Assembly (NCBI GenBank): GCA_903900845.1 | Contig: CAIUOU010000017.1 | Location: 1 to 64,000 of the forward strand | Direction: 5' to 3' | DNA: 64,000 nucleotides | Source of the DNA: an uncultured Opitutia bacterium | GTDB taxonomy: Bacteria; Verrucomicrobiota; Verrucomicrobiia; Opitutales; Opitutaceae | Shown here: positions 1-64,000 of the stretch, one piece after another | Layout: each line of letters starts with the position of its first letter | Numbering within the stretch: position 1 is the first letter of the stretch | Translations under genes and position numbers: made by a program | Notes under the pieces: model-generated | The model's database searches: none | What the model saw: the letters and a program-made list of their open reading frames with translations, nothing else | What the model was told of the DNA's origin: nothing

Positions 1-1
1 C

Positions 2-193
2 GCGACCTTCTCCCAGAAGGCCTACGGGCTCTTCAACGCCCAGATCCGGTACCAAGTGGAGGGGTGGACGGTCGCGCTTTACGGCCACAATCTCTCCGAT
101 CGCCGCTACGACCAGTTCATCAATCCGGAAATCTTCGCCGGAAGTCCCGGGGCTCCGCGGCGAGTCGGCGTGCAGCTTTTGTACGAATACTGA
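2..193 (+). CDS. C-terminal end of a TonB-dependent receptor (truncated by window start)
   Basis: Frame 2 reads ATFSQKAYGLFNAQIRYQVEGWTVALYGHNLSDRRYDQFINPEIFAGSPGAPRRVGVQLLYEY*, a typical TBDR terminal beta-strand (GHNLSDRRY, final aromatic). Not in the ORF track because the start is outside the window. Confidence 0.8.
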   Translation, partial: ATFSQKAYGLFNAQIRYQVEGWTVALYGHNLSDRRYDQFINPEIFAGSPGAPRRVGVQLLYEY

Positions 194-452
194 GGATTTC
201 CTCCGGTGAAGCTCCGGGCAGCGAACGCCGCTGCCCACCGCGGAAGCCGGTTAGGGCAGGTGGTTCGGTATCACGCCGAAAAGGACGGTCTCCACGCTTT
301 GGTGTGCGGCGACAGGCTGGTTACGGCAAAACCGCCTTGCGGTTTTGCCGGATGCGGCCTGCGTAGACCGACCGTGCAACCAATCGGCCCGCTCGCACGT
401 CCGTAAAGGGGTCGTTAGCCCTGTGCCCCGCCCAAACTCGACTTCCGCCAAA

Positions 453-2720
453 ATGAGATCCGTCCCCCGAATCGCCGTCCTTCTCTGCCTGACCCTTGGG
501 ATCAGTCCCGCCCACGCCGCCTCCGGCTGGCTCAATTGGCGGGGCCCCGACCAGAACGGCGTCTCGAAGGCGACGCAGCAGCTCCCCGATACACTCGAGA
601 TCGGCGGCCCGAACCACCGCTGGTCCCACAAGGTCCGCGGCGCGGGCACGCCGGTCGTAGCTGACGGCCGCGTCTACGCCTTCGGCTTCTACGGTGAGAC
701 GACCGACGTCGAGGAGACGCTGATCTGCCTCGACGTGAAGACCGGGCAGAAGATCTGGGAATACCGGTTCCGCGATTACCTCAGCGATACCACCTACAAC
801 CGCTACGCGATCGGCGCCCCGCTCGTCGACGCCGAGACGGGTAACGTCTACCTCGAGTCCACGTGGGGCCAGCTCATGGCCTTCTCGCGCGACGGCAAGC
901 TGCTCTGGGAACACTCGATGATGGAGGAGTACGGCCGTCTCACGTTCCCCAACGGCCGCACCGGCTCGCTCGCGATCGAAGGCCCGTTGGTGATCACCGA
1001 CGGCATCACCGCCAATTGGGGTGCCGACGGTCCCGCCCGGAACCGCTTCTACGCGTTTGATAAGCGCACCGGTGAACTCGCGTGGTTCTGCACGCCGGGC
1101 ATCGAGCCGCTCGACAGCACCTTTGCCACGCCGGTCTTTGGCAACCTCGGCGACCAGCGGGTCATGTACGCTGGCACGGGGTGCGGCAACATCGTGTGCA
1201 TCAACGTCCGCACCGGGGAGACCGTGTGGCGCTTCCGCCTCTCGCAGTCGGGTGTGAATGCCGACGTGCTGCTCGCCGGTCCGGGCAAGCTGATCGGCAT
1301 CCATGGCAAGGAGAACGTCGACGCCACGCATCACGGCCGCCTGGTCGCGCTCAAAATTCCGACGGAATACCCCGCCGGCCCGAAGCCGCTGGTGCTCACC
1401 AAGGAGGCCGAGATCTGGCGCAACGACGAGTTCGTCTCGTTCTCCAGTTCGCCGCTCCTCGTGAACGGCCGCGTGTACTCGACGATCGCGACCGGCAGCC
1501 TGCTCTGCGCCGACGCCAACACGGGCAAACTCATCTGGAGCGAGAAACTCGCGCCGGACCAACTCCACGCGTCGCCCGCCTATGCCGACGGGAAATTCTA
1601 CGTGCCGATGCACAACGGCAGCGTGCACGTGCTGAAGGACGCCGGCGACAAGGCCCAGATCATCTCGGTCAACAAGATGGACTCGCTCTGTCTCGGCGCC
1701 CCGTCTTTCTACGGGGACTCGGTGTTCATCTTCACCCGTGAGTCGCTCCATTGCTTCGGACCCAAGGCTTCCGCTCCGTTGATCCCGCCCGCAGTCGCGG
1801 TCGCGGCTGAATCCGTCTCCACCGCGCCGATCACCCAGATCCAGGTGGTGCCCGCCGAATTCGCCCTCAGCCCCGGCCAGTCTCAGAAGTTCACCGTCTG
1901 GGGACTTGACGCCACGGGACGCCGCGTGAAGCCGGTCACCGCGGAGGTGTCGTGGTCCAAGTTCGTGCCGCCCACCGCGCTCGTGAAGTCGGAGGTCGAT
2001 GGCGAGATGAAGGGCGACAGCGTGGTCACCACCGCCGCCGCCAAGATTTCCGCCGGGCAATTCCAAGCGAAGTGGAACAACCTCACCGCGGTGACCCGGG
2101 GCCGCATCGTGGCGGGCCTAGGACTCAAGGAAGGATTCGAGGCGTCGGTCCTGAACCAGAAGAACGAGGCCGGGGAAACGGTGGGCTTCCCGCCGCTGCC
2201 TTGGCTCGGCGCGCGCGTGAAGTGGCACGCGATCGAGAAGGATGGCTCCAAGGTCATCACCAACCGCCTCGATAACATCCTTTTCCAGCGCACGATGAAC
2301 TTTGTCGGCCGCTCCGACATGCGGAACTACACGGTGGAGGCCGACGTGATGACCGACGGCACCCGCCGCGTGATGTCCTCGGTGGGGCTTGTGAACCAGC
2401 GCTACCTCATCGCGATGGTCGCCAACAGCCGCATCCTCGAGGTCTCGAGTAACCACGAGCGCGTGAAGGAGTCCGTGCCCTTCGACGCCCAGCCGAACGT
2501 CTGGTACCGGTTGAAGACGCGGGTCGACGGCGACGGCAAGGGCGGCGGCTGGGTGCGCGCCAAGCTCTGGGAGAAATCCAAGCCTGAACCGGAGAAATGG
2601 ACCATCGAGGTGCGGCAGGAAAAGCTGCACCAGCAGGGCTCCCCCGGCGTGTTCGCCTTCTCCCCGCAATCCCTCAAGCGCGTGTTCATCGACAACCTCT
2701 CCCTCGCCGCCCATGAATAA
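453..2720 (+). CDS. Secreted PQQ-like beta-propeller repeat protein with C-terminal jelly-roll-like domain
   Basis: MRSVPRIAVLLCLTLGISPAHA signal peptide, LNWRGPDQNGVS and repeated blade motifs (YAFDKRTGELAW, VCINVRTGETVWRF, LCADANTGKLIWSE). ATG at 453 in the frame of ORF 345..2720. Confidence 0.85.
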   Translation: MRSVPRIAVLLCLTLGISPAHAASGWLNWRGPDQNGVSKATQQLPDTLEIGGPNHRWSHKVRGAGTPVVADGRVYAFGFYGETTDVEETLICLDVKTGQKIWEYRFRDYLSDTTYNRYAIGAPLVDAETGNVYLESTWGQLMAFSRDGKLLWEHSMMEEYGRLTFPNGRTGSLAIEGPLVITDGITANWGADGPARNRFYAFDKRTGELAWFCTPGIEPLDSTFATPVFGNLGDQRVMYAGTGCGNIVCINVRTGETVWRFRLSQSGVNADVLLAGPGKLIGIHGKENVDATHHGRLVALKIPTEYPAGPKPLVLTKEAEIWRNDEFVSFSSSPLLVNGRVYSTIATGSLLCADANTGKLIWSEKLAPDQLHASPAYADGKFYVPMHNGSVHVLKDAGDKAQIISVNKMDSLCLGAPSFYGDSVFIFTRESLHCFGPKASAPLIPPAVAVAAESVSTAPITQIQVVPAEFALSPGQSQKFTVWGLDATGRRVKPVTAEVSWSKFVPPTALVKSEVDGEMKGDSVVTTAAAKISAGQFQAKWNNLTAVTRGRIVAGLGLKEGFEASVLNQKNEAGETVGFPPLPWLGARVKWHAIEKDGSKVITNRLDNILFQRTMNFVGRSDMRNYTVEADVMTDGTRRVMSSVGLVNQRYLIAMVANSRILEVSSNHERVKESVPFDAQPNVWYRLKTRVDGDGKGGGWVRAKLWEKSKPEPEKWTIEVRQEKLHQQGSPGVFAFSPQSLKRVFIDNLSLAAHE

Positions 2721-4236
2721 GCCCCTCGCCTTCCTCGCCGCCGCCTCCCTCTTCCTCCCCGCGCTCCAGGCGGGCGATTGGCCGATGTGGGGCGGCACCC
2801 CGTCCCGCAACATGGTCGCCGTCGCCTCAGGCATCCCCGACGACATCCATAGCGGGAAATTCATCCCGAAGACCGAGACGATCGACCCCAAGACCACGAA
2901 GAACGTGAAGTGGGTGGTGAAGCTCGGGTCGCAGACTTACGGCACGCCCGTCGTGGCCGGCGGCCGCGTCTTCGTCGGCACCAACAACGAGTCGCCGCGC
3001 GATCCCGCCCAGCAGGGCGACCGCGGCGTGCTCATGTGCTTCGACGAGAAGACCGGCGACTTCCTCTGGCAGCTCGTGATCCCGAAGGTCGGCGCCGGCA
3101 AGGTGAGCGATTGGGAGTTCGTCGGCCTCTGCTCCTCCGCCTCCATCGAGGGCGACCGCGGCTGGGTCGTGAGTAATCGCGGCGAAGTCATCTGCTTCGA
3201 CGTGAAGGGCATGGCCGACGGCAACGGCGGCCCGTTCACCGACGAGGCCAAGTTCTCTTCCGTCGACGGCAAGCCGGTCGCCGTCGGCCCGAAGACCGCC
3301 GACATCCTCTGGGTGGCCGACATCCGCAACGAGCTCGGCATCTTTCCCCACAACGTCTCCAGCTGCTCGCCGGTGATCGTCGGTGACAAGGTGATCATCG
3401 CGACTTCCAACGGCGTCGACTGGTCCCATCTCAACATCCCGGCGCCCCTCGCGCCCGCGCTGGTGATTGTCGACAAGAACACCGGCAAGGTGCTCGCCGA
3501 GGAAGTCGCGGGGGTCTCAAAGCGCGCGTTGCACGCCAGCTGGGGCTCGGCGGCCTTCGCCGACGTGAAAGGCGTGCCCACCATCGTCTGGGGCGGCGGC
3601 GACGGTCTTTGCTACGGTTTCGACCTCAATCCGTTCCAGCACCCGGAGGGTTTTCCCGCGCTCAAGGAGTTCTTCCGCTACGACGCCAATCCGCCCGAGT
3701 ACCGCACGAAGAACGGCCAGCCCTTGAAGTACGCGACCCACGACGGCCCGAGCGAGATCATCGCCACCGTCATCGTGCACGAGGGCCGCGCCTACATGGT
3801 CATCGGCCAGGACCCGGAGCACGGCGACGGCGTCGGCATGGTCAGTTGCCTGGATCTCACCGCCCGAGGCGACATCACAGGCAAGGCCGTGTGGACGAAC
3901 AAGTCGATCGGCCGCTCGATTTCCACGCCCAGCCTCCACGAGGGCCTGCTCTATCAGGCGGAATACAACGGGAACATCCACTGCATCGACATCACGAATG
4001 GAAAGATCCTCTGGACCTACGCCACCAACAGCCGCATCTGGTCCTCGACGCTCGTCGCCGACGGCAAGGTGTACTGCGGCACCGAGGACGGCGAACTGAT
4101 CATCCTGCGGACCGGCCGCGAGATGAAGCTCGTCGGCAAGCCCGAGTTCTTCTCGCCGATCTACGCCAGCCCGGTCGTCGCCAACAACCTCCTGCACGTC
4201 GCGACGATGACGCACCTGTTTGCGATCGGGAAATAA
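2713..4236 (+). CDS. PQQ-like beta-propeller repeat protein
   Basis: Signal peptide; DWPMWGGTPSRNMV, MCFDEKTGDFLWQ, HCIDITNGKILWTY blade motifs. Overlaps the upstream gene by 8 bp. Confidence 0.85.
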   Translation: MNKPLAFLAAASLFLPALQAGDWPMWGGTPSRNMVAVASGIPDDIHSGKFIPKTETIDPKTTKNVKWVVKLGSQTYGTPVVAGGRVFVGTNNESPRDPAQQGDRGVLMCFDEKTGDFLWQLVIPKVGAGKVSDWEFVGLCSSASIEGDRGWVVSNRGEVICFDVKGMADGNGGPFTDEAKFSSVDGKPVAVGPKTADILWVADIRNELGIFPHNVSSCSPVIVGDKVIIATSNGVDWSHLNIPAPLAPALVIVDKNTGKVLAEEVAGVSKRALHASWGSAAFADVKGVPTIVWGGGDGLCYGFDLNPFQHPEGFPALKEFFRYDANPPEYRTKNGQPLKYATHDGPSEIIATVIVHEGRAYMVIGQDPEHGDGVGMVSCLDLTARGDITGKAVWTNKSIGRSISTPSLHEGLLYQAEYNGNIHCIDITNGKILWTYATNSRIWSSTLVADGKVYCGTEDGELIILRTGREMKLVGKPEFFSPIYASPVVANNLLHVATMTHLFAIGK

Positions 4237-4312
4237 GGCGTTCATCCTCCCGTCTTCGCCCGCACCCGCGGCCCCGCCGCGAAAACCATCCTTCCTTTCC
4301 TCCGACCTCCTC

Positions 4313-5386
4313 ATGAGCTGCAAACTCACCACCCCCGAAGCCCAGGCCGCCCTCGACGCCTGGACGCGCGAGATGATCGCGTGGCATTTCTCACCCGCCA
4401 CGGGCTGCGACTACTGGCTCAAATGGGCCGAGCAGGCCGGCTGGAACCCGCTCAAGGAGATCACCTGCTTCAACGATCTGATGCGCTTCGACCACTTCGA
4501 CGACGAGGTCCTGCGCAAGGAGCAGCCCGAGCGATTCGTACCGAAGGCATACGCCGGGCGTCCCTACAACGTCTTCGAGACCGGTGGCACCACCGGCATG
4601 CCCAAGCAGCGCATCGGCTGGGACGACTACAAGGTCGATTACGAGGAGTTCAGCGACCACTACGGTCCCGACTTCTTCCCCAAGGGCGGCAACTGGCTGA
4701 TGGTCGGCCCCACCGGCCCGCGTCGCCTGCGCCTCGCGATCGAGCATCTCGCCAATTACCGCGGCGGCTCGTGCTACTTCGTCGATCTCGACCCGCGCTG
4801 GGTGAAGCGCCTCATCGGCATGGGCGAGGGCGCCATGGCCCGCAAGTACCAGGAGCACGTCATCGATCAGGCGGCCACGATCATCCGCCACCGGAACATC
4901 CAGTGCATGTTCACCACGCCGCGCCTCCTCGAGAACCTCGCCGAGCGCATGTCGCTCGTGAAGGCGGGTCTCAAGGCGGTCTTCGCCGGCGGCACCACCA
5001 TGACGCCCCAGTACGTGCGCTTCGTCGTGGAGGAGGTGCTCGAGGGGAAGATCAATTTCGCCCCGACCTACGGCAACACCCTCATGGGCCTCGCCATCAG
5101 CCGGAAGCTCAAGCCCGAGGACAATTACAGCCTCACCTACTACGCGCCCCAGCCGCGCGCCGTGCTGCGTATCGTCAATCCGGACCAGCCCGACAAGGTC
5201 ATGCCCTACGGCGAGTACGGCCGCGTCGAGCTCACCACCATGACGCGCGAATTCTTCGTGCCCCGCTTCCTCGAACGCGACGAGGCCATCCGCCGGCCCC
5301 CGTGCGACGAGTTCCCGTGGGACGGTGTGGGCGACGTGCGCCCGTTCCAGTCCCTCACCAAGACCATCATCGAGGGCGTTTACTGA
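4313..5386 (+). CDS. Adenylate-forming (ANL superfamily) enzyme, LuxE / phenylacetate-CoA-ligase-like
   Basis: FETGGTTGMPKQRIGW P-loop-like motif, FAGGTTMTPQYVR and YGNTLMG; 357 aa, LuxE-like size. ATG at 4313. Confidence 0.7.
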   Translation: MSCKLTTPEAQAALDAWTREMIAWHFSPATGCDYWLKWAEQAGWNPLKEITCFNDLMRFDHFDDEVLRKEQPERFVPKAYAGRPYNVFETGGTTGMPKQRIGWDDYKVDYEEFSDHYGPDFFPKGGNWLMVGPTGPRRLRLAIEHLANYRGGSCYFVDLDPRWVKRLIGMGEGAMARKYQEHVIDQAATIIRHRNIQCMFTTPRLLENLAERMSLVKAGLKAVFAGGTTMTPQYVRFVVEEVLEGKINFAPTYGNTLMGLAISRKLKPEDNYSLTYYAPQPRAVLRIVNPDQPDKVMPYGEYGRVELTTMTREFFVPRFLERDEAIRRPPCDEFPWDGVGDVRPFQSLTKTIIEGVY

Positions 5387-5408
5387 AGCGCCCGAAGGCA
5401 CCCGCGCC

Positions 5409-6848
5409 ATGAGCTCATCCATCCACATTCCCGTCCTGCGCCTCGGTCGTCCGTACGAGAGCCTCGACCAGGTCCGCTTCAACGTCGACGGACGCGAGAT
5501 CGCCGTGAGCATGGCGAATTCGGGCCTCATCCGGCGCGATCTCCAGCAGGGGCTCGCGCGCGCCGCCGAAAGCCTGCAGGCGATCCCATGCGCCAAGCTG
5601 GCCGACGCCTGCGAGCACGCGGCCGAGCTTTTCCTCCGCGGTAATCTACCCTGGGGTGACGGCGACCAACTCCAGAGCCCGCACGATTACGTCGTCGCCC
5701 TCTCCCAGCTCACCGGCCTGCCCCATGCCCTCGGCCACCAGAACATGGGCAAGGTGCACGCCGCGATGGCCAACATCCGCGCCATCCTCGCCGGCCTCAC
5801 CCGCGGCATGCCGCTCGAGCTCTTTGACCGCGGCTTCATCCGGCAGGACGGGATCGACGTTAACTTCTTCCCGCAGACCGGGAGCCTCGGCGTGCTGCTG
5901 CCCAGCAACTCGCCCGGCGTGAACTCGCTCTGGCTCCCCGCGCTCGTGATGAAGATCCCGGTCGTGCTCAAGCCCGGCCGCGAGGATCCTCTCACCCCGT
6001 TCCGCATCGTGCAGGCCATGATCGCCGCCGGCTTCCCGCGCGAGGCTTTCGGCTTCTACCCCGCCGGCCATGACGGCGGCGACGCGGTGCTCTTCGGCAC
6101 CGGCCGCGCCATCGCGTTCGGCAGCGACGCCACCGTGCGGCGGTATTCCCCGTTCCGGAATATCCAGGTCCACGGCTCCGGCCGCAGCAAGGTCCTCCTC
6201 GGCGACGACCACGCCGACCACTGGGAGCGCCATCTCGACATCATCGTGCAGTCGATCGCCTCCAACGGCGGCCGCTCCTGCATCAACGCCTCCGCCGTCC
6301 TCACCCCACGCCACCGCGACCAGCTCGCCGACGCCCTGGCGCGCCGCATGGCCGCCATCGTGCCGCGTCCGCGCGACGACAAGGACGCGCTCCTCTGCGG
6401 CTTCGCCAATCCCGCCATGGCCAAGGGAATCGACGAGCGGATCGATGAACTTCTGCAGACGCCGGGCGCCGAGGACATCACCGCCCGTTATCGACAAGGC
6501 CCGCGCCTGATCGATAAATTCGGCCAGACCTTCCTCCAGCCCACGCTGATCTCCTGCACGGACCCGGAGCATCCGCTCGCCAACACCGAGTTCATGTTCC
6601 CCTTCGCGAGCATCCTCGAGGTGCCGCAGTCACGCATGATCGACACCATCGGCGAGTCGCTGGTCGTCTCGGCCGTGACCGCCGACCACGCGTGGACGCT
6701 CGACCTGATGGCGAGCACCAACATCGAGCGGCTCAACATCGGGCCCTACCCGACGAACCGCGTGCAATGGGAGCAGCCGCACGAGGGTAACATGTTCGAG
6801 TTCCTCTACCGCCGCCGCGCCCTGCAGGGCGATCTCGCCGCGGTCTGA
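5409..6848 (+). CDS. Aldehyde dehydrogenase superfamily protein (LuxC-like acyl reductase possible)
   Basis: PQTGSLGVLLPSNSPGVNSLWLPALVMKIPVVLKPG, IAFGSDATVRRY, SNGGRSCINASAV (candidate catalytic Cys). Confidence 0.75.
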   Translation: MSSSIHIPVLRLGRPYESLDQVRFNVDGREIAVSMANSGLIRRDLQQGLARAAESLQAIPCAKLADACEHAAELFLRGNLPWGDGDQLQSPHDYVVALSQLTGLPHALGHQNMGKVHAAMANIRAILAGLTRGMPLELFDRGFIRQDGIDVNFFPQTGSLGVLLPSNSPGVNSLWLPALVMKIPVVLKPGREDPLTPFRIVQAMIAAGFPREAFGFYPAGHDGGDAVLFGTGRAIAFGSDATVRRYSPFRNIQVHGSGRSKVLLGDDHADHWERHLDIIVQSIASNGGRSCINASAVLTPRHRDQLADALARRMAAIVPRPRDDKDALLCGFANPAMAKGIDERIDELLQTPGAEDITARYRQGPRLIDKFGQTFLQPTLISCTDPEHPLANTEFMFPFASILEVPQSRMIDTIGESLVVSAVTADHAWTLDLMASTNIERLNIGPYPTNRVQWEQPHEGNMFEFLYRRRALQGDLAAV

Positions 6849-6895
6849 CGCGCCGTCGTCGCCGGCCGCGCGCCGGTCCACGCCCCCTTCCCCGC

Positions 6896-8035
6896 ATGCC
6901 CGAGGCTTTCGCGTCGCGCCCCGCCCCGCGTCTCATCTTCGGTCCGGGAAAACTCCGCGAGCTGCCCGAGGCGGTGCGCGGGCTCGGCGGCACGGCGGTT
7001 TTCGTCGTCAGCGATCCCGGCGTCGCCCGCGCCGGCCATCTCGACGCCGCGCTGCGCCTGTTGGCTGACGCCGGCCTACCCGCCGCCGCATTCGCCGAGT
7101 CGAGGGAGAACCCGACGGAGTCCGATACCGCCACGTGCCGCGACGCCGCGCACGCCCACCGCTTCGACTGCATCGTCGCGATCGGTGGCGGCAGCAGCCT
7201 CGACACGGCCAAGGCCTGCAACTTCCTCCTCACGAACGGAGGCGCGATGCGCGACTATCACGGCTACGGCAAGGCCTCGCGCCCGCTGCTGCCGCTCATC
7301 GCCATCCCCACCACCGCCGGCACCGGCAGCGAGACGCAGTCCTACGCACTCATCAGCCGCGACGGCTCCCACGAGAAGATGGCCTGCGGCGACCCCAAGG
7401 CGCTGCCGGCGGTCGCCATCCTCGACCCGGATCTCACCTCCACGCTGCCGCACGGCGCCGCGTTGCTCTCCGGCGTGGACGCCCTCACGCATGCGATCGA
7501 GTCCGCGGTCTGCACGAAAGCCAACCCGGTGTCGTCCGGCCACGCCGAGGAGGCCTTCCGGCATATCGCCGCGGCGATCGACCGTGTGGTTGACGGTCGC
7601 CCCACCGCGGACGACCGCGCGCACATGCTGCTCGGCGCCGCGCTCGCGGGATCCGCGATCGAGAACAGCATGCTCGGCGCCGCCCACGCCTCCGCTAATC
7701 CCCTCACCGCGCGCCTCGGCATCGTCCACGGCCGCGCCGTCGCCACGATGCTGCCGCACGTCATGCGCTTCAATGCCACGGTGCCGGCCGCCGCCGCCGG
7801 TTACGACCGGCTCGACAGCCGGTTGCGCGGACTCGGCGTGACGGACCTTTCGCTTCAGGCATGGATCGAGGCCCTGGTGCAACGCTGCCATTTCCCCGCC
7901 CTGGACCCGGCCGCCGACTTCGCGCTCCTCGCCGAGGACGCCACGCGGCAATGGACCGGCAAATTCAACCCGCGTCCGTTGCAGCGGGAGGATTTCATCT
8001 CACTCTACCGGCGTGCAGCCAGCGTCGAAACCTGA
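6896..8035 (+). CDS. Iron-containing (group III) alcohol dehydrogenase
   Basis: IVAIGGGSSLDTAKACNFLL, AIPTTAGTGSETQSYALIS, SGVDALTHAIES, MLGAAHASANPLTARLGIVHGRAVATMLPHVMRFN. Confidence 0.9.
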   Translation: MPEAFASRPAPRLIFGPGKLRELPEAVRGLGGTAVFVVSDPGVARAGHLDAALRLLADAGLPAAAFAESRENPTESDTATCRDAAHAHRFDCIVAIGGGSSLDTAKACNFLLTNGGAMRDYHGYGKASRPLLPLIAIPTTAGTGSETQSYALISRDGSHEKMACGDPKALPAVAILDPDLTSTLPHGAALLSGVDALTHAIESAVCTKANPVSSGHAEEAFRHIAAAIDRVVDGRPTADDRAHMLLGAALAGSAIENSMLGAAHASANPLTARLGIVHGRAVATMLPHVMRFNATVPAAAAGYDRLDSRLRGLGVTDLSLQAWIEALVQRCHFPALDPAADFALLAEDATRQWTGKFNPRPLQREDFISLYRRAASVET

Positions 8036-9218
8036 TCCCCGCCGCCCGTTTCCGCGCCGGTCTCTGCTGGCGACGGCGATCATGCTCGCGCTGGCCGGCT
8101 GCGGGGAAAAACCGGCCGACGCACCCAAGGTCCCGCCCGCGCCCAAAGCCACCGCGTGGCCGATGACCCGCGGGGGACCCGCCCTCACCGGCGCTTCCGC
8201 CGCACCCGTGCCGCGCGAACCGACCGTCGCCTGGACGTTCACCGCTCCCGGCCCGGTCAACGCCGAGGCCGCCATCGCCGACGGTCGCGTCTTCATCGGC
8301 AGCGCCAAGGGCCGGCTGCACTGCCTCGACGCCGCCACCGGCCGCGAGATCTGGTCGTTCGAGACCAAGGACGCCGTCGACGCCGCCCCCGCCGTCGGCG
8401 GCGGCCGGGTCTATCTCAGTTCCAACGACGGTAAGCTCTACGCGCTCGCGGCCGACACCGGCGCGGTGGTCTGGACCTTCGCCACCGATGAGAAGATCAG
8501 CTCCGGCGCCACACTCGTCCGCAATCCCGGCGGTCCCGGCGAGTGGGTGCTCGTCAACGGCTACGACGGCACGACCCGCGCGCTCGACGCCGCCGACGGC
8601 CGCGTGGTGTGGAGCTACGCGACGGGTAATTACATCAACGGCGCGCCGGCGATCGTGGACGGACGCTTCGTGGTGTTCGGCGGCTGCGACGCCCAGCTGC
8701 ACGTGGTCGGCCTCGCCGACGGCCAGGTCCTGCGCACGATCGACGCCGAGGCGTACATCCCCGCCTCGATCGGCACGTTCGGGAAGATGGCCTTCTGCGG
8801 GAACTACGCGAACCAGACCGTCGCGTTCGACGTCGAGGCCGGCACCGTGGCCTGGAAGTACCAGGATCGCGCAATGCCATTCTTCAGTTCGCCGGCGGTG
8901 AACGAGCGTCTCGTGCTGATCGGCTCCCGCGACAAGTACCTCCACGCCATCGACCGCCTGAAGGGCGAGGCGGTGTGGAAGTTCCGCACCGGCGGCCGCG
9001 TCGAGGGGGCGCCGATCCTTTTCAACGACGCCGTGGTTTTCGGCTCCGCCGACGGCCGGCTCTACGCGGCGGAACTCGCGGCGGGGGCGGAACTCTGGCG
9101 GCTCGAGCTTGGCGAGGCACTGACCGCCTCCCCCGCCTTCGGTGCGAACCTGATCGTGGTCGGCGGCGAGAAAGGCACGGTCTTCGCCGTTCGCGCCGGC
9201 CCGGCCCCCGCGCGCTGA
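8013..9218 (+). CDS. PQQ-like beta-propeller lipoprotein (BamB-like)
   Basis: Lipobox MLALAGC after a basic N-terminus; blades LHCLDAATGREIWSFETKDAV, LYALAADTGAVVWTFATDEKIS. Overlaps Fe-ADH by 23 bp. Confidence 0.85.
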   Translation: MQPASKPDPRRPFPRRSLLATAIMLALAGCGEKPADAPKVPPAPKATAWPMTRGGPALTGASAAPVPREPTVAWTFTAPGPVNAEAAIADGRVFIGSAKGRLHCLDAATGREIWSFETKDAVDAAPAVGGGRVYLSSNDGKLYALAADTGAVVWTFATDEKISSGATLVRNPGGPGEWVLVNGYDGTTRALDAADGRVVWSYATGNYINGAPAIVDGRFVVFGGCDAQLHVVGLADGQVLRTIDAEAYIPASIGTFGKMAFCGNYANQTVAFDVEAGTVAWKYQDRAMPFFSSPAVNERLVLIGSRDKYLHAIDRLKGEAVWKFRTGGRVEGAPILFNDAVVFGSADGRLYAAELAAGAELWRLELGEALTASPAFGANLIVVGGEKGTVFAVRAGPAPAR

Positions 9219-9269
9219 TCCGACCCCGGGACCTCGACACGCGGCCGTCGTCGACCAAACCTCTCACCG

Positions 9270-10579
9270 TGAAGATCGTCTTCCTGACGCCCGGCACCGG
9301 CAGCTACTACTGCGGCGCCTGCATGCGGGACAACGCCATCGCGCGGGAGCTCCACCGCGCCGGCGACGACGTGACGATGGCGCCGATGTACCTGCCGCAC
9401 ACGCTCGACGAGGAGGCGTTGCCCGGTTCTTCCCGCGTCCCGGTCTTCTTCGGCGGCATCAACGTCTACCTGCAGCAGAAGGTGCCGCTCTTCCGCCGCA
9501 CGCCGGCCTTCGTCGACCGTCTGCTGAATTCCACCGGCCTGCTGCGCTGGGCCGCGCGCCACAGCCACATGACCTCGGCGCGCGACCACGGCGAGATGAC
9601 GCTCGAGATGTTCAACGTCGGCTCGAGCCGGTTGGGCAAGGAGCTGGAGAAACTCATGGGCTGGTTGCAGCACACTGAACGCCCGGACGTGGTGTGTCTT
9701 TCCACCGCCTTGCTCGCGGGCTTTGCGGAGCCGCTCAAACGCCGCCTCGGCGCGCCCGTGGTGACGTTCTTCCAGGGTGAGGACACTTTTCTCGACGGCC
9801 TCCCGGAGCCGTTCCGCACGCAATGCTGGGAGTCGATGGCGGCCACCCTGCGCGCCTCGGACCTCATCCTTTCACCGAGCCGTTTCTACGCCGAACTGAT
9901 GGGAAGCCGCCTAGGCCTAGGCCGCGATGCGGTGCGGGTGGTTTTCAACGGCATCCAGCTGGAAGGCTACGCGGCGGCGGCGAACCCGCCGCCCACCCCG
10001 ACCGTCGGTTACCTCGCGCGCATGTGCCGGGAGAAGGGCATCGAGGTGATGGTCGACGCGTTCCTGCACCTCGCCGGCGAGTTGGGCGATCGAGAGACGC
10101 GGCTGCATCTGGCGGGGGCGGCGACCGCCGGCGACGAGCCGCTTATCCGCCGGCTGCGCGCCCGGATCGACTCCGCCGGGCTCGCCGCGCGCGTCACGTG
10201 GTCGCCGAACATTTCCCGGGATGAGAAAATCTCCTTCCTCCGCGGGCTTTCGCTGTTCTCGGTGCCCGCGACGTACGCGGAGGCGTTCGGCCTCTACCTC
10301 GTCGAGGCGATGGCGTGCGGCGTGCCGGTGGTGCAGCCGCAGTCGGCCGCGTTCCCGGAATTGATCGCCGCCGGGGGCGGAGGTCTCTGCGTTCCCGCGC
10401 GCGAACCCGCCGCCCTAGCCCGCGCGTGGCGCGATCTGCTGCGCGACCCGGCGCGGCGGACGGAGCTAGGCCGCGCCGGCCGCGCCGCCGCCGAAAACCA
10501 TTTCTCGTCTGCGGCGATGGCCGCGACGTTCCGCCGCGAGATCGCCCGGCTCACCGGGAAAAACCCCGCCGGCGCCTGA
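9270..10579 (+). CDS. Glycosyltransferase family 4 (GT-B)
   Basis: MKIVFLTPGTGSYYCGACMRDNAIARELHRAGDDV; C-terminal FSVPATYAEAFGLYLVEAMACGVPVVQPQSAAFPELI. Confidence 0.85.
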
Positions 10580-10580
10580 G

Positions 10581-10597
10581 CCGCGGGGCGCCCGCGG
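10581..10597. terminator. Hairpin between convergent genes
   Basis: CCGCGGG-GCG-CCCGCGG followed by TTT, in the 24-bp gap between 10579 and 10604. Confidence 0.5.
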
Positions 10598-10603
10598 TTT
10601 CGC

Positions 10604-11017
10604 TCAAATCGAGTATTTCGCCCGGACGTCCTCGGGGATCGGCGTCGAACGGCCCGTGGCGAGCGTCACGAGCGTGTACGAGCAATACCCGTCGCAGACG
10701 CGTTTCCCGGTGGGCTGCTTCTCGATCTCAAAGTCCACGCGGCAGCCGGTCTCGGTGAAGTGATCGATCCAGCAGCGCACGATCATGCGGTCGCCCCAGC
10801 CGAGCGGTCGCTTGTAGTGGATCGTGGCGGTCGTCATCCACCAGCCGAGGCCACGATCGGCGAACGCCTGCATGGACATACCGTAGTTTTTCTCCATCTG
10901 CTCGAACCGCGCCGCCAGCACGTAGTCGAGGTAGCGCGTGCTGTGCACGTGCTGGTAGAGGTCGATGTCATCCGGCCGCACCGCGAGCTCGGTCTCGAAC
11001 TTGGAGAAGACGTTCAT
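10604..11017 (-). CDS. Acyl-CoA thioesterase (4HBT / YbgC-FadM type)
   Basis: MNVFSKFETELAVRPDDIDLYQHVHSTRYLDYVLAARFEQM hot-dog thioesterase signature; 137 aa. Confidence 0.85.
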   Translation of the reverse strand: MNVFSKFETELAVRPDDIDLYQHVHSTRYLDYVLAARFEQMEKNYGMSMQAFADRGLGWWMTTATIHYKRPLGWGDRMIVRCWIDHFTETGCRVDFEIEKQPTGKRVCDGYCSYTLVTLATGRSTPIPEDVRAKYSI

Positions 11018-11280
11018 GCGACTCCCCGTGCGAAACATCAAACCCACCGCGGCGCGACGGAATTCTCCCTTCGAAATGATCACGGATGGGTTCCACCCCG
11101 CCCGTTCGCTCCGCTCATTCGGAAGCGCCGAACGCCCTTCGGCCTTTATCTGCGCCATCTTGGAAATCCGCGGTTCAAGTCCGCCGCCTTCGGAACGGCC
11201 TTCCTCCTTCGCCGGGACCACGGAGGACGAGACGGAGAACAAGTCGGCCGTCTGGCCCACACCATCGTTCTCGGCGGATA

Positions 11281-11358
11281 GTCGCGGCTACACCGAGCCC
11301 TGCCTATTCGTGTCCATCCGCGGTTACTCACCCGCGGAGCGAGTCGGGAGCGCGATGC
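11281..11358. repeat. Intergenic repeat copy A (CGCGGCTACACC + 10-mer phrase)
   Basis: CGCGGCTACACCGAGCCCTGCCTATTCGTGTCCATCCGCGGTTA aligns with copy C at 33211-33262. Confidence 0.6.
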
Positions 11359-11517
11359 GACTCTAGGCTCGGGCCGGTGGATCGGACTCTGAGCACCCGG
11401 GTTGGCCCCCCTGTGCCCTTGTGGTCCGACTCAACTCCCCGTTGGTCTCGGCTGCGCCGCGCTGGAACTTCGCGCGCTCCTTGTCACCCGCCCGCCACCT
11501 GCCTCACGCTCCGCGTC

Positions 11518-12318
11518 ATGGCTCACCGGAATCCCGCACCGCGGAACGGCGCAACGCGTCGGGAGGCGCCGCCCGCACCGGCGTTTGCCTGGGCACCGGA
11601 GCGCATCCGATTCGAGGATGAGTGGCTGATCATTGTCGACAAGCCCGCCGGCCTGCCGACGCAGCCGACGCTCGACGCGCGCCGGGCCAGCGCGCAATCG
11701 ACGCTCGCGGCCTTCCTGCGGGAACGGGACGGTGGCACGACTTACCTCGGACTCCAGCACCGGCTCGACCGCGACACTTCGGGCGTGTTGCTGTTTACCC
11801 GGGATCCACGAGCCAACAAGGGCGTCACGGAGCTCTTCGCCGGCAAAGCCGTGCGGAAGACCTACCTCGCGCTGGCGGTCACGGGCGAGTCGGCGCCCGA
11901 TTCGTGGGAGGTCGTCAATCATCTTGGGGTCGTCGGCCGAGAGGGTAAGGCCAGCCGCTTCGGCGCGGTGCGCAGCGGCGGCGATCCGGCCCGGACGACG
12001 TTCCGCGTCATCGAGCGGGTGACCGGCGCGATGCTCGTCGAGGCCAGCCCGCACACCGGCCGCACGCACCAGATCCGGGCGCATCTCGCGGAGGGCGGTC
12101 ACCCGATCCTTGGTGATCCGTTCTACGGTGGACCGGCCCGCTTTCCCGCGGGCGGCAAGGGCGGGACGATCAGCGTGCCACGTGTGATGCTGCACGCAGC
12201 CGGGTTGGAGTTCGTCCATCCCATGACGCAAGTCGCGTTGAAGGTCACCTGTCCGTGGCCGGAGGACTTCGAGGGATGCCTGCGGGCGCTGCGGTGCGCG
12301 ACCGCGTCACCGCCATGA
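11518..12318 (+). CDS. RluA-family pseudouridine synthase
   Basis: IVDKPAGLPTQP, LGLQHRLDRDTSGVLLFTRD, PHTGRTHQIRAHLAEGGHPILGDPFYGG. Confidence 0.92.
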   Translation: MAHRNPAPRNGATRREAPPAPAFAWAPERIRFEDEWLIIVDKPAGLPTQPTLDARRASAQSTLAAFLRERDGGTTYLGLQHRLDRDTSGVLLFTRDPRANKGVTELFAGKAVRKTYLALAVTGESAPDSWEVVNHLGVVGREGKASRFGAVRSGGDPARTTFRVIERVTGAMLVEASPHTGRTHQIRAHLAEGGHPILGDPFYGGPARFPAGGKGGTISVPRVMLHAAGLEFVHPMTQVALKVTCPWPEDFEGCLRALRCATASPP

Positions 12319-12851
12319 GCCCGGGCGAGCAACTCTGCCGCGCCTGCGGCCTGTGCTGTGACGGCACCCTGTTCCACCACGTGAAACTTGGCGCGGGGGA
12401 CGACCCGCGCGCCCTGCGGGCGAACGGAATGAACCTCCTCGCCTCGCGTGCCCGGCCGCCGATAAGGCGCCTGCCGCAGCCTTGCGCGGCGTTGTGCGCC
12501 GACCGCTCCTGCCGGATCTATGCGCGGCGTCCGACGCAATGCCGCACCTTCGAGTGCCGGGTCTTCCAGGACCTCACGGCCGGCCGGATCACAGCGCAGG
12601 CGGCGATGCTCCTCGTGCGGCGCGCCCGGCGTTGGGCGGACCGCGCCCGCCAGCTGCTTCGCCGTCTCGGCGGCGGGGACGAGCACCGTCCGCTCTCGGA
12701 GCGATTTCTCCGCGCGCGCCGGCGCGCGGAATCGGGTGAAGCCGACGCCACCGCGCGGGAGACCTGCGCTGACCTGAGCCTCGTGATGCACCGCCTGCAC
12801 CTGCTGGCCCACGAGAAATTCCACACGCGCCCCGGGACGCCCGAATCCTGA
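12315..12851 (+). CDS. YkgJ-like cysteine cluster protein
   Basis: LCRACGLCCDGTLFHHV, CAALCADRSCRIYARRPTQCRTFECRVF. Overlaps the previous stop (ATGA). Confidence 0.75.
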   Translation: MSPGEQLCRACGLCCDGTLFHHVKLGAGDDPRALRANGMNLLASRARPPIRRLPQPCAALCADRSCRIYARRPTQCRTFECRVFQDLTAGRITAQAAMLLVRRARRWADRARQLLRRLGGGDEHRPLSERFLRARRRAESGEADATARETCADLSLVMHRLHLLAHEKFHTRPGTPES

Positions 12852-12872
12852 CGCGCCGCCGCGCCGGCCTCT

Positions 12873-13235
12873 TCAACCGAACAGCTCGTCGAGCAGACGC
12901 CGGTCGCGTTTCGTTGGACGCCCGCTGCCCTTTTCACGCGCCAACACCTGCTGCACCGTATTCTCGTGGAGTTTCGCGATTTCCTCCGGCGGCGTGAGGT
13001 CGTCGCAGTAATCGCCGACGAGCTTCGCGCCGACCCTCGAGCGGGGCGCACCGATCACCCTCAGGGTGCGGGTGATCAGGCCGATCCGCACACGGACGGT
13101 CTCCCCCGGCCGGACCTCGCGGGCAGGCTTGGCGACGAGGTCGTTGACGAACACCGAGCCGGCCCGGCAGGCGTCGGTCGCGAGCGCCCGACTGCGGTGG
13201 ACGCGCACCGCCCAGAGCCACTTGTCGAGGCGCAT
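12873..13235 (-). CDS. S4-domain RNA-binding protein (Hsp15-like)
   Basis: MRLDKWLWAVRVHRSRALATDACRAGSVFVND; 120 aa, C-terminal KGSGRPTKRDRRLLDELFG. Confidence 0.88.
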   Translation of the reverse strand: MRLDKWLWAVRVHRSRALATDACRAGSVFVNDLVAKPAREVRPGETVRVRIGLITRTLRVIGAPRSRVGAKLVGDYCDDLTPPEEIAKLHENTVQQVLAREKGSGRPTKRDRRLLDELFG

Positions 13236-13401
13236 GGGGGCGGCGGGGGCCTTTTCCGAGGTCAACGCGGCGCAGACAAGGGCGGAGCGCGGAGGAGTCA
13301 AACGGAGGTCCGACGGAAACGTCCGGTTTTCCTTTGATCTCCGGGCCGGGCGGAGGAATTTGATCCTTCGTCGGCCCCGAGTATTCCCCCCCTTTTTCCC
13401 C

Positions 13402-14787
13402 ATGACCAACCCCGTGCTTCCTCCCGCCCTGTCCCGCCGTGATTTTATCCATCGTTCCGGCCGCGTCGCCGCCGTCTCCGCTCTCGCCGGAGTCGCCCTG
13501 CCGCCTGTGCACGCGGCGGGCAGTGACCTGATCCGCGTGGCACTGGTCGGTTGCGGCGGACGTGGCACCGGCGCCGCCGGGCAGGCCCTCTCCACCACGA
13601 CGGGCCCGATCAAACTGGTGGCGATGGCGGATGTTTTCCCCCCGCGGCTCGCGACGTCGCTCGACCGCCTCACCAAGCAGTTCGCCAAGGAAGGAAAGAA
13701 TGCGGTCGACGTACCGCCCGACCGCCAGTTCACCGGCCTCGACTCGTACCGCGCCGCCATGGACGCGCTGCGGCCGGGAGATGTGGTCATCCTCGCGACG
13801 CCGCCCGCGTTCCGCTGGGTGCATTTCAGCTACGCGATCGCGAAGGGCTTGCACGTCTTCATGGAGAAGCCCCTCACCGTGGATGGGCCCACCAGCAAGC
13901 GCATGCTGGCGCTCGGGGAAGAGGCCGCGCGGAAAAACCTGAAGGTCGGCGTGGGTCTGATGTGCCGTCATTGCCGCGCCCGCGGCGAACTCGCCGACCG
14001 CATCGGCCGCGGCGAAATCGGCGACATCCTCATGATGCGCGCCTACCGGCTCCACGGTCCGGTCGGGTTCTTCGCGTCGCCGCCGAAGCCCGCGGACAAG
14101 ACCGACCTCATGTACCAGATCGAGCGCTTCCACAGCTTCATCTGGGCGAGCGGCGGCGCCTACAGCGACTTCTACATCCACAACATCGACGAGTGCTGCT
14201 GGATGAAGGGTGAGTGGCCCGTGCAGGCCCACTCCAACGGCGGCCGCCACTACCGCGGCGACAGCATCGACCAGAACTTCGACGTGTACTCGACCGAGTA
14301 CACCTTCCGCGACGGCTCGAAGCTTTTCCTGGAGGGCCGCTGCATCACCGGCGCCTACGCCGAGCACTCCAGCACCGCGCACGGCACCAAGGGCATGGCG
14401 ATCATCTCGGAGAAGGGCCATGCACCCTCACGCGCCCGCATCTACCGCAGCCAGACGAAGGACGAGGCGAAACTCGCCTGGGCCCATCCGCAGCCCGAGG
14501 GCCGCCCGCATCAGCTCGAGTGGGACGATCTGATCGCCGCCATCCGCGCCGACCTGCCGTTCAACGAGGTGAAACGCGGCGTCGAGGCCAGCCTTGTCAC
14601 CTCGATGGGCCGCATGGCAGCGCACACGGGCCGCGTGGTCACTTTCGACGAGATGCTGAATTGCGACCACGAGTTCGCCCCCGGCCTGGACAAACTCACG
14701 AAAGACTCGCCCGCCCCGTTGCAGCCCGACGCCTCGGGCCGTTATCCGATACCGCGCCCCGGCATCGAGACGCGCCGGGAATACTGA
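13402..14787 (+). CDS. Gfo/Idh/MocA family oxidoreductase with Tat-type signal
   Basis: SRRDFIHRSGRVAAVSALAGVALPPVHA; IRVALVGCGGRGTGA; HVFMEKPLTVDGPTSKRMLALGEEA. Confidence 0.9.
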   Translation: MTNPVLPPALSRRDFIHRSGRVAAVSALAGVALPPVHAAGSDLIRVALVGCGGRGTGAAGQALSTTTGPIKLVAMADVFPPRLATSLDRLTKQFAKEGKNAVDVPPDRQFTGLDSYRAAMDALRPGDVVILATPPAFRWVHFSYAIAKGLHVFMEKPLTVDGPTSKRMLALGEEAARKNLKVGVGLMCRHCRARGELADRIGRGEIGDILMMRAYRLHGPVGFFASPPKPADKTDLMYQIERFHSFIWASGGAYSDFYIHNIDECCWMKGEWPVQAHSNGGRHYRGDSIDQNFDVYSTEYTFRDGSKLFLEGRCITGAYAEHSSTAHGTKGMAIISEKGHAPSRARIYRSQTKDEAKLAWAHPQPEGRPHQLEWDDLIAAIRADLPFNEVKRGVEASLVTSMGRMAAHTGRVVTFDEMLNCDHEFAPGLDKLTKDSPAPLQPDASGRYPIPRPGIETRREY

Positions 14788-14793
14788 GCCCGC

Positions 14794-15474
14794 TCAGCGG
14801 CCCACGGCCGCGTCGCGGATGGCACGCACCACGGCGGGATCGGTCGCGATCCCGAGGACGCCGTTCACGATGAACTGCACCCCGATGCAGAGGATCAGGA
14901 AACCCATGACCTTGGTCAGGGCATTCATCCCGTTGACGCCGACCAGCAACACGGTGCGCTCCGCAAGCCTCAGAACGACGTAGGTGATGATCGCGACGAC
15001 AAGGATCCCGAGGATGATGGCGATGTAATCGAGCCAGTGGGAAGCGAGGGACGTGAAGCCCACGGTCACGGCGATCGAACCGGGGCCGCTGAGCATCGGC
15101 AGCGCGAGCGGGGAGAAGGAGACGTCGCGTTTCCGGCGCGCCTCCGCCTCGGCCGGATCGTCGGGGCGCGGATCGCGAGGGGCGCCGAGGAGCATCGCCG
15201 AGCCGATGCCGGCCACGAGGAAGCCGCCCGCGATGCGCAGGCCCGGGATGGAGATCCCGAAGAAGCTCATGATGAACGTGCCGCCGATCAGGAAGCTCAC
15301 CAGGATTCCCACCATGTAGAAGCAGGCATGGCGCAGCTGCTGCAACCGGCGCTCCCGCGAATCGCCCTCGGTGATCGCGAGGAAGCTCGGTGCCGCGGCG
15401 AGCGGATTGATGATCGGCAGGAGCGCGATCACCGTGCCGATGATCAACTCCCAGAAGTGGTCGACCTGCTGCAT
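14794..15474 (-). CDS. MarC family integral membrane protein
   Basis: MQQVDHFWELIIGTVIALLPIINPLAAAPSFLAIT, LSPLALPMLSGPGSIAVTVG. Confidence 0.88.
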   Translation of the reverse strand: MQQVDHFWELIIGTVIALLPIINPLAAAPSFLAITEGDSRERRLQQLRHACFYMVGILVSFLIGGTFIMSFFGISIPGLRIAGGFLVAGIGSAMLLGAPRDPRPDDPAEAEARRKRDVSFSPLALPMLSGPGSIAVTVGFTSLASHWLDYIAIILGILVVAIITYVVLRLAERTVLLVGVNGMNALTKVMGFLILCIGVQFIVNGVLGIATDPAVVRAIRDAAVGR

Positions 15475-15505
15475 GGCGCGACGGTAGCCGCGCGCCGGGA
15501 AAAAG

Positions 15506-16618
15506 CTACCAAAGCTCGACCGGGCCGCGTGGCACGGGAATGGCCTCCCGGCCCGCCTCCTCCGGATCGTCGGCCGCCCGTAGGAACGACGGCACCAGGG
15601 GCGCCGGCGCGAACTTCGGCAACAATTCGCCGTTTTCGTCGCAGAACTGCCGGCGCCACGCGATGTACTCGTCGATCGCGGCCTCGAAGTCGGCCCGGGA
15701 GGCGATGGTGAGGATGCGGCGCTTGAACGGTTTCGCCGGCCCGAAGCGACGCGCGTACCACGGGGCCACGCGACGAAACAACCGGGCGCCGTGCTCCTCG
15801 CCGTGGAACTCGATGTAACGCTCGAAATGCCGCCGCAGCACGCGGAGCCGCTCGTGGAAGCCGGGTTCCGGCAACTCCTCACCCGTCCGAAGGAGATGCG
15901 CCGTGCGCCGGAATATCCAAGGGTCGTAGAAAGCGCCCCGCCCCACGCTCACGCCGGCACACCCCGTCTCGGCCAGCATATGCCGCGCCCCCATGGGCGT
16001 GGTGACGTCGCCGTTGCCGATCACCGGGATCCGCGGCACCGCCTCCACCACCGCGCGGATACCCGCGAGGTTCACCGTGCCCGCGAAACCCTGCGCCCGC
16101 GTCCGGCCGTGGACGAACACCGCCGCCACGCCAGCAGCCTCGAGGGCGCGGGCGAGATCCGGGGCGGTGAGATTCTCGTCGTCCCAGCCGAGCCGCATTT
16201 TCGCCGTCACCGGGATGCGCACCGCCGACACCATGCCGCGCACCAGCGCGGCCGTGCGCTCGAGCTCCGTCATCATCGCCGAGCCGCCGCCGATGCGCGT
16301 GACCTTCCGCACCGGGCAACCCATGTTGATGTCGACCGAGTCGGCGCCGAGTTCCTGGCACATCACCGCCGCGTCGCGCATCTCCTCGGGCACGCTGCCA
16401 AAGAGCTGGATCGCGAAAGGCCGGTCGGCCGGGGACGAGGCGACCAGCCGCAGGGCGTTGCGGTTGCGCTCCAGCAACGAGCGGGCGTTGACGAGGTCCG
16501 TCGTCGCCCACGCCAGACCGCCCAGTTCGCGCACCGTCAGGCGCATGGGCAGGTTGGTGTAGCCCGCCAACGGCGAGAGAAAGAGGTTGGAAGTCAGCTC
16601 GTAGGGACCCAGGCGCAC
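15506..16618 (-). CDS. dus: tRNA-dihydrouridine synthase
   Basis: SPLAGYTNLPMRLTVRELGG, VDINMGCPVRKVTRIGGGSAMM, VFVHGRTRAQGFAG, VIGNGDVTTP. Confidence 0.92.
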   Translation of the reverse strand: MRLGPYELTSNLFLSPLAGYTNLPMRLTVRELGGLAWATTDLVNARSLLERNRNALRLVASSPADRPFAIQLFGSVPEEMRDAAVMCQELGADSVDINMGCPVRKVTRIGGGSAMMTELERTAALVRGMVSAVRIPVTAKMRLGWDDENLTAPDLARALEAAGVAAVFVHGRTRAQGFAGTVNLAGIRAVVEAVPRIPVIGNGDVTTPMGARHMLAETGCAGVSVGRGAFYDPWIFRRTAHLLRTGEELPEPGFHERLRVLRRHFERYIEFHGEEHGARLFRRVAPWYARRFGPAKPFKRRILTIASRADFEAAIDEYIAWRRQFCDENGELLPKFAPAPLVPSFLRAADDPEEAGREAIPVPRGPVELW

Positions 16619-17015
16619 GCGCCGCAGCGTGCGCCGAGCCGGGCCCCGTGCAACCAGGGATCACCGGGACATTTCACCAAGAAGGAACGGGGTCGGTGGC
16701 GGGGGGCCGTGGCTCACTTCCATCGTCAGCGTGCCTTTTGAGCTTCTTCGCGGCCATGCACCGGTTCCCGCAAAAGGTTCGATGCACACCGGCCGGGGCT
16801 GCCCGGCCGATCCTCTTTTTCCGCGCCTTCCGTGGGTTCCGCGGGCTCGGCTCCTACCTCTGGCATCCTTCGCGTGCTTCGCGGTCTCCCTCCCTCTGGG
16901 TCTGCGCGGTGAGAACCGGGCGGAGCCGCCTCACGTTACGCATGACGCGCCGCAGATCGGGTGATGCACGGGGTTGCTTCAGTGGGCGGAGTGCGGTGAT
17001 GGTCTTGGTTCCACC

Positions 17016-18575
17016 GTGCCCGACCCGCGTTCCAGCTCCCAGCCCCCGCACCGCGGCCCCGATCCGCGTGGCGCCCAGCGTCCCGCCGGGGCGCCCTCCT
17101 CTCAAGGCGGCTCCGCCGGACGCGGCCAGCGCAACCCGCGCGATCCGCGCTCGGGAGGCCGGCCCGCACCGGGCGCCCCAGCCTCCGCGGCCCCGCGCCC
17201 GGCGCCGGTAGCGGCCGTCGTCGCGGCTTCGGGTGTGCCCCATGGCTCGCGCGAGGGTGGCTGGCTGCCGGACCTCGTCTACACCGGCGACAAGTTCGAG
17301 GCGGGGCTGGCGTTCTTCGCCGACGCCACCGGCCGCATCACTCGTTTTTCACGCGAACCTGCCGACCTCGCGGCGGCCCGCCGCCTCGCGGGGCAGGCCG
17401 CGCTGCCCGGGCTCGTCAACACCCACTCGCACGCGCTGGCCCGGCTCATGCGGGGCGAGGACGAAGGCGGCCGGTTCGGTCATCTGCTGCCCCCGGCGGC
17501 GCTGGCGGCGCGGATCGGACCGGAGGAGGTCTTCGACACGGCGCGGCTGGTATTTCTGGAAATGCTGCTGTCGGGCGTGACCTGCGTCGGCGAATTCCAC
17601 GCGCTGCACCGTTGCGCGGGGGGCGCCGTGACGGCGGCTGACCTCGGTCGCGAGGTCGTGCGGGCGGCGCACGACGTCGGCCTCCGCATCGCCCTGCTGC
17701 GCGTGGCGATCCTGCGCGGCGGCGAAGGCCCGCGGGAGTCCGCGCCGCCGGCCGGCGCGATCAGCACCTCCGCTGAGCAGTTCACCCGGGAGACCGAGGC
17801 ACTTCGCGTGGCCATCGAGCGCGACTACCCGGAGGACGAAGCCTGGCTGGGCGTGGCTCCCGAGTCGCTCGCCACGGTTCCTCCGGAGGCCTTCAAGGTG
17901 ATCGCGGCCTACGCACGTGCCCAGCGGCTGCGCCTCCACACGCACGCCGCCTCCTCGGCCGGCGACGTCGCGGCCTGCGTTGCTGAACATGGACGGACTC
18001 CCGTCGCCTTGCTCGCCGAGCTCGGGCTGGTCGACAAGCGCTTCACTGCGGTCGACGCGCGTCATCTCACCGAGGAGGAGATCAGGCTCCTGGGAACGGC
18101 TCGGGCGGCGGCTTGTGTCACGCCCGGCGCGCCGGCCCCCGTGGAAGGACTGCTGGCCGCGGGCGCCGGAGTCGCCGCGGGCATGGATGCGCACGCCCCG
18201 GCCAGTCCGCTCTTCCTCGCGCGCGAGCTTCCGGTGGCGGATGCCGCCGCGGCGTGGCGAGCCGCCACCACGGGCGGCGCGCGCAGCCTCGGCGCCACCA
18301 GCGGCGCGCTCGAGGTCGGCCGTCCCGCGGATTTCTTCACCGTGAACCTGGGCGACCCGGCGCTCGCGGGAGTCGAGGCGCGCGGACTGCCGGCGGTGCT
18401 GCTGGCGGCGCTGGACCGCCGGTCGATCCGGGATGTCTGGGTGGGAGCGAGACAACGCATCGCGGGCGGGCGCCACCTCGCCCAAGGCCAGATCATCGGA
18501 CGGTTCATCGGACTGCAGGACCGCCTGCGGGGCCGCGCGCCCGGGACGGAAACGACCGCGGAGACGGCGGGTTGA
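17016..18575 (+). CDS. Amidohydrolase (HutF/formimidoylglutamate deiminase-like), start uncertain
   Basis: LPGLVNTHSHALARLMRGEDEGG, SGVTCVGEFHALHR, AAGMDAHAPASPLFLAREL. Pro/Arg/Gly-rich N-terminal extension; GTG at 17016 is one candidate start. Confidence 0.7.
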   Translation: MPDPRSSSQPPHRGPDPRGAQRPAGAPSSQGGSAGRGQRNPRDPRSGGRPAPGAPASAAPRPAPVAAVVAASGVPHGSREGGWLPDLVYTGDKFEAGLAFFADATGRITRFSREPADLAAARRLAGQAALPGLVNTHSHALARLMRGEDEGGRFGHLLPPAALAARIGPEEVFDTARLVFLEMLLSGVTCVGEFHALHRCAGGAVTAADLGREVVRAAHDVGLRIALLRVAILRGGEGPRESAPPAGAISTSAEQFTRETEALRVAIERDYPEDEAWLGVAPESLATVPPEAFKVIAAYARAQRLRLHTHAASSAGDVAACVAEHGRTPVALLAELGLVDKRFTAVDARHLTEEEIRLLGTARAAACVTPGAPAPVEGLLAAGAGVAAGMDAHAPASPLFLARELPVADAAAAWRAATTGGARSLGATSGALEVGRPADFFTVNLGDPALAGVEARGLPAVLLAALDRRSIRDVWVGARQRIAGGRHLAQGQIIGRFIGLQDRLRGRAPGTETTAETAG

Positions 18576-18608
18576 CCGCGGGCGGGCGCGGTCTTTTGGT
18601 TCGGCCGG

Positions 18609-19484
18609 ATGACACCTTCCCTCGTTGTGCTGGCCGCCGGGATGGGCTCGCGCTACGGCGGGCTCAAGCAGATCGACCCGGTAGGTCCGGGCGGGGAAAC
18701 GGTGCTTGATTACGCGGTCTTCGACGCGAGGCGGGCGGGCTTCGGTCGCGTCGTGTTCGTGATCCGTCGTGATTTCGAGGAGGTCTTCCGGGAGCGCGTC
18801 GGATCGCGCTATGCGGGACGGATCGCGGTGGATTACGTGTTCCAGTCGCTCGACGCCCTGCCGGCGGGGTTCGCGGTGCCGGACAGCCGAGAAAGACCAT
18901 GGGGCACGGGACACGCCGTTTGGTGCGCACGCGCGGCGCTGCCGGGTAACTTCGCCGTCATCAACGCCGACGATTTCTACGGCGCGGACGCCTTCGCGCA
19001 GCTTGGCCGGTTTCTGTCCTCGGCGAGCGGGCCGCGGTTCGCGATGGTGGGCTTCCGCCTCGCCAACACCCTCTCGGAGCACGGCGGCGTCTCAAGAGGC
19101 GTCGCGCGCGTCAACGCTTCGGGCGAAATGCTCTCGGTCGATGAAGTGCACGGCATCGTGGCGGCGGAGGTGGGTCCGGGCCGACGCTACTCGGGCGAGG
19201 AACCGGTGTCGTTGAACTGCTGGGGATTTACCCCGGCGCTGTTCGACGGTCTCAACCGGCGCTTTCCGGATTTCCTGCGGGAGCGGTCAGGCGACCCTAA
19301 GGCGGAGTTCTATCTGCCCGCGGCGGTGTCGGCGATGGTCGCGGCGGGCGAGGCGTCGGTCGAGGTGCGGCCGACTCCCGGCTCGTGGTTCGGCGTGACC
19401 TACCGAGAGGACAAGCCGCGGGTGCAGGAGGCGATCCTCGCGCTCGTGCGCGCGGGGCATTACCCGGAAAAACTGTGGGGTTGA
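18609..19484 (+). CDS. Nucleotidyltransferase (NTP-transferase fold)
   Basis: MTPSLVVLAAGMGSRYGGLKQIDPVGPGGETVLDYAV, NADDFYGADAF, PVSLNCWGFTPALF. Confidence 0.85.
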   Translation: MTPSLVVLAAGMGSRYGGLKQIDPVGPGGETVLDYAVFDARRAGFGRVVFVIRRDFEEVFRERVGSRYAGRIAVDYVFQSLDALPAGFAVPDSRERPWGTGHAVWCARAALPGNFAVINADDFYGADAFAQLGRFLSSASGPRFAMVGFRLANTLSEHGGVSRGVARVNASGEMLSVDEVHGIVAAEVGPGRRYSGEEPVSLNCWGFTPALFDGLNRRFPDFLRERSGDPKAEFYLPAAVSAMVAAGEASVEVRPTPGSWFGVTYREDKPRVQEAILALVRAGHYPEKLWG

Positions 19485-19543
19485 GCGTGCGCCGGCGCCA
19501 TCGCTTGACGGGTCTGCGTCCGAATCTAGGTTGCGTCATCCCC

Positions 19544-20146
19544 ATGCGTTTCCGACCGGCGCTCATTCTGCGGCTGCTGCCGCCCGTGTCGGCCGCGATC
19601 AGCGGAGACTTGATCGCCCAAGGGCGCTCACCCTTCAGCCCTCCAGCCGCGGCGGCACCCGCCGCCGCCGCCGCGGCTACGCCGGACGGGCTGGAGTTCC
19701 GCGGTAACATCGACCTGGGCGACGGCGTGCAGTTCCGGCTTTTTGATCCGGCGAAGAAGAACGGCGTCTGGTTGCGCCTGAATCAGCGCAACGAGGAATT
19801 TGATGTGGTGGCGAGGCGCTACGACGAAGAGCAGAAGGCGCTGACTATCGAGCATCGGGGACGCTCGATCACGCTCTCGATGCGGGTGGCGAAGGTGGTT
19901 TCAGGTGGCGCGCCGGCGCAGCCCCCGCCTCCCGTGCCAGCTCCGGGCGCGCCGCCTCCCGCGGTCAATGTCGCTCCGGCGGTAACCCAGACGGTGGTCG
20001 TGAATCCCACCCCCGCCGACGAACAGCGCAGGCTGGAGGCCGTCGCCGCCGAGGTGGCGCGGCGGCGTGCGCTGCGCGAGCAAGCCGCCCAGCAGGTCAA
20101 CCAGGGCGTGGCTCCGACCCCGCCGGCGACGCCGCAGGCGCGCTGA
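19544..20146 (+). CDS. Hypothetical secreted/periplasmic protein, Ala/Pro-rich
   Basis: N-terminal hydrophobic segment, core GVQFRLFDPAKKNGVWLRLNQRNEEFDVVARRYDEEQKALTIEHRGRSITL, Pro-rich linker. Confidence 0.65.
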   Translation: MRFRPALILRLLPPVSAAISGDLIAQGRSPFSPPAAAAPAAAAAATPDGLEFRGNIDLGDGVQFRLFDPAKKNGVWLRLNQRNEEFDVVARRYDEEQKALTIEHRGRSITLSMRVAKVVSGGAPAQPPPPVPAPGAPPPAVNVAPAVTQTVVVNPTPADEQRRLEAVAAEVARRRALREQAAQQVNQGVAPTPPATPQAR

Positions 20147-20165
20147 GTCCCGCCGGACTCAGCGC
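20140..20165. terminator. Bidirectional hairpin made of both convergent stop regions
   Basis: GCGCTGAGTCC-CGCC-GGACTCAGCGC, perfect 11-bp stem with 4-nt loop; contains TGA (20144-20146) and the reverse-strand stop (20159-20161). Confidence 0.65.
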
Positions 20166-20695
20166 CAGTCGATCAGCTCGACTTCGAAAATCAGCGTCGC
20201 CTTGCCGGGAATCTTCGGAGGTGAGCCCTTCTCCCCGTAGCCGAGCCAGTGGGGAATGATGAGGGTGCGCTTTTCACCCTTTTTCATCAGGAGGAACGCT
20301 TCATCCCATCCCTTGATCACCGCGCCGGTGCCGACCCGGAAGGCAAACGGCGTTCCGCGGCGGTAGGAACTGTCGAAGCTCGTCCCGTCGAGCAGGCGGC
20401 CTTCGTAATGCGCGATGACCTCGGCGCCGGGCGGCGGGGTCGCGGTGCCCGTTCCAGCCCCGCGGATGACATAACGCAGGCCCGAGTAACGCCGCACCGC
20501 CGATTGGTAATGCTCGGTCAGGTAAAGGTCATCCTCGGTGGTCACCTGGGGGACCTTTTTGTCCATCGCCTCGCGCATGGCCTTGTTGAGCGGCCGGTCG
20601 CGGGGGTCGTTGCGGGCCATGATGCCGGAGCGGGTCACGATGGCGACGGTGGCGAGAAGGGCACCCAGCAATAGCAGATAGAAAAGGCTGCGCAT
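20159..20695 (-). CDS. FKBP-type peptidyl-prolyl isomerase, membrane-anchored
   Basis: N-terminal [67 protein letters not shown]. Confidence 0.93.
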
Positions 20696-20817
20696 GGAGA
20701 AGGCCTTCACCCGTATGCGGTCGGCCAAGGTTGGCAAACACCGAGGCGAAACGGTCTCCGCCCGTACCGGCGGGCGCTTGCCGTGAAGGGAGCGGTCACC
20801 GACTCTCCTTCGCCGCC

Positions 20818-21834
20818 ATGCCCACCTCTCGCTCCGGATCGCGCCGCTGTCGCACCCTCTTCACCGCGCTGCTGCTCCTGCTGAGCATCGAGCCGGCGGG
20901 CGGCACCGAGTCGTTCACCTTCGCCGCGATGGGCTGCCTGCCGTACGGCCGCCACCCCGGCGGCGATGAGGCTTTCGGGCGTTTGCTGGCCGAGATCAAC
21001 CGGCAGCAGCCCGCCTTCGCCGTGCACCTCGGAGATATTCTCGGGAGCGACGAGCGGTGCACCGACGAGCTTCTGCTGCGCCGCCGCGGGCAGTTCGACT
21101 CGGTCGAGACCGCGCTGGTTTACACCCCGGGCGATAACGAATGGACCGACACCCACTCGGAGCGCGCGGGTCGTTTCGAGCCCCGCGAGCGCCTCGCCCG
21201 GATCCGGGAGCTTTTCTTCACCGACGAAAGCAGCCGTGGCCGGCGGCCGATGCCCCTCGTCACCCAGCGCCGGGACGCCGCGCACCGGAGCTTCGTGGAG
21301 AACGCGCGCTGGACGGTGGGCGGCGTGATGTTCGCGACGGCGCATGTCGTGGGGAGCCACAATAACCATCAGCCGAAGGTGGCGGGGGCGTTGGAGGAGT
21401 GGCGGGGGCGCGACGCCGCCAACGCGGCCTGGGTGCGGGAGGTTTTCGCCGCGGCACGGGCGTCCAAGGCGCCCGGCGTGGCCTGGTTCTTTCAGGCGGA
21501 TCCCTTCGCCGCCGACCGCGGCCGGCCGGGCTACGACGCGGGCTTCGAACTCTTCCTGCGCACGGTCGAGGCCGAGGCGCGCGCCTTTGGACGTCCGGTG
21601 CTTCTCGTGCACGCCGACGAGCACAGCTACCGGATGGAACCGGCCGTGCGCTTCACCAAGGAGGGAGATCCCGTGCCGAATGTGACCCGCTTGGAGACTT
21701 TCGGCGGAAGGGACTTCCACGGTGTGCTGGTCGCCGTAGACCCCGCGTCAGCCGCGGTTTTCGCGGGCGGGCCGCTGATCGTGCCCGGAAATCCCCCGCC
21801 GCAACTCCCGCGAAAAAAGGGCGTGACCCCCTGA
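20818..21834 (+). CDS. Secreted calcineurin-like metallophosphoesterase
   Basis: Signal peptide; [51 protein letters not shown]. Confidence 0.8.
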
Positions 21835-21836
21835 TC

Positions 21837-22163
21837 ATGGGAAAAAACCGCGGGAGCGCCGCAGGTCTGCGCCGCCTGCTGGTTGAGCTGGCGGGGGAAC
21901 GCGGAGCCGGAGCGACCTTTTGCCCGTCCGAGGTCGCCCGCCGTCTCGCGAGGGACTGGCGCCCGCTCATGCCGGCGGTCCGAGCCGCCGCCGCCCGCTT
22001 GGTCGACGACGGCGGCCTATCGTGCACGCAACGCGGCGAACCCGCTGATCCCCGGCTGGCCCGCGGACCGATCCGACTGGGTGCGCCGGGTAAAGGCGAT
22101 CAACCGCCGGCGATGACCAAAGGCCGCACCCGGACCCCGTCACGCACCCGGTCGCCGGGATAA
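21837..22163 (+). CDS. DUF3253-like protein
   Basis: MGKNRGSAAGLRRLLVELAGERGAGATFCPSEVARRLARDWRPLMPAVRAAAARLVDDGGLSCTQRGEPADPRLARGPIRLG. Confidence 0.7.
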   Translation: MGKNRGSAAGLRRLLVELAGERGAGATFCPSEVARRLARDWRPLMPAVRAAAARLVDDGGLSCTQRGEPADPRLARGPIRLGAPGKGDQPPAMTKGRTRTPSRTRSPG

Positions 22164-23350
22164 ACCACGAGGCGCTCGCCCTCGCGCAGCCCCTCGTTGA
22201 TTTCGGTTTGCACGCCGTTGGAGCGTCCCGGCTTCACAACCCTTGAGACGGCCCGGCCGCCCTCGACCACGAAGGTGCGCCACTCCGCGCCCTGGCGGAA
22301 CAGGGCCCCGGCGGGAGCCTGCAAGGCGGAGGCGCTTTCCCAAGTCACGACCCGCGCCTCCACGCGGTAGCTGTCTCCGAGCGTCGATCGCTTCTCCACG
22401 GGATCCGTGAAGTCGGCGATGACGTAGACCCGCTGCTCCTCGACGCCGAGCGCGGAGATCTTGGTGAAGGCCGAGGGCTCGACGAGACGCACGCGCGCGG
22501 CGAGCGGCTCCGGGCCGCCCCATTGCTCCAGCATCACCGGCGCGCCCGGCCGGATCACGACGCCGTCGCGCGAGAGCGCCTCAATGCGAACCTCGAGGTC
22601 CGTCGGATCACCGACCTCGAGCAACGGGAAGCCGGCGGAAACCATCCGGGAACTTTCCTGTATGACCCTCAGGATGCGGCCGCTGACGGGCGCGGTGATC
22701 ACGAGAGGTTCCCCGCTCCCCCCAGCCAGCCCGCGTGAGAGCAGCGCCTGGGCCTGCTGTACTTCGAAGCCAGCCACCTGCGCGGCGAATTCCGCCGCCC
22801 GCAACTCCGCCGACGCCGTCTCCCGCCGCGTGCGCGCGAGGTCGGCCTCCTGCGCCGAGATCACGTTGGCGGCCCGCAATCCGCGGGCGCGGGCATCCTC
22901 CGCCGCGGCGAGCGCGGCGGCGGACTCGGCGCGGGTGCGCTGCGCCAGTGCGGCCTCCCGCGCCGCCTCGGCGGCCTTCACGCGGGCCTCGGCCTGCGCC
23001 TGCAGGCGCACATCAAGGAAATCGGCGCCGCCCGCCTCGATGACGGCGAGCACGGTCTGGCCGGCCACGACCTCGGCGCCGGCCTTCCAATCGATGCGCC
23101 GCAGCTGCCCGGCAACCGGCGCGGTGATGACATAGCGGTTCTTGACCCGGGTCATGCCCTCCTCGTCCACCGTCACGACCAGCGGCCCGCGACGCACCGC
23201 GGCCAACTCGACGGGAGCGGCCTCGGGCCAGAGTCCGGCGACGATGAGCGCGACAAGCGCCACGGCGCCGAACCACGGCAGGCGACGCCGCCAGGCGGGT
23301 GCGCCGGACCGGACGGCGGGCTGGGAGGGGGACTGGGCGGCGGGCTTCAT
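22100..23350 (-). CDS. HlyD / RND-type periplasmic adaptor subunit
   Basis: N-terminal TM, VTVDEEGMTRVKNRYVITAPVAGQLRRIDWKAGAEVVAGQTVLAVIE, coiled coil, VITAPVSGRILRVIQESSRMV. Confidence 0.9.
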   Translation of the reverse strand: MKPAAQSPSQPAVRSGAPAWRRRLPWFGAVALVALIVAGLWPEAAPVELAAVRRGPLVVTVDEEGMTRVKNRYVITAPVAGQLRRIDWKAGAEVVAGQTVLAVIEAGGADFLDVRLQAQAEARVKAAEAAREAALAQRTRAESAAALAAAEDARARGLRAANVISAQEADLARTRRETASAELRAAEFAAQVAGFEVQQAQALLSRGLAGGSGEPLVITAPVSGRILRVIQESSRMVSAGFPLLEVGDPTDLEVRIEALSRDGVVIRPGAPVMLEQWGGPEPLAARVRLVEPSAFTKISALGVEEQRVYVIADFTDPVEKRSTLGDSYRVEARVVTWESASALQAPAGALFRQGAEWRTFVVEGGRAVSRVVKPGRSNGVQTEINEGLREGERLVVYPGDRVRDGVRVRPLVIAGG

Positions 23351-23375
23351 GAAGGGAGGTTGACGGGGACGGAGG

Positions 23376-25742
23376 TCAATCGGCGACCTTGAGGGCGCTC
23401 ACCAGATCGATCTCGGCGAGCTTGCGGGCGGCGAACACGGCCGACAAGACCGACGCCGTGGCGACGACGAGGACGGCGAAGGCGTAATTGGCCGGGGTGA
23501 GCACGAGCGGCAGGCGCACCGTCTCGGTGTTGACGGTCGTGATGATGCCAGCGGCGAAGACCGAGCCGATGAGCAGCCCGAGCGGTAACGCGACCAAGGT
23601 GAGGATGACGAGTTCACCGACGAGCACGGCGCCGACCTCGCCGCGAGTGAAGCCTAGCACGCGCAACGTGGCGAGCTCGCGGGCACGTTCCGAAAGCGAG
23701 ATGCGGGCGCTGTTGTAGATGATGCCGAACGCCACCACGGTGGCGAAGAACGAGTAGATTTTCTGCAGGAGGCCGATGCTCTCGGCGGTGGTCTTGCGGA
23801 ACCCGTCGCGCAGCGCGTCCTTGATCATGCAGCCGCCGATGCGCGGCGTCTCCTTCACCGCGGCGACGAACTCGCCCCAGCGGGCCTTGTCGACCACGAC
23901 GTGCGCCCCCGAGATGCGATCGCCTTCCAGCATGAGCCGATTGAGGGCGTGCCGCTCCATGTAGGCGGCGGTGCCCGCGAAATCCTCGGCGAGGCCGACC
24001 ACGGGAAGCTCGATCTCGCGGTCACGGCCTTCGAGCACGCGCGCCACGACGGTGTCGCCCGGCTGAAGCCGCATCACCTCGGCGAGTTTGGCCGACATGA
24101 TGATGCCGCGTTCCGGCAGGCGCAGCTGGCGCGGCTGCGCGTCGATCACCCGGCTGAGCGTGCCCTCGGCGGGCAGGCCCTGCAGGAGCAACCTCCGGGT
24201 GATCGCGCCGGACTTCAGTTCCACTTGCACGAAACGGAAAGGCTCGGCCCGCACCACACCGGGCAGGTGGCGGAAGTCGTGGAGCCCCCGCTCAGGGCCG
24301 GGCTCGACGAGCGAGAGCGTCACGGTCTGGCGCTGGATCACGTCCCATTGGAAATCGATCACGTACGCGATCCCGTCACGGAACGAGTTCGGCACGATCA
24401 GGATCCCGGTGGCGAGGGCGAGCGCGAGGCAGGTGAGCGCGCTGCGCACGGGCCGGCGCTGGATGTTGCGGAACGCCATGCGCAGGGAGGGGCCCGACCA
24501 GCGGGCGAAACCGAACCGCTCGAAGAGAGAAGGACGGTAGCGGGCCGGCGGTTCGGGACGCATCGCCTCGGCCGGTGGCAAACGCACGGCGCGCCGCACC
24601 GCCCCGGCCACCCCGGTGAAGGCCGCCGCCGCGCTCACGGCCGCGGCAAGGCCGAGGACGCCGTAGTCGACGCGGAACTCGAGCGAGGGGAAACGGAAGA
24701 ACAGGTGGTACATGTCCACCAGGAGTCCACCGAGCACGATGCCGCCGGCCGCCCCGAGCACCACCCCCGCCGCCACGATCCCGAGGGAAAACTTGAAATA
24801 GTGCGCGCCGATCTGGCGGTTCGAGAAACCACAGGCCTTGAGCATCGCGATCTGCTCCCGCTGCAGCGCGATCTGCCGGCTCATCACCGAATTGGTCATG
24901 AACGCGGCCACGCTGAGGAACACCAGCGGGAAGGCGATCGCCAGCCCCTCGAGGATGCGGATCTCGTCGTCGAGCCTGCGGTGCGACGGATGGTCGATCC
25001 GCCCATACGCACCGCGTCCGCCGTAGGACTGGAGGATGCGATTCAGGGCCGCGATCACCCCGCCCTCCGAAGCCCCGGGCGCCAGCGTGAGCGCGACGGA
25101 GTTGAACGCCCCGTACAGCTGGAACGCCGTCGCGAGTTCGCGGTAGGGCATCCAAAACACGCCGTAGGTGCGGTTGTCCGGCAGCGCCGCCCCGGGCGGC
25201 GCCTCGAACACAAACTCGGGGGAAAGCACGATCCCGGAGATGCGGAAGGTCTCCTTGGTCCCGTTCAACAGGGCGGAAATCGTGTCGCCGGGCCGGAGTC
25301 CATGCGCCTCCGCGAAAGCCTCGCCCACCGCCAGTTCGCCACGGGAGGCGCGGCCCTCCGGCAACCGGCCGGCGCGGACGTGCAGGCGGTTCAGGCGCGG
25401 CTCGCCGCGCTCGGGGAGGGAATTGATCAGGCCGACCGCCGGCTCGGCCAGTCCCGGCACGTCCAGCGTCACCTGCACCGCGATGCCCGTCTCCACTTGC
25501 GCCACCCCGGGAATCGCCGAGAGCTCGGCCTCGACCGAATGCGGCGCGCGCTTCAGCCGGGCAAAGACCTCGGCGAACCGGTTACCGCTGTAGTACTCGT
25601 CGCGCGTCGTCGACAGCGAGAGGATCAACGACCGCGTCATGATCATCATCGCCAGCCCGCAGGCCATCACCAGCGCGACGGCGAGCGCCTGGGTCAAGAG
25701 CGCCCGCAGGTCGCGGCGCAGTTTGCGGTCGAGCATGCTCAT
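23376..25742 (-). CDS. ABC transporter permease (FtsX/MacB-type)
   Basis: MSMLDRKLRRDLRALLTQALAVALVMACGLAMMIMTRS; multiple TM; AFGIIYNSARISLSERARELATLRVLGFTRGEV. The longer ORF start is out-of-family. Confidence 0.9.
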   Translation of the reverse strand: MSMLDRKLRRDLRALLTQALAVALVMACGLAMMIMTRSLILSLSTTRDEYYSGNRFAEVFARLKRAPHSVEAELSAIPGVAQVETGIAVQVTLDVPGLAEPAVGLINSLPERGEPRLNRLHVRAGRLPEGRASRGELAVGEAFAEAHGLRPGDTISALLNGTKETFRISGIVLSPEFVFEAPPGAALPDNRTYGVFWMPYRELATAFQLYGAFNSVALTLAPGASEGGVIAALNRILQSYGGRGAYGRIDHPSHRRLDDEIRILEGLAIAFPLVFLSVAAFMTNSVMSRQIALQREQIAMLKACGFSNRQIGAHYFKFSLGIVAAGVVLGAAGGIVLGGLLVDMYHLFFRFPSLEFRVDYGVLGLAAAVSAAAAFTGVAGAVRRAVRLPPAEAMRPEPPARYRPSLFERFGFARWSGPSLRMAFRNIQRRPVRSALTCLALALATGILIVPNSFRDGIAYVIDFQWDVIQRQTVTLSLVEPGPERGLHDFRHLPGVVRAEPFRFVQVELKSGAITRRLLLQGLPAEGTLSRVIDAQPRQLRLPERGIIMSAKLAEVMRLQPGDTVVARVLEGRDREIELPVVGLAEDFAGTAAYMERHALNRLMLEGDRISGAHVVVDKARWGEFVAAVKETPRIGGCMIKDALRDGFRKTTAESIGLLQKIYSFFATVVAFGIIYNSARISLSERARELATLRVLGFTRGEVGAVLVGELVILTLVALPLGLLIGSVFAAGIITTVNTETVRLPLVLTPANYAFAVLVVATASVLSAVFAARKLAEIDLVSALKVAD

Positions 25743-25755
25743 CGCGGGACCGTCG

Positions 25756-26514
25756 TCACCAGGCGAGGTCGCGCACGGCGCCGCGCGTGGCGTTTTCCCG
25801 CGCATGCACGATCCGTCCGTCGGATAGCGTGAACACGCGGTCCGCCATGTCGGCGAGGATGGCGTTGTGCGTGATGATGACGGCGAGCGTGCCGAGGTCG
25901 CGGTTGATGCGCTCGATCGCCTCCAGGACGGTGATGCCGGTGTGGACGTCGAGGGCCCCGGTGGGCTCGTCGCACAGGAGAACCTCGGGACGCTTGGCGA
26001 TCGCGCGCGCGATCGCGACGCGTTGCTGCTCGCCACCCGAAAGCTGCGCCGGGAAGTGGTCCAGGCGGTCGGCGAGATCGACCATCGCGAGCGCCTCCTC
26101 GGGCGCCATCGGGTCGCGGCAGATTTCCGTGATGAGCGCCACGTTCTCCCGGGCGGTCAGGCTCGGGATCAGGTTGTAGGCCTGGAAAACAAAGCCCACC
26201 GCGTCGCGGCGGAAAAGCGTGAGGGCGGCCTCGTCCATGCCAGCGAGGTCGCGGCCGCGGTAACGCAGCGCGCCGCTGGTCGGCGAATCGAGCCCGCCGA
26301 GCTGGTTGAGCAGCGTCGACTTGCCGCTGCCCGACGCGCCCAGCAGCACGATGAGTTCACCGGCGAAAAGATCGAGGTCGACGCCCGCGAGCGCCGTCAC
26401 CGCCGCGGTGCCCTCGCCGTAGATGCGCGCCATGCCCCGCACCTGGTACACCGGCTCGCCGTTTCGCCCCGCGCCGGACGCGGTCGAAGGTGAAGCGGGA
26501 GTGGAGGTCGGCAT
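25756..26514 (-). CDS. ABC transporter ATP-binding protein (MacB/LolD type)
   Basis: [26 protein letters not shown] Walker [33 protein letters not shown]. Confidence 0.95.
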
Positions 26515-26687
26515 GGAAAGGAAGCGCGAACCAATCCCGAAGCCGCCGGCGGCGCAACCGGCAATGCTCGCGCAACGTAGCAACAAGGCGGATGCACCTG
26601 CCGCCCGGCCGACGAAATCTTCCAGCTCGGCAAGCGGCCGACTTTCCACGAGTTGAACATCCGCACCGCGAACTCCCCTCACCCGCC

Positions 26688-27655
26688 ATGCCCCGCACGT
26701 CCCATCCCCTGCCCCGTCGGACTTTCCTGCAACTGGCTGCACTGATCCCGCTCACGGCCGCGCCGCTGCCAGCGCTGGAGCCGGTCCGGCGGACGGGCGG
26801 TCCGTTTTTGCGGCCCGCCCTGAACGTCTCTCTTTTCTCGAGCCGCTGAACGAGAACGCCAAGGACGCCGCCAAGGGCATCGATCTTTTCGGCGTGTGCG
26901 ACTTTTGCGCGCGCCTGAACATCGAGGCGATGGACATCACGGGTTACTTCCTCCCGGGTTACCCCAAGGTGCCGACCGACGCGTTCATCAGCCGGCTCAA
27001 GCGTCACGCGCACGCCCGTGGCGTCGTGATCAACGGCACCGGCATCCGCAACGACTTCACCCATGCCGACCGTTCGGCGCGCGCGAACGGCGTGCAATTG
27101 ACGAAGGATTGGATCGAGGTCGCGGCCCGCCTTGGGGCGACGGTGATCCGCGTGTTCGCGGGACCGCAAAAGCCGTTCAACGACTGGCGGGTCGCCGCGG
27201 GTGGCGCGAAGCGAGACGAGGTCGAGAAGTGGATGGCCGACGACTTGCGCGCCTGCGCGAAGCACGGGGAGAAGTTCGGGGTCTTGGTGGGCGTGCAGAA
27301 CCACGGGGACTTTCTCAACACCGGAGCCGAACATTTGAGCCTCCTCCGGAGGGTCGACCACCCTTGCTGCGGCGCGCTGGTCGACACTGGAAAATACCTC
27401 ACCGCCGACTCCTACGCCGACATTGCCCTGATCACGCCGCACGCGGTCGGCTGGCAGATCAAGGAGACCCTGGGGAGCTCACTGAAGTCACCGCAGGCCG
27501 ATTTCAAACGAATGATGCGCATCATCGCCGACGGCGGCTACCGCGGCTTCGTGCCGATCGAGACGCTTTCGATGGGGCGCAAGGACTACGACCCCGCCAC
27601 CGAGGTGGCGAAGGTACTCAAGGGAATGCGCGAGGGCATCGCCGCGCTCGGGTAA
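26688..27655 (+). pseudogene. Sugar phosphate isomerase/epimerase (TIM barrel), apparently frameshifted
   Basis: [32 protein letters not shown]...LNVSLFSSR* in one frame; continuation EPLNENAKDAAKGIDLFGVCDFCARLNIEAMDITGYFLPGYPKVPTDAF... in another frame from about 26840 to 27655. Confidence 0.7.
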
Positions 27656-27724
27656 GAACCGCGCGACCGCGCGCGGAACGTAGGCGAATGTTGGCCGGGC
27701 CCAAGGGCCGAAGCTTGGAATGGA

Positions 27725-29623
27725 TCACCTGCTTTCGTCGGCCTTCCCCTTCCGCTTCCCTTTTCTTTCCCGAACCGGCTCGCCGGCTTTTTGCGCCTTC
27801 GGCGGCCTCGGGTCTTGGTCGGAGACCTTGTAAACGAGCGGCGGCAGCAGCACGGGCGTCTCGAGCCTTCCGCGGTGAACCTCGATCAGGCTGAAGATGT
27901 CGTCCTTGTCGTCCGTGTTCACCAGGGTGAAGTCCGCACCCCTGGCGCCGCCGTGGCGCAGCACGGCGTCCTCCACCGTGACCGTCTCATGGCGCCATTC
28001 CCGATCACCCGTCCCCGTGACGGCCAGCGCGGTCTTCATGCCGGCGGAACCGGCATCATAGTCGAGCCGCCACGATGAACCCGCCGTGGCGTCGTACCAA
28101 ACGACGGTCATCGATATTACCTGGGGCCCGCCGCCCTGGGAGAAACCCTCGTGCAGCCTGAAGTACATGGCGTCCTTGCCGGACGCGCGTTCGAAGCCGC
28201 GGGCGAAGCGGGAGTAGATGGGGGACATCTTCGTGATCGGCCCACCAACGCGCCAAAGGGGTATCGAGGTGGTGTCGGGGTCGATCTGCTGGAGGAAACG
28301 TCCGTAATTGTCGGGCCAGATGTCCCAGCCGACGTCGTTGAAGCCCCGCTGCGTGTCGCGTTGCCGCACCTGCCCCAACAAAAGGGCGTTCCGGTCATCC
28401 ACCGCGGCGCCGTACTTCGCGTAGGCGGCGACGATTTTTTCCATGCGCGCCACGTTACCCGGCGAGGCGGACCCGAACTCCGTCTCGGGATAAGCCGCGG
28501 TGTCGGCGGCATCGAGCCCCTTGTGCAGGGCGCAGAAGGCGCCGGTGGCGGTCTCGGGCCGGACCTGTCCCGCGTAGCGATTGAAGAAGTGGAAGGCGTA
28601 GTCGAAGCCCTGCTCCTTGCAGGCCTCCATCGCGCTGGAAGAGATATCCCAGATGCTCTGGCCGCCCTGCAGGCCGGTGAGGGCGCCCCAGTAGAAGCTG
28701 AGCGGAACGTTCAGTTGATACCATGCGCGCTGCCACGTCTGGTCCATCTCCGAGCGCGCGAAGAGCGGTGTGCCCGTGGCGGCCACGAGACGCGGCTCCC
28801 AGGTCTGGATCTTGCTCCGCTCCCCGCTCAAGTGATGCCCGCGCCCGCTGCCGGCGATCTTGATCCCGAGGCCCCCCTCGGCGTTGGCCATCACCCAATT
28901 CCACTCGGTCGCGAAGCCGCGTCCCCCAACCATGTCCTCGCCCGGAGCAACGTGATTGAACAATAGGCTGATCTGGGGCTCCCCGGGAACCCGCTGGAAA
29001 GTTTTCACGAAAACCTCGAACGCCCACAGGCGGAACTCCCGCCATGCCGGCGATCGGACGGGTAGCTCGTACTGCTTCTCAAGCACCTCGCCCTTGTAGG
29101 CGCACTCGTCACCGGTGCACCCCGTCTTCACCTGGATGAATGCGATGCGCTTCTGCTTATCCTTCGGGAACGTGCGGATGTGTTTCCCGAGTTCCGTGAT
29201 GAGGCGCTCGAAGAATTTCCGGTAGGCGGGGGACGGATAGTACGGATAGACCGGCCAAGCGTCGTGCATCTGGCCGTCGGTCTTCACCGCGGGCACGCCC
29301 TGCTGGTAAATCCACGCGGGCGCATCCGGCCCCACGCCGATTGAGAGGTAGATGTACTGGTTCTTCGCGACGGCGCTTTCCATCGCGCGGTCCAACGCAC
29401 TCCAGTCGAAGACGCCGGGAACGGGCTCGATTCCGGCCCAATCCTGATTGAACGCCAAACCCTTGAGGAACGGATAGTCCTTGGGGTCGTACGCGTTGCC
29501 CCGGTCCCACACCCCGAACGAAGACGGGGGCGGCGTGGCGCGCAGCGGGCACAGGAGAGCGAATAAGCCGACAACCCCAAGGGCTTTGGCGGAACGAGCG
29601 ATGAGGTGGCGAATCACGTGCAT
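27725..29623 (-). CDS. Secreted glycoside-hydrolase-like protein (beta-galactosidase-type TIM barrel)
   Basis: Signal peptide; FGVWDRGNAYDPKDYPFLKGLAFNQDWAGIEPVPGVFDWSALDRAMESAVAKNQYIYLSIGVGPDAPAWIY. Confidence 0.6.
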   Translation of the reverse strand: MHVIRHLIARSAKALGVVGLFALLCPLRATPPPSSFGVWDRGNAYDPKDYPFLKGLAFNQDWAGIEPVPGVFDWSALDRAMESAVAKNQYIYLSIGVGPDAPAWIYQQGVPAVKTDGQMHDAWPVYPYYPSPAYRKFFERLITELGKHIRTFPKDKQKRIAFIQVKTGCTGDECAYKGEVLEKQYELPVRSPAWREFRLWAFEVFVKTFQRVPGEPQISLLFNHVAPGEDMVGGRGFATEWNWVMANAEGGLGIKIAGSGRGHHLSGERSKIQTWEPRLVAATGTPLFARSEMDQTWQRAWYQLNVPLSFYWGALTGLQGGQSIWDISSSAMEACKEQGFDYAFHFFNRYAGQVRPETATGAFCALHKGLDAADTAAYPETEFGSASPGNVARMEKIVAAYAKYGAAVDDRNALLLGQVRQRDTQRGFNDVGWDIWPDNYGRFLQQIDPDTTSIPLWRVGGPITKMSPIYSRFARGFERASGKDAMYFRLHEGFSQGGGPQVISMTVVWYDATAGSSWRLDYDAGSAGMKTALAVTGTGDREWRHETVTVEDAVLRHGGARGADFTLVNTDDKDDIFSLIEVHRGRLETPVLLPPLVYKVSDQDPRPPKAQKAGEPVRERKGKRKGKADESR

Positions 29624-29856
29624 GGTAGGTGCGAGAGGAGATGCTGGAAAATTCGCCTGTGGCGCGGGCGCGCGTCCCTGGGGATCGCAAGGCTGCGATC
29701 CGAACGTAGCGATCGAAACCTGCCAGAATGAGGCGCGTGCAAGCGATGCGGATTTCGTTCGTCGACCAGCGGCTGCCGGCGCAACGCGGCCTTGCGTCGT
29801 CGTCGACGTTGCCGCCCTGTATCCGTTAACCGCGAAACTGCCGCGTGCGTCCCGCT

Positions 29857-30597
29857 TCAGTTCGGGCGCAGCGGATCGTACACTTCGTCGAGCGGCGCCA
29901 CCGGCGGCAGGAACGAACCCGGGGCGGCGTTCTTGAGCTCGGCCTCAATCTCGCCCACACGCCGCTCTGACTTGGCGAGGAGCGAGGTTTGTTTCGCCAA
30001 TTGCTGACGCAGGGAGGCCTCGGTGCCGTTGTCGGCTCCGCGGCGTTTCGCGACCGTGAGCCACGCGAGCGCCTCGGCGTAGTCGCGCTTCACCCCGCGG
30101 CCGTTGGCGTGCGCGGCGCCAAGATTGAAGAACGCCTCAGGCTCGCCGGCCGCGGCGGCGGCGCGGAAGTAAGCGACCGCACGTGCCGGATCGCGAGCGG
30201 CGCCGTTTTCCCCGCGCGACAGCAGAAAACCGAGGCGGAAGGCAGCCGGGCCGTGGCCAACCCGGGCCGACTTCTCCAAGAGCGAGAGGGCGCGCGCGTC
30301 GTCCCGCGGAAGACCGTCACCCCGCAGCAGCAATTCCCCCAGCGCGGCCTCCGCGCGGGGGTTGCCCTTGGCCGCGGCCGCCTCGAGCTCGCGGACGTCG
30401 GACCACGTCTCGGACTTGGACCCGACCGTGGACAAAAGCTTTGGCGCGGAATCGGCGGTCCGCGTCTCGGCCGCGGACAGGTGATCGGCGGGCGTCAAAG
30501 TACTCGCGAGGAGGGCGAGTGCCAGAAGGCCGGTCGCGCGGACAGGCGCTGAGTAAATGGCGGTAACAGAACCGGAAGGTACGGCGGTCGAAGTCAT
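29857..30597 (-). CDS. Sel1-like / TPR repeat protein, secreted
   Basis: Signal peptide; AEAALGELLLRGDGLPRDDARALSLLEKSARVGHGPAAFRLGFLLSRGEN, FFNLGAAHANGRGVKRDYAEALAWL. Confidence 0.85.
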   Translation of the reverse strand: MTSTAVPSGSVTAIYSAPVRATGLLALALLASTLTPADHLSAAETRTADSAPKLLSTVGSKSETWSDVRELEAAAAKGNPRAEAALGELLLRGDGLPRDDARALSLLEKSARVGHGPAAFRLGFLLSRGENGAARDPARAVAYFRAAAAAGEPEAFFNLGAAHANGRGVKRDYAEALAWLTVAKRRGADNGTEASLRQQLAKQTSLLAKSERRVGEIEAELKNAAPGSFLPPVAPLDEVYDPLRPN

Positions 30598-30878
30598 GGC
30601 GGAAGGCGATCGATGGCGCTTATCCGACCCGACCGGAACCGAAAAGTGCCTACCCGGCGCGGTTCCGCCGCACCGGGAGGGATGAGAGAGCTGGTGTCAC
30701 ATATGGCGTGTGACACATCAAGTGAGAGGGAGTGAGGGAAAGTGGCATCACCCTTTTTCATCATCCGTGCCTTCTGCGACATCCGCTGTGAGCCCCCGAG
30801 CGTTTTGAAACGCATGCGGTCGTCGCTGTTCCTGCATCGGCCGGGGTCGCCGGACCCAACTACCAACGAACCGCATTT

Positions 30879-30990
30879 ATCCGTGTCGATTCGTGCGCAT
30901 CCGTGGTTGATCCCGCGCGGAGCAGTTCGGAAACGCCTTCGGCTGTCGCGGCAACGGCATGGTCCGCGGCAGCAGCCGCGGCTACACCAG
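30879..30990. repeat. Intergenic repeat copy B (three 10-mers, then CCGCGGC hairpin module)
   Basis: ATCCGTGTCG/ATTCGTGCGC/ATCCGTGGTT (30879-30908); CCGCGGC-AGCA-GCCGCGG (30964-30981) followed by CTACACCA. Confidence 0.65.
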
Positions 30991-31108
30991 ACAGGGCGAT
31001 AGCGAGCCTTAGGGAATTCCGAGTGTTCCGTGGGCCAGCCTCACAGTGTAACGAAGTACCTTCCCAGCCTGACATGCCCCGGGGAAGGCCCCCTAATCTG
31101 CGGCTGCG

Positions 31109-32197
31109 TTACTCGGCGGCTTCGCCGGTGACGGTCGCGCCGCCGGTCACGTTCACCTTCTCGAGGACGGCCTTCTGGATCTTCTCGGCGAGCTCGGGCT
31201 TTTCCCGGAGCGCGAGCTTGGCGGCGTCGCGACCCTGGCCGACGAGATTGCCCTCGAAGGCGATCCAAGCGCCCTTTTTCTCGAGGATACGGTGCTCGAT
31301 ACCGAGGTCGAGGAGCGAGCCCAGCTTCGAGATGCCCTCGTCGTACATGATGTCGAATTCGCACTCGGTGAACGGCGGCGCGACCTTGTTCTTCACCACT
31401 TTGATCTTGGTGCGGTTGCCCACGACCTTGCCTTCGGGCGTCTTGATCTGGTCCTTGCGGCGGATGTCGATACGGATGGAAGAGAAGAACTTGAGCGCGC
31501 GGCCGCCGGAGGTGGTCTCGGGGTTGCCGAACATCACGCCGATCTTCTCGCGGATCTGGTTCGTGAAAATGCAGATGCAGTTGGTTTTGCTGACCACGGC
31601 GGTGAGGCGGCGCATCGCCTGGCTCATGAGGCGGGCCTGCGCGCCGACGGTGGCATCGCCCATCTGTCCATCGAGCTCGGCCTTGGTTGTGAGGGCGGCG
31701 ACGGAATCGAGCACGATGACATCGATGGAGTTGGAGCGGATGAGCGTCTCCATGATGTTCAGGGCGTCCTCGCCGGAGTCGGGCTGGGAGACGAGGAGGT
31801 CGTCGAGTTTCACGCCAACGACGCGGGCGTACTTGGGGTCGAGGGCGTGCTCGACATCGATGAAGGCGGCGAGGCCGCCGCGCTTCTGGGCCTCGGCGAT
31901 GACGCTGAGACAGAAGGTGGTTTTACCGGACGACTCAGGCCCATAGATCTCGATGATGCGGCCCTTGGGGAGGCCGCCGACGCCGAGGGCGAGGTCAACG
32001 GCAAGCGAGCCGGTGGTGAGGGTCTCAACCTTCATCTTCTGGGCATCGCCCAGGCGCATGATGGAACCCTCGCCGAACTGTTTGGTGATGGAGGAGACGG
32101 CCAGCTCGATGTTCTTCTCACGCGCGGCATCGGTGGCGGTGGCAGTGGCGACGGCGGTGGCGGCGGTCTTGGCGGGAGCGGGACTGGCTTTGGACAT
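31109..32197 (-). CDS. recA: Recombinase RecA
   Basis: [103 protein letters not shown]. Confidence 0.98.
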
Positions 32198-32333
32198 GAC
32201 GGGGACGTTGCGGTTATGGTGGTTTGTTGAAAATCGGGCGGGCGGAGAACTGAGGCGCGGCCCCGGGGAGGGGCAAGAACGGCCTGCCCCATGATTTGGG
32301 GCGAAACCGGCCTTGGATGCCTGAAAGCGGATA

Positions 32334-32349
32334 GTGTTCACCTGAACAC
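32334..32349. promoter_or_regulatory. Candidate LexA-type operator upstream of recA
   Basis: GTGTTCACCTGAACAC, perfect 7-2-7 palindrome (contains TGTTC-N4-GAACA), 137 bp upstream of the recA ATG, between recA and the upstream same-strand gene. Confidence 0.65.
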
Positions 32350-32388
32350 GTCAAGCCTCCCTTGGCGTTTTTGGCGGGCTAGGGCCGG

Positions 32389-32742
32389 TCAGGAAGTGCC
32401 CGGCTTGAAGGCGACGGCGAAGTAAACAGCCCCGAGAATGAGCAGGAAGCTGACGCCGTAGTTCCACGTGAGACGCTCGCCCAGCACGAGCCAGGCGAAA
32501 ACCACGAAGACCCCGAGCGTGATGACCTCCTGCATGATCTTCAGCTGGTAACCCGTGAGCCCCTGGGCGTAGCCGATGCGGTTGGCGGGCACCATGAAGC
32601 AGTACTCGAAGAACGCGATGCCCCACGAGAGGAGGATCACGAACCAGAGCGAGCGGCCCTCGAAGGCCTTCAGCTTGAGCTGGCCGTACCACGCAAAGGT
32701 CATGAAGATGTTGGAGGCGAGCAGGAGCAGGAAGGTTCTCAT
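32389..32742 (-). CDS. DMT family protein (DUF486)
   Basis: MRTFLLLLASNIFMTFAWYGQLKLKAFEGRSLWFVILLSWGIAFFEYCFMVPANRIGYAQGLTGYQLKIMQEVITL. Confidence 0.9.
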   Translation of the reverse strand: MRTFLLLLASNIFMTFAWYGQLKLKAFEGRSLWFVILLSWGIAFFEYCFMVPANRIGYAQGLTGYQLKIMQEVITLGVFVVFAWLVLGERLTWNYGVSFLLILGAVYFAVAFKPGTS

Positions 32743-33168
32743 CGGGATGGGGGAAGAGAAGAAGGCCTCCAGATGCTACGAACCCGGAATGAGGGACAGG
32801 CTATTGTGGAGGAGGGAAAGGGAGGGTGAAAGGGAAAGGCCGGCGGCGCGCCGAGGTGTTTACGCGGCCAATTTTGGTTGGGGCGACCGCAGGGAGCCTC
32901 TTTTCCCGGCGCAGCCCGGGACGACCACCTCTCTGCTGTACCCAAGAATCGTCTCCGTTCGGAACGGCTCACCTCGATCGCGCCACTTTCTCCTTCATCT
33001 GCACCCTCCGCGAAATCCGCGGAGAAAATCCGCCGGCCTTCACGATCCCGCTCTTGCTGTTTCACTCCGACCGTTGGCTCCTGCCATTCGGACACCCGGG
33101 CGCCTCCCTGCTTTTTATCCGCGGCATCAGTGAAATCCACGGTCAAAAACGCGGGTCGATTCAGTAAT

Positions 33169-33290
33169 ACCTTCGGTCGTCGCAGATCCGGCATGGTCCG
33201 CGGCTGCCAGCCGCGGCTACACCAAGCCCGGCTGATCCGTGTCCATCCGTGTCTATCCGCGGCTGGTCCATCGCGGAGCTGTGCCGAAGC
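33169..33290. repeat. Intergenic repeat copy C (CCGCGGC hairpin module, then three 10-mers)
   Basis: GGCATGGTCCGCGGCTGCCAGCCGCGGCTACACCA (33190-33224; hairpin 33198-33216) and ATCCGTGTCC/ATCCGTGTCT/ATCCGCGG (33235-33262). Confidence 0.7.
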
Positions 33291-33399
33291 ACCTCACGGC
33301 CATCTTTGCGGCCAATCCGGCGCCGGACTTCGACAAAGGAAAACTCGCTGGGACGGCGGCGGGCTTGCGGCCGCGAAACGCACGGCTTCGGCTCGGCCC

Positions 33400-34005
33400 A
33401 TGCACGCCGAGGAAGAGGCCCGCCGGGCCATCGACGCCGCCCATGCCGCCGATCCCAACCGCACGCCGGACGGGCGGCCGGCCGAATTGGTTTACGCGGA
33501 TCGCATGGAGGCCTGGGTCGTGCGGTTGAACTCCGCAGCCCCGACGCTGCTCCGGCTCGCCGCGCGTTGCCAGCACCTCGAACGCTGGCAGGTGCCTCGC
33601 GCCACCTTTCCAGAGGGCCGGCCTGGCTATCTGGCGTGGCGCCGCTCCCTCTACACCCGCCAAGCGGAGCGCGCCCGCGAGTTGCTCCTTGCCGCAGGCA
33701 TCGACTCTTCCGCCGCCGCCGAGGTCGCTATGTGGGTCGCCAAGGAAGGGCTCCGCCGCAATCCGGGTACTCAGGCCCTGGAGGACGCCGCGTGCCTCGT
33801 GTTCCTCGAAAACGAGATCAGCGCCTTCGCGGCGGCCCATGCCGATTACCCGCGGGAGAAGTTCATCGAGATCCTGCGCAAGACCTGGCGTAAAATGAGC
33901 CCCGCCGCCCACGCCGCCGCCCTTACGCTGAGTTTGCCACCTGCGATCGCGGAACTGGTCCGCGCCGCCACGTCGGAGCAAACCGGTTCAAGAACGGGCA
34001 ACTGA
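33400..34005 (+). CDS. DUF4202 domain protein
   Basis: WVVRLNSAAPTLLRLAARCQHLERWQVPRATFPEGRPGYLAWRRSLYTRQAERARELLLAAG, LEDAACLVFLENEISAF. Confidence 0.85.
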   Translation: MHAEEEARRAIDAAHAADPNRTPDGRPAELVYADRMEAWVVRLNSAAPTLLRLAARCQHLERWQVPRATFPEGRPGYLAWRRSLYTRQAERARELLLAAGIDSSAAAEVAMWVAKEGLRRNPGTQALEDAACLVFLENEISAFAAAHADYPREKFIEILRKTWRKMSPAAHAAALTLSLPPAIAELVRAATSEQTGSRTGN

Positions 34006-34038
34006 CCTCACCCTACCCGGCCGACGGCCCCCTCCGGT

Positions 34039-34497
34039 TCAACGCCCGGGCGGAGCCAGCCGCAGATCGATCCGCAACGCGGCGAGGGCTAGGTTCAGGT
34101 CGCGGATGAAGGCGAGGATGCTTCCGATCAACGCCGCCACGGCCGCGGCGAAAACCAGGACCACGCCGCCACCGACGCGCAGCTCCAGCAGCACACCGAG
34201 AAACAGCATCAGGATCAGCACCCCCGCGAGGAGCGCCGCGACCGCCGCGAGCGTGATGGAAAGCCGCAGGATGGAGGCGCGACGCGTCAGGATCTCAGCC
34301 TGTGCCCGCAGCAACCCGGCGTGCGCGGCCTCCGGCCCCGCCGCCAGCTCGCGCACCAGCCCCCGCGTGCGATCAACCACCCGGCCGAAACGGTTGGTGA
34401 AGGTCAGCAACAGCATGCCCACGCCCGAGATCAAAATCACCGGCCCGATGGCCAGCTGCAGAATGGGGACCAACTCGGTCAGCGAATGGTTTTGCAC
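34039..34497 (-). CDS. DUF2721-like membrane protein
   Basis: ILQLAIGPVILISGVGMLLLTFTNRFGRVVDRTRGLVREL; two C-terminal TM segments; 152 aa. Confidence 0.8.
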   Translation of the reverse strand: MQNHSLTELVPILQLAIGPVILISGVGMLLLTFTNRFGRVVDRTRGLVRELAAGPEAAHAGLLRAQAEILTRRASILRLSITLAAVAALLAGVLILMLFLGVLLELRVGGGVVLVFAAAVAALIGSILAFIRDLNLALAALRIDLRLAPPGR

Positions 34498-34590
34498 GGA
34501 CGCAACCTACGCGCCCGCCACCGCCTGCCCAGCCGCCAGCACCCTTTTTCCGTGGCCTTCCTCCACGCCGTCCGGCCACTTTCGGGGGCC

Positions 34591-35862
34591 GTGACGCCCG
34601 CCGCTTACATCGACCGCCATCCCGCATCGCTCCTGCGGCGCCTCCGGCAGCTGGTCGGTATCCCGACGGTCAATCCGCCGGGCGAGAACTACGACCGCAT
34701 CACCGCGCTCCTCACCCGTGAGCTGCGGGCCGTGGGGCTGTCCGCCGACCGCCATCCGGTGCCGGCCTCCCTCGCGCGCAAAACCCTGCCCCGCGAGCAA
34801 CTCGCCTACCCCCGTTTCAACGTCCTCGGCCAGCTCAAGACCCGCGGAGCGCGCCGCACCGTGCACTTCAACGCCCACTACGACGTCGTGCCCGTCTCGG
34901 GCCGCTGGCGTCACGGCGACGCCTTCAGCGGACGCGAGCAGGGCGGCTGGGTCTACGGCCGCGGCACGGCGGACATGAAGGGCTCGATCGCGAGCCTGCT
35001 GCTCGCGCTGGAGGCCCTCCGCGCCACGCGTACGTCGCCACTTCTGAACGTTGAGGTTTCGTTCACCGCCGACGAGGAGACCGATTCCACGCTTGGCTCC
35101 GGTTGGCTCGTGCGTCACGCGCCCATCTCGCCCGACTACGCCGTGGTGATGGAGGGCGGCGAAGGACGCACCGTGTGTTGCGGACACAACGGCACGCTCT
35201 GGCTCGAGGTCACGGTGCAAGGCCGCGCGGCCCACGGCTCCACGCCGGAAAAAGGCGTGAACGCCCTTGAGGGCATGGCGGTGCTCCTCCGCGCCTTCGA
35301 AGCCTATAAGGCCACGCTCGCCGGACGCCCGTGGCGCACCCCGGAAGGCCGCGTGCAACGGCCCACCGTCAACCTCGGCGGGGTCTTCCACTGCGGCATG
35401 GGGGCGAAGATCAACACCGTGCCCGCGGAGGCGACGTTCACCATCGACCGCCGCGTGCTGCCTCGCGAGGACCACGCCGCCGCCGAACGCGAGCTGCGCG
35501 CGTTCCTCGCCGCCGCCGCGCGCTCGATCCCTCGCTGCCGTGTCTCGGTGCGGAAGATCTCGGAGAACTACTCCTCGTTCTCGTCGCCCGACCATCCGTT
35601 CTTCACCGCCATGGCGCGCTGCGTCACCGCCGTGCGCGGCGAACGCACCCGGTTCAACGTCTCGACCGGATTCAACGACATGCACTTCTTCGCACACCAC
35701 CTGCGCATCCCGACCCTGGGCTACGGTCCGGGCGGTGAATCCTGCCACGGCGTCGACGAACGCGCGCAGCTCAGCGAGCTCCTCGCGAGTGCGAAGATCT
35801 ACGCCGCGCTGCTCACGTCGTTCGACGGCGCCGAGACCGGCCGACCCAAGGCGCGCGCCTGA
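34591..35862 (+). CDS. M20 family metallopeptidase (ArgE/DapE/CPG2-like)
   Basis: VHFNAHYDVVPVSGRW, GGWVYGRGTADMKGSIASLLLALEAL, TADEETDSTLGSGWLV, GRAAHGSTPEKGVNAL; GTG start at 34591. Confidence 0.9.
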   Translation: MTPAAYIDRHPASLLRRLRQLVGIPTVNPPGENYDRITALLTRELRAVGLSADRHPVPASLARKTLPREQLAYPRFNVLGQLKTRGARRTVHFNAHYDVVPVSGRWRHGDAFSGREQGGWVYGRGTADMKGSIASLLLALEALRATRTSPLLNVEVSFTADEETDSTLGSGWLVRHAPISPDYAVVMEGGEGRTVCCGHNGTLWLEVTVQGRAAHGSTPEKGVNALEGMAVLLRAFEAYKATLAGRPWRTPEGRVQRPTVNLGGVFHCGMGAKINTVPAEATFTIDRRVLPREDHAAAERELRAFLAAAARSIPRCRVSVRKISENYSSFSSPDHPFFTAMARCVTAVRGERTRFNVSTGFNDMHFFAHHLRIPTLGYGPGGESCHGVDERAQLSELLASAKIYAALLTSFDGAETGRPKARA

Positions 35863-35871
35863 CGCCGCCCT

Positions 35872-36393
35872 TCAGCGTCCGCAGCAGACTTTGAATTTGC
35901 GGCCCGAGCCGCAGGGGCATGGATCGTTGCGCCCGGCTTTGGGCGCGGTCTTCGCCGAGGCGGGGCCATTGCGCACATTGCGCGTGTAGAGCCAGCGGCC
36001 GTCGACGCGGGCGAACTCCGCCTTCTCGTGCAGCGCCTGCTCGCCTTGCTCGGTCGCGTAATAAGCCGAGAAATCGACGAACGCGGCGTCGGGCGACGCC
36101 CCCGGCTCGTGCGCGTGCACGACCAGGCGCGTCCACGGGATCTCGGCGGCGTCGCCGTCGTCGACGTACGGCTTGCGCGACGTCGGCCGGTAGGTGACGT
36201 GCAGGTAACGCCAGTCGTGAGCCACATGCGCGGTGAAGCGCGAGCGCATGAGCTGCTCCGCCGTCTCCGCCGGCTGCTGGCCGTTCAGGCGCGGACCGCA
36301 GCAGGATTCGTGATTGCGGCCCGTGCCGCACGGGCAGGGCTGGCCGGCCGAGGGCTTCGGCAGGCCGGTGGGAACGCTGGGTTTCGTCGACAT
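35872..36393 (-). CDS. YchJ-family protein with two SEC-C motifs
   Basis: [21 protein letters not shown] at N-terminus, [17 protein letters not shown] at C-terminus; [20 protein letters not shown]. Confidence 0.9.
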
Positions 36394-36411
36394 GGGAACC
36401 TGCCCCTATGC

Positions 36412-38106
36412 TCAGTCGGTCTTTTTGTTCGAACGAGAGCGTCCGCGGCGGGCGGGCCTCCGACCTTCTCCGGCCGGTTTGTCGCCGGCCTCATCGTCGG
36501 CGGAGTCCGCATCCTCTTCGCCTTTTTCGTCCTCGTCGCCGGCCGCCTTGGCGGCGCGGACATTGAGCCAAAGTTCACCCTTGCCGCTCCGGTTGAACCA
36601 GAACTGCTCGGTGCCCTGGCCGAAGTAAACGGGCTTCTCGCGGGGTTTCTCCGGTAGCTTGAGACCGGCGGCCACCAGCGAGGCGACCAGTTCCTCGGCG
36701 GGCTTTTCGAGTTTCCCGGCGAGGCGCTCCACCGAAGCGGCGATGCCGCCGGTGCGGGTCTCCTTCAGGAACGGGCGGATTATCCCGAATAAAGCCACGG
36801 CGTCGGGCGCGGGCGCCGCGGGTTGAGCAGCGATATCCGGCGTTTCCACGAGCGGAGCGGGAGCGGAAGCGGGTGCGACGGCGGCGTCCGTGCCAGCGGC
36901 GGTTTCGAGCGCGGGCTGCACGCCGGGCTCCGCTGGGGGAGCGGGCGGGGGCGTCTGCTCTCCGGTCGGCGCCGGATCTCCGTCTTGCTTCTCGCGGCCG
37001 TTGATCCAGAGCCCGCCGCGCGAATCCAGATTCAGCCACCACTGCTCAGCACCGATCTCGGTGTGGACCGGCTGATCACCCGGGGTCGCGGGCATGGTGA
37101 GCCCGAGGGCACCGAAAGCCGCCTTCAGGTCGGCTTCCTTGACGCGCAGCGCGCGGGCGAGGAACCCGAGGCTGCCGGAGCCGCCGGGGCCGCGGCGGTT
37201 GCGCCGCAAATACGGTCGGATCTTCTCGATGAGCGCCGGGCCCTCCGGGAGGGGTTGCGGCGCGGGCCGGGAGGACTCGCCACCGGGAGCCTCCGCCGGC
37301 TTGCGTTCGCCAGCTTCCACCGGAGCGACTCCTTCCGCGGGTACGGGGGCCGGCTCAGCCGGGGGCGGCTCGATCCGCGTGCCTTTGACCGCCTTGAAGA
37401 TCTGCCGCGGCTTTTCCTTCGTGTTGATCCACAACTCGCCGCGGCGGTTGATGTTCAGCCAGTAGAGATCACCGTCGTACTCGAGGTGCTCGACCGCCGA
37501 ATCCTCGTCGGCTGGCATCACAAAGCCGCACTCGACCAGCGCGCCCTTCACATCGTCCTCGGACTGGTCCCATTTCTTCGCGAGGTACTCGACCCCGACC
37601 GACATCCCCGGCCCGCGCTGGTTGCGGCGCATGTGGGGGCGGATCGCCTCGAAGAACGTCGGCAACTCCTCCTCCTCGGCCGCGGTAAGCTTGTCCCAAT
37701 CGTCCTCCGGCTCCTCGGCCTCGGGCTCGCCGTCGCGCGAGGTGTCGACCAGCTTCCGCAGGCCCTCCTCCGCGGCGGACTTGTCCTCGATGAAGCCCGT
37801 CGAACGCTCCTCTGCCGCGGCCTCGGAGGCCGGGCTCGCGGCGGCGCGGAACTTGGCCTCGAACTCGGCCCGCAGCTTCTCGGCCTCGGCCTTAGCGGCG
37901 GCCGCGGCGGCGTCCTCCAGCGTCCAGTCCCGCTGCGTCGAGCGACGCGCAAGCCCCGTGAACGCCAAGGCGTTGTCCGGAGGCGTGAGGTAGTGGATGA
38001 TCTCCCACTCCTCGCGTCCCAGATCGTTCAGAAATTTCTCCAGCATCGCGGGGCTGGCGAAACCGCCTTTGCCGCTCGTGATGACTTTGTATTCCCAGTG
38101 TGGCAT
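36412..38106 (-). CDS. Uncharacterised protein: DUF4177-like N-terminus, three ~80-aa repeats, basic tail
   Basis: MPHWEYKVITSGKGG...LNDLGREEWEIIHYL; repeats FFEAIRPHMRRNQRGPG...LYWLNINRRGELWINTKEK / LIEKIRPYLRRNRRGPG...QWWLNLDSRGGLWINGREK / LFGIIRPFLKETRTGG...QFWFNRSGKGELWLNVRAAK; tail RRPARRGRSRSNKKTD. Confidence 0.8.
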   Translation of the reverse strand: MPHWEYKVITSGKGGFASPAMLEKFLNDLGREEWEIIHYLTPPDNALAFTGLARRSTQRDWTLEDAAAAAAKAEAEKLRAEFEAKFRAAASPASEAAAEERSTGFIEDKSAAEEGLRKLVDTSRDGEPEAEEPEDDWDKLTAAEEEELPTFFEAIRPHMRRNQRGPGMSVGVEYLAKKWDQSEDDVKGALVECGFVMPADEDSAVEHLEYDGDLYWLNINRRGELWINTKEKPRQIFKAVKGTRIEPPPAEPAPVPAEGVAPVEAGERKPAEAPGGESSRPAPQPLPEGPALIEKIRPYLRRNRRGPGGSGSLGFLARALRVKEADLKAAFGALGLTMPATPGDQPVHTEIGAEQWWLNLDSRGGLWINGREKQDGDPAPTGEQTPPPAPPAEPGVQPALETAAGTDAAVAPASAPAPLVETPDIAAQPAAPAPDAVALFGIIRPFLKETRTGGIAASVERLAGKLEKPAEELVASLVAAGLKLPEKPREKPVYFGQGTEQFWFNRSGKGELWLNVRAAKAAGDEDEKGEEDADSADDEAGDKPAGEGRRPARRGRSRSNKKTD

Positions 38107-38173
38107 GTGATTGACCCGCGCCGGGCGCGGAATGACCAGAATCCGCGAGGCACCCACGGTTGCCGAGCACGAA

Positions 38174-40369
38174 ATGGTCCGTTTCCCCACGCGGCGCGTC
38201 CGGGCTTCCTTCCGGCCGCCATCGGTCACCATACTTAACCTCTTCCGCCGCTTGCACCGTCGCGCCCTCGCTTACCTCGCCTTGATCCTTTCCGCCGCAC
38301 CAGCCGCGGCGGCCGCCGCGCCCGCGGTCTTGAACGAGATCGTGGTCTCGGCCGCGCGGGCCCCGCAGCCCGCCGAGCACGCGGCGGCGACGGTCCGGGT
38401 GCTCACGGCGGAGGAACTCTCCCGCGGGCCGTCGGCCACGCTGGACGGCGCGCTGCGTGCCGTGCCTGCCTTCGGGCTTTTCCGCCGCGCCGACAGCCTC
38501 GCGGCCAATCCCACGGCCCAAGGCGTCTCACTGCGCGGACTCGGCCCCAGCGGCGCCAGCCGCTCGCTGGTGCTGCTCGACGGCGTGCCGCTCAACGATC
38601 CGTTCGGCGGCTGGGTCGCATGGACGAAACTCCCGCGCGACGGAGCCTGGCGGGCGGAGATCGTCCCGGGCGGCGGCGCCACGGCCTGGGGCAACGCCGC
38701 GCTCGGCGGCGTCGTGCAGATCCTCACTGCACCGGAACCTTTTTCGCCGCTTCAGGCGAACGCCCCGACCGCGCGGTTGTCCGCTTCCGTCGGCTCCTTC
38801 GGCACGCGCGAGGCGGAGTTCTCCACCACCGCACCCACGGGCGCCGGCGAGGCCCGGCTGCTCGGCCGGGCTTTCGCCACGGATGGCTACTCGCTGGTCG
38901 CGCCCGAACGCCGCGGCGCGATCGACACGCCGGCTCGGAGCCGACACCGCTGGATCGGGGCCGGTTGGCGACGCGCGCCCGGCCCGGACGGCCTCGGAGT
39001 AGCGGTGAACGCGCGGCTCTTCGACGAAACCCGCGGCAACGGCACGCCGTACACCGGAAATCGCAGCCGCGAACAGTTCGCGTCCTTCGCGCTCGGCGGA
39101 CGACCCGACACCGGCTTCGGCTGGGACGGGGTCGCGTACGCGCAGGATCAGAGCTTCGCCAGTACCTTCAGCTCGGTGAACGCTGCGCGCACGGTCGAAA
39201 CCCCGGCGAGCGACCAGCATGCGGTGCCGGCCTCGGCGTTCGGCGCGGCATGGACGGGCTTCTGGCGTGGGAACGCCGGCACACGGACCAGCGCCGGCGG
39301 CGACCTGCGGCTCGTCCGCGGCGAGACCCAGGAGCATTTCACTTACTCGGGCGGACGATTCACGCGCGAGCGTATCGCGGGCGGAAGCCAGTCCTTCGCC
39401 GGGTTTTTTCTGCTGCGGGAGCAGGCGCTCGCGAAGGGCTGGCGCGCCATCGCCGGCCTGCGCGGGGATCGCTGGCGCGACTGGGACGGGACGCGCCGGG
39501 AAACCGAACGCGATTCCGGCACCGTGCTCCGCCACGACAGATTTCCCGCCGCGCGTGGATCCGCGCTCAGCCCTCAGGCCGGGTTCGTTTGGAACCCGGC
39601 CGCGGGCTGGCGTCTCCGCGCCAACGTCCAGCGCGCCTTCCGCCGACCCACGCTCAACGAGCTTTACCGCCCATTCCGGCAGGGCGCCAACGTCACGGAG
39701 GCCAATCCCTTGCTCCGTACCGAACGCGCGACCAGCGGCGAGATCGGCGCGGAATGGAACGCGGCGCTTTCACCGACGGCCGGCACGCTCGCCTTTTCCA
39801 CGGTGGGCTTCGCCAACGACCTCCGCGACGCTGTCGCCAACGTCACGATCGCCCGCGGGCCCGGCACGTTTCCGGTCATCGGCGCGCTGCCGGCCGGCGG
39901 ACTCGGACGCCAGCGGCTCAACGTGGCACGCATCCGCGTCAACGGCGTGGAACTCACGGCCGCTTGGCGGCCGGCGCCGAATCTGACCCTCGATGCGGCG
40001 GTGCTGTTCAACGACGCGACGGTGCGTTCGGCACCGGTGGCCCGCGCGCTCGAGGGACGGCGGTTGGCGCAAGTGCCGCGCCGCTCGGCCACATTTTCGG
40101 CGGCGTGGCGCACGCCGGCGGGCTTGCTGATTTCGGCACGCTCCCGCGCGCTGGGGCGCCAGTTCGAGGACGACGAGAACCAACTCGTGCTCGGCGCGGT
40201 TGTGGTGACGGACGCAACCGTAAGCATGCCGGCCGGGCGGCACACGGAGGTTTTTCTCTCGGTGGAGAACGCCGGCGACGCGCGAATCGAGACCGGCCGC
40301 GGCGCCGACGGTGTGATCAACGTCGCCGGACCTCGCGCCTGGCGCGGCGGCCTCCGCGCGCGCTGGTGA
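38174..40369 (+). CDS. TonB-dependent receptor
   Basis: VLNEIVVSAARAPQPAEHAAATVRVLTAEEL, GVSLRGLGPSGASRSLVLLDGVPLNDPFGGWVAWTKLP, GGGATAWGNAALGGVVQI; start may be upstream at 38135. Confidence 0.9.
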   Translation: MVRFPTRRVRASFRPPSVTILNLFRRLHRRALAYLALILSAAPAAAAAAPAVLNEIVVSAARAPQPAEHAAATVRVLTAEELSRGPSATLDGALRAVPAFGLFRRADSLAANPTAQGVSLRGLGPSGASRSLVLLDGVPLNDPFGGWVAWTKLPRDGAWRAEIVPGGGATAWGNAALGGVVQILTAPEPFSPLQANAPTARLSASVGSFGTREAEFSTTAPTGAGEARLLGRAFATDGYSLVAPERRGAIDTPARSRHRWIGAGWRRAPGPDGLGVAVNARLFDETRGNGTPYTGNRSREQFASFALGGRPDTGFGWDGVAYAQDQSFASTFSSVNAARTVETPASDQHAVPASAFGAAWTGFWRGNAGTRTSAGGDLRLVRGETQEHFTYSGGRFTRERIAGGSQSFAGFFLLREQALAKGWRAIAGLRGDRWRDWDGTRRETERDSGTVLRHDRFPAARGSALSPQAGFVWNPAAGWRLRANVQRAFRRPTLNELYRPFRQGANVTEANPLLRTERATSGEIGAEWNAALSPTAGTLAFSTVGFANDLRDAVANVTIARGPGTFPVIGALPAGGLGRQRLNVARIRVNGVELTAAWRPAPNLTLDAAVLFNDATVRSAPVARALEGRRLAQVPRRSATFSAAWRTPAGLLISARSRALGRQFEDDENQLVLGAVVVTDATVSMPAGRHTEVFLSVENAGDARIETGRGADGVINVAGPRAWRGGLRARW

Positions 40370-40501
40370 CACGTCGCGTCTCCGCCGAAACCGAATCTTC
40401 TCAGTTACCTCCGATTTCCCCGGTTGGCGGGCTTGGACCAGGAGGAAACCGCGGCCGCGGCGATCGAACTTCTCGGTTTCCCTGAGTCTTCCCGTACTCC
40501 C

Positions 40502-40582
40502 CCCAAAGGGGTCAGGGCGTTTTTTGTTTAAAGCAACGCTGCTTCACTCGGGCGGAAAACATTTAACGCCCTGACCCCTTTT
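40502..40582. repeat. Palindromic element copy 1 (also a likely terminator)
   Basis: AAAGGGGTCAGGGCGTT (40505-40521) / AACGCCCTGACCCCTTT (40565-40581), perfect 17-bp arms; followed by T9 G9. Confidence 0.85.
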
Positions 40583-40596
40583 TTTTTGGGGGGGGG

Positions 40597-41370
40597 TCAG
40601 CGGCGCTGCCGCAACAACCACGCGTAAAGCTCCGGGTTGTCGTAGGTCACCGTCCACGAGTCGTGCTTCGCTTCGGGATAGACGGTGAACTGCACGCGGG
40701 GCACGCCGGCCTTGCGCAAGGCCGCGACCATGACCTCCGACTCGTCCACGGCGACGGTCGGATCCATCGCGCCATGGTACGCCCAGACGTTGAGCTCCTT
40801 GAGCTCCGCCGGCCGGTTCCGCACCATACGGCGCACGGCGGAAAGATCGCCGCCGCCGCAGATCGGCACGACCGAGGCGAAGCGGGTAGGATTCTTCACG
40901 GCGATGCTCCACGTCCCGTAGCCGCCCATGCTCAGGCCGGTGAGGTGCACGCGCGCCGGATCGACGCGGTGCCGCGTGGCAATCTCGTCCGCAAGGGCCA
41001 GCACCGCCTCGTCGTCCCACCACGTGCCCGTCGGGCATTGGGGCGAGACCACGATGAACTCCGCGGCGAGCACGCGCGCCGCCTCCGCGGCCGGGCCTTC
41101 GGCCGCCGGGGTGCGCAGAAGCTTGGGCGGGCCGTGCTTCGCGACGAGCCACGGATCATCGCCACGCTCGCCGGAACCGTGCAGGAAGACGATCAGCGGC
41201 CAGAGGCGGGCGGCGTCGGCTCCGTGCTCCGGGGGCAGGTGCAGCAGGTAGCGGTAACCGACCTCGCGGGAGATGGTATGCTTGAAAGTCTGCGCCGTCA
41301 GGGTGTCGGCGGCGTTGGACGCCACTGAACACAGGATGGCGACGGCGAGGGACAGGAGCGGGGATTTCAT
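40597..41370 (-). CDS. Secreted alpha/beta hydrolase (prolyl oligopeptidase/esterase-like)
   Basis: Signal peptide; WPLIVFLHGSGERGDDP, HLTGLSMGGYGTWSIAVKNP (GLSMGG nucleophile elbow), YPEAKHDSWTVTY. Confidence 0.88.
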   Translation of the reverse strand: MKSPLLSLAVAILCSVASNAADTLTAQTFKHTISREVGYRYLLHLPPEHGADAARLWPLIVFLHGSGERGDDPWLVAKHGPPKLLRTPAAEGPAAEAARVLAAEFIVVSPQCPTGTWWDDEAVLALADEIATRHRVDPARVHLTGLSMGGYGTWSIAVKNPTRFASVVPICGGGDLSAVRRMVRNRPAELKELNVWAYHGAMDPTVAVDESEVMVAALRKAGVPRVQFTVYPEAKHDSWTVTYDNPELYAWLLRQRR

Positions 41371-41380
41371 GCGGCGCCCG

Positions 41381-41459
41381 CCCAAAGGGGTCAGGGCGTT
41401 TTTTGTTTAAAGCACCGCCGCCTCACCCGGGCGGCAAACGTTTAACGCCCTGACCCTTT
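41381..41459. repeat. Palindromic element copy 2
   Basis: AAAGGGGTCAGGGCGTT (41384-41400) / AACGCCCTGACCCTTT (41444-41459); 6 substitutions and 1 indel versus copy 1, same orientation. Confidence 0.85.
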
Positions 41460-41493
41460 AAGGGGGTGGGGCGCCCTACGGTGAGGGGCGGGG

Positions 41494-42114
41494 TCACGTC
41501 CCGTAGAGGCGGTCGCCGAAATCGCCGAGTCCGGGCAGGATGTACTTCCGGTCATTGAGCCCGCGGTCGAGCGCGGCGGTATAGATCACCGTGCCGGGGT
41601 GCTGCCGCTCCACCTCAGCGACGCCCTCCGGGGCGCTCACGATCGCCACCAAGCGCACGTCCGTGGCGCCGTGATCGCGCACGACGCGAATCGCCTGCGC
41701 GGCCGAGCCGCCGGTCGCGAGCATGGGATCGATCACGAAAACGTGACGGCCAGCCACCGGCGGCAGCTTGCAATAATAACTCCTCGCCTGCGCCGTCTCG
41801 TGGTCCCGCTCGAGGCCGACGTAGCCGACGCTGACATCAGGAAACAGGTCCGTGAACGGCTGCACCATGCCCAGCCCGGCCCGCAACACCGGCACCACGA
41901 CGAGCGGCTGGCGCCCGAGCACGCGGGCGCGCGTGGTCTCGAGCGGCGTGACGATCTCCCGCTCCTCCGTCTCGAGGTCGCGCGTCGCCTCGATCGCGAG
42001 GAGGGTGGTGAGCTGGTGCGCAAGCGCGCGGAAAGTCGCCGGTTTCGTCGAGCGGTCCCGCAGGTGGGCGACGAGATGGCCGGCAAGAGGATGATCAAGG
42101 ACGCGGAGGGGCAT
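41494..42114 (-). CDS. upp: Uracil phosphoribosyltransferase
   Basis: MPLRVLDHPLAGHLVAHLRDRSTKPATFRALAHQLTTLLAIEATRDL, VVVPVLRAGLGMVQPF, FVIDPMLATGGSAAQAI. Confidence 0.95.
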   Translation of the reverse strand: MPLRVLDHPLAGHLVAHLRDRSTKPATFRALAHQLTTLLAIEATRDLETEEREIVTPLETTRARVLGRQPLVVVPVLRAGLGMVQPFTDLFPDVSVGYVGLERDHETAQARSYYCKLPPVAGRHVFVIDPMLATGGSAAQAIRVVRDHGATDVRLVAIVSAPEGVAEVERQHPGTVIYTAALDRGLNDRKYILPGLGDFGDRLYGT

Positions 42115-42146
42115 GGCGTTTGCGGGGGCGAACGGGGCGGAGGCAG

Positions 42147-44579
42147 TCAGGGTCGGAGCGTGAGCCGATGCATAGCCGGACCCGGCAGCAGCGGTGCGGC
42201 CTCGCCGCGCACCCACGCGTCGTGGCCGGCGCGGAAGAACGGCGAGAGCGGATGCGCGCTTTGTCCACCCGGCATGTGGAAGATCCCCTCGGCCTCGCGA
42301 CCGGGCGCGACCGCCAAACGCTGGCTCGCGCCGTGACCGGAAGTTTGCGCGAGCGGCATGTCGTTGTCGCCGGCCAGCGGCACCGCGGGGAAATCCAGCC
42401 AGCGGTCGAGCATCGGCACCGCGGTGCCGAGCGGGTGGCGCATCCGCAGGCGATTCCGCTCGCCCCACGCGGCGGAGGTCAAGGGCCGGCCGGATTTCCC
42501 AATCGCGGCCACCACATCGTCGGCCGCCGCCAGCAACAGATCATCCCACCGCGCATACTTCGATTCGAGCAGGTGCATCGGTCTCTCGCGCAACAGAGCG
42601 CGTAACGCCGGCTCCAGGTTGAACCGGCGCGAGCTGAAACCGGGCGTCGCCTCCAGGCAGGCCGCGAAGACCGGCGTGAACACCCGCGTGCGCACCGCCT
42701 GCCGGAATTCCGCCACGAGCCGGTAGCTCACCGATCCGGGTTCGGCCCGGCCTTCCCACTTCTCCACCAGCCGGCGCAACTCCCCGCGTTGGGCGGACCC
42801 CGCCAGCGCGTCCGGGGTGAGCGCCGCGAGCAGGATCTCGCGCCACTCGCCGAGGAAGAGCGCGCGGTCATCGAGCTGCACCTTGAAAAGGTCAGCCGGA
42901 GTCGCCCGCGAGAGGGTCGCAAGGCCGTCACGCAGCTGTCGCGCGCGGGCAGCCGGCGCGTAACCACCGTCGCCCAAGCGGGCCAAAGCCTCGCCACCGG
43001 CCTGCCGCTGGTTGCCCGACCAGATGCGGCCGGGCAGCGCGGAAGCGGGGCCGCGCACGACTGGAATCTCCGACGGCGAGAGATGACCGTCCCACTTGCG
43101 GTCGCCGAAAGTCCACGTGACAGGCAGGCGGCCGTCGTAACCGGCGCGTTTCGGCAGCCGCCCCGCGACGGTCCATGCCACTTCGCCCCCGCGGTCCGCG
43201 ATGACGCAGTTCACCGGCGTGACCCCCGCGCGATGGGCGACGGCGATCGCCTCCTCCGTGGTCCGCGCGGTCTCCATGTCGAGCAGCGCGAAGTTGGCCG
43301 CCTCCGGGTCATGCGCGATCCAGCGCAATGCCAGCGGGCGGTCGCGGTCGTTGCGGCCCACCACGGGCCCCCAGATCGTCCACTCGTACTCCACGGTCAC
43401 CGGGTCGCCGCCCTTCACGTCGATCGTCTCCTTCCGGATCTCGATCGGCACGTAATCGTCACGGCCCGGCGCGCGGTAGAAACGCTTCGAGGCCGAGACC
43501 GTCTCCACCACGACCAGGTCGGCGGTGTCGGCGTTGGCGACGGTCACACCCCAGGCGACCTCGCCGTTGCTGCCGACGATCACGGCCGGCGCGCCGGGCA
43601 GCGTCACGCCGGTGACGCGGCGCCCGCCCGTCTCCAGCGACGCGCGGTACCAGATATTCGGCACGGAGTGCCCGAGGTGCATGTCGTTCGCCAACAGCCC
43701 GCCGCCTCCCGCGGTGTGGGCGCCGGCGAGGGCGAGGGCGTTCGAGCCGGGGATGGAATCCGGATCCCGCGGCGCGAAGGGAAAAGCGAGATCGGCCAGC
43801 GCGTCGACCCGTAGGGCGCCCGGCGCGGGTGCCGCGCCCGTGCGCGCGGCGCGGATATTGATCACCTGCGGACCCGGGATGGCGGGCAACGGGGCCGTGG
43901 TGCCGTCGAGCGCCGCGTCGCCAGGCGCCGTGACCGGCGCGAAGAAACCCAGCGAGTCCGCGCCAAAGATATCGCGCAAAGTCATGAGCGACCGCTCGTG
44001 GTTCGCCATGGAATCCTGCAGGTCGAGCATCATCGCATAGCCGGTGAGAATGCTGTCCTCGGCGCGCCAGGGCGCGGGGTCGGCGCGGAGCAGGAGATAC
44101 TCAAACGGCTTGGCGCCGAGGTCGGCGAGGCCGGCGTTGACCCCCTCGACGTAGGCGTCGAGGACGGCGCGCTGCACGGCCGGCAGGGCCGCGACCACCT
44201 TGCCTGCGAGGCCGCGGAAACCATGCATCCGCGTCGCGCGGTCACGCGGCAAGGCGCGTTCGCCGAAAAGCGCGGCCAGTTCACCCGCGCCCGCGCGGCG
44301 GAGCAGATCCATCTGGAAAAACCGGTCCTGCGCGTGCAGCCAGCCGAGCGCCCGCGCGACGTCGGCGCGGCTCGCGCCGCGCACGGTCGGCACGCCCAAC
44401 GCATCGCGCTCAATCGTCACCGCCGCGCCCGCGCCGGACAGCTTAGCCTCGCCGTCGAGCCGCGGCAGGCTGGCACGCACCCGTGAGGCAAGCCACGCAC
44501 CGGTGCCGGCCGCAGCCAGGAGGCAGCCCCCGAGAATGAAGGCGGCGAGGCGGAAACGACGGGCGGCGGACGGACTCAT
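42147..44579 (-). CDS. Penicillin acylase family protein
   Basis: IERDALGVPTVRGASRADVARALGWLHAQDRFFQMDLLRR; IPGSNALALAGAHTAGGGGLLANDMHLGHSVPNIWYRASLE. Confidence 0.93.
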   Translation of the reverse strand: MSPSAARRFRLAAFILGGCLLAAAGTGAWLASRVRASLPRLDGEAKLSGAGAAVTIERDALGVPTVRGASRADVARALGWLHAQDRFFQMDLLRRAGAGELAALFGERALPRDRATRMHGFRGLAGKVVAALPAVQRAVLDAYVEGVNAGLADLGAKPFEYLLLRADPAPWRAEDSILTGYAMMLDLQDSMANHERSLMTLRDIFGADSLGFFAPVTAPGDAALDGTTAPLPAIPGPQVINIRAARTGAAPAPGALRVDALADLAFPFAPRDPDSIPGSNALALAGAHTAGGGGLLANDMHLGHSVPNIWYRASLETGGRRVTGVTLPGAPAVIVGSNGEVAWGVTVANADTADLVVVETVSASKRFYRAPGRDDYVPIEIRKETIDVKGGDPVTVEYEWTIWGPVVGRNDRDRPLALRWIAHDPEAANFALLDMETARTTEEAIAVAHRAGVTPVNCVIADRGGEVAWTVAGRLPKRAGYDGRLPVTWTFGDRKWDGHLSPSEIPVVRGPASALPGRIWSGNQRQAGGEALARLGDGGYAPAARARQLRDGLATLSRATPADLFKVQLDDRALFLGEWREILLAALTPDALAGSAQRGELRRLVEKWEGRAEPGSVSYRLVAEFRQAVRTRVFTPVFAACLEATPGFSSRRFNLEPALRALLRERPMHLLESKYARWDDLLLAAADDVVAAIGKSGRPLTSAAWGERNRLRMRHPLGTAVPMLDRWLDFPAVPLAGDNDMPLAQTSGHGASQRLAVAPGREAEGIFHMPGGQSAHPLSPFFRAGHDAWVRGEAAPLLPGPAMHRLTLRP

Positions 44580-44626
44580 CGGAGCCAAGGCGGGCGGCGC
44601 ATTCCGCGCCGGGCAAACCCAAAAGC

Positions 44627-44914
44627 TCAGCGCCGCCGCAGGCGCCCGTAGTAGACCGCGGTGGCCAGCGCCCCGAGCAGCCACGTCGGGAAGTTCACCC
44701 AAAGCTGATGGAACGGCACCGGGTAGTGACGGCACGCCCAGATGATCGCGACGTGCTTCACCGTGATCAGCACCCAGCCGGCCAGGATGATGAACTCGAC
44801 CCGCCGGCTGCGCCGCGGCACGTGACGCACGGCGATGTCCTCGATGAACGCCTCCCGCACCGCCTCGGGGGCGGGCGCTCGTCCGGAAATGAGCTGGACC
44901 AGATTGGCGAACAT
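44627..44914 (-). CDS. Small hypothetical membrane protein
   Basis: MFANLVQLISGRAPAPEAVREAFIEDIAVRHVPRRSRRVEFIILAGWVLITVKHVAIIWACRHYPVPFHQLWVNFPTWLLGALATAVYYGRLRRR. Confidence 0.6.
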   Translation of the reverse strand: MFANLVQLISGRAPAPEAVREAFIEDIAVRHVPRRSRRVEFIILAGWVLITVKHVAIIWACRHYPVPFHQLWVNFPTWLLGALATAVYYGRLRRR

Positions 44915-45265
44915 GGAGTCGTAAGGGCGAAGGCTACCGATCCGCCGCCAAACGCAAATGCCCCAGCGCGGCTCCGCCGCGCCGGGAACGGTCAGGGATC
45001 TTGCTTCGCCCAACCTTCCCCCTCCGCCTCACCGATGGAAGAATGCACCAAGTGCAGGAGGTGAAAGGCGGCACGCGGATCGATCCCTGAGCTCCTGATT
45101 TCCAGATCCGAACGCTTCCGTTCCTGCCCTTCCGGCTTTCATCATTCCTGCGCCCGAGACTCAGTGTCCTCGGCCCGACTCTCCGTGCCCTTTGTGACCA
45201 ATGCTACGCCCTTCCCCCAAGTGACGCGTTGAGTTCCCGGCGTGCCGCGGCCACGTTCCGCCGCG

Positions 45266-47665
45266 ATGTCCGAACCGTCGTCCCCGGCCTTCACTCCGCC
45301 CGAGCCCGCGCCACCGCGGCTCGGCGCCGCGAGCCGCGCGGCGGCCGGACCCAAAGCCGTCGCTAAGACAGCGGAACTGCTGGGCGCGACGGGCATCGTG
45401 CGCGGCGCGGGGCTGCTGCTGCAGGTGAACCAGGCCGACGGCTTCGACTGCCAGTCATGCGCGTGGCCTAGCCCCGACTCCGGCCGGCATGCGTTCGAGT
45501 TTTGCGAGAATGGCGCCAAGGCCGTGGCCGACGAGGCGACGCCGCTGCGCATCGGCCGGGAGTTCTTCGCGCGCCACTCCGTCGCCGAGCTGGGCGCGCG
45601 CAGCGACCATTGGCTCAACGCGCAGGGACGCCTCGCCGAGCCGCTCGTGCTGCGCCCAGGCGCGACCCATTACGCGCCGATCCCGTGGGACGAGGCGCTC
45701 GGACTGCTTGCGGCGGAATTGCGCGCGCTGCCCGCGCCGGACGCCGCGGCGTTTTACACCTCAGGGCGCGCCAGCAACGAGGCGGCGTTTCTCTGGCAGC
45801 TCCTCGCGCGCGCCTTCGGCACCAACAACCTGCCCGATTGCTCCAACCTCTGCCACGAGTCGAGCGGCATGGCGCTGACCGAGAGCATCGGGTTCGGCAA
45901 GGGCACGGTGACGCTCGCGGATTTCGAGGCGGCCGAGGCCATCTTTGTGATCGGGCAGAACCCGGGCACGAACCACCCGCGGATGATGTCGGCGCTCGCC
46001 GCGGCGCGGGCCCGCGGCGCGCGCATCGTGTCCGTGAACCCGCTGCCGGAAGTCGGTCTCGAGCGCTTCAAGAACCCGCGGGATTTTCTACACCCGCTCA
46101 AGGCGCTGCCCACGCTGCTCGGCGACGGCGAGCGCCTCGCCGACCTCTGGGTGCAGCCGCGCACCGGTGGCGACCTCGCGTTGCTCAAGGGCCTGATGAA
46201 GGAGATGCTGGAGGCGGAGGAGCGCGCCCCCGGCACCGTGCTCGATCACGCCTTCATCGCGGAGCACACCGCGGGCTTCGCGGCGCTGACGGCGGATCTG
46301 AGGGCCACGCCGTGGGACGCGATCACGGCGGGTAGCGGCGTGCCGCGGGAAGTCATCAACGACGCCGCGCGCGTCGCGATGGAGTCGCGGGCCACGATCT
46401 GCTGCTGGGCGATGGGGCTCACGCAGCAACCCGCCGCGGTGGCGACGATCCAGCAGGTCGTGAACTTCCTTCTGCTGCGCGGAAACCTCGGGCGCCCCGG
46501 CGCCGGGGTTTGTCCCGTGCGCGGCCATTCCAACGTGCAGGGCGACCGCACCATGGGCATTGCCCGCCGCATGCCGGAATCGTGGCTGGCGCGGCTCGAC
46601 GCCGAGTTCGGCCTCGTTTGCCCGCGCGCTCCGGGGGTGGATTCCGTCGGCGCGGTCCACGCGATGCGCGACGGCCAGGTGCAGGTGTTCGCCGCGCTCG
46701 GCGGCAATTTCCTCTCGGCGATGCCCGACACCGCGCTGACCGCCGAGGCGCTGCGCCGTTGCGCGCTCACGGCCCACGTCGCGACCAAGCTCAACCGCTC
46801 GCACCTCGTCACCGGCCGCACCGCGCTGATCCTGCCCTGCCTGGGGCGCACCGAGCGTGACGTGCAGACCGGCGGCGAACAGTTCGTGACGACGGAGGAC
46901 TCGATGGGGATCATCAACCGCTCGCGCGGCCGGCTCACGCCCGGCTCGCCCCACCTCCGCAGCGAGCCGTGGATCGTGGCCGCGCTCGGGCGGGCGCTCG
47001 GCGCTGGCGGCGGCCGTATCCCGTGGGACGAACTGGCCGCTGACTACGACCGGATCCGCGACCGCATCGGAAGCGTGGTTCCCGGCTGCGAGGATTACAC
47101 CCGTCGCGTGCGTTCGGCGCCGTTCGCCCTGCCGAACCCCGTGCGCGAGCGGCGCGAATGGCGTACGCCCAACGGCAAGGCGAACTTCCTCCCGGCCCCG
47201 ATCCCGCCCGACTGGGAGCAGCTGCAGGCACGAGCCGCGGCGGGCGGCACCGCGGAACACGTGATGATGACCATCCGCACGCACGACCAGTTCAACACCA
47301 CGGTCTACGGTCTCGATGACCGCCTGCGCGGGGTTTTCGGCGGCCGCCGGGTGGTCTTCATGCACGAAGAAGACATCCGAGCGGCCGGGTTGGCGGCTGG
47401 ACACCGGGTCGATCTCGTGAACCGCCACGGCGGCGCGGAACGCGTCGCCCCGGGTTTCACCGTGGCGCCGTACCGGATCCCGCGCGGCTGCGTGGCCACC
47501 TATTTCCCGGAGGCCAACGTGCTCGTGCCGCTCGACAGCGTCGCAGCCGGCAGCAACACGCCCACCAGCAAGTTCGTGGTGGTCAGCGTCCGCCGGGCAG
47601 CGGCCGAAACCGCGCCGGATGAGGGAACCCCCGGGACACGCCGCGGGTCGGACGACTCATCATGA
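45266..47665 (+). CDS. Molybdopterin-dependent oxidoreductase, FdhF/YdeP-type alpha subunit
   Basis: GFDCQSCAWPSP, DCSNLCHESSGMALTESIGFGKGTVTLADFEAAEAIFVIGQNPGTNHPRMMSAL, RGNLGRPGAGVCPVRGHSNVQGDRTMGI. Confidence 0.9.
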   Translation: MSEPSSPAFTPPEPAPPRLGAASRAAAGPKAVAKTAELLGATGIVRGAGLLLQVNQADGFDCQSCAWPSPDSGRHAFEFCENGAKAVADEATPLRIGREFFARHSVAELGARSDHWLNAQGRLAEPLVLRPGATHYAPIPWDEALGLLAAELRALPAPDAAAFYTSGRASNEAAFLWQLLARAFGTNNLPDCSNLCHESSGMALTESIGFGKGTVTLADFEAAEAIFVIGQNPGTNHPRMMSALAAARARGARIVSVNPLPEVGLERFKNPRDFLHPLKALPTLLGDGERLADLWVQPRTGGDLALLKGLMKEMLEAEERAPGTVLDHAFIAEHTAGFAALTADLRATPWDAITAGSGVPREVINDAARVAMESRATICCWAMGLTQQPAAVATIQQVVNFLLLRGNLGRPGAGVCPVRGHSNVQGDRTMGIARRMPESWLARLDAEFGLVCPRAPGVDSVGAVHAMRDGQVQVFAALGGNFLSAMPDTALTAEALRRCALTAHVATKLNRSHLVTGRTALILPCLGRTERDVQTGGEQFVTTEDSMGIINRSRGRLTPGSPHLRSEPWIVAALGRALGAGGGRIPWDELAADYDRIRDRIGSVVPGCEDYTRRVRSAPFALPNPVRERREWRTPNGKANFLPAPIPPDWEQLQARAAAGGTAEHVMMTIRTHDQFNTTVYGLDDRLRGVFGGRRVVFMHEEDIRAAGLAAGHRVDLVNRHGGAERVAPGFTVAPYRIPRGCVATYFPEANVLVPLDSVAAGSNTPTSKFVVVSVRRAAAETAPDEGTPGTRRGSDDSS

Positions 47666-48180
47666 AAACCAGAGCCATCCTCATCCTCACGCTGGCCGGC
47701 GCGTTGCGCGCGGCCGACGCCGGGGCGGGATCGCCGCCCCCGGCAAGGATCACGGTCGATTTCCTCGAACCGGCCGGCTTCACCGACCTCCGCGAGCGCG
47801 CCTGGCTGGAAAACGACTCCGCGCTCTACCTGCCGCGGCTGCGGGAGCACCTCGAGGCCAAGGCGAAGCGTTTCGTGCCCGCGGGCTGCACGCTGGCGAT
47901 CACGTTCACCGACATCGACCTCGCCGGCGACTTCGAGCCTTGGCGCGGTCCGCGCTGGGACGACGTGCGGGTCGTCCGCGACCTGTACCCGCCGCGCCTC
48001 GCGCTGGCCTTTCGGGTGACCGACGCCGAGGGCAAGGTCATGACGCAGGGCCGGCGTGAGCTGCGCGACCTCGCGTTCCTGTTCAAGTTGCCGCTGGCGT
48101 TCCCCGACGACCCGTTACGCCACGAGAAGGCGCTGCTCGACGACTGGCTCGAGCAGGAGTTCCCGCGGCGTCGCGGCTGA
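47662..48180 (+). CDS. DUF3016-like secreted protein
   Basis: Signal peptide; ITVDFLEPAGFTDLRERAW...ALYLPRLREHLEAKAKRFVPAGCTLAITFTDIDLAGDFEPWRG. ATGA overlap with upstream stop. Confidence 0.75.
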   Translation: MKTRAILILTLAGALRAADAGAGSPPPARITVDFLEPAGFTDLRERAWLENDSALYLPRLREHLEAKAKRFVPAGCTLAITFTDIDLAGDFEPWRGPRWDDVRVVRDLYPPRLALAFRVTDAEGKVMTQGRRELRDLAFLFKLPLAFPDDPLRHEKALLDDWLEQEFPRRRG

Positions 48181-48223
48181 CAAATCGGTTGAGGAAGGGC
48201 GGCCTGGCCGGCAGGGTCGCGCC

Positions 48224-49648
48224 ATGAGCCTGCCCCGCCTTGCCCCGCTGTTTGCCGCCGCGACGCTCGCGTTCGCGGCCGCCCTCCCCGCCGCCGCCCC
48301 GCGGCCCAACATCATCATCTTCCTCGCCGACGACCTCGGTTGGAGCGACGTCGGCTGGCACGGCGGCGATATCGCCACGCCGCATCTCGATCGTCTCGCC
48401 GCGGCCGGGGCGAAACTCGAGCAGTTCTACGTGTTACCGGTCTGCTCCCCCACCCGCGCCGCGCTGCTCACCGGCCGCTACCCGATCCGGCATGGCCTGC
48501 AGCTGAGCGTGGTGCGCCCCTGGGCCCAGTACGGCCTGCCGCTCGAGGAGCGCACGCTGCCGCAGGCGCTGCGCGAGGCCGGCTACACGACCGCGATCAG
48601 CGGCAAATGGCACCTCGGGCACTTCCGCCCCGAGTACCAGCCCACGCGCCGCGGTTTCGACACCCAATACGGGCACTACAACGGCCAGATCGACTACTTC
48701 ACCCACGCCCGCGACGGCGGCCATGACTGGCACCGCAACGATCGCGAGAGCCGCGACGCCGGATACTCCACGACGCTCATCGGCAACGAGGCCGTGCGCG
48801 TCGTCGAGCAGGCCGACCCGCGGAAGCCGTTTTTCCTCTACGTGCCCTTCAACGCGCCGCACTCCCCGCTACAGGCCCCGGAGGAGTACCTCGCGAAGTA
48901 CGCGCACGTCACCGACCAGAAACGAAAGGCGTTCTCAGCCATGGTCCACTGCCTCGACGATCAGGTCGGCCGGGTCGTCGCCGCGCTCGAGCAACGCGGC
49001 CTGATGACGAACACCCTGATCCTTTTCTCCAGCGACAACGGCGGTCCGACCGGGCTCGGCGCAACCAATCGCGGCCTGCGCGCCAGCAAGGCCACGCTTT
49101 ACGAGGGCGGTGTGCGCGTGCCGGCCTTCGCCTCGTGGCGGGGCCGCATCCCCGCGGGCACGGTGGTCAACGCCCCGTTGCACGTTGTCGACTGGTACCC
49201 GACGATCCTTTCCCTCGCCGGCGCCGAAACGCGGCAAACCCTGCCGCTCGACGGGCGCGACGCCTGGGCGACGATCACGAAGGGGGCACCCTCACCGCAC
49301 GAGGACATCCTCATCAACGCCGTCCCGCGCAGCGGCGCGATCCGGATGGGCGACTGGAAACTGGTGCTGAACGGCTCCGTCGGCGCCAACGACCTCGAGG
49401 AGGCCACCGGCAAGGCCAAGGGGGCCAAGAAGAAAGCGGCCGCCGCGAATACGAGCGCCGAGACCGTCGAGCTCTTCAACCTCGCCGCCGATCCCGGCGA
49501 GAAGAACAACCTCGCCGCGGCCAATCCCGAGGTGGTCGCCAAGCTGCGCGCGCGCCTCGAAACCTACACCCGGGCCGCCGTGCCACCGAAGGCCGAGGCG
49601 CAAGCCGCCGGCTTCAAGGTGCCGCGCGTCTGGGGGGAAACGCCGTGA
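48224..49648 (+). CDS. Sulfatase (arylsulfatase type)
   Basis: PNIIIFLADDLGWSDVGWHG, CSPTRAALLTGRYPIRHG formylglycine motif, ISGKWHLGHF, LFSSDNGGP. Confidence 0.95.
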   Translation: MSLPRLAPLFAAATLAFAAALPAAAPRPNIIIFLADDLGWSDVGWHGGDIATPHLDRLAAAGAKLEQFYVLPVCSPTRAALLTGRYPIRHGLQLSVVRPWAQYGLPLEERTLPQALREAGYTTAISGKWHLGHFRPEYQPTRRGFDTQYGHYNGQIDYFTHARDGGHDWHRNDRESRDAGYSTTLIGNEAVRVVEQADPRKPFFLYVPFNAPHSPLQAPEEYLAKYAHVTDQKRKAFSAMVHCLDDQVGRVVAALEQRGLMTNTLILFSSDNGGPTGLGATNRGLRASKATLYEGGVRVPAFASWRGRIPAGTVVNAPLHVVDWYPTILSLAGAETRQTLPLDGRDAWATITKGAPSPHEDILINAVPRSGAIRMGDWKLVLNGSVGANDLEEATGKAKGAKKKAAAANTSAETVELFNLAADPGEKNNLAAANPEVVAKLRARLETYTRAAVPPKAEAQAAGFKVPRVWGETP

Positions 49649-50529
49649 GGATGCACACCCCGCGCGCGCTCCCCCGCCTCGCCGCCACCCTTACCCTTGC
49701 GTTCGGCACCCTGGCGGCCGCCCAGCCCGCGGCGCGGCTGCGGGTGATGTCGTTCAATGTGCGCTACGCGACCGCGCCCGACGGCGACAACGCGTGGGAA
49801 AAACGCACGGACCTGTTCTTCGAGACGATCGGCCGCTTCGCGCCCGACCTCATCGGTTTCCAGGAAGTGCTCGCCGTGCAGTACGACGCGATCGCGGCCC
49901 GGATGCCCGGTCACGCCTTCGCGGGGGTGGGCCGTGACGACGGCGCGCGGAAGGGCGAGTTTTCCTCGGTCGGCTTCCGCCGCGACCGTTTCACCCTCGT
50001 CGCCTCCGGCACGTTCTGGCTCTCGGAGTCCCCGGACAAGCCCGGCAGCAAATCGTGGGACGCCGCGCTGCCGCGCATCTGCACGTGGGTGCGGCTGCGC
50101 GAGACCGGCACGGGACGGGAGCTGGTGCTCGCCAACACGCACTTCGACCACCGCGGGAAGATCGCACGCCAGGAGGCCGCGCGCGTCCTGTCGGAACGCC
50201 TCGGACCCGTCGCGGCCGGCGTGCCCGCGATCCTCACGGGCGATTTCAACATCGACGAGGACAACCCGGCCTATGCGGTGCTCACCCGCCCCGCGCGGCC
50301 GGCGTGGATCGCGTGGATTGACGCTTACCGCACCATGCACCCGGAGCGGCGGCCCGACGAGGCGAGCTTCAACGGATTCAAGGGGGTGACGCGCGGCTCG
50401 CGCATCGACTTCGTCTTCCACACGCGCCACTTCCGCGCCACCGCTGCGGCGATCGACCGCTCCGCGCGCGACGGTCGCTTCCCGTCGGACCATTATCCCG
50501 TGACGGCGGTGCTGGAGGCCGTACCGTGA
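49645..50529 (+). CDS. Endonuclease/exonuclease/phosphatase family protein, secreted
   Basis: RVMSFNVRYATAPDGDNAWEKR, LIGFQEVL, LANTHFDHRGKIARQEAARVL, ILTGDFNIDEDNPAY, SDHYPVTAVL. GTG 49645 (GTGA overlap) or ATG 49651. Confidence 0.92.
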   Translation: MRMHTPRALPRLAATLTLAFGTLAAAQPAARLRVMSFNVRYATAPDGDNAWEKRTDLFFETIGRFAPDLIGFQEVLAVQYDAIAARMPGHAFAGVGRDDGARKGEFSSVGFRRDRFTLVASGTFWLSESPDKPGSKSWDAALPRICTWVRLRETGTGRELVLANTHFDHRGKIARQEAARVLSERLGPVAAGVPAILTGDFNIDEDNPAYAVLTRPARPAWIAWIDAYRTMHPERRPDEASFNGFKGVTRGSRIDFVFHTRHFRATAAAIDRSARDGRFPSDHYPVTAVLEAVP

Positions 50530-51974
50530 CCGCTTGGCGGTTTCTCACCGCCGCCCTGCTGCTGGCGGCGTCCGCTGTCGCCGCCGCACCGGGGCGACCC
50601 AACATCGTGCTGATCGTCGCCGACGACCACGGCACCGACGCCCTAGGCTGCTACGGGAACCCCGCGATCCGCACGCCGCACCTCGATGCGCTCGCGGCGG
50701 AGGGCACGCGCTTCACCCACGCCTTCTGCACAACCGCGAGCTGCAGCCCCTCCCGCTCGGTGCTGCTCACCGGCCAGCACGGCCATCGCAACGGCATGTA
50801 CGGGCTGCAGCACGACATGCACCACTTCCAGTCGTTCGCCGGGGTGCGCAGCCTTCCCGCGCGGCTCGCCGCGGCGGGCTACCGCACCGCGCGCGTCGGG
50901 AAATTCCACGTGGCGCCGGAATCCGTGTATGCGTTCCAGACCGTACTCTCGGGCGGAGCCGCCAACGACCCCGCGAGCCTCGGTCGCAGCCCCGTGGAGA
51001 TGGCCGAGCACACGCGCGCCTTCATCGCCGACCCTGATCCGCGCCCGTTCTTCCTCTATTTCGCCAGCGACGATCCACACCGCGGCAACATCGTGCTGCC
51101 CGACGGCCGCCCGTCGTTCGACACCCATCCCGCGCCTAACCCCTTCGGCAACCGGCCCGGCGGTTACGCCGGGGTGGAGACCGTGCGCTACGATCCCGCC
51201 GACGTCCGCGTGCCTTCGTTTCTGCCCGACGCACCGGAAACCCGCGCGGAGCTCGCCCAGTACTACGAGGCCGTCTCGCGCCTCGACCAGGGCGTCGGCC
51301 GGCTCCGGCGGATCCTGCACGAGGCGGGCCGTAGGGAGGACACGCTGGTCATCTACCTCAGCGACAACGGCGTGGCGTTCCCCGGCGCCAAAACGACGCT
51401 CTACGATCCGGGTATCCGGCTGCCCCTCATCGTCCGCGCGCCGGGGCACCGCCGCCCCGGATCCACGCAGAAGGCGATGGTAACGTGGGCCGACGTCACC
51501 CCCACGCTGCTCGACGTCGCCGGGGCGCCCGCGGGGCCCGGCGAGTGCGACGGCCGCTCCTTCCGCGCGGGTCTGGAGGGCTCGCCGCTCGAGGGTTGGG
51601 ACGAGATCCACGCCTCCCACACGCTCCACGAGGTCACGATGTACTACCCGATGCGGGCCATCCGCACGCGGCGCCACAAGCTTATCTGGAACGTGGCGCA
51701 CCCGCTGCCGTTCCCCTTCGCGCTGGACCTGGCGCAGTCCCCGACCTGGATCGGCGCCGAACGCCGCGGCGCGACGTACGGCCCGCGTGCCATCGCGGCC
51801 TTCCGCCAACGCCCGCGGCTCGAGCTTTACGACCTCGAACGGGACCCGGACGAGATCGCCAACCTCGCCGGCGATCCCGCCCACGCCGCGCTCCTGCGTG
51901 ACCTCACCGCGCGGCTGCGCGAATTCCAGCGGACCACCCGCGATCCCTGGCTGCACAAGTGGGACCGCGAGTGA
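50526..51974 (+). CDS. Sulfatase (heparan N-sulfatase-like)
   Basis: PNIVLIVADDHGTDALGCYGNPAIRTPHLDALAAEG, CSPSRSVLLTGQHGHRNGMYG; GTGA overlap with upstream gene. Confidence 0.95.
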   Translation: MTAWRFLTAALLLAASAVAAAPGRPNIVLIVADDHGTDALGCYGNPAIRTPHLDALAAEGTRFTHAFCTTASCSPSRSVLLTGQHGHRNGMYGLQHDMHHFQSFAGVRSLPARLAAAGYRTARVGKFHVAPESVYAFQTVLSGGAANDPASLGRSPVEMAEHTRAFIADPDPRPFFLYFASDDPHRGNIVLPDGRPSFDTHPAPNPFGNRPGGYAGVETVRYDPADVRVPSFLPDAPETRAELAQYYEAVSRLDQGVGRLRRILHEAGRREDTLVIYLSDNGVAFPGAKTTLYDPGIRLPLIVRAPGHRRPGSTQKAMVTWADVTPTLLDVAGAPAGPGECDGRSFRAGLEGSPLEGWDEIHASHTLHEVTMYYPMRAIRTRRHKLIWNVAHPLPFPFALDLAQSPTWIGAERRGATYGPRAIAAFRQRPRLELYDLERDPDEIANLAGDPAHAALLRDLTARLREFQRTTRDPWLHKWDRE

Positions 51975-52019
51975 TGCCCGCGGGCTTGCGCCGCCGGCGC
52001 CCCGCGGGGTTACTGCGGC

Positions 52020-52919
52020 ATGGGTCCGCGCATCCTCTTCTTCGGCTACAGCGAGGTTGGCCACGACTGTCTGGCGTTGCTGCTGGAACGCGGTGACAAC
52101 GTCGTCGCCCTCGTCACGCACGAGGACAACCCTCACGAGAAGATCTGGTTCAAGACCCCGGCCCTCGCGGCGCGCGAACGCGGGATCCCGGTCCTCACGC
52201 CGGAGAGCGTGAACACGCCCGAGTGGCGCGAACGGCTCGCGGCGCTGCGGCCCGATCTGATCCTCTCCGTCTACTACCGGCACATGATCGGGACGCGCAT
52301 CCTCGATCTTGCCCCGCTCGGCGCGTGGAACATGCACGGCTCGCTGCTGCCGAAGTATCGCGGCCGCGCGCCGATCAACTGGGCCGTGCTGCACGGCGAG
52401 CCGCGCATCGGCATGACGCTCCACCGCATGGTGCGCAGCGCCGACGCCGGCGCGATCGTCGACCAGGAGGGCGTCGACCTCGGCCCGCGCGACACCGCCG
52501 AGCAGGCCTTCCGCCAGGTGCTGCCCTGCGCGCGCCGTGTGCTCGCGCGCCAGATCGACGCGCTGCTCGCCGGCCGCGCGCCGGAGACTCCGCAGGACGA
52601 TGCGCAGGCGACCTACTTCACCGGCCGTAAACCCGAGGACGGACGCCTCGACTGGGGCCGCGGGTCGCGCGAGATCTTCAACCTGATCCGCGCCGTCACG
52701 GATCCGTACCCCGGAGCGTTCGCGGATGTCGGCGGCGCCCGCCTGATGGTCTGGTGGGCCGAACACGAAACCCCGGCCGCCCGGGCCCGGACCGGCCGGC
52801 CCGGTGAAGTGCTCTCGCTCTCGCCGCTGGTGGTCGCGACCGGGGACGGCGCCCTGGAGCTCACGCGCACCGAATGGCGCGGCGCCGCGCCGGAAATGCG
52901 CGCCGGGCAGATCCTCTAG
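52020..52919 (+). CDS. Formyltransferase, ArnA N-domain-like
   Basis: ILFFGYSEVGHDCLALLLERGDNVVALVTHEDNPHEKIWF, WNMHGSLLPKYRGRAPINWAVLHGEPRIGMTLHRM, FNLIRAVTDPYPGAF. Confidence 0.88.
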   Translation: MGPRILFFGYSEVGHDCLALLLERGDNVVALVTHEDNPHEKIWFKTPALAARERGIPVLTPESVNTPEWRERLAALRPDLILSVYYRHMIGTRILDLAPLGAWNMHGSLLPKYRGRAPINWAVLHGEPRIGMTLHRMVRSADAGAIVDQEGVDLGPRDTAEQAFRQVLPCARRVLARQIDALLAGRAPETPQDDAQATYFTGRKPEDGRLDWGRGSREIFNLIRAVTDPYPGAFADVGGARLMVWWAEHETPAARARTGRPGEVLSLSPLVVATGDGALELTRTEWRGAAPEMRAGQIL

Positions 52920-52982
52920 GACCAAACGACGGAGAGTTTTCGCGTTTCCAAAGCACCCCGACCCGCGTTGCCTCGTCCCAAC

Positions 52983-54020
52983 ATGCCCCTCCGCGTTCTC
53001 ATCCTCGGCGCCAACGGCTTCATCGGCAGCTCGCTCACGCGCGCGATCCTCGACCGCAAGGACTGGGAGGTGTACGGCATGGACGTCGGCAGCCACAAGC
53101 TGGAGGACTCGCTGGGCGACCCGCGCTTCCGGTTCGTCGAGGGCGACATCACGATCAACCGCGAGTGGATCGAGTACCACGTCAAGAAGTGCGACGTCGT
53201 CATCCCGCTGGTCGCGATCGCGAACCCGATCCAGTACGTGAAGGATCCTCTGCGGGTGTTCGAACTCGATTTCGAAGCCAACCTCGACGTCGTGCGGAAG
53301 TGCGCGAAGTACAAGAAACGCATCATCTTCCCCTCGACCTCCGAGGTGTACGGCATGTCGCCCGACGGGAAGCTCGACGAGTCGACCAGCCCGCTGGTGT
53401 ACGGACCGATCGAGCGCCAGCGCTGGATCTACGCCTGTTCGAAGCAACTGCTCGACCGCGTGATCTACGCGTACGGCGTGCGCGACGGCGTCGACTACAC
53501 GCTCTTCCGCCCGTTCAACTGGATCGGGCCCAAGCTCGACGACGTGATGGAGCCCAAGGAGGGCAGCTCGCGGCTCTTCACGCAGTTCATCTCCAACGTC
53601 ATCTTCGGTAAGCCGCTGCAACTGGTCGACGGCGGCCGGCAGACGCGGTCGTTCACGTTCATCGACGACGGCGTGGACGCGCTCCTGCGCATCATCGAGA
53701 ACCGCGACGGCGCCGCCTCGCGCCGCATCTTCAACCTCGGCAATCCCCGCAACGAGGTGAGCGTGCGCGAGCTCGCGAAGCTCATCATCGCGGCGTTCCG
53801 CGATTTCCCCGAGTACGCGGACCGCGCGGCGAAGGCACGGATCGTCGAGGTGCCGTCGGCGAAGTATTTCGGCAAATACTACCAGGACATCCAGAAGCGC
53901 GTGCCCTCGATCGCCGCCGCGCGGAAGCAGCTGGGCTGGACGCCGAAGGTCGACCTGCAGCGCGCCATCCGCCTCACCCTCGACTATCACCTCGCGCACA
54001 AGCACTACCGGCTCGAGTGA
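52983..54020 (+). CDS. NAD-dependent epimerase/dehydratase, ArnA C-domain-like decarboxylase
   Basis: LRVLILGANGFIGSSLTRAIL, DVVIPLVAIANPIQYVKDPLRVFELDFEANL, STSEVYGM, QRWIYACSKQLLDRVIYAYG, FRPFNWIGPKLDD. Confidence 0.9.
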   Translation: MPLRVLILGANGFIGSSLTRAILDRKDWEVYGMDVGSHKLEDSLGDPRFRFVEGDITINREWIEYHVKKCDVVIPLVAIANPIQYVKDPLRVFELDFEANLDVVRKCAKYKKRIIFPSTSEVYGMSPDGKLDESTSPLVYGPIERQRWIYACSKQLLDRVIYAYGVRDGVDYTLFRPFNWIGPKLDDVMEPKEGSSRLFTQFISNVIFGKPLQLVDGGRQTRSFTFIDDGVDALLRIIENRDGAASRRIFNLGNPRNEVSVRELAKLIIAAFRDFPEYADRAAKARIVEVPSAKYFGKYYQDIQKRVPSIAAARKQLGWTPKVDLQRAIRLTLDYHLAHKHYRLE

Positions 54021-54054
54021 GCGAGGCGGCGCGACGAAGGAGCTCTTTCCGGCT

Positions 54055-54957
54055 ATGCCGTTGCGACTCGCGCTGAAGGTCGACGTCGACACCGACCGCG
54101 GCACGCGGGAGGGCGTGCCCAACCTCCTCGCGGACCTGCGGGAGCACGGCGCCACGGCGTGTTTCCTGTTCTCGCTCGGACCCGACCAAACCGGGCGGGC
54201 GGTCACGCGCGTCCTCCGGCCCGGGTTTTTCCAGAAAGTGAGCCGCACCAGCGTCGTGAGCATCTACGGCGTGCGCACGCTGCTGAACGGCACGCTGCTG
54301 CCCGCGCCGCACATCGGCCGCCGCAACACCGCGGTGATGCGCGCCGCGCGCGAGGCCGGCCACGAGACCGGCATCCACTGCCACAACCACTACCGCTGGC
54401 AGGACCACCTGCACCGCATGACCGCCGCGGAAGTCGCGGCCGAGTTCGACGCCGCCCGCGCGGAGTACCGCCGGATCTTCGGCGAGGAGGCGCGCACCGC
54501 GGGAGCCGCCGGGTGGCAGAGCAACGCACTGAGCCGCACCGTGTATGACGACGCCGGACTGCTCTATTCCAGCGACACCCGCGGCAACGCGCCATTCTTC
54601 CCGCGGATCGGCGCGACCCTCCACCGCACGCTCGAGATCCCCAGCACCCTGCCGACCCTCGACGAGCTCATGGGCCGCCCGGAGTTCCCCGACCACACCC
54701 TTGCCGCGCACCTCCTCTCTCTGCTGCGCCCGGACCGGCTGAACGTGTTCACGCTGCACGCCGAGATCGAGGGCATGGGACGGCGGCGCATTTTCCGCGA
54801 CTTCCTCGCCCGCTGCCGCGGCCAGGGCGTGGAGTTCATACGGCTCGACGAGGAGGCGAAGCGCCTGCTGGCGCACCGCGAAACCATCCCGGTTTGCGAA
54901 CAGATCCTCGCGCCGATCGACGGCCGCAGCGGGCTGGTCGCGACCCAGGCCGCCTGA
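54055..54957 (+). CDS. Polysaccharide deacetylase, ArnD-like deformylase
   Basis: LALKVDVDTDRGTREGVPNLLADLREHGATACFLFSLGPDQTGRAV, HETGIHCHNHYRWQDHL, AGWQSNALS. Confidence 0.88.
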   Translation: MPLRLALKVDVDTDRGTREGVPNLLADLREHGATACFLFSLGPDQTGRAVTRVLRPGFFQKVSRTSVVSIYGVRTLLNGTLLPAPHIGRRNTAVMRAAREAGHETGIHCHNHYRWQDHLHRMTAAEVAAEFDAARAEYRRIFGEEARTAGAAGWQSNALSRTVYDDAGLLYSSDTRGNAPFFPRIGATLHRTLEIPSTLPTLDELMGRPEFPDHTLAAHLLSLLRPDRLNVFTLHAEIEGMGRRRIFRDFLARCRGQGVEFIRLDEEAKRLLAHRETIPVCEQILAPIDGRSGLVATQAA

Positions 54958-55011
54958 GCCGCGGCGGCCGGCCGGTTTGACCGCGGCAGCCGGCGCGCCC
55001 ACCGTGGCGGC

Positions 55012-56733
55012 ATGAGAACGCCCCGGGGCACCGCCCAGCTCCTCGCCGCGCTGCTGCTGGCCGCGCCGCTCGCCGCCCAGATCGACCGCGTCACCGGCCG
55101 CGCCTTCGCCACCCGCTCGGAAGTCATCGCACGCCAGGGCATGGTGTGCACCAGCCAGCCGCTCGCGACCCAGGTCGGGCTCGACGTACTCAAACAAGGC
55201 GGATCGGCGGTCGACGCCGCGATCGCGGCCAACGCCGCGCTGGCCCTGATGGAGCCCACGGGATGCGGCCTCGGCGGCGATCTCTTCGCGATCGTGTGGG
55301 ACGCCAAGGCGAAGCGCCTGCACGGCCTCAACGCCTCCGGCCGTTCGCCGCTCGGGCTCTCGCGCGAGGCGCTCCTCGCGGAACTGGCGAAACTGGGGGT
55401 GAAGACCATCCCGCCGCGGGGCCTGCTGCCGGTCTCGGTGCCCGGCGCAGTCGACGGCTGGTTCGAGCTGCACCGGAAGTTCGGGCGCCTGCCCATGCCG
55501 CGGTTGCTCGCCCCCACGATCCTTTACGCCAACGAGGGATTTCCGGTCTCTGAATTGATCGCGTACTACTGGGACCGCAGCGTGCCCGTGCTCGGCCAGG
55601 AGCCGGGCGCGTTCCTGGCGACCTTCGCCCCCGGCGGGCGAGCTCCCGGCAAGGGCGAGATCTTCCGCAATCCGGACCTCGCGCGCACGCTCGCCGCCAT
55701 CGCCGACGGCGGGCGCGACGCGTTCTACCGCGGGGAGATCGCGACGCGCATCGACGCATTCTTCGCGGCCCACGGCGGCTGGCTGCGGAAGGCCGACCTT
55801 GAGCGCCACACCTCGACCTGGGTCGATCCCGTCTCGGTGAACTACCGTGGCTACGACGTGCACGAACTGCCGCCCAACGGTCAGGGCATCGCCGCGCTGC
55901 AGATGCTGAACATCCTCGAGGGCTTCGACCTCAAGGCCATGGGCTTCAACTCACCCGACGCGCTCCACGTGATGATCGAGGCCAAGAAGCTCGCCTTCGA
56001 GGACCGCGCGAAGTTCTACGCCGATCCGGAGTTCTCGAAAATCCCGCTGCGCGGCCTGCTCTCGAAGGAATACGCCGCCCAGCGCCGCGCGCTCATCCGC
56101 ATGGACCGCGCGGCGCGCACCTACGACGCCGGCAACCCGGCGCTGCAGGATGGCGACACCATCTACCTCACGACGGCGGATTCCGACGGCAACATGGTCT
56201 CGCTGATCCAGAGCAATTACCGCGGCATGGGCAGCGGTGTGGTGGTGCCGGGGACCGGCTTCGGTTTCCAGAACCGCGGGGAAATGTTCACCCTCGAGGC
56301 CGGACACGCCAACGACTACGCGCCGGGCAAGCGCCCGTTCCACACCATCATCCCCGCGTTCGTCACCAAGGACGGGGAGCCATGGCTCAGCTTCGGCGTG
56401 ATGGGCGGCGCGATGCAGCCGCAGGGGCATGTGCAGATCATCGTGAACCTGGTCGACTTCGGCATGAACGTGCAGGAAGCGGGCGACGCCGCGCGCTGGC
56501 AGCACGAGGGCTCGACCGACTACGACGCGCCGCGGATGACCAGCGGCGGTTTCGTGAACCTCGAACAGCGCGTGCCGTGGGAGACAAAAGCGGAACTGCG
56601 CCGCCGCGGCCACGACCTGCGCACCGATCTCGGCGGTTACGGCGGGTACCAGGCGATCCGCCGGGACTCCCGGAACCGGGTGTATTTCGGCGCGAGCGAA
56701 AGCCGGAAGGACGGCCAGGCGTCCGGCTGGTGA
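55012..56733 (+). CDS. ggt: Gamma-glutamyltransferase family protein, secreted
   Basis: MVCTSQPLATQVGLDVLKQGGSAVDAAIAANAALALMEPTGCGLGGDLFAIV, DTIYLTTADSDGNMVSLIQSNYRGMGSGVVVPGTGFGFQNRG. Confidence 0.93.
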   Translation: MRTPRGTAQLLAALLLAAPLAAQIDRVTGRAFATRSEVIARQGMVCTSQPLATQVGLDVLKQGGSAVDAAIAANAALALMEPTGCGLGGDLFAIVWDAKAKRLHGLNASGRSPLGLSREALLAELAKLGVKTIPPRGLLPVSVPGAVDGWFELHRKFGRLPMPRLLAPTILYANEGFPVSELIAYYWDRSVPVLGQEPGAFLATFAPGGRAPGKGEIFRNPDLARTLAAIADGGRDAFYRGEIATRIDAFFAAHGGWLRKADLERHTSTWVDPVSVNYRGYDVHELPPNGQGIAALQMLNILEGFDLKAMGFNSPDALHVMIEAKKLAFEDRAKFYADPEFSKIPLRGLLSKEYAAQRRALIRMDRAARTYDAGNPALQDGDTIYLTTADSDGNMVSLIQSNYRGMGSGVVVPGTGFGFQNRGEMFTLEAGHANDYAPGKRPFHTIIPAFVTKDGEPWLSFGVMGGAMQPQGHVQIIVNLVDFGMNVQEAGDAARWQHEGSTDYDAPRMTSGGFVNLEQRVPWETKAELRRRGHDLRTDLGGYGGYQAIRRDSRNRVYFGASESRKDGQASGW

Positions 56734-56786
56734 ATCGCCCGCCGCCGGGCGCGATTACAGCCTCCCTCGGCCGTGATCGCGGCGGT

Positions 56787-56950
56787 AATGTCCGCGGCTG
56801 CAGCCGGCGGCTGCCTCACCAGCGGCTAAATCCGAAGACTCGAACGCGCGCGGATCACGAGCGCGGTCCGTGTGGCCGCAGGCGACCCCGCAGACCACAC
56901 CGACCCGACGACCACAGGGCCGTTCATCCTGCTCCGTGGCTCCGTGGCGA
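56787..56950. repeat. Intergenic repeat copy D (degenerate hairpin module and CTCCGTGG tandem)
   Basis: TCCGCGGCTGCAGCCGGCGGCTGCCTCACCA (56791-56821) resembles copies B/C; CTCCGTGGCTCCGTGG at 56932-56947. Confidence 0.45.
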
Positions 56951-56978
56951 AACCTTCCGACCGCGCCGCCGCGGCGGA

Positions 56979-58205
56979 TCAAACCCGCGGACCGCCCTGC
57001 GCGAGATGACGCGCGCGGAGACGGAGGCCGTTGAGGCGGATGAAGCCGCCGGCGTCGCTCTGGTTGTACCAGCTCTTCACGCCCTCCATCGAGGCCACGT
57101 TCATGTCGTAGAGCGAGTACTTCGACTTCCGGCCGCAGGTGATGATGTTCCCCTTGTAGAGCTTCAGCCGCACCGTGCCCGTGACGTGGCGCTGGCTCTC
57201 GTCGATGAGGGCCTGCAGGGCCTCGCGCTCAGGGGCGAACCAGAACCCATAGTAAACCAGTTCGGCGTACTTCGGGATCAACGAGTCACGCAGGTGCATG
57301 ACCTCGCGGTCCATGGTGAGCGACTCCACCTGCCGGTGGCCCTGCATGAGGATGGTGCCGCCCGGCGTCTCATACACCCCGCGCGACTTCATGCCGACGA
57401 AACGATTCTCGACGAGGTCGACGCGGCCGATGCCATGCTTGCCACCCAGCTTGTTCAGGGTCTTGAGCACGCGCGCGGGGGACATGCGCTTGCCGTTGAC
57501 CGCGACGCAGTCGCCGCGCTCGAAATCGAGTTCCACGTACTCGGCCTTGTCGGGCGCGTCTTCCGGCGAGACCGACAGCTTGAACATCCCCTTGTTCGCC
57601 TTGGTCGTCGGGTCGAACCACGGGTCCTCGAGAATGCCGGCCTCGTACGAGATATGAAGGAGGTTGCGGTCCATCGAGTACGGCTTCTTCAGCGACGCCT
57701 CGACCGGGATCTTGTGCTCCAGGCAGTACGCGATCATCTCGGCGCGGCCCGGGAACAGGTTGCGGAACTCCTCGATCTTCCACGGCGCGAGGATCTGCAG
57801 GCGCGGATTCAGCGCCATGTAGGTGAGCTCGAAACGGCACTGGTCGTTACCCTTGCCGGTCGCCCCGTGCGCCACGGTGTCGGCCTTCTCCTTGCGCGCG
57901 ATGTCGACCTGCGCCTTCGCGATGAGCGGACGCGCGATCGACGTACCGAGGTAGTACTGACCCTCGTACACCGCGTTGGCGCGGATCATCGGGTAGATGA
58001 AGTCGCGCGCGAACTCCTCCGTGAGATCGAGGGTGTAGTGCTTGGACGCGCCGGTCATCCGCGCCTTGCGGGGCAAGCCGTTCAGCTCCTCCTCTTGGCC
58101 GATGTCGGCCGCGAACGTGACGATCTCCGCGTCGTAGGTCTCGCGGAGCCACTTGACGATGACGGACGTGTCGAGTCCGCCCGAGTAAGCGAGGACGATT
58201 TTCAT
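56979..58205 (-). CDS. argG: Argininosuccinate synthase
   Basis: [86 protein letters not shown]. Confidence 0.97.
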
Positions 58206-58233
58206 GGGTAAACGATGAGGGCAGGCGGCCGCC

Positions 58234-59178
58234 TCAGCGGCGCGCCGACGCGGCCAGCGCGGCGAGGATGGCCTTCTGCATGTGCAGGCGGTTCTCGGCC
58301 TGGTCGAAGATGATCGAACGCGGCCCCTCGAGCACCTGCTCGGTGACCTCCTGGCCGGCGTGCGCCGGCAGGCAGTGCATGAACAGGGCGCCGGGCTTGG
58401 CGGCGGCGCAGAGCTCCTCGGTGACGCGGAAGGGCGTCATCACACGGATACGCTCCTCGGTCTCCTCCTCCTTGCCCATGCTCACCCAAACGTCGGTGTA
58501 GATCACGTCGGCGTCCTTCACCGCCGCCCAAGGGTCGGTGGTGAACTCGTAGCCGTTGGGGAAACCCTCTTGCTTGAGCAACTGGTTGAACTCCGGCGCG
58601 GCGTCGAAGCCCGGCGGGCCCGCCAGCGAGATCTTCATGCCAAATAGATTGGCGCCCATGATCCAGGAGTTGGCGACGTTGCAGCCGCGGTCGCCCACGA
58701 ACGCGATCTTGCGGCCCCGCAGGGAGCCGGTGAGGTCGGCCCCGCCGTTGCTCCAGCGCTCGGCCAGGGTGAAGGCGTCGGCGAAGATCTGGCAGGGGTG
58801 CAGCAGGTCCGTCAGGGCGTTGACGACCGGGATGCTGCCGCGGGCGGCCAGTTCCTGCACCTCTCGGTGGTCATGGGTGCGGATCACCAGCCCGTGGATG
58901 AAGCGGGAAAGGACGCGCGCGGTGTCGGCCACCGACTCCCCGCGACCGAGCTGGATGTCGTTGCGGTTGAGGAAGAGCGGGTTGCCGCCGAGCTCGTGGA
59001 TGCCAACCTCGAAGGAGACGCGGGTGCGGGTGGAGGACTTGGAGAACAGGAGCGCCCAAGTCTGGCCTTCCAACGGACGCGCGTGACGACCCCGGGTGGC
59101 CTTCAGCTCGCGCGCCTGCTGAAACAGGGCCTCGAGCTCGGACCGACCGAAATCGGTTTCCTTGAGGAAGTGCTTCAT
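58234..59178 (-). CDS. argF: Ornithine carbamoyltransferase
   Basis: [70 protein letters not shown]. Confidence 0.95.
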
Positions 59179-59485
59179 GGAAACGGCGGAAAGAAGACCA
59201 AGAGCCGCCTCGGAACGAGTGAAAAATCGCCTTACCGCACCGCGGCCGGAAGTCAGGAGCCGGTTGCCGAGGGTTGGGGCGGTCCGGCATTTGGTCCGGC
59301 TTCCGAACGGCGGCTCGCCGTCCCCGCGGGTCTCGCACCTGAAGCCCAGGCCTTGGCGGGAAACGAGGATGTGCACCATGATCCGAGCCCGCGCAGAACG
59401 GTTGACCTGGGAGCCAAGGTACCCGGCCAACGGAACGGGAGGAACCGCTTGCCGCCAACCGGGACCTGCGCCTACGGCTCAAAGC

Positions 59486-59947
59486 GTGCACGCCACCGCC
59501 CGCGAGCTGATCGACACCCTCGGCCTCGCTCCGCTGCCGGAGGAGGGAGGATTTTTCCGGGTGACGTGGCGGGGCGCGCACGGATCGGCGATCCTGTTCC
59601 TCATCACCTCCGAGGATTTCTCCGCCCTGCACCGTATCGCCGAGGACGAGCTCTGGCATTTCCACGCCGGGGATCCGGTGGAGCACGCGCGGATCGATCC
59701 GTCGACCGGCGCACTCTCCTTGGTCCGCCTAGGCACCGAGGTGGCGCGCGGGGAAACGCCGCAGCTCGCCGTCCCCGCGGGCCACTGGCAGGGGGCTCGG
59801 CTCGCGGCATCAGCGCACGGCTACGCCCTCCTGGGCTGCACGGTCACCCCGCCCTGGACGCCCGCCGGCTTCTCACTCGGGTCGCGCGACGCGTTGCTCG
59901 CCGCGTTTCCCCGGCACGCCGCGGTGATCACGCGCTTCACGCGCTGA
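59486..59947 (+). CDS. Cupin, DUF985 type
   Basis: LGLAPLPEEGGFFRVTWRG, ILFLITSEDFSALHRIAEDELWHFHAGDPVE, VPAGHWQGARL, YALLGCTVTPPWTPAGFSLGSR; start codon uncertain. Confidence 0.85.
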   Translation: MHATARELIDTLGLAPLPEEGGFFRVTWRGAHGSAILFLITSEDFSALHRIAEDELWHFHAGDPVEHARIDPSTGALSLVRLGTEVARGETPQLAVPAGHWQGARLAASAHGYALLGCTVTPPWTPAGFSLGSRDALLAAFPRHAAVITRFTR

Positions 59948-59986
59948 GCTTTTGACACTCCCGCGCGCCGCGCCAACGGTGCGCGC

Positions 59987-60622
59987 GTGACCCTCGCCGA
60001 TCTCAGACGGGATTATTCGCTCGCCGGCCTCGCCGAGAAGGATCTCGCGCGCGACCCCTTCCGGCAGTTCGAGAAATGGTTCCAAGAGGCGGAAGCGGCG
60101 AAGCTCCCCGAACCTAACGCCATGCTCCTCGCGACGGCGACGCGCGAGGGCCGGCCGTCGGCGCGGACCGTGCTGCTCAAGGGCCTCGACGGGCGCGGAT
60201 TCGTCTTTTTCACCAATTACGAGAGCCGCAAGGGTCGCGAGCTGGAGCTGAACCCGCGCGCCACCGCGGTGTTCCCTTGGATCGCGCTCGAACGCCAGGT
60301 CATCATCGAAGGCGCGATGGCCCGCGTGGCGCGCGAGGAAAGCGAGACCTACTTCCACTCCCGTCCGCGCGCGAGCCAGCTGGCGGCGTGGGGTCCGCCG
60401 CAAAGCAGCATCATCCCGGGCCGCGCGCAGCTCGAGGAGAGCTTCAAGGCGGTCGAACGGCGTTATGAGGGCCAGGAGGTGCCGCTGCCGCCGCATTGGG
60501 GCGGCTGGCGGCTCTCGCCCGAAACCGTCGAGTTCTGGCAGGGCCGCCGCAGCCGCCTCCATGACCGGCTGCGCTACCGGCGGTCGAACGACGGCTGGAC
60601 CGTGGAGCGCCTCGCGCCGTGA
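59987..60622 (+). CDS. pdxH: Pyridoxamine 5'-phosphate oxidase
   Basis: [99 protein letters not shown] start. Confidence 0.96.
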
Positions 60623-61083
60623 CCGTCTTCCTGATCCGCCACGCCAAGGCGGAGGACGCCAGCCCCGACGCGGCCCGGCGCCTCACGACCGCCGGACGCT
60701 CCCACGCCCGCGCCCTCGGAAAATTCCTGGGCCGGTCCGAAGCCTTCGCGCCCGCCGTCCTGTGGCACAGCACCCTCGTCCGCGCGCGGGAGACCGCCGA
60801 GCTCGTCGCCGCCGGCCTGCCGGCCCCGGCCCCGCTGGAGGAAATCGAGGGTCTCGCGCCGGAGGATGATCCGCGCGCATTCGCGTCACGCCTCCGGTCC
60901 GCCCCGGATCCGCTGGCGATTGTGGGACACGAACCGTTTCTCGGCTCCCTCGCCTCGTTGCTCGTGACGGGAGCGCCGGATCCAGTGTGCTTTCACGTGC
61001 GCAAGGGGGCCGTCATCGCGCTGGAGGGCGCGGGCCGCCGTTGGGTGGTGCGCTGGCACCTGTCCCCCGAACTGCTGCCATGA
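60619..61083 (+). CDS. SixA-like phosphohistidine phosphatase
   Basis: [70 protein letters not shown]. Confidence 0.9.
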
Positions 61084-62015
61084 CCATCCTCGTCGCCGGC
61101 GCCTCGGGTCTCGTCGGTTCCGCCTTCGCGCGCGCCGCCGCTCGCCGCGGCCACCGCGTGGTGGGCATCACCGGCAAACACAACGGTCCGCTGGAGGGCA
61201 TCTCGACCCGCGTGCCGCTCGACCTCACCGACGAGGGGGCCACCACCTCCGCGGTGCTGGAGGCTTTCCCGGAGGCGATCGTCAACTGCGCCGCGGTCTC
61301 GGTGCCCGAGCAATGCGTGGCCGACCCGGCGCGCGCGCAGGCGCTCAACGTCACCCTGCCCGGCCTGCTCGGCCGGCTGGCTCACCATGTGAGCGGACGC
61401 GTGGTGCACCTTTCCTCGGAGCAGGTCTTCGACGGCGAACGGACGACCCCGTACACCTCCGCCGACGCCCCTTGTCCGATCAACCTGTATGCCCGCCAGA
61501 AATTGGCTGGTGAGCAGGCGGTGCTCACGGCGGCGCCGGAGTTTGCGACCGTGCTGCGGCTGCCCCTGTTGATGGGTAACAGCCCGGGCGGCGCGCGCAG
61601 CAACCACGAGCGCCTGCTGGCCGACTGGGCGGCGGGCCGCACGCCGCGGCTATTCACGGACGAGTTCCGGCAGCCCTGCACGGCGGACAACGTGGCCGAA
61701 GTCGTCCTGGAGATCTGCGAGCGCAACGACACCCGCGGGCTTTTCCACTGGGCCGGCACGGAACTGCTCTCGCGCCACGAGATGGGCGTGCGTATCCGCG
61801 ATCACTTCAAGCTCACGGGCAAACAGGCCCCGCTCGAGGCGGTGCGGCGGTCCGATAACCCGGAGGCGCTGCGTTCGCGCCAGGCCTGCCTCGCCCTGGA
61901 CTGCACGCCGCTCGCCGGCCGCCTGAAAACCCGGCCGCAGTCCTTTGCCGCGCAACTGGAGGAGCTCCACGTGCCCGTGCCGGTGCGCGCGTGGTACCAC
62001 GGCCTCGGCGTCTGA
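61080..62015 (+). CDS. RmlD-like NAD(P)-dependent sugar-nucleotide reductase/epimerase
   Basis: [91 protein letters not shown]. Confidence 0.85.
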   Translation: MTILVAGASGLVGSAFARAAARRGHRVVGITGKHNGPLEGISTRVPLDLTDEGATTSAVLEAFPEAIVNCAAVSVPEQCVADPARAQALNVTLPGLLGRLAHHVSGRVVHLSSEQVFDGERTTPYTSADAPCPINLYARQKLAGEQAVLTAAPEFATVLRLPLLMGNSPGGARSNHERLLADWAAGRTPRLFTDEFRQPCTADNVAEVVLEICERNDTRGLFHWAGTELLSRHEMGVRIRDHFKLTGKQAPLEAVRRSDNPEALRSRQACLALDCTPLAGRLKTRPQSFAAQLEELHVPVPVRAWYHGLGV

Positions 62016-62026
62016 CGGTCGGCACG

Positions 62027-62755
62027 ATGACACTCGAGATCCTGCCCGTCCGCACCGCGGGGGCCGCCGAGAACATGGCGTCCGATTTCGTGCTGCTCCG
62101 GCGTTATCCGCGGCCCGCGGTGGCACGTTTCCGGCACTACGGGTGGCGCGCGCCGGCATTCACCTTCGGCTACTCGCAACGGGTCGCCTTCGTGCGCGAA
62201 CAGCTGGCTTCCGCCGCCGCCGGCGAGGTCCGGCCACCCGAGCTCTGCCGGCGGCCGACCGGCGGTGGCGTCGTCGATCACCGCGACGACTGGACCTACG
62301 CGCTGGTGATCCCGCGCGGACACGCGCTGGAGGAGCAGCGGGCCTCGGAAAGCTACTGGGTCGTGCATGAGGCGCTCGCGACCGTGCTGCGCGCGCAGGG
62401 GGTGCCGGCCGTCACCAAGCCCGCCGCGGATCCCGGCGCGGAGGAGGACGGCCCGGCGGGCGTGTGTTTCCAGCGCGCGGAGGTCCACGACGTCGTGCAC
62501 GCCGTCACCGGCGCGAAGATCGCCGGCGCGGCGCAGAAGCGCTCCCGCGACGGACTCCTGTTCCAAGGCTCGGTCTGGCGCCCGGCGGCCGGCGATTCGC
62601 TCCCGTGGGAGGAGTTCGCGGATCTATTCCCAACGGCGCTCGCCACGACCCTCGGCGCGGAGGCGACGCCCACGCCCTGGCCCGATTTCCCGGAAGGCGA
62701 GCTCGAGGCCCTCACCGAGCAGTATTCGAACCCGGAGTGGAACGAGTTCCGGTGA
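62027..62755 (+). CDS. Lipoate-protein ligase A / octanoyltransferase-like protein
   Basis: ELCRRPTGGGVVDHRDDWTYALVIP, VCFQRAEVHDVVHAVTGAKIAGAAQKRSRDGLLFQGSV. Confidence 0.82.
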   Translation: MTLEILPVRTAGAAENMASDFVLLRRYPRPAVARFRHYGWRAPAFTFGYSQRVAFVREQLASAAAGEVRPPELCRRPTGGGVVDHRDDWTYALVIPRGHALEEQRASESYWVVHEALATVLRAQGVPAVTKPAADPGAEEDGPAGVCFQRAEVHDVVHAVTGAKIAGAAQKRSRDGLLFQGSVWRPAAGDSLPWEEFADLFPTALATTLGAEATPTPWPDFPEGELEALTEQYSNPEWNEFR

Positions 62756-62811
62756 GGTGGCGGAGTGTTCCGCCCCTTTGACTCGGCGCTGCGGCGGTGC
62801 AGCGTCGCCGC

Positions 62812-64000
62812 ATGAAACTTCCCCGCCGGCTCCTCCTCGCCGTCTTCGCTTTCCTTGTATCCGTGGCCGGCGCCGCGGAGAAACGCCTGATCACCCCGCA
62901 CGACCTGTGGGCGGTGAAGCGGGTCGGCAGCCCCGCGCTGGCTCCGGACGGCCGGCGCGTGGTGTTCACGGTGCAGGAGTGGTCCGTCGAGAAGAACAAG
63001 GCCACCACGAACCTGTGGCTGGCCGACGTGGCGACGGCGGACGTGCGACGGCTGACGACGGCCGCCGTGAGCGACGGTGCGCCCGCGTGGAGCCCCGACG
63101 GCACGCGGATCGCGTTCACCTCCAAGCGCGGGGAGGACGAGAACGCGGCGCTGTACGTGCTGCGGCTCGACGGCGGCGAGCCCGAGCGGATGGTCGAGCT
63201 GCCCTTCGCGGTCTCGGCGCCCAAGTGGATGCCGGACGGGCGAGGCATCGTCTTCGCCACGCGCGTCATCCCGGAGCTAGCCGGCAAGCTGGCGGCGGCG
63301 GACCTCGCCGCGATGCGCAAGGAGCTGAAACGCCGCAAGGATTCGAAGGTGAGCGCCAAGGTGAGCGAGTCGCGGGCGTTCCGCTATTGGGACGCATGGC
63401 TGACCGACGGCCTCGCGAACCGGCTGGTGCACCTCGACCTCGCGAGCCGCGCCCTCCGCGATCTCACGCCGGGCTTCTCGTACCCGTTCACCGTGAGCGG
63501 CGAGTTCTCGTTCGACCTCTCGCCCGACGGCCGCCTCGCCGCGGTCACCATCAACTCCACGCCTCCGCCCTACGCCGGCTACCTGAACAACGACATCTAT
63601 CTCGTTCCCACCGACGGCTCCGGCTCGCCGCGCAACCTCACGCCGGAGAACCAGGGTGACGACAGCGACGCGCGCTTCGCACCCGACGGCCGCTCGCTCG
63701 TCTTCAAGCGGCTCGACACGCCCTACTACAACGGGGAGTTCCAGAAACTCTGGCGGCATGACCTCGCCACCGGCCGCAACACCCCGCTGACGGAGGCGCA
63801 CGACTTCTCGATCGCTGACACGGCCTTCGCCGCCGACGGCGCCTCCTTCTGGTTGACGGCGGAGGACAAGGGGTCGGTGCCCGTGTTCAAGCTGGGCGCG
63901 GACGGCGCCGCGCTCACCGCGGTGCACCGCGGCGGAACCGCCTCCGCTCTGGACGCGCGCGGCGGGGCGGTGGTGTTCCTGCACAGCACATCGGCACGGC
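62812..64000 (+). CDS. S9 family peptidase, N-terminal propeller part (truncated by window end)
   Basis: ATG at 62812 reads MKLPRRLLLAVFAFLVSVAGAAEKRLITPHDLWAVKRVGSPALAPDGRRVVFTVQEWSVEKNKATTNLWLADVATADVRRLTT; open to the window edge, hence absent from the ORF track. Confidence 0.85.
   Translation, partial: MKLPRRLLLAVFAFLVSVAGAAEKRLITPHDLWAVKRVGSPALAPDGRRVVFTVQEWSVEKNKATTNLWLADVATADVRRLTTAAVSDGAPAWSPDGTRIAFTSKRGEDENAALYVLRLDGGEPERMVELPFAVSAPKWMPDGRGIVFATRVIPELAGKLAAADLAAMRKELKRRKDSKVSAKVSESRAFRYWDAWLTDGLANRLVHLDLASRALRDLTPGFSYPFTVSGEFSFDLSPDGRLAAVTINSTPPPYAGYLNNDIYLVPTDGSGSPRNLTPENQGDDSDARFAPDGRSLVFKRLDTPYYNGEFQKLWRHDLATGRNTPLTEAHDFSIADTAFAADGASFWLTAEDKGSVPVFKLGADGAALTAVHRGGTASALDARGGAVVFLHSTSAR

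Follow-up and report, generated by a model that had tools for sequence, protein, structure and literature searches.

TIRYTs are terminal-inverted-repeat-associated Y1/HuH tyrosine transposases, the ends of IS200/IS605 elements are asymmetric subterminal hairpins, and HuH transposition is not known to produce target-site duplications. TIRYTs or TIRtrons were named in 2013 (the term is rare in the literature searched) and are Y1 transposases flanked by GGGGWSAS terminal inverted repeats, some of them with dispersed families of these repeats (Di Nocera et al. 2013, PMC3733652). TnpA-Y1 subclass 2.1, with the motif GGGG[AT][CG]A[CG] and an expected C-terminal HTH extension (Bac_DnaA_C/HTH_23/HTH_28), probably corresponds to TIRYTs (PMC6006769). 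Novelty of the inverted ends around subclass 2.1 transposases was considered at first and then dropped, since both sources already describe such ends. Here we describe a family of short hairpin elements in an uncultured Opitutia bacterium, and consider it very likely that the two copies found around a hydrolase gene are short non-autonomous (REPIN/MITE-like) derivatives of a TIRYT-type transposon that inserted twice beside that gene. The observation holds up, but what it reveals is of an ordinary sort: a TIRYT-type family, which makes a good new example of something little studied.

The window, by which we mean the whole 64,000-nucleotide stretch of DNA analysed, contains two palindromic elements in direct orientation (40499-40580 and 41378-41459, 879 bp from start to start; Table 1). 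They are 90% identical without gaps, and coordinates and alignment confirm the initial annotation of two such elements around a single hydrolase gene, differing by 6 substitutions and one indel (a missing C, by eye). It was also right that the window holds no further copies, as the exact core GGGTCAGGGCG occurs four times, always within these two elements. The spacing it gave stands in part: the hydrolase ATG lies about 14 bp from copy 2 (13 bp in the annotation), but the other end of the gene does not abut copy 1, from which it is about 15 bp away. Trimmed to their conserved ends, the copies span about 75 bp each and have the same architecture: the left end AAGGGGTCAGGGCGTT is followed by four variable bases and GTTT, then by an interior and the mirror image of the left side; counted between two 18-nt ends, the interior is 35 nt long. 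Folded as a single strand, each copy gives a strong hairpin whichever strand is taken (z between -4.1 and -6.2 relative to dinucleotide shuffles), and the plus strand of copy 1 runs into a T9 tract. Copy 2 sits inside an otherwise tight upp-hydrolase pair, and copy 1 lies behind the hydrolase gene, on which a TonB-dependent receptor gene converges from that side.

Table 1. Elements and neighbouring genes at the window locus (window positions)
Feature	Position	Strand	Remarks
Element copy 1 (AAGGGGTCAGGGCGTT...AACGCCCTGACCCCTT)	40506..40580	+	Convergent gap between TonB-dependent receptor gene and hydrolase gene
Copy 1, left terminal inverted repeat	40506..40529	+	AAGGGGTCAGGGCGTT TTTT GTTT
Copy 1, right terminal inverted repeat	40557..40580	-	Minus-strand reading AAGGGGTCAGGGCGTT AAAT GTTT
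Element copy 2	41385..41459	+	Gap between upp and hydrolase gene; right end 1 base off consensus
Copy 2, left terminal inverted repeat	41385..41408	+	
Copy 2, right terminal inverted repeat	41436..41459	-	One base off consensus
Alpha/beta hydrolase gene (Peptidase_S9/esterase-like)	40597..41370	-	Resident; outside the elements
upp, uracil phosphoribosyltransferase	41494..42114	-	Ancestral upstream neighbour of the hydrolase gene
Penicillin-amidase-like large ORF			Precedes the hydrolase gene along with upp; named by sequence look only

A single gene bracketed by direct repeats could be a cassette that moves, or can be excised, as a single unit of about 960 bp, as was initially proposed. Gene gain or loss from element to element can indeed occur, since our genome (G000) has one lone element at C83:41791 (L048 4992-5047) where its sister species G038 has an element, a TonB receptor gene (1059 aa) and a second element (C6, L186, 5865-9387). 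This gene loss or gain between elements is the nearest approach to the cassette idea, but at another locus. At the window locus, the hydrolase gene directly follows upp across a short, element-free gap in three same-genus genomes (G002, G023 and G024), in which the end sequence GGGGTCAGGGCGTT has zero occurrences genome-wide, and match coordinates place the two genes equally close in a fourth (G039). Thus, the hydrolase gene did not come in with the elements but is an old resident beside upp, and the element-gene-element arrangement is not a cassette but a resident gene with an element inserted on either side. In composite transposons and gene cassettes the bracketed gene moves with its elements, whereas this one is in place without them in four relatives, and no second copy of the element-hydrolase-element unit was found in the genome. 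Synteny has therefore already largely refuted the cassette, which we regard as highly improbable. No exact empty-site junction was found for the window copies, the sister contig (G038:C508) ending inside upp, and this counts against our preferred explanation.

The two insertions belong to a family spread through the genome (4.4 Mb, 205 contigs), in which a search tolerating up to 2 mismatches found 142 half-sites, versus 1 for a reversed-pattern control. Sixty-one inverted pairs of 56-235 bp were scored in the genome stretches examined, and we estimate about 60-70 short hairpin elements in this bacterium. Paired inverted ends lie 43-60 bp apart from start to start, or further, and neighbouring elements are often grouped with gaps of 8 bp or about 16 bp. 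Within the ends, bases 1-14 (by search design) and 19-22 are nearly invariant and bases 15-18 are mostly [G/A/T][A/G/T][A/G/T][C/T]; interiors vary widely, and a C-rich lead-in and AA lie outside the ends. Pairing between left and right variable tetramers did not exceed that of shuffles, the long interiors gave a mean fold z of about 0 with two outliers when searched for structured RNA, an Rfam search of the element returned no credible match, and the papers listed by a literature search for GGGGTCAGG were unrelated. Insertion into pre-existing hairpins was also considered and rejected, the C-rich and G-rich outer flanks being complementary only as far as their composition goes.

In their interiors, the window copies are each other's best match (0.71, followed by 0.39 and 0.34, with a null of 0.12-0.16); a looser interior-related subfamily includes elements on C2, C183, C192, C152, C40 and C123. 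Several elements (on C17, C192, C123 and C105) have their closest relatives elsewhere on their own contig and in the same orientation, a pattern that points to occasional element copying, in several cases over short distances. As the window copies are mutual closest relatives, one of them probably arose locally from the other. Replication slippage or recombination could also give a second copy, which counts against our preferred explanation, and a local recombination or template-switching event with no transposase in that step would suit both the same-contig, same-orientation relatives and the C192 copies, which are alike in their flanking bases as well. The flanks of the window copies, however, have nothing in common beyond the C-rich lead-in, which indicates that no larger stretch was duplicated in tandem and makes a transposase-free origin of the second copy, in our judgement, rather doubtful.

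The tie to a Y1 transposase suspected from the outset for a REP/MITE-like family is borne out by an intact Y1_Tnp gene (P0001, C4:16598-17563) inside a unit (C4:16483-17570) that has the same ends, GGGGTCAGGGCGTT, on both sides and is flanked, at a distance of 8 bp, by another element to the left and to the right. The protein matches PF01797 (E 4e-15), and its catalytic residues, HxH and Y118-x3-N122P, are conserved in 20 homologues. It is about 320 aa long, with a C-terminal extension of about 200 aa that is common to its homologues; no HTH Pfam domain matched this extension at E<=1, and a relative with a solved structure, sought by sequence, was not found. A decayed second unit at C105 (L055 4009-4430), which is 71% identical and comprises the 3' part of the transposase gene and the same end, together with a third right end where contig C27 breaks off, suggests that the transposase unit has itself probably been copied. 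The sister species carries an intact orthologue (69% identical) on C213 between the same ends, the left one with one base changed; identities by codon position are 0.76/0.82/0.47, a pattern that indicates purifying selection on the transposase.

Among 95 homologous loci with both flanks readable, the inverted repeats around the transposase gene exceeded the 99% null at 67, of which 59 had GGGGTC, GGGTCA or GGGGTG, the hosts being mostly Verrucomicrobiota by record title. We also observed that GGGGTCA-like inverted repeats, followed by gene-specific sequence, enclose most Verrucomicrobiota Y1 homologues and a few in other phyla. Some same-genus genomes contain dozens of full or decayed transposase copies (54 matches in G024, 23 in G018, and 22 each in G003 and G016), whereas RAYTs are single-copy as reported.

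Our family resembles TIRYTs, as characterized in the published accounts, in having a HuH-Y1 transposase gene with a Y---NP motif, enclosed by GGGGWSAS terminal inverted repeats (here GGGGTCAG), and in the dispersal of the same ends through the genome as pairs and clusters. It differs from those accounts in its Opitutaceae-like genome with 61 scored short pairs, in the variable tetranucleotide at end bases 15-18, in the sister species with a switched subterminal base, and in a transposase without a recognised C-terminal HTH Pfam domain. Assignment to subclass 2.1 would therefore depend on the repeats together with the length of the C-terminal extension. REPIN/RAYT systems (Bertels and Rainey 2011, PMC3116915) are similar in their inverted conserved ends, variable loop, extragenic location, single intact family-linked transposase and clusters with back-to-back copies, but our elements have terminal repeats of 14-22 bp rather than REP hairpins, and the transposase gene lies within these ends rather than just beside them. 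Additionally, the GTAG/GTRG foot is absent from all 61 pairs, whose ends are AAGGGGTCAGGGCGTT, and the transposase scores about 61 bits (61.3) against NCBIfam REP_Tyr_transpos, below the cut-off of 80, a shortfall that also weighs against our preferred explanation. By the tag, the family is thus not RAYT/REPIN, though it looks as if it works in a similar way. Like MITEs, the elements are short and non-coding and have terminal inverted repeats in common with an autonomous element; unlike MITEs, their interiors are mostly unrelated between copies rather than a common deletion derivative, and the transposase is HuH rather than DDE. The Y1 HuH catalytic fold (PF01797) is held in common with IS200/IS605, from which the family differs in its terminal inverted repeats and in a protein of about 320 rather than about 150 aa.

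Placement of the elements is extragenic: none of 54 clusters lies inside a gene predicted from codon usage, with conserved blocks as the training set of the gene caller. Relative to element-free gaps, element-bearing gaps are enriched in convergent and depleted in divergent arrangements, and 28 of 48 clusters have a gene 3' end within 25 bp (usually at 6-18 bp), versus 17.5% under random intergenic placement. The elements may prefer to insert there, may have been selected against elsewhere, or may have a function. Some predicted genes stop inside an element (distance -18 or -2), apparently via TGA (GTTGA) or TAA (TAAGGGG).

Comparison with G038, which is about 72-90% identical in long aligned stretches and has 93 half-sites (up to 1 mismatch), reveals both stability and turnover. 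Many clusters occupy the same intergenic places in the two species, including the whole element-transposase-element arrangement, and lengths at shared sites are often nearly equal (126/125 versus 126/127; 57/194 versus 56/190). Presence also differs from site to site: the element at C4:27433 has no counterpart on G038 C418, elements on C241 and C132 are specific to G038, and at C101/C131 our genome has only a fragment, AAGGGGTCAGGG, versus a full element in G038. The sulfatase-like genes of G038 that match the C1 and C96 sites are without elements, in a gene order that differs or is broken by contig ends.

At 13 shared sites compared, all 28 end bases were identical and interiors had little or no similarity (z -0.6 to 3.2), a comparison that overestimates conservation since elements were found by their ends and the G038 contigs used were almost all element-bearing. 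Four-fold degenerate sites are 56.5% identical between the species, so DNA free of constraint has diverged widely and drift may be all that happened to the interiors, whereas the ends have not drifted. In our genome, base 15 is G, A or T (C 2%), versus C in G038 (97%), throughout the family, and such a switch at shared sites is unexpected of fixed, inert copies. Together, the identical ends and the family-wide switch of the adjacent base suggest that the ends are still recognised in trans.

Elements that stay outside genes, lie behind 3' ends and keep their ends while their interiors diverge might instead be host-maintained 3'-end signals (mRNA-end hairpins, terminators or protein-binding sites) and not mainly selfish DNA. 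The initial annotation would have taken them as just terminators had they been mostly solitary at transcript ends with no occupied/empty-site polymorphism; they do lie mostly near gene 3' ends, but occupied/empty differences between the sister species exist. Most same-genus genomes are also without elements, the association with the transposase unit is clear, no classical intrinsic terminator was called at the window elements by a scan that covers only loops of 3-8 nt, and finding elements by their ends biases the sample toward intact ones. We therefore consider host 3'-end signals an unlikely account of the family. For the two window copies themselves, the pair of terminators insulating the gene that the initial annotation gave as its alternative may apply, as the elements favour gene 3' ends, but the scan for short-loop terminators called none here. 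Conservation of the ends at shared sites nevertheless exceeds the needs of a decaying selfish element, which counts against the TIRYT-derivative explanation. Sites stay in place, the 14-bp ends are perfect, and the next base has switched family-wide alongside a diverged transposase. If the transposase or a host protein still recognises the ends in trans, this could keep them at fixed places behind genes, and the family would then be a domesticated network in which transposase and sites co-evolve, not a transposon family in decay, a reading we offer as decidedly speculative.

Under the preferred explanation, derivation from a TIRYT-type transposon, the transposase would act in trans on ends that form hairpins in single-stranded DNA, copying or moving the short elements. 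One window copy would be derived locally from its partner, and the upp-hydrolase gap would have received one of them. Both the trans action and the movement of elements are proposed here from sequence.

The 'repeat-gene-repeat' layout of this locus is a warning that such an arrangement need not mean a cassette. Besides an intact transposase unit, the genome has about 60 short derivatives and can be compared with a sister species; ends of the GGGGTCA type also surround most of the homologous transposases tested, mainly in Verrucomicrobiota. The family provides a concrete set of substrates for biochemical work and makes it possible to ask whether transposases of this sort are domesticated.
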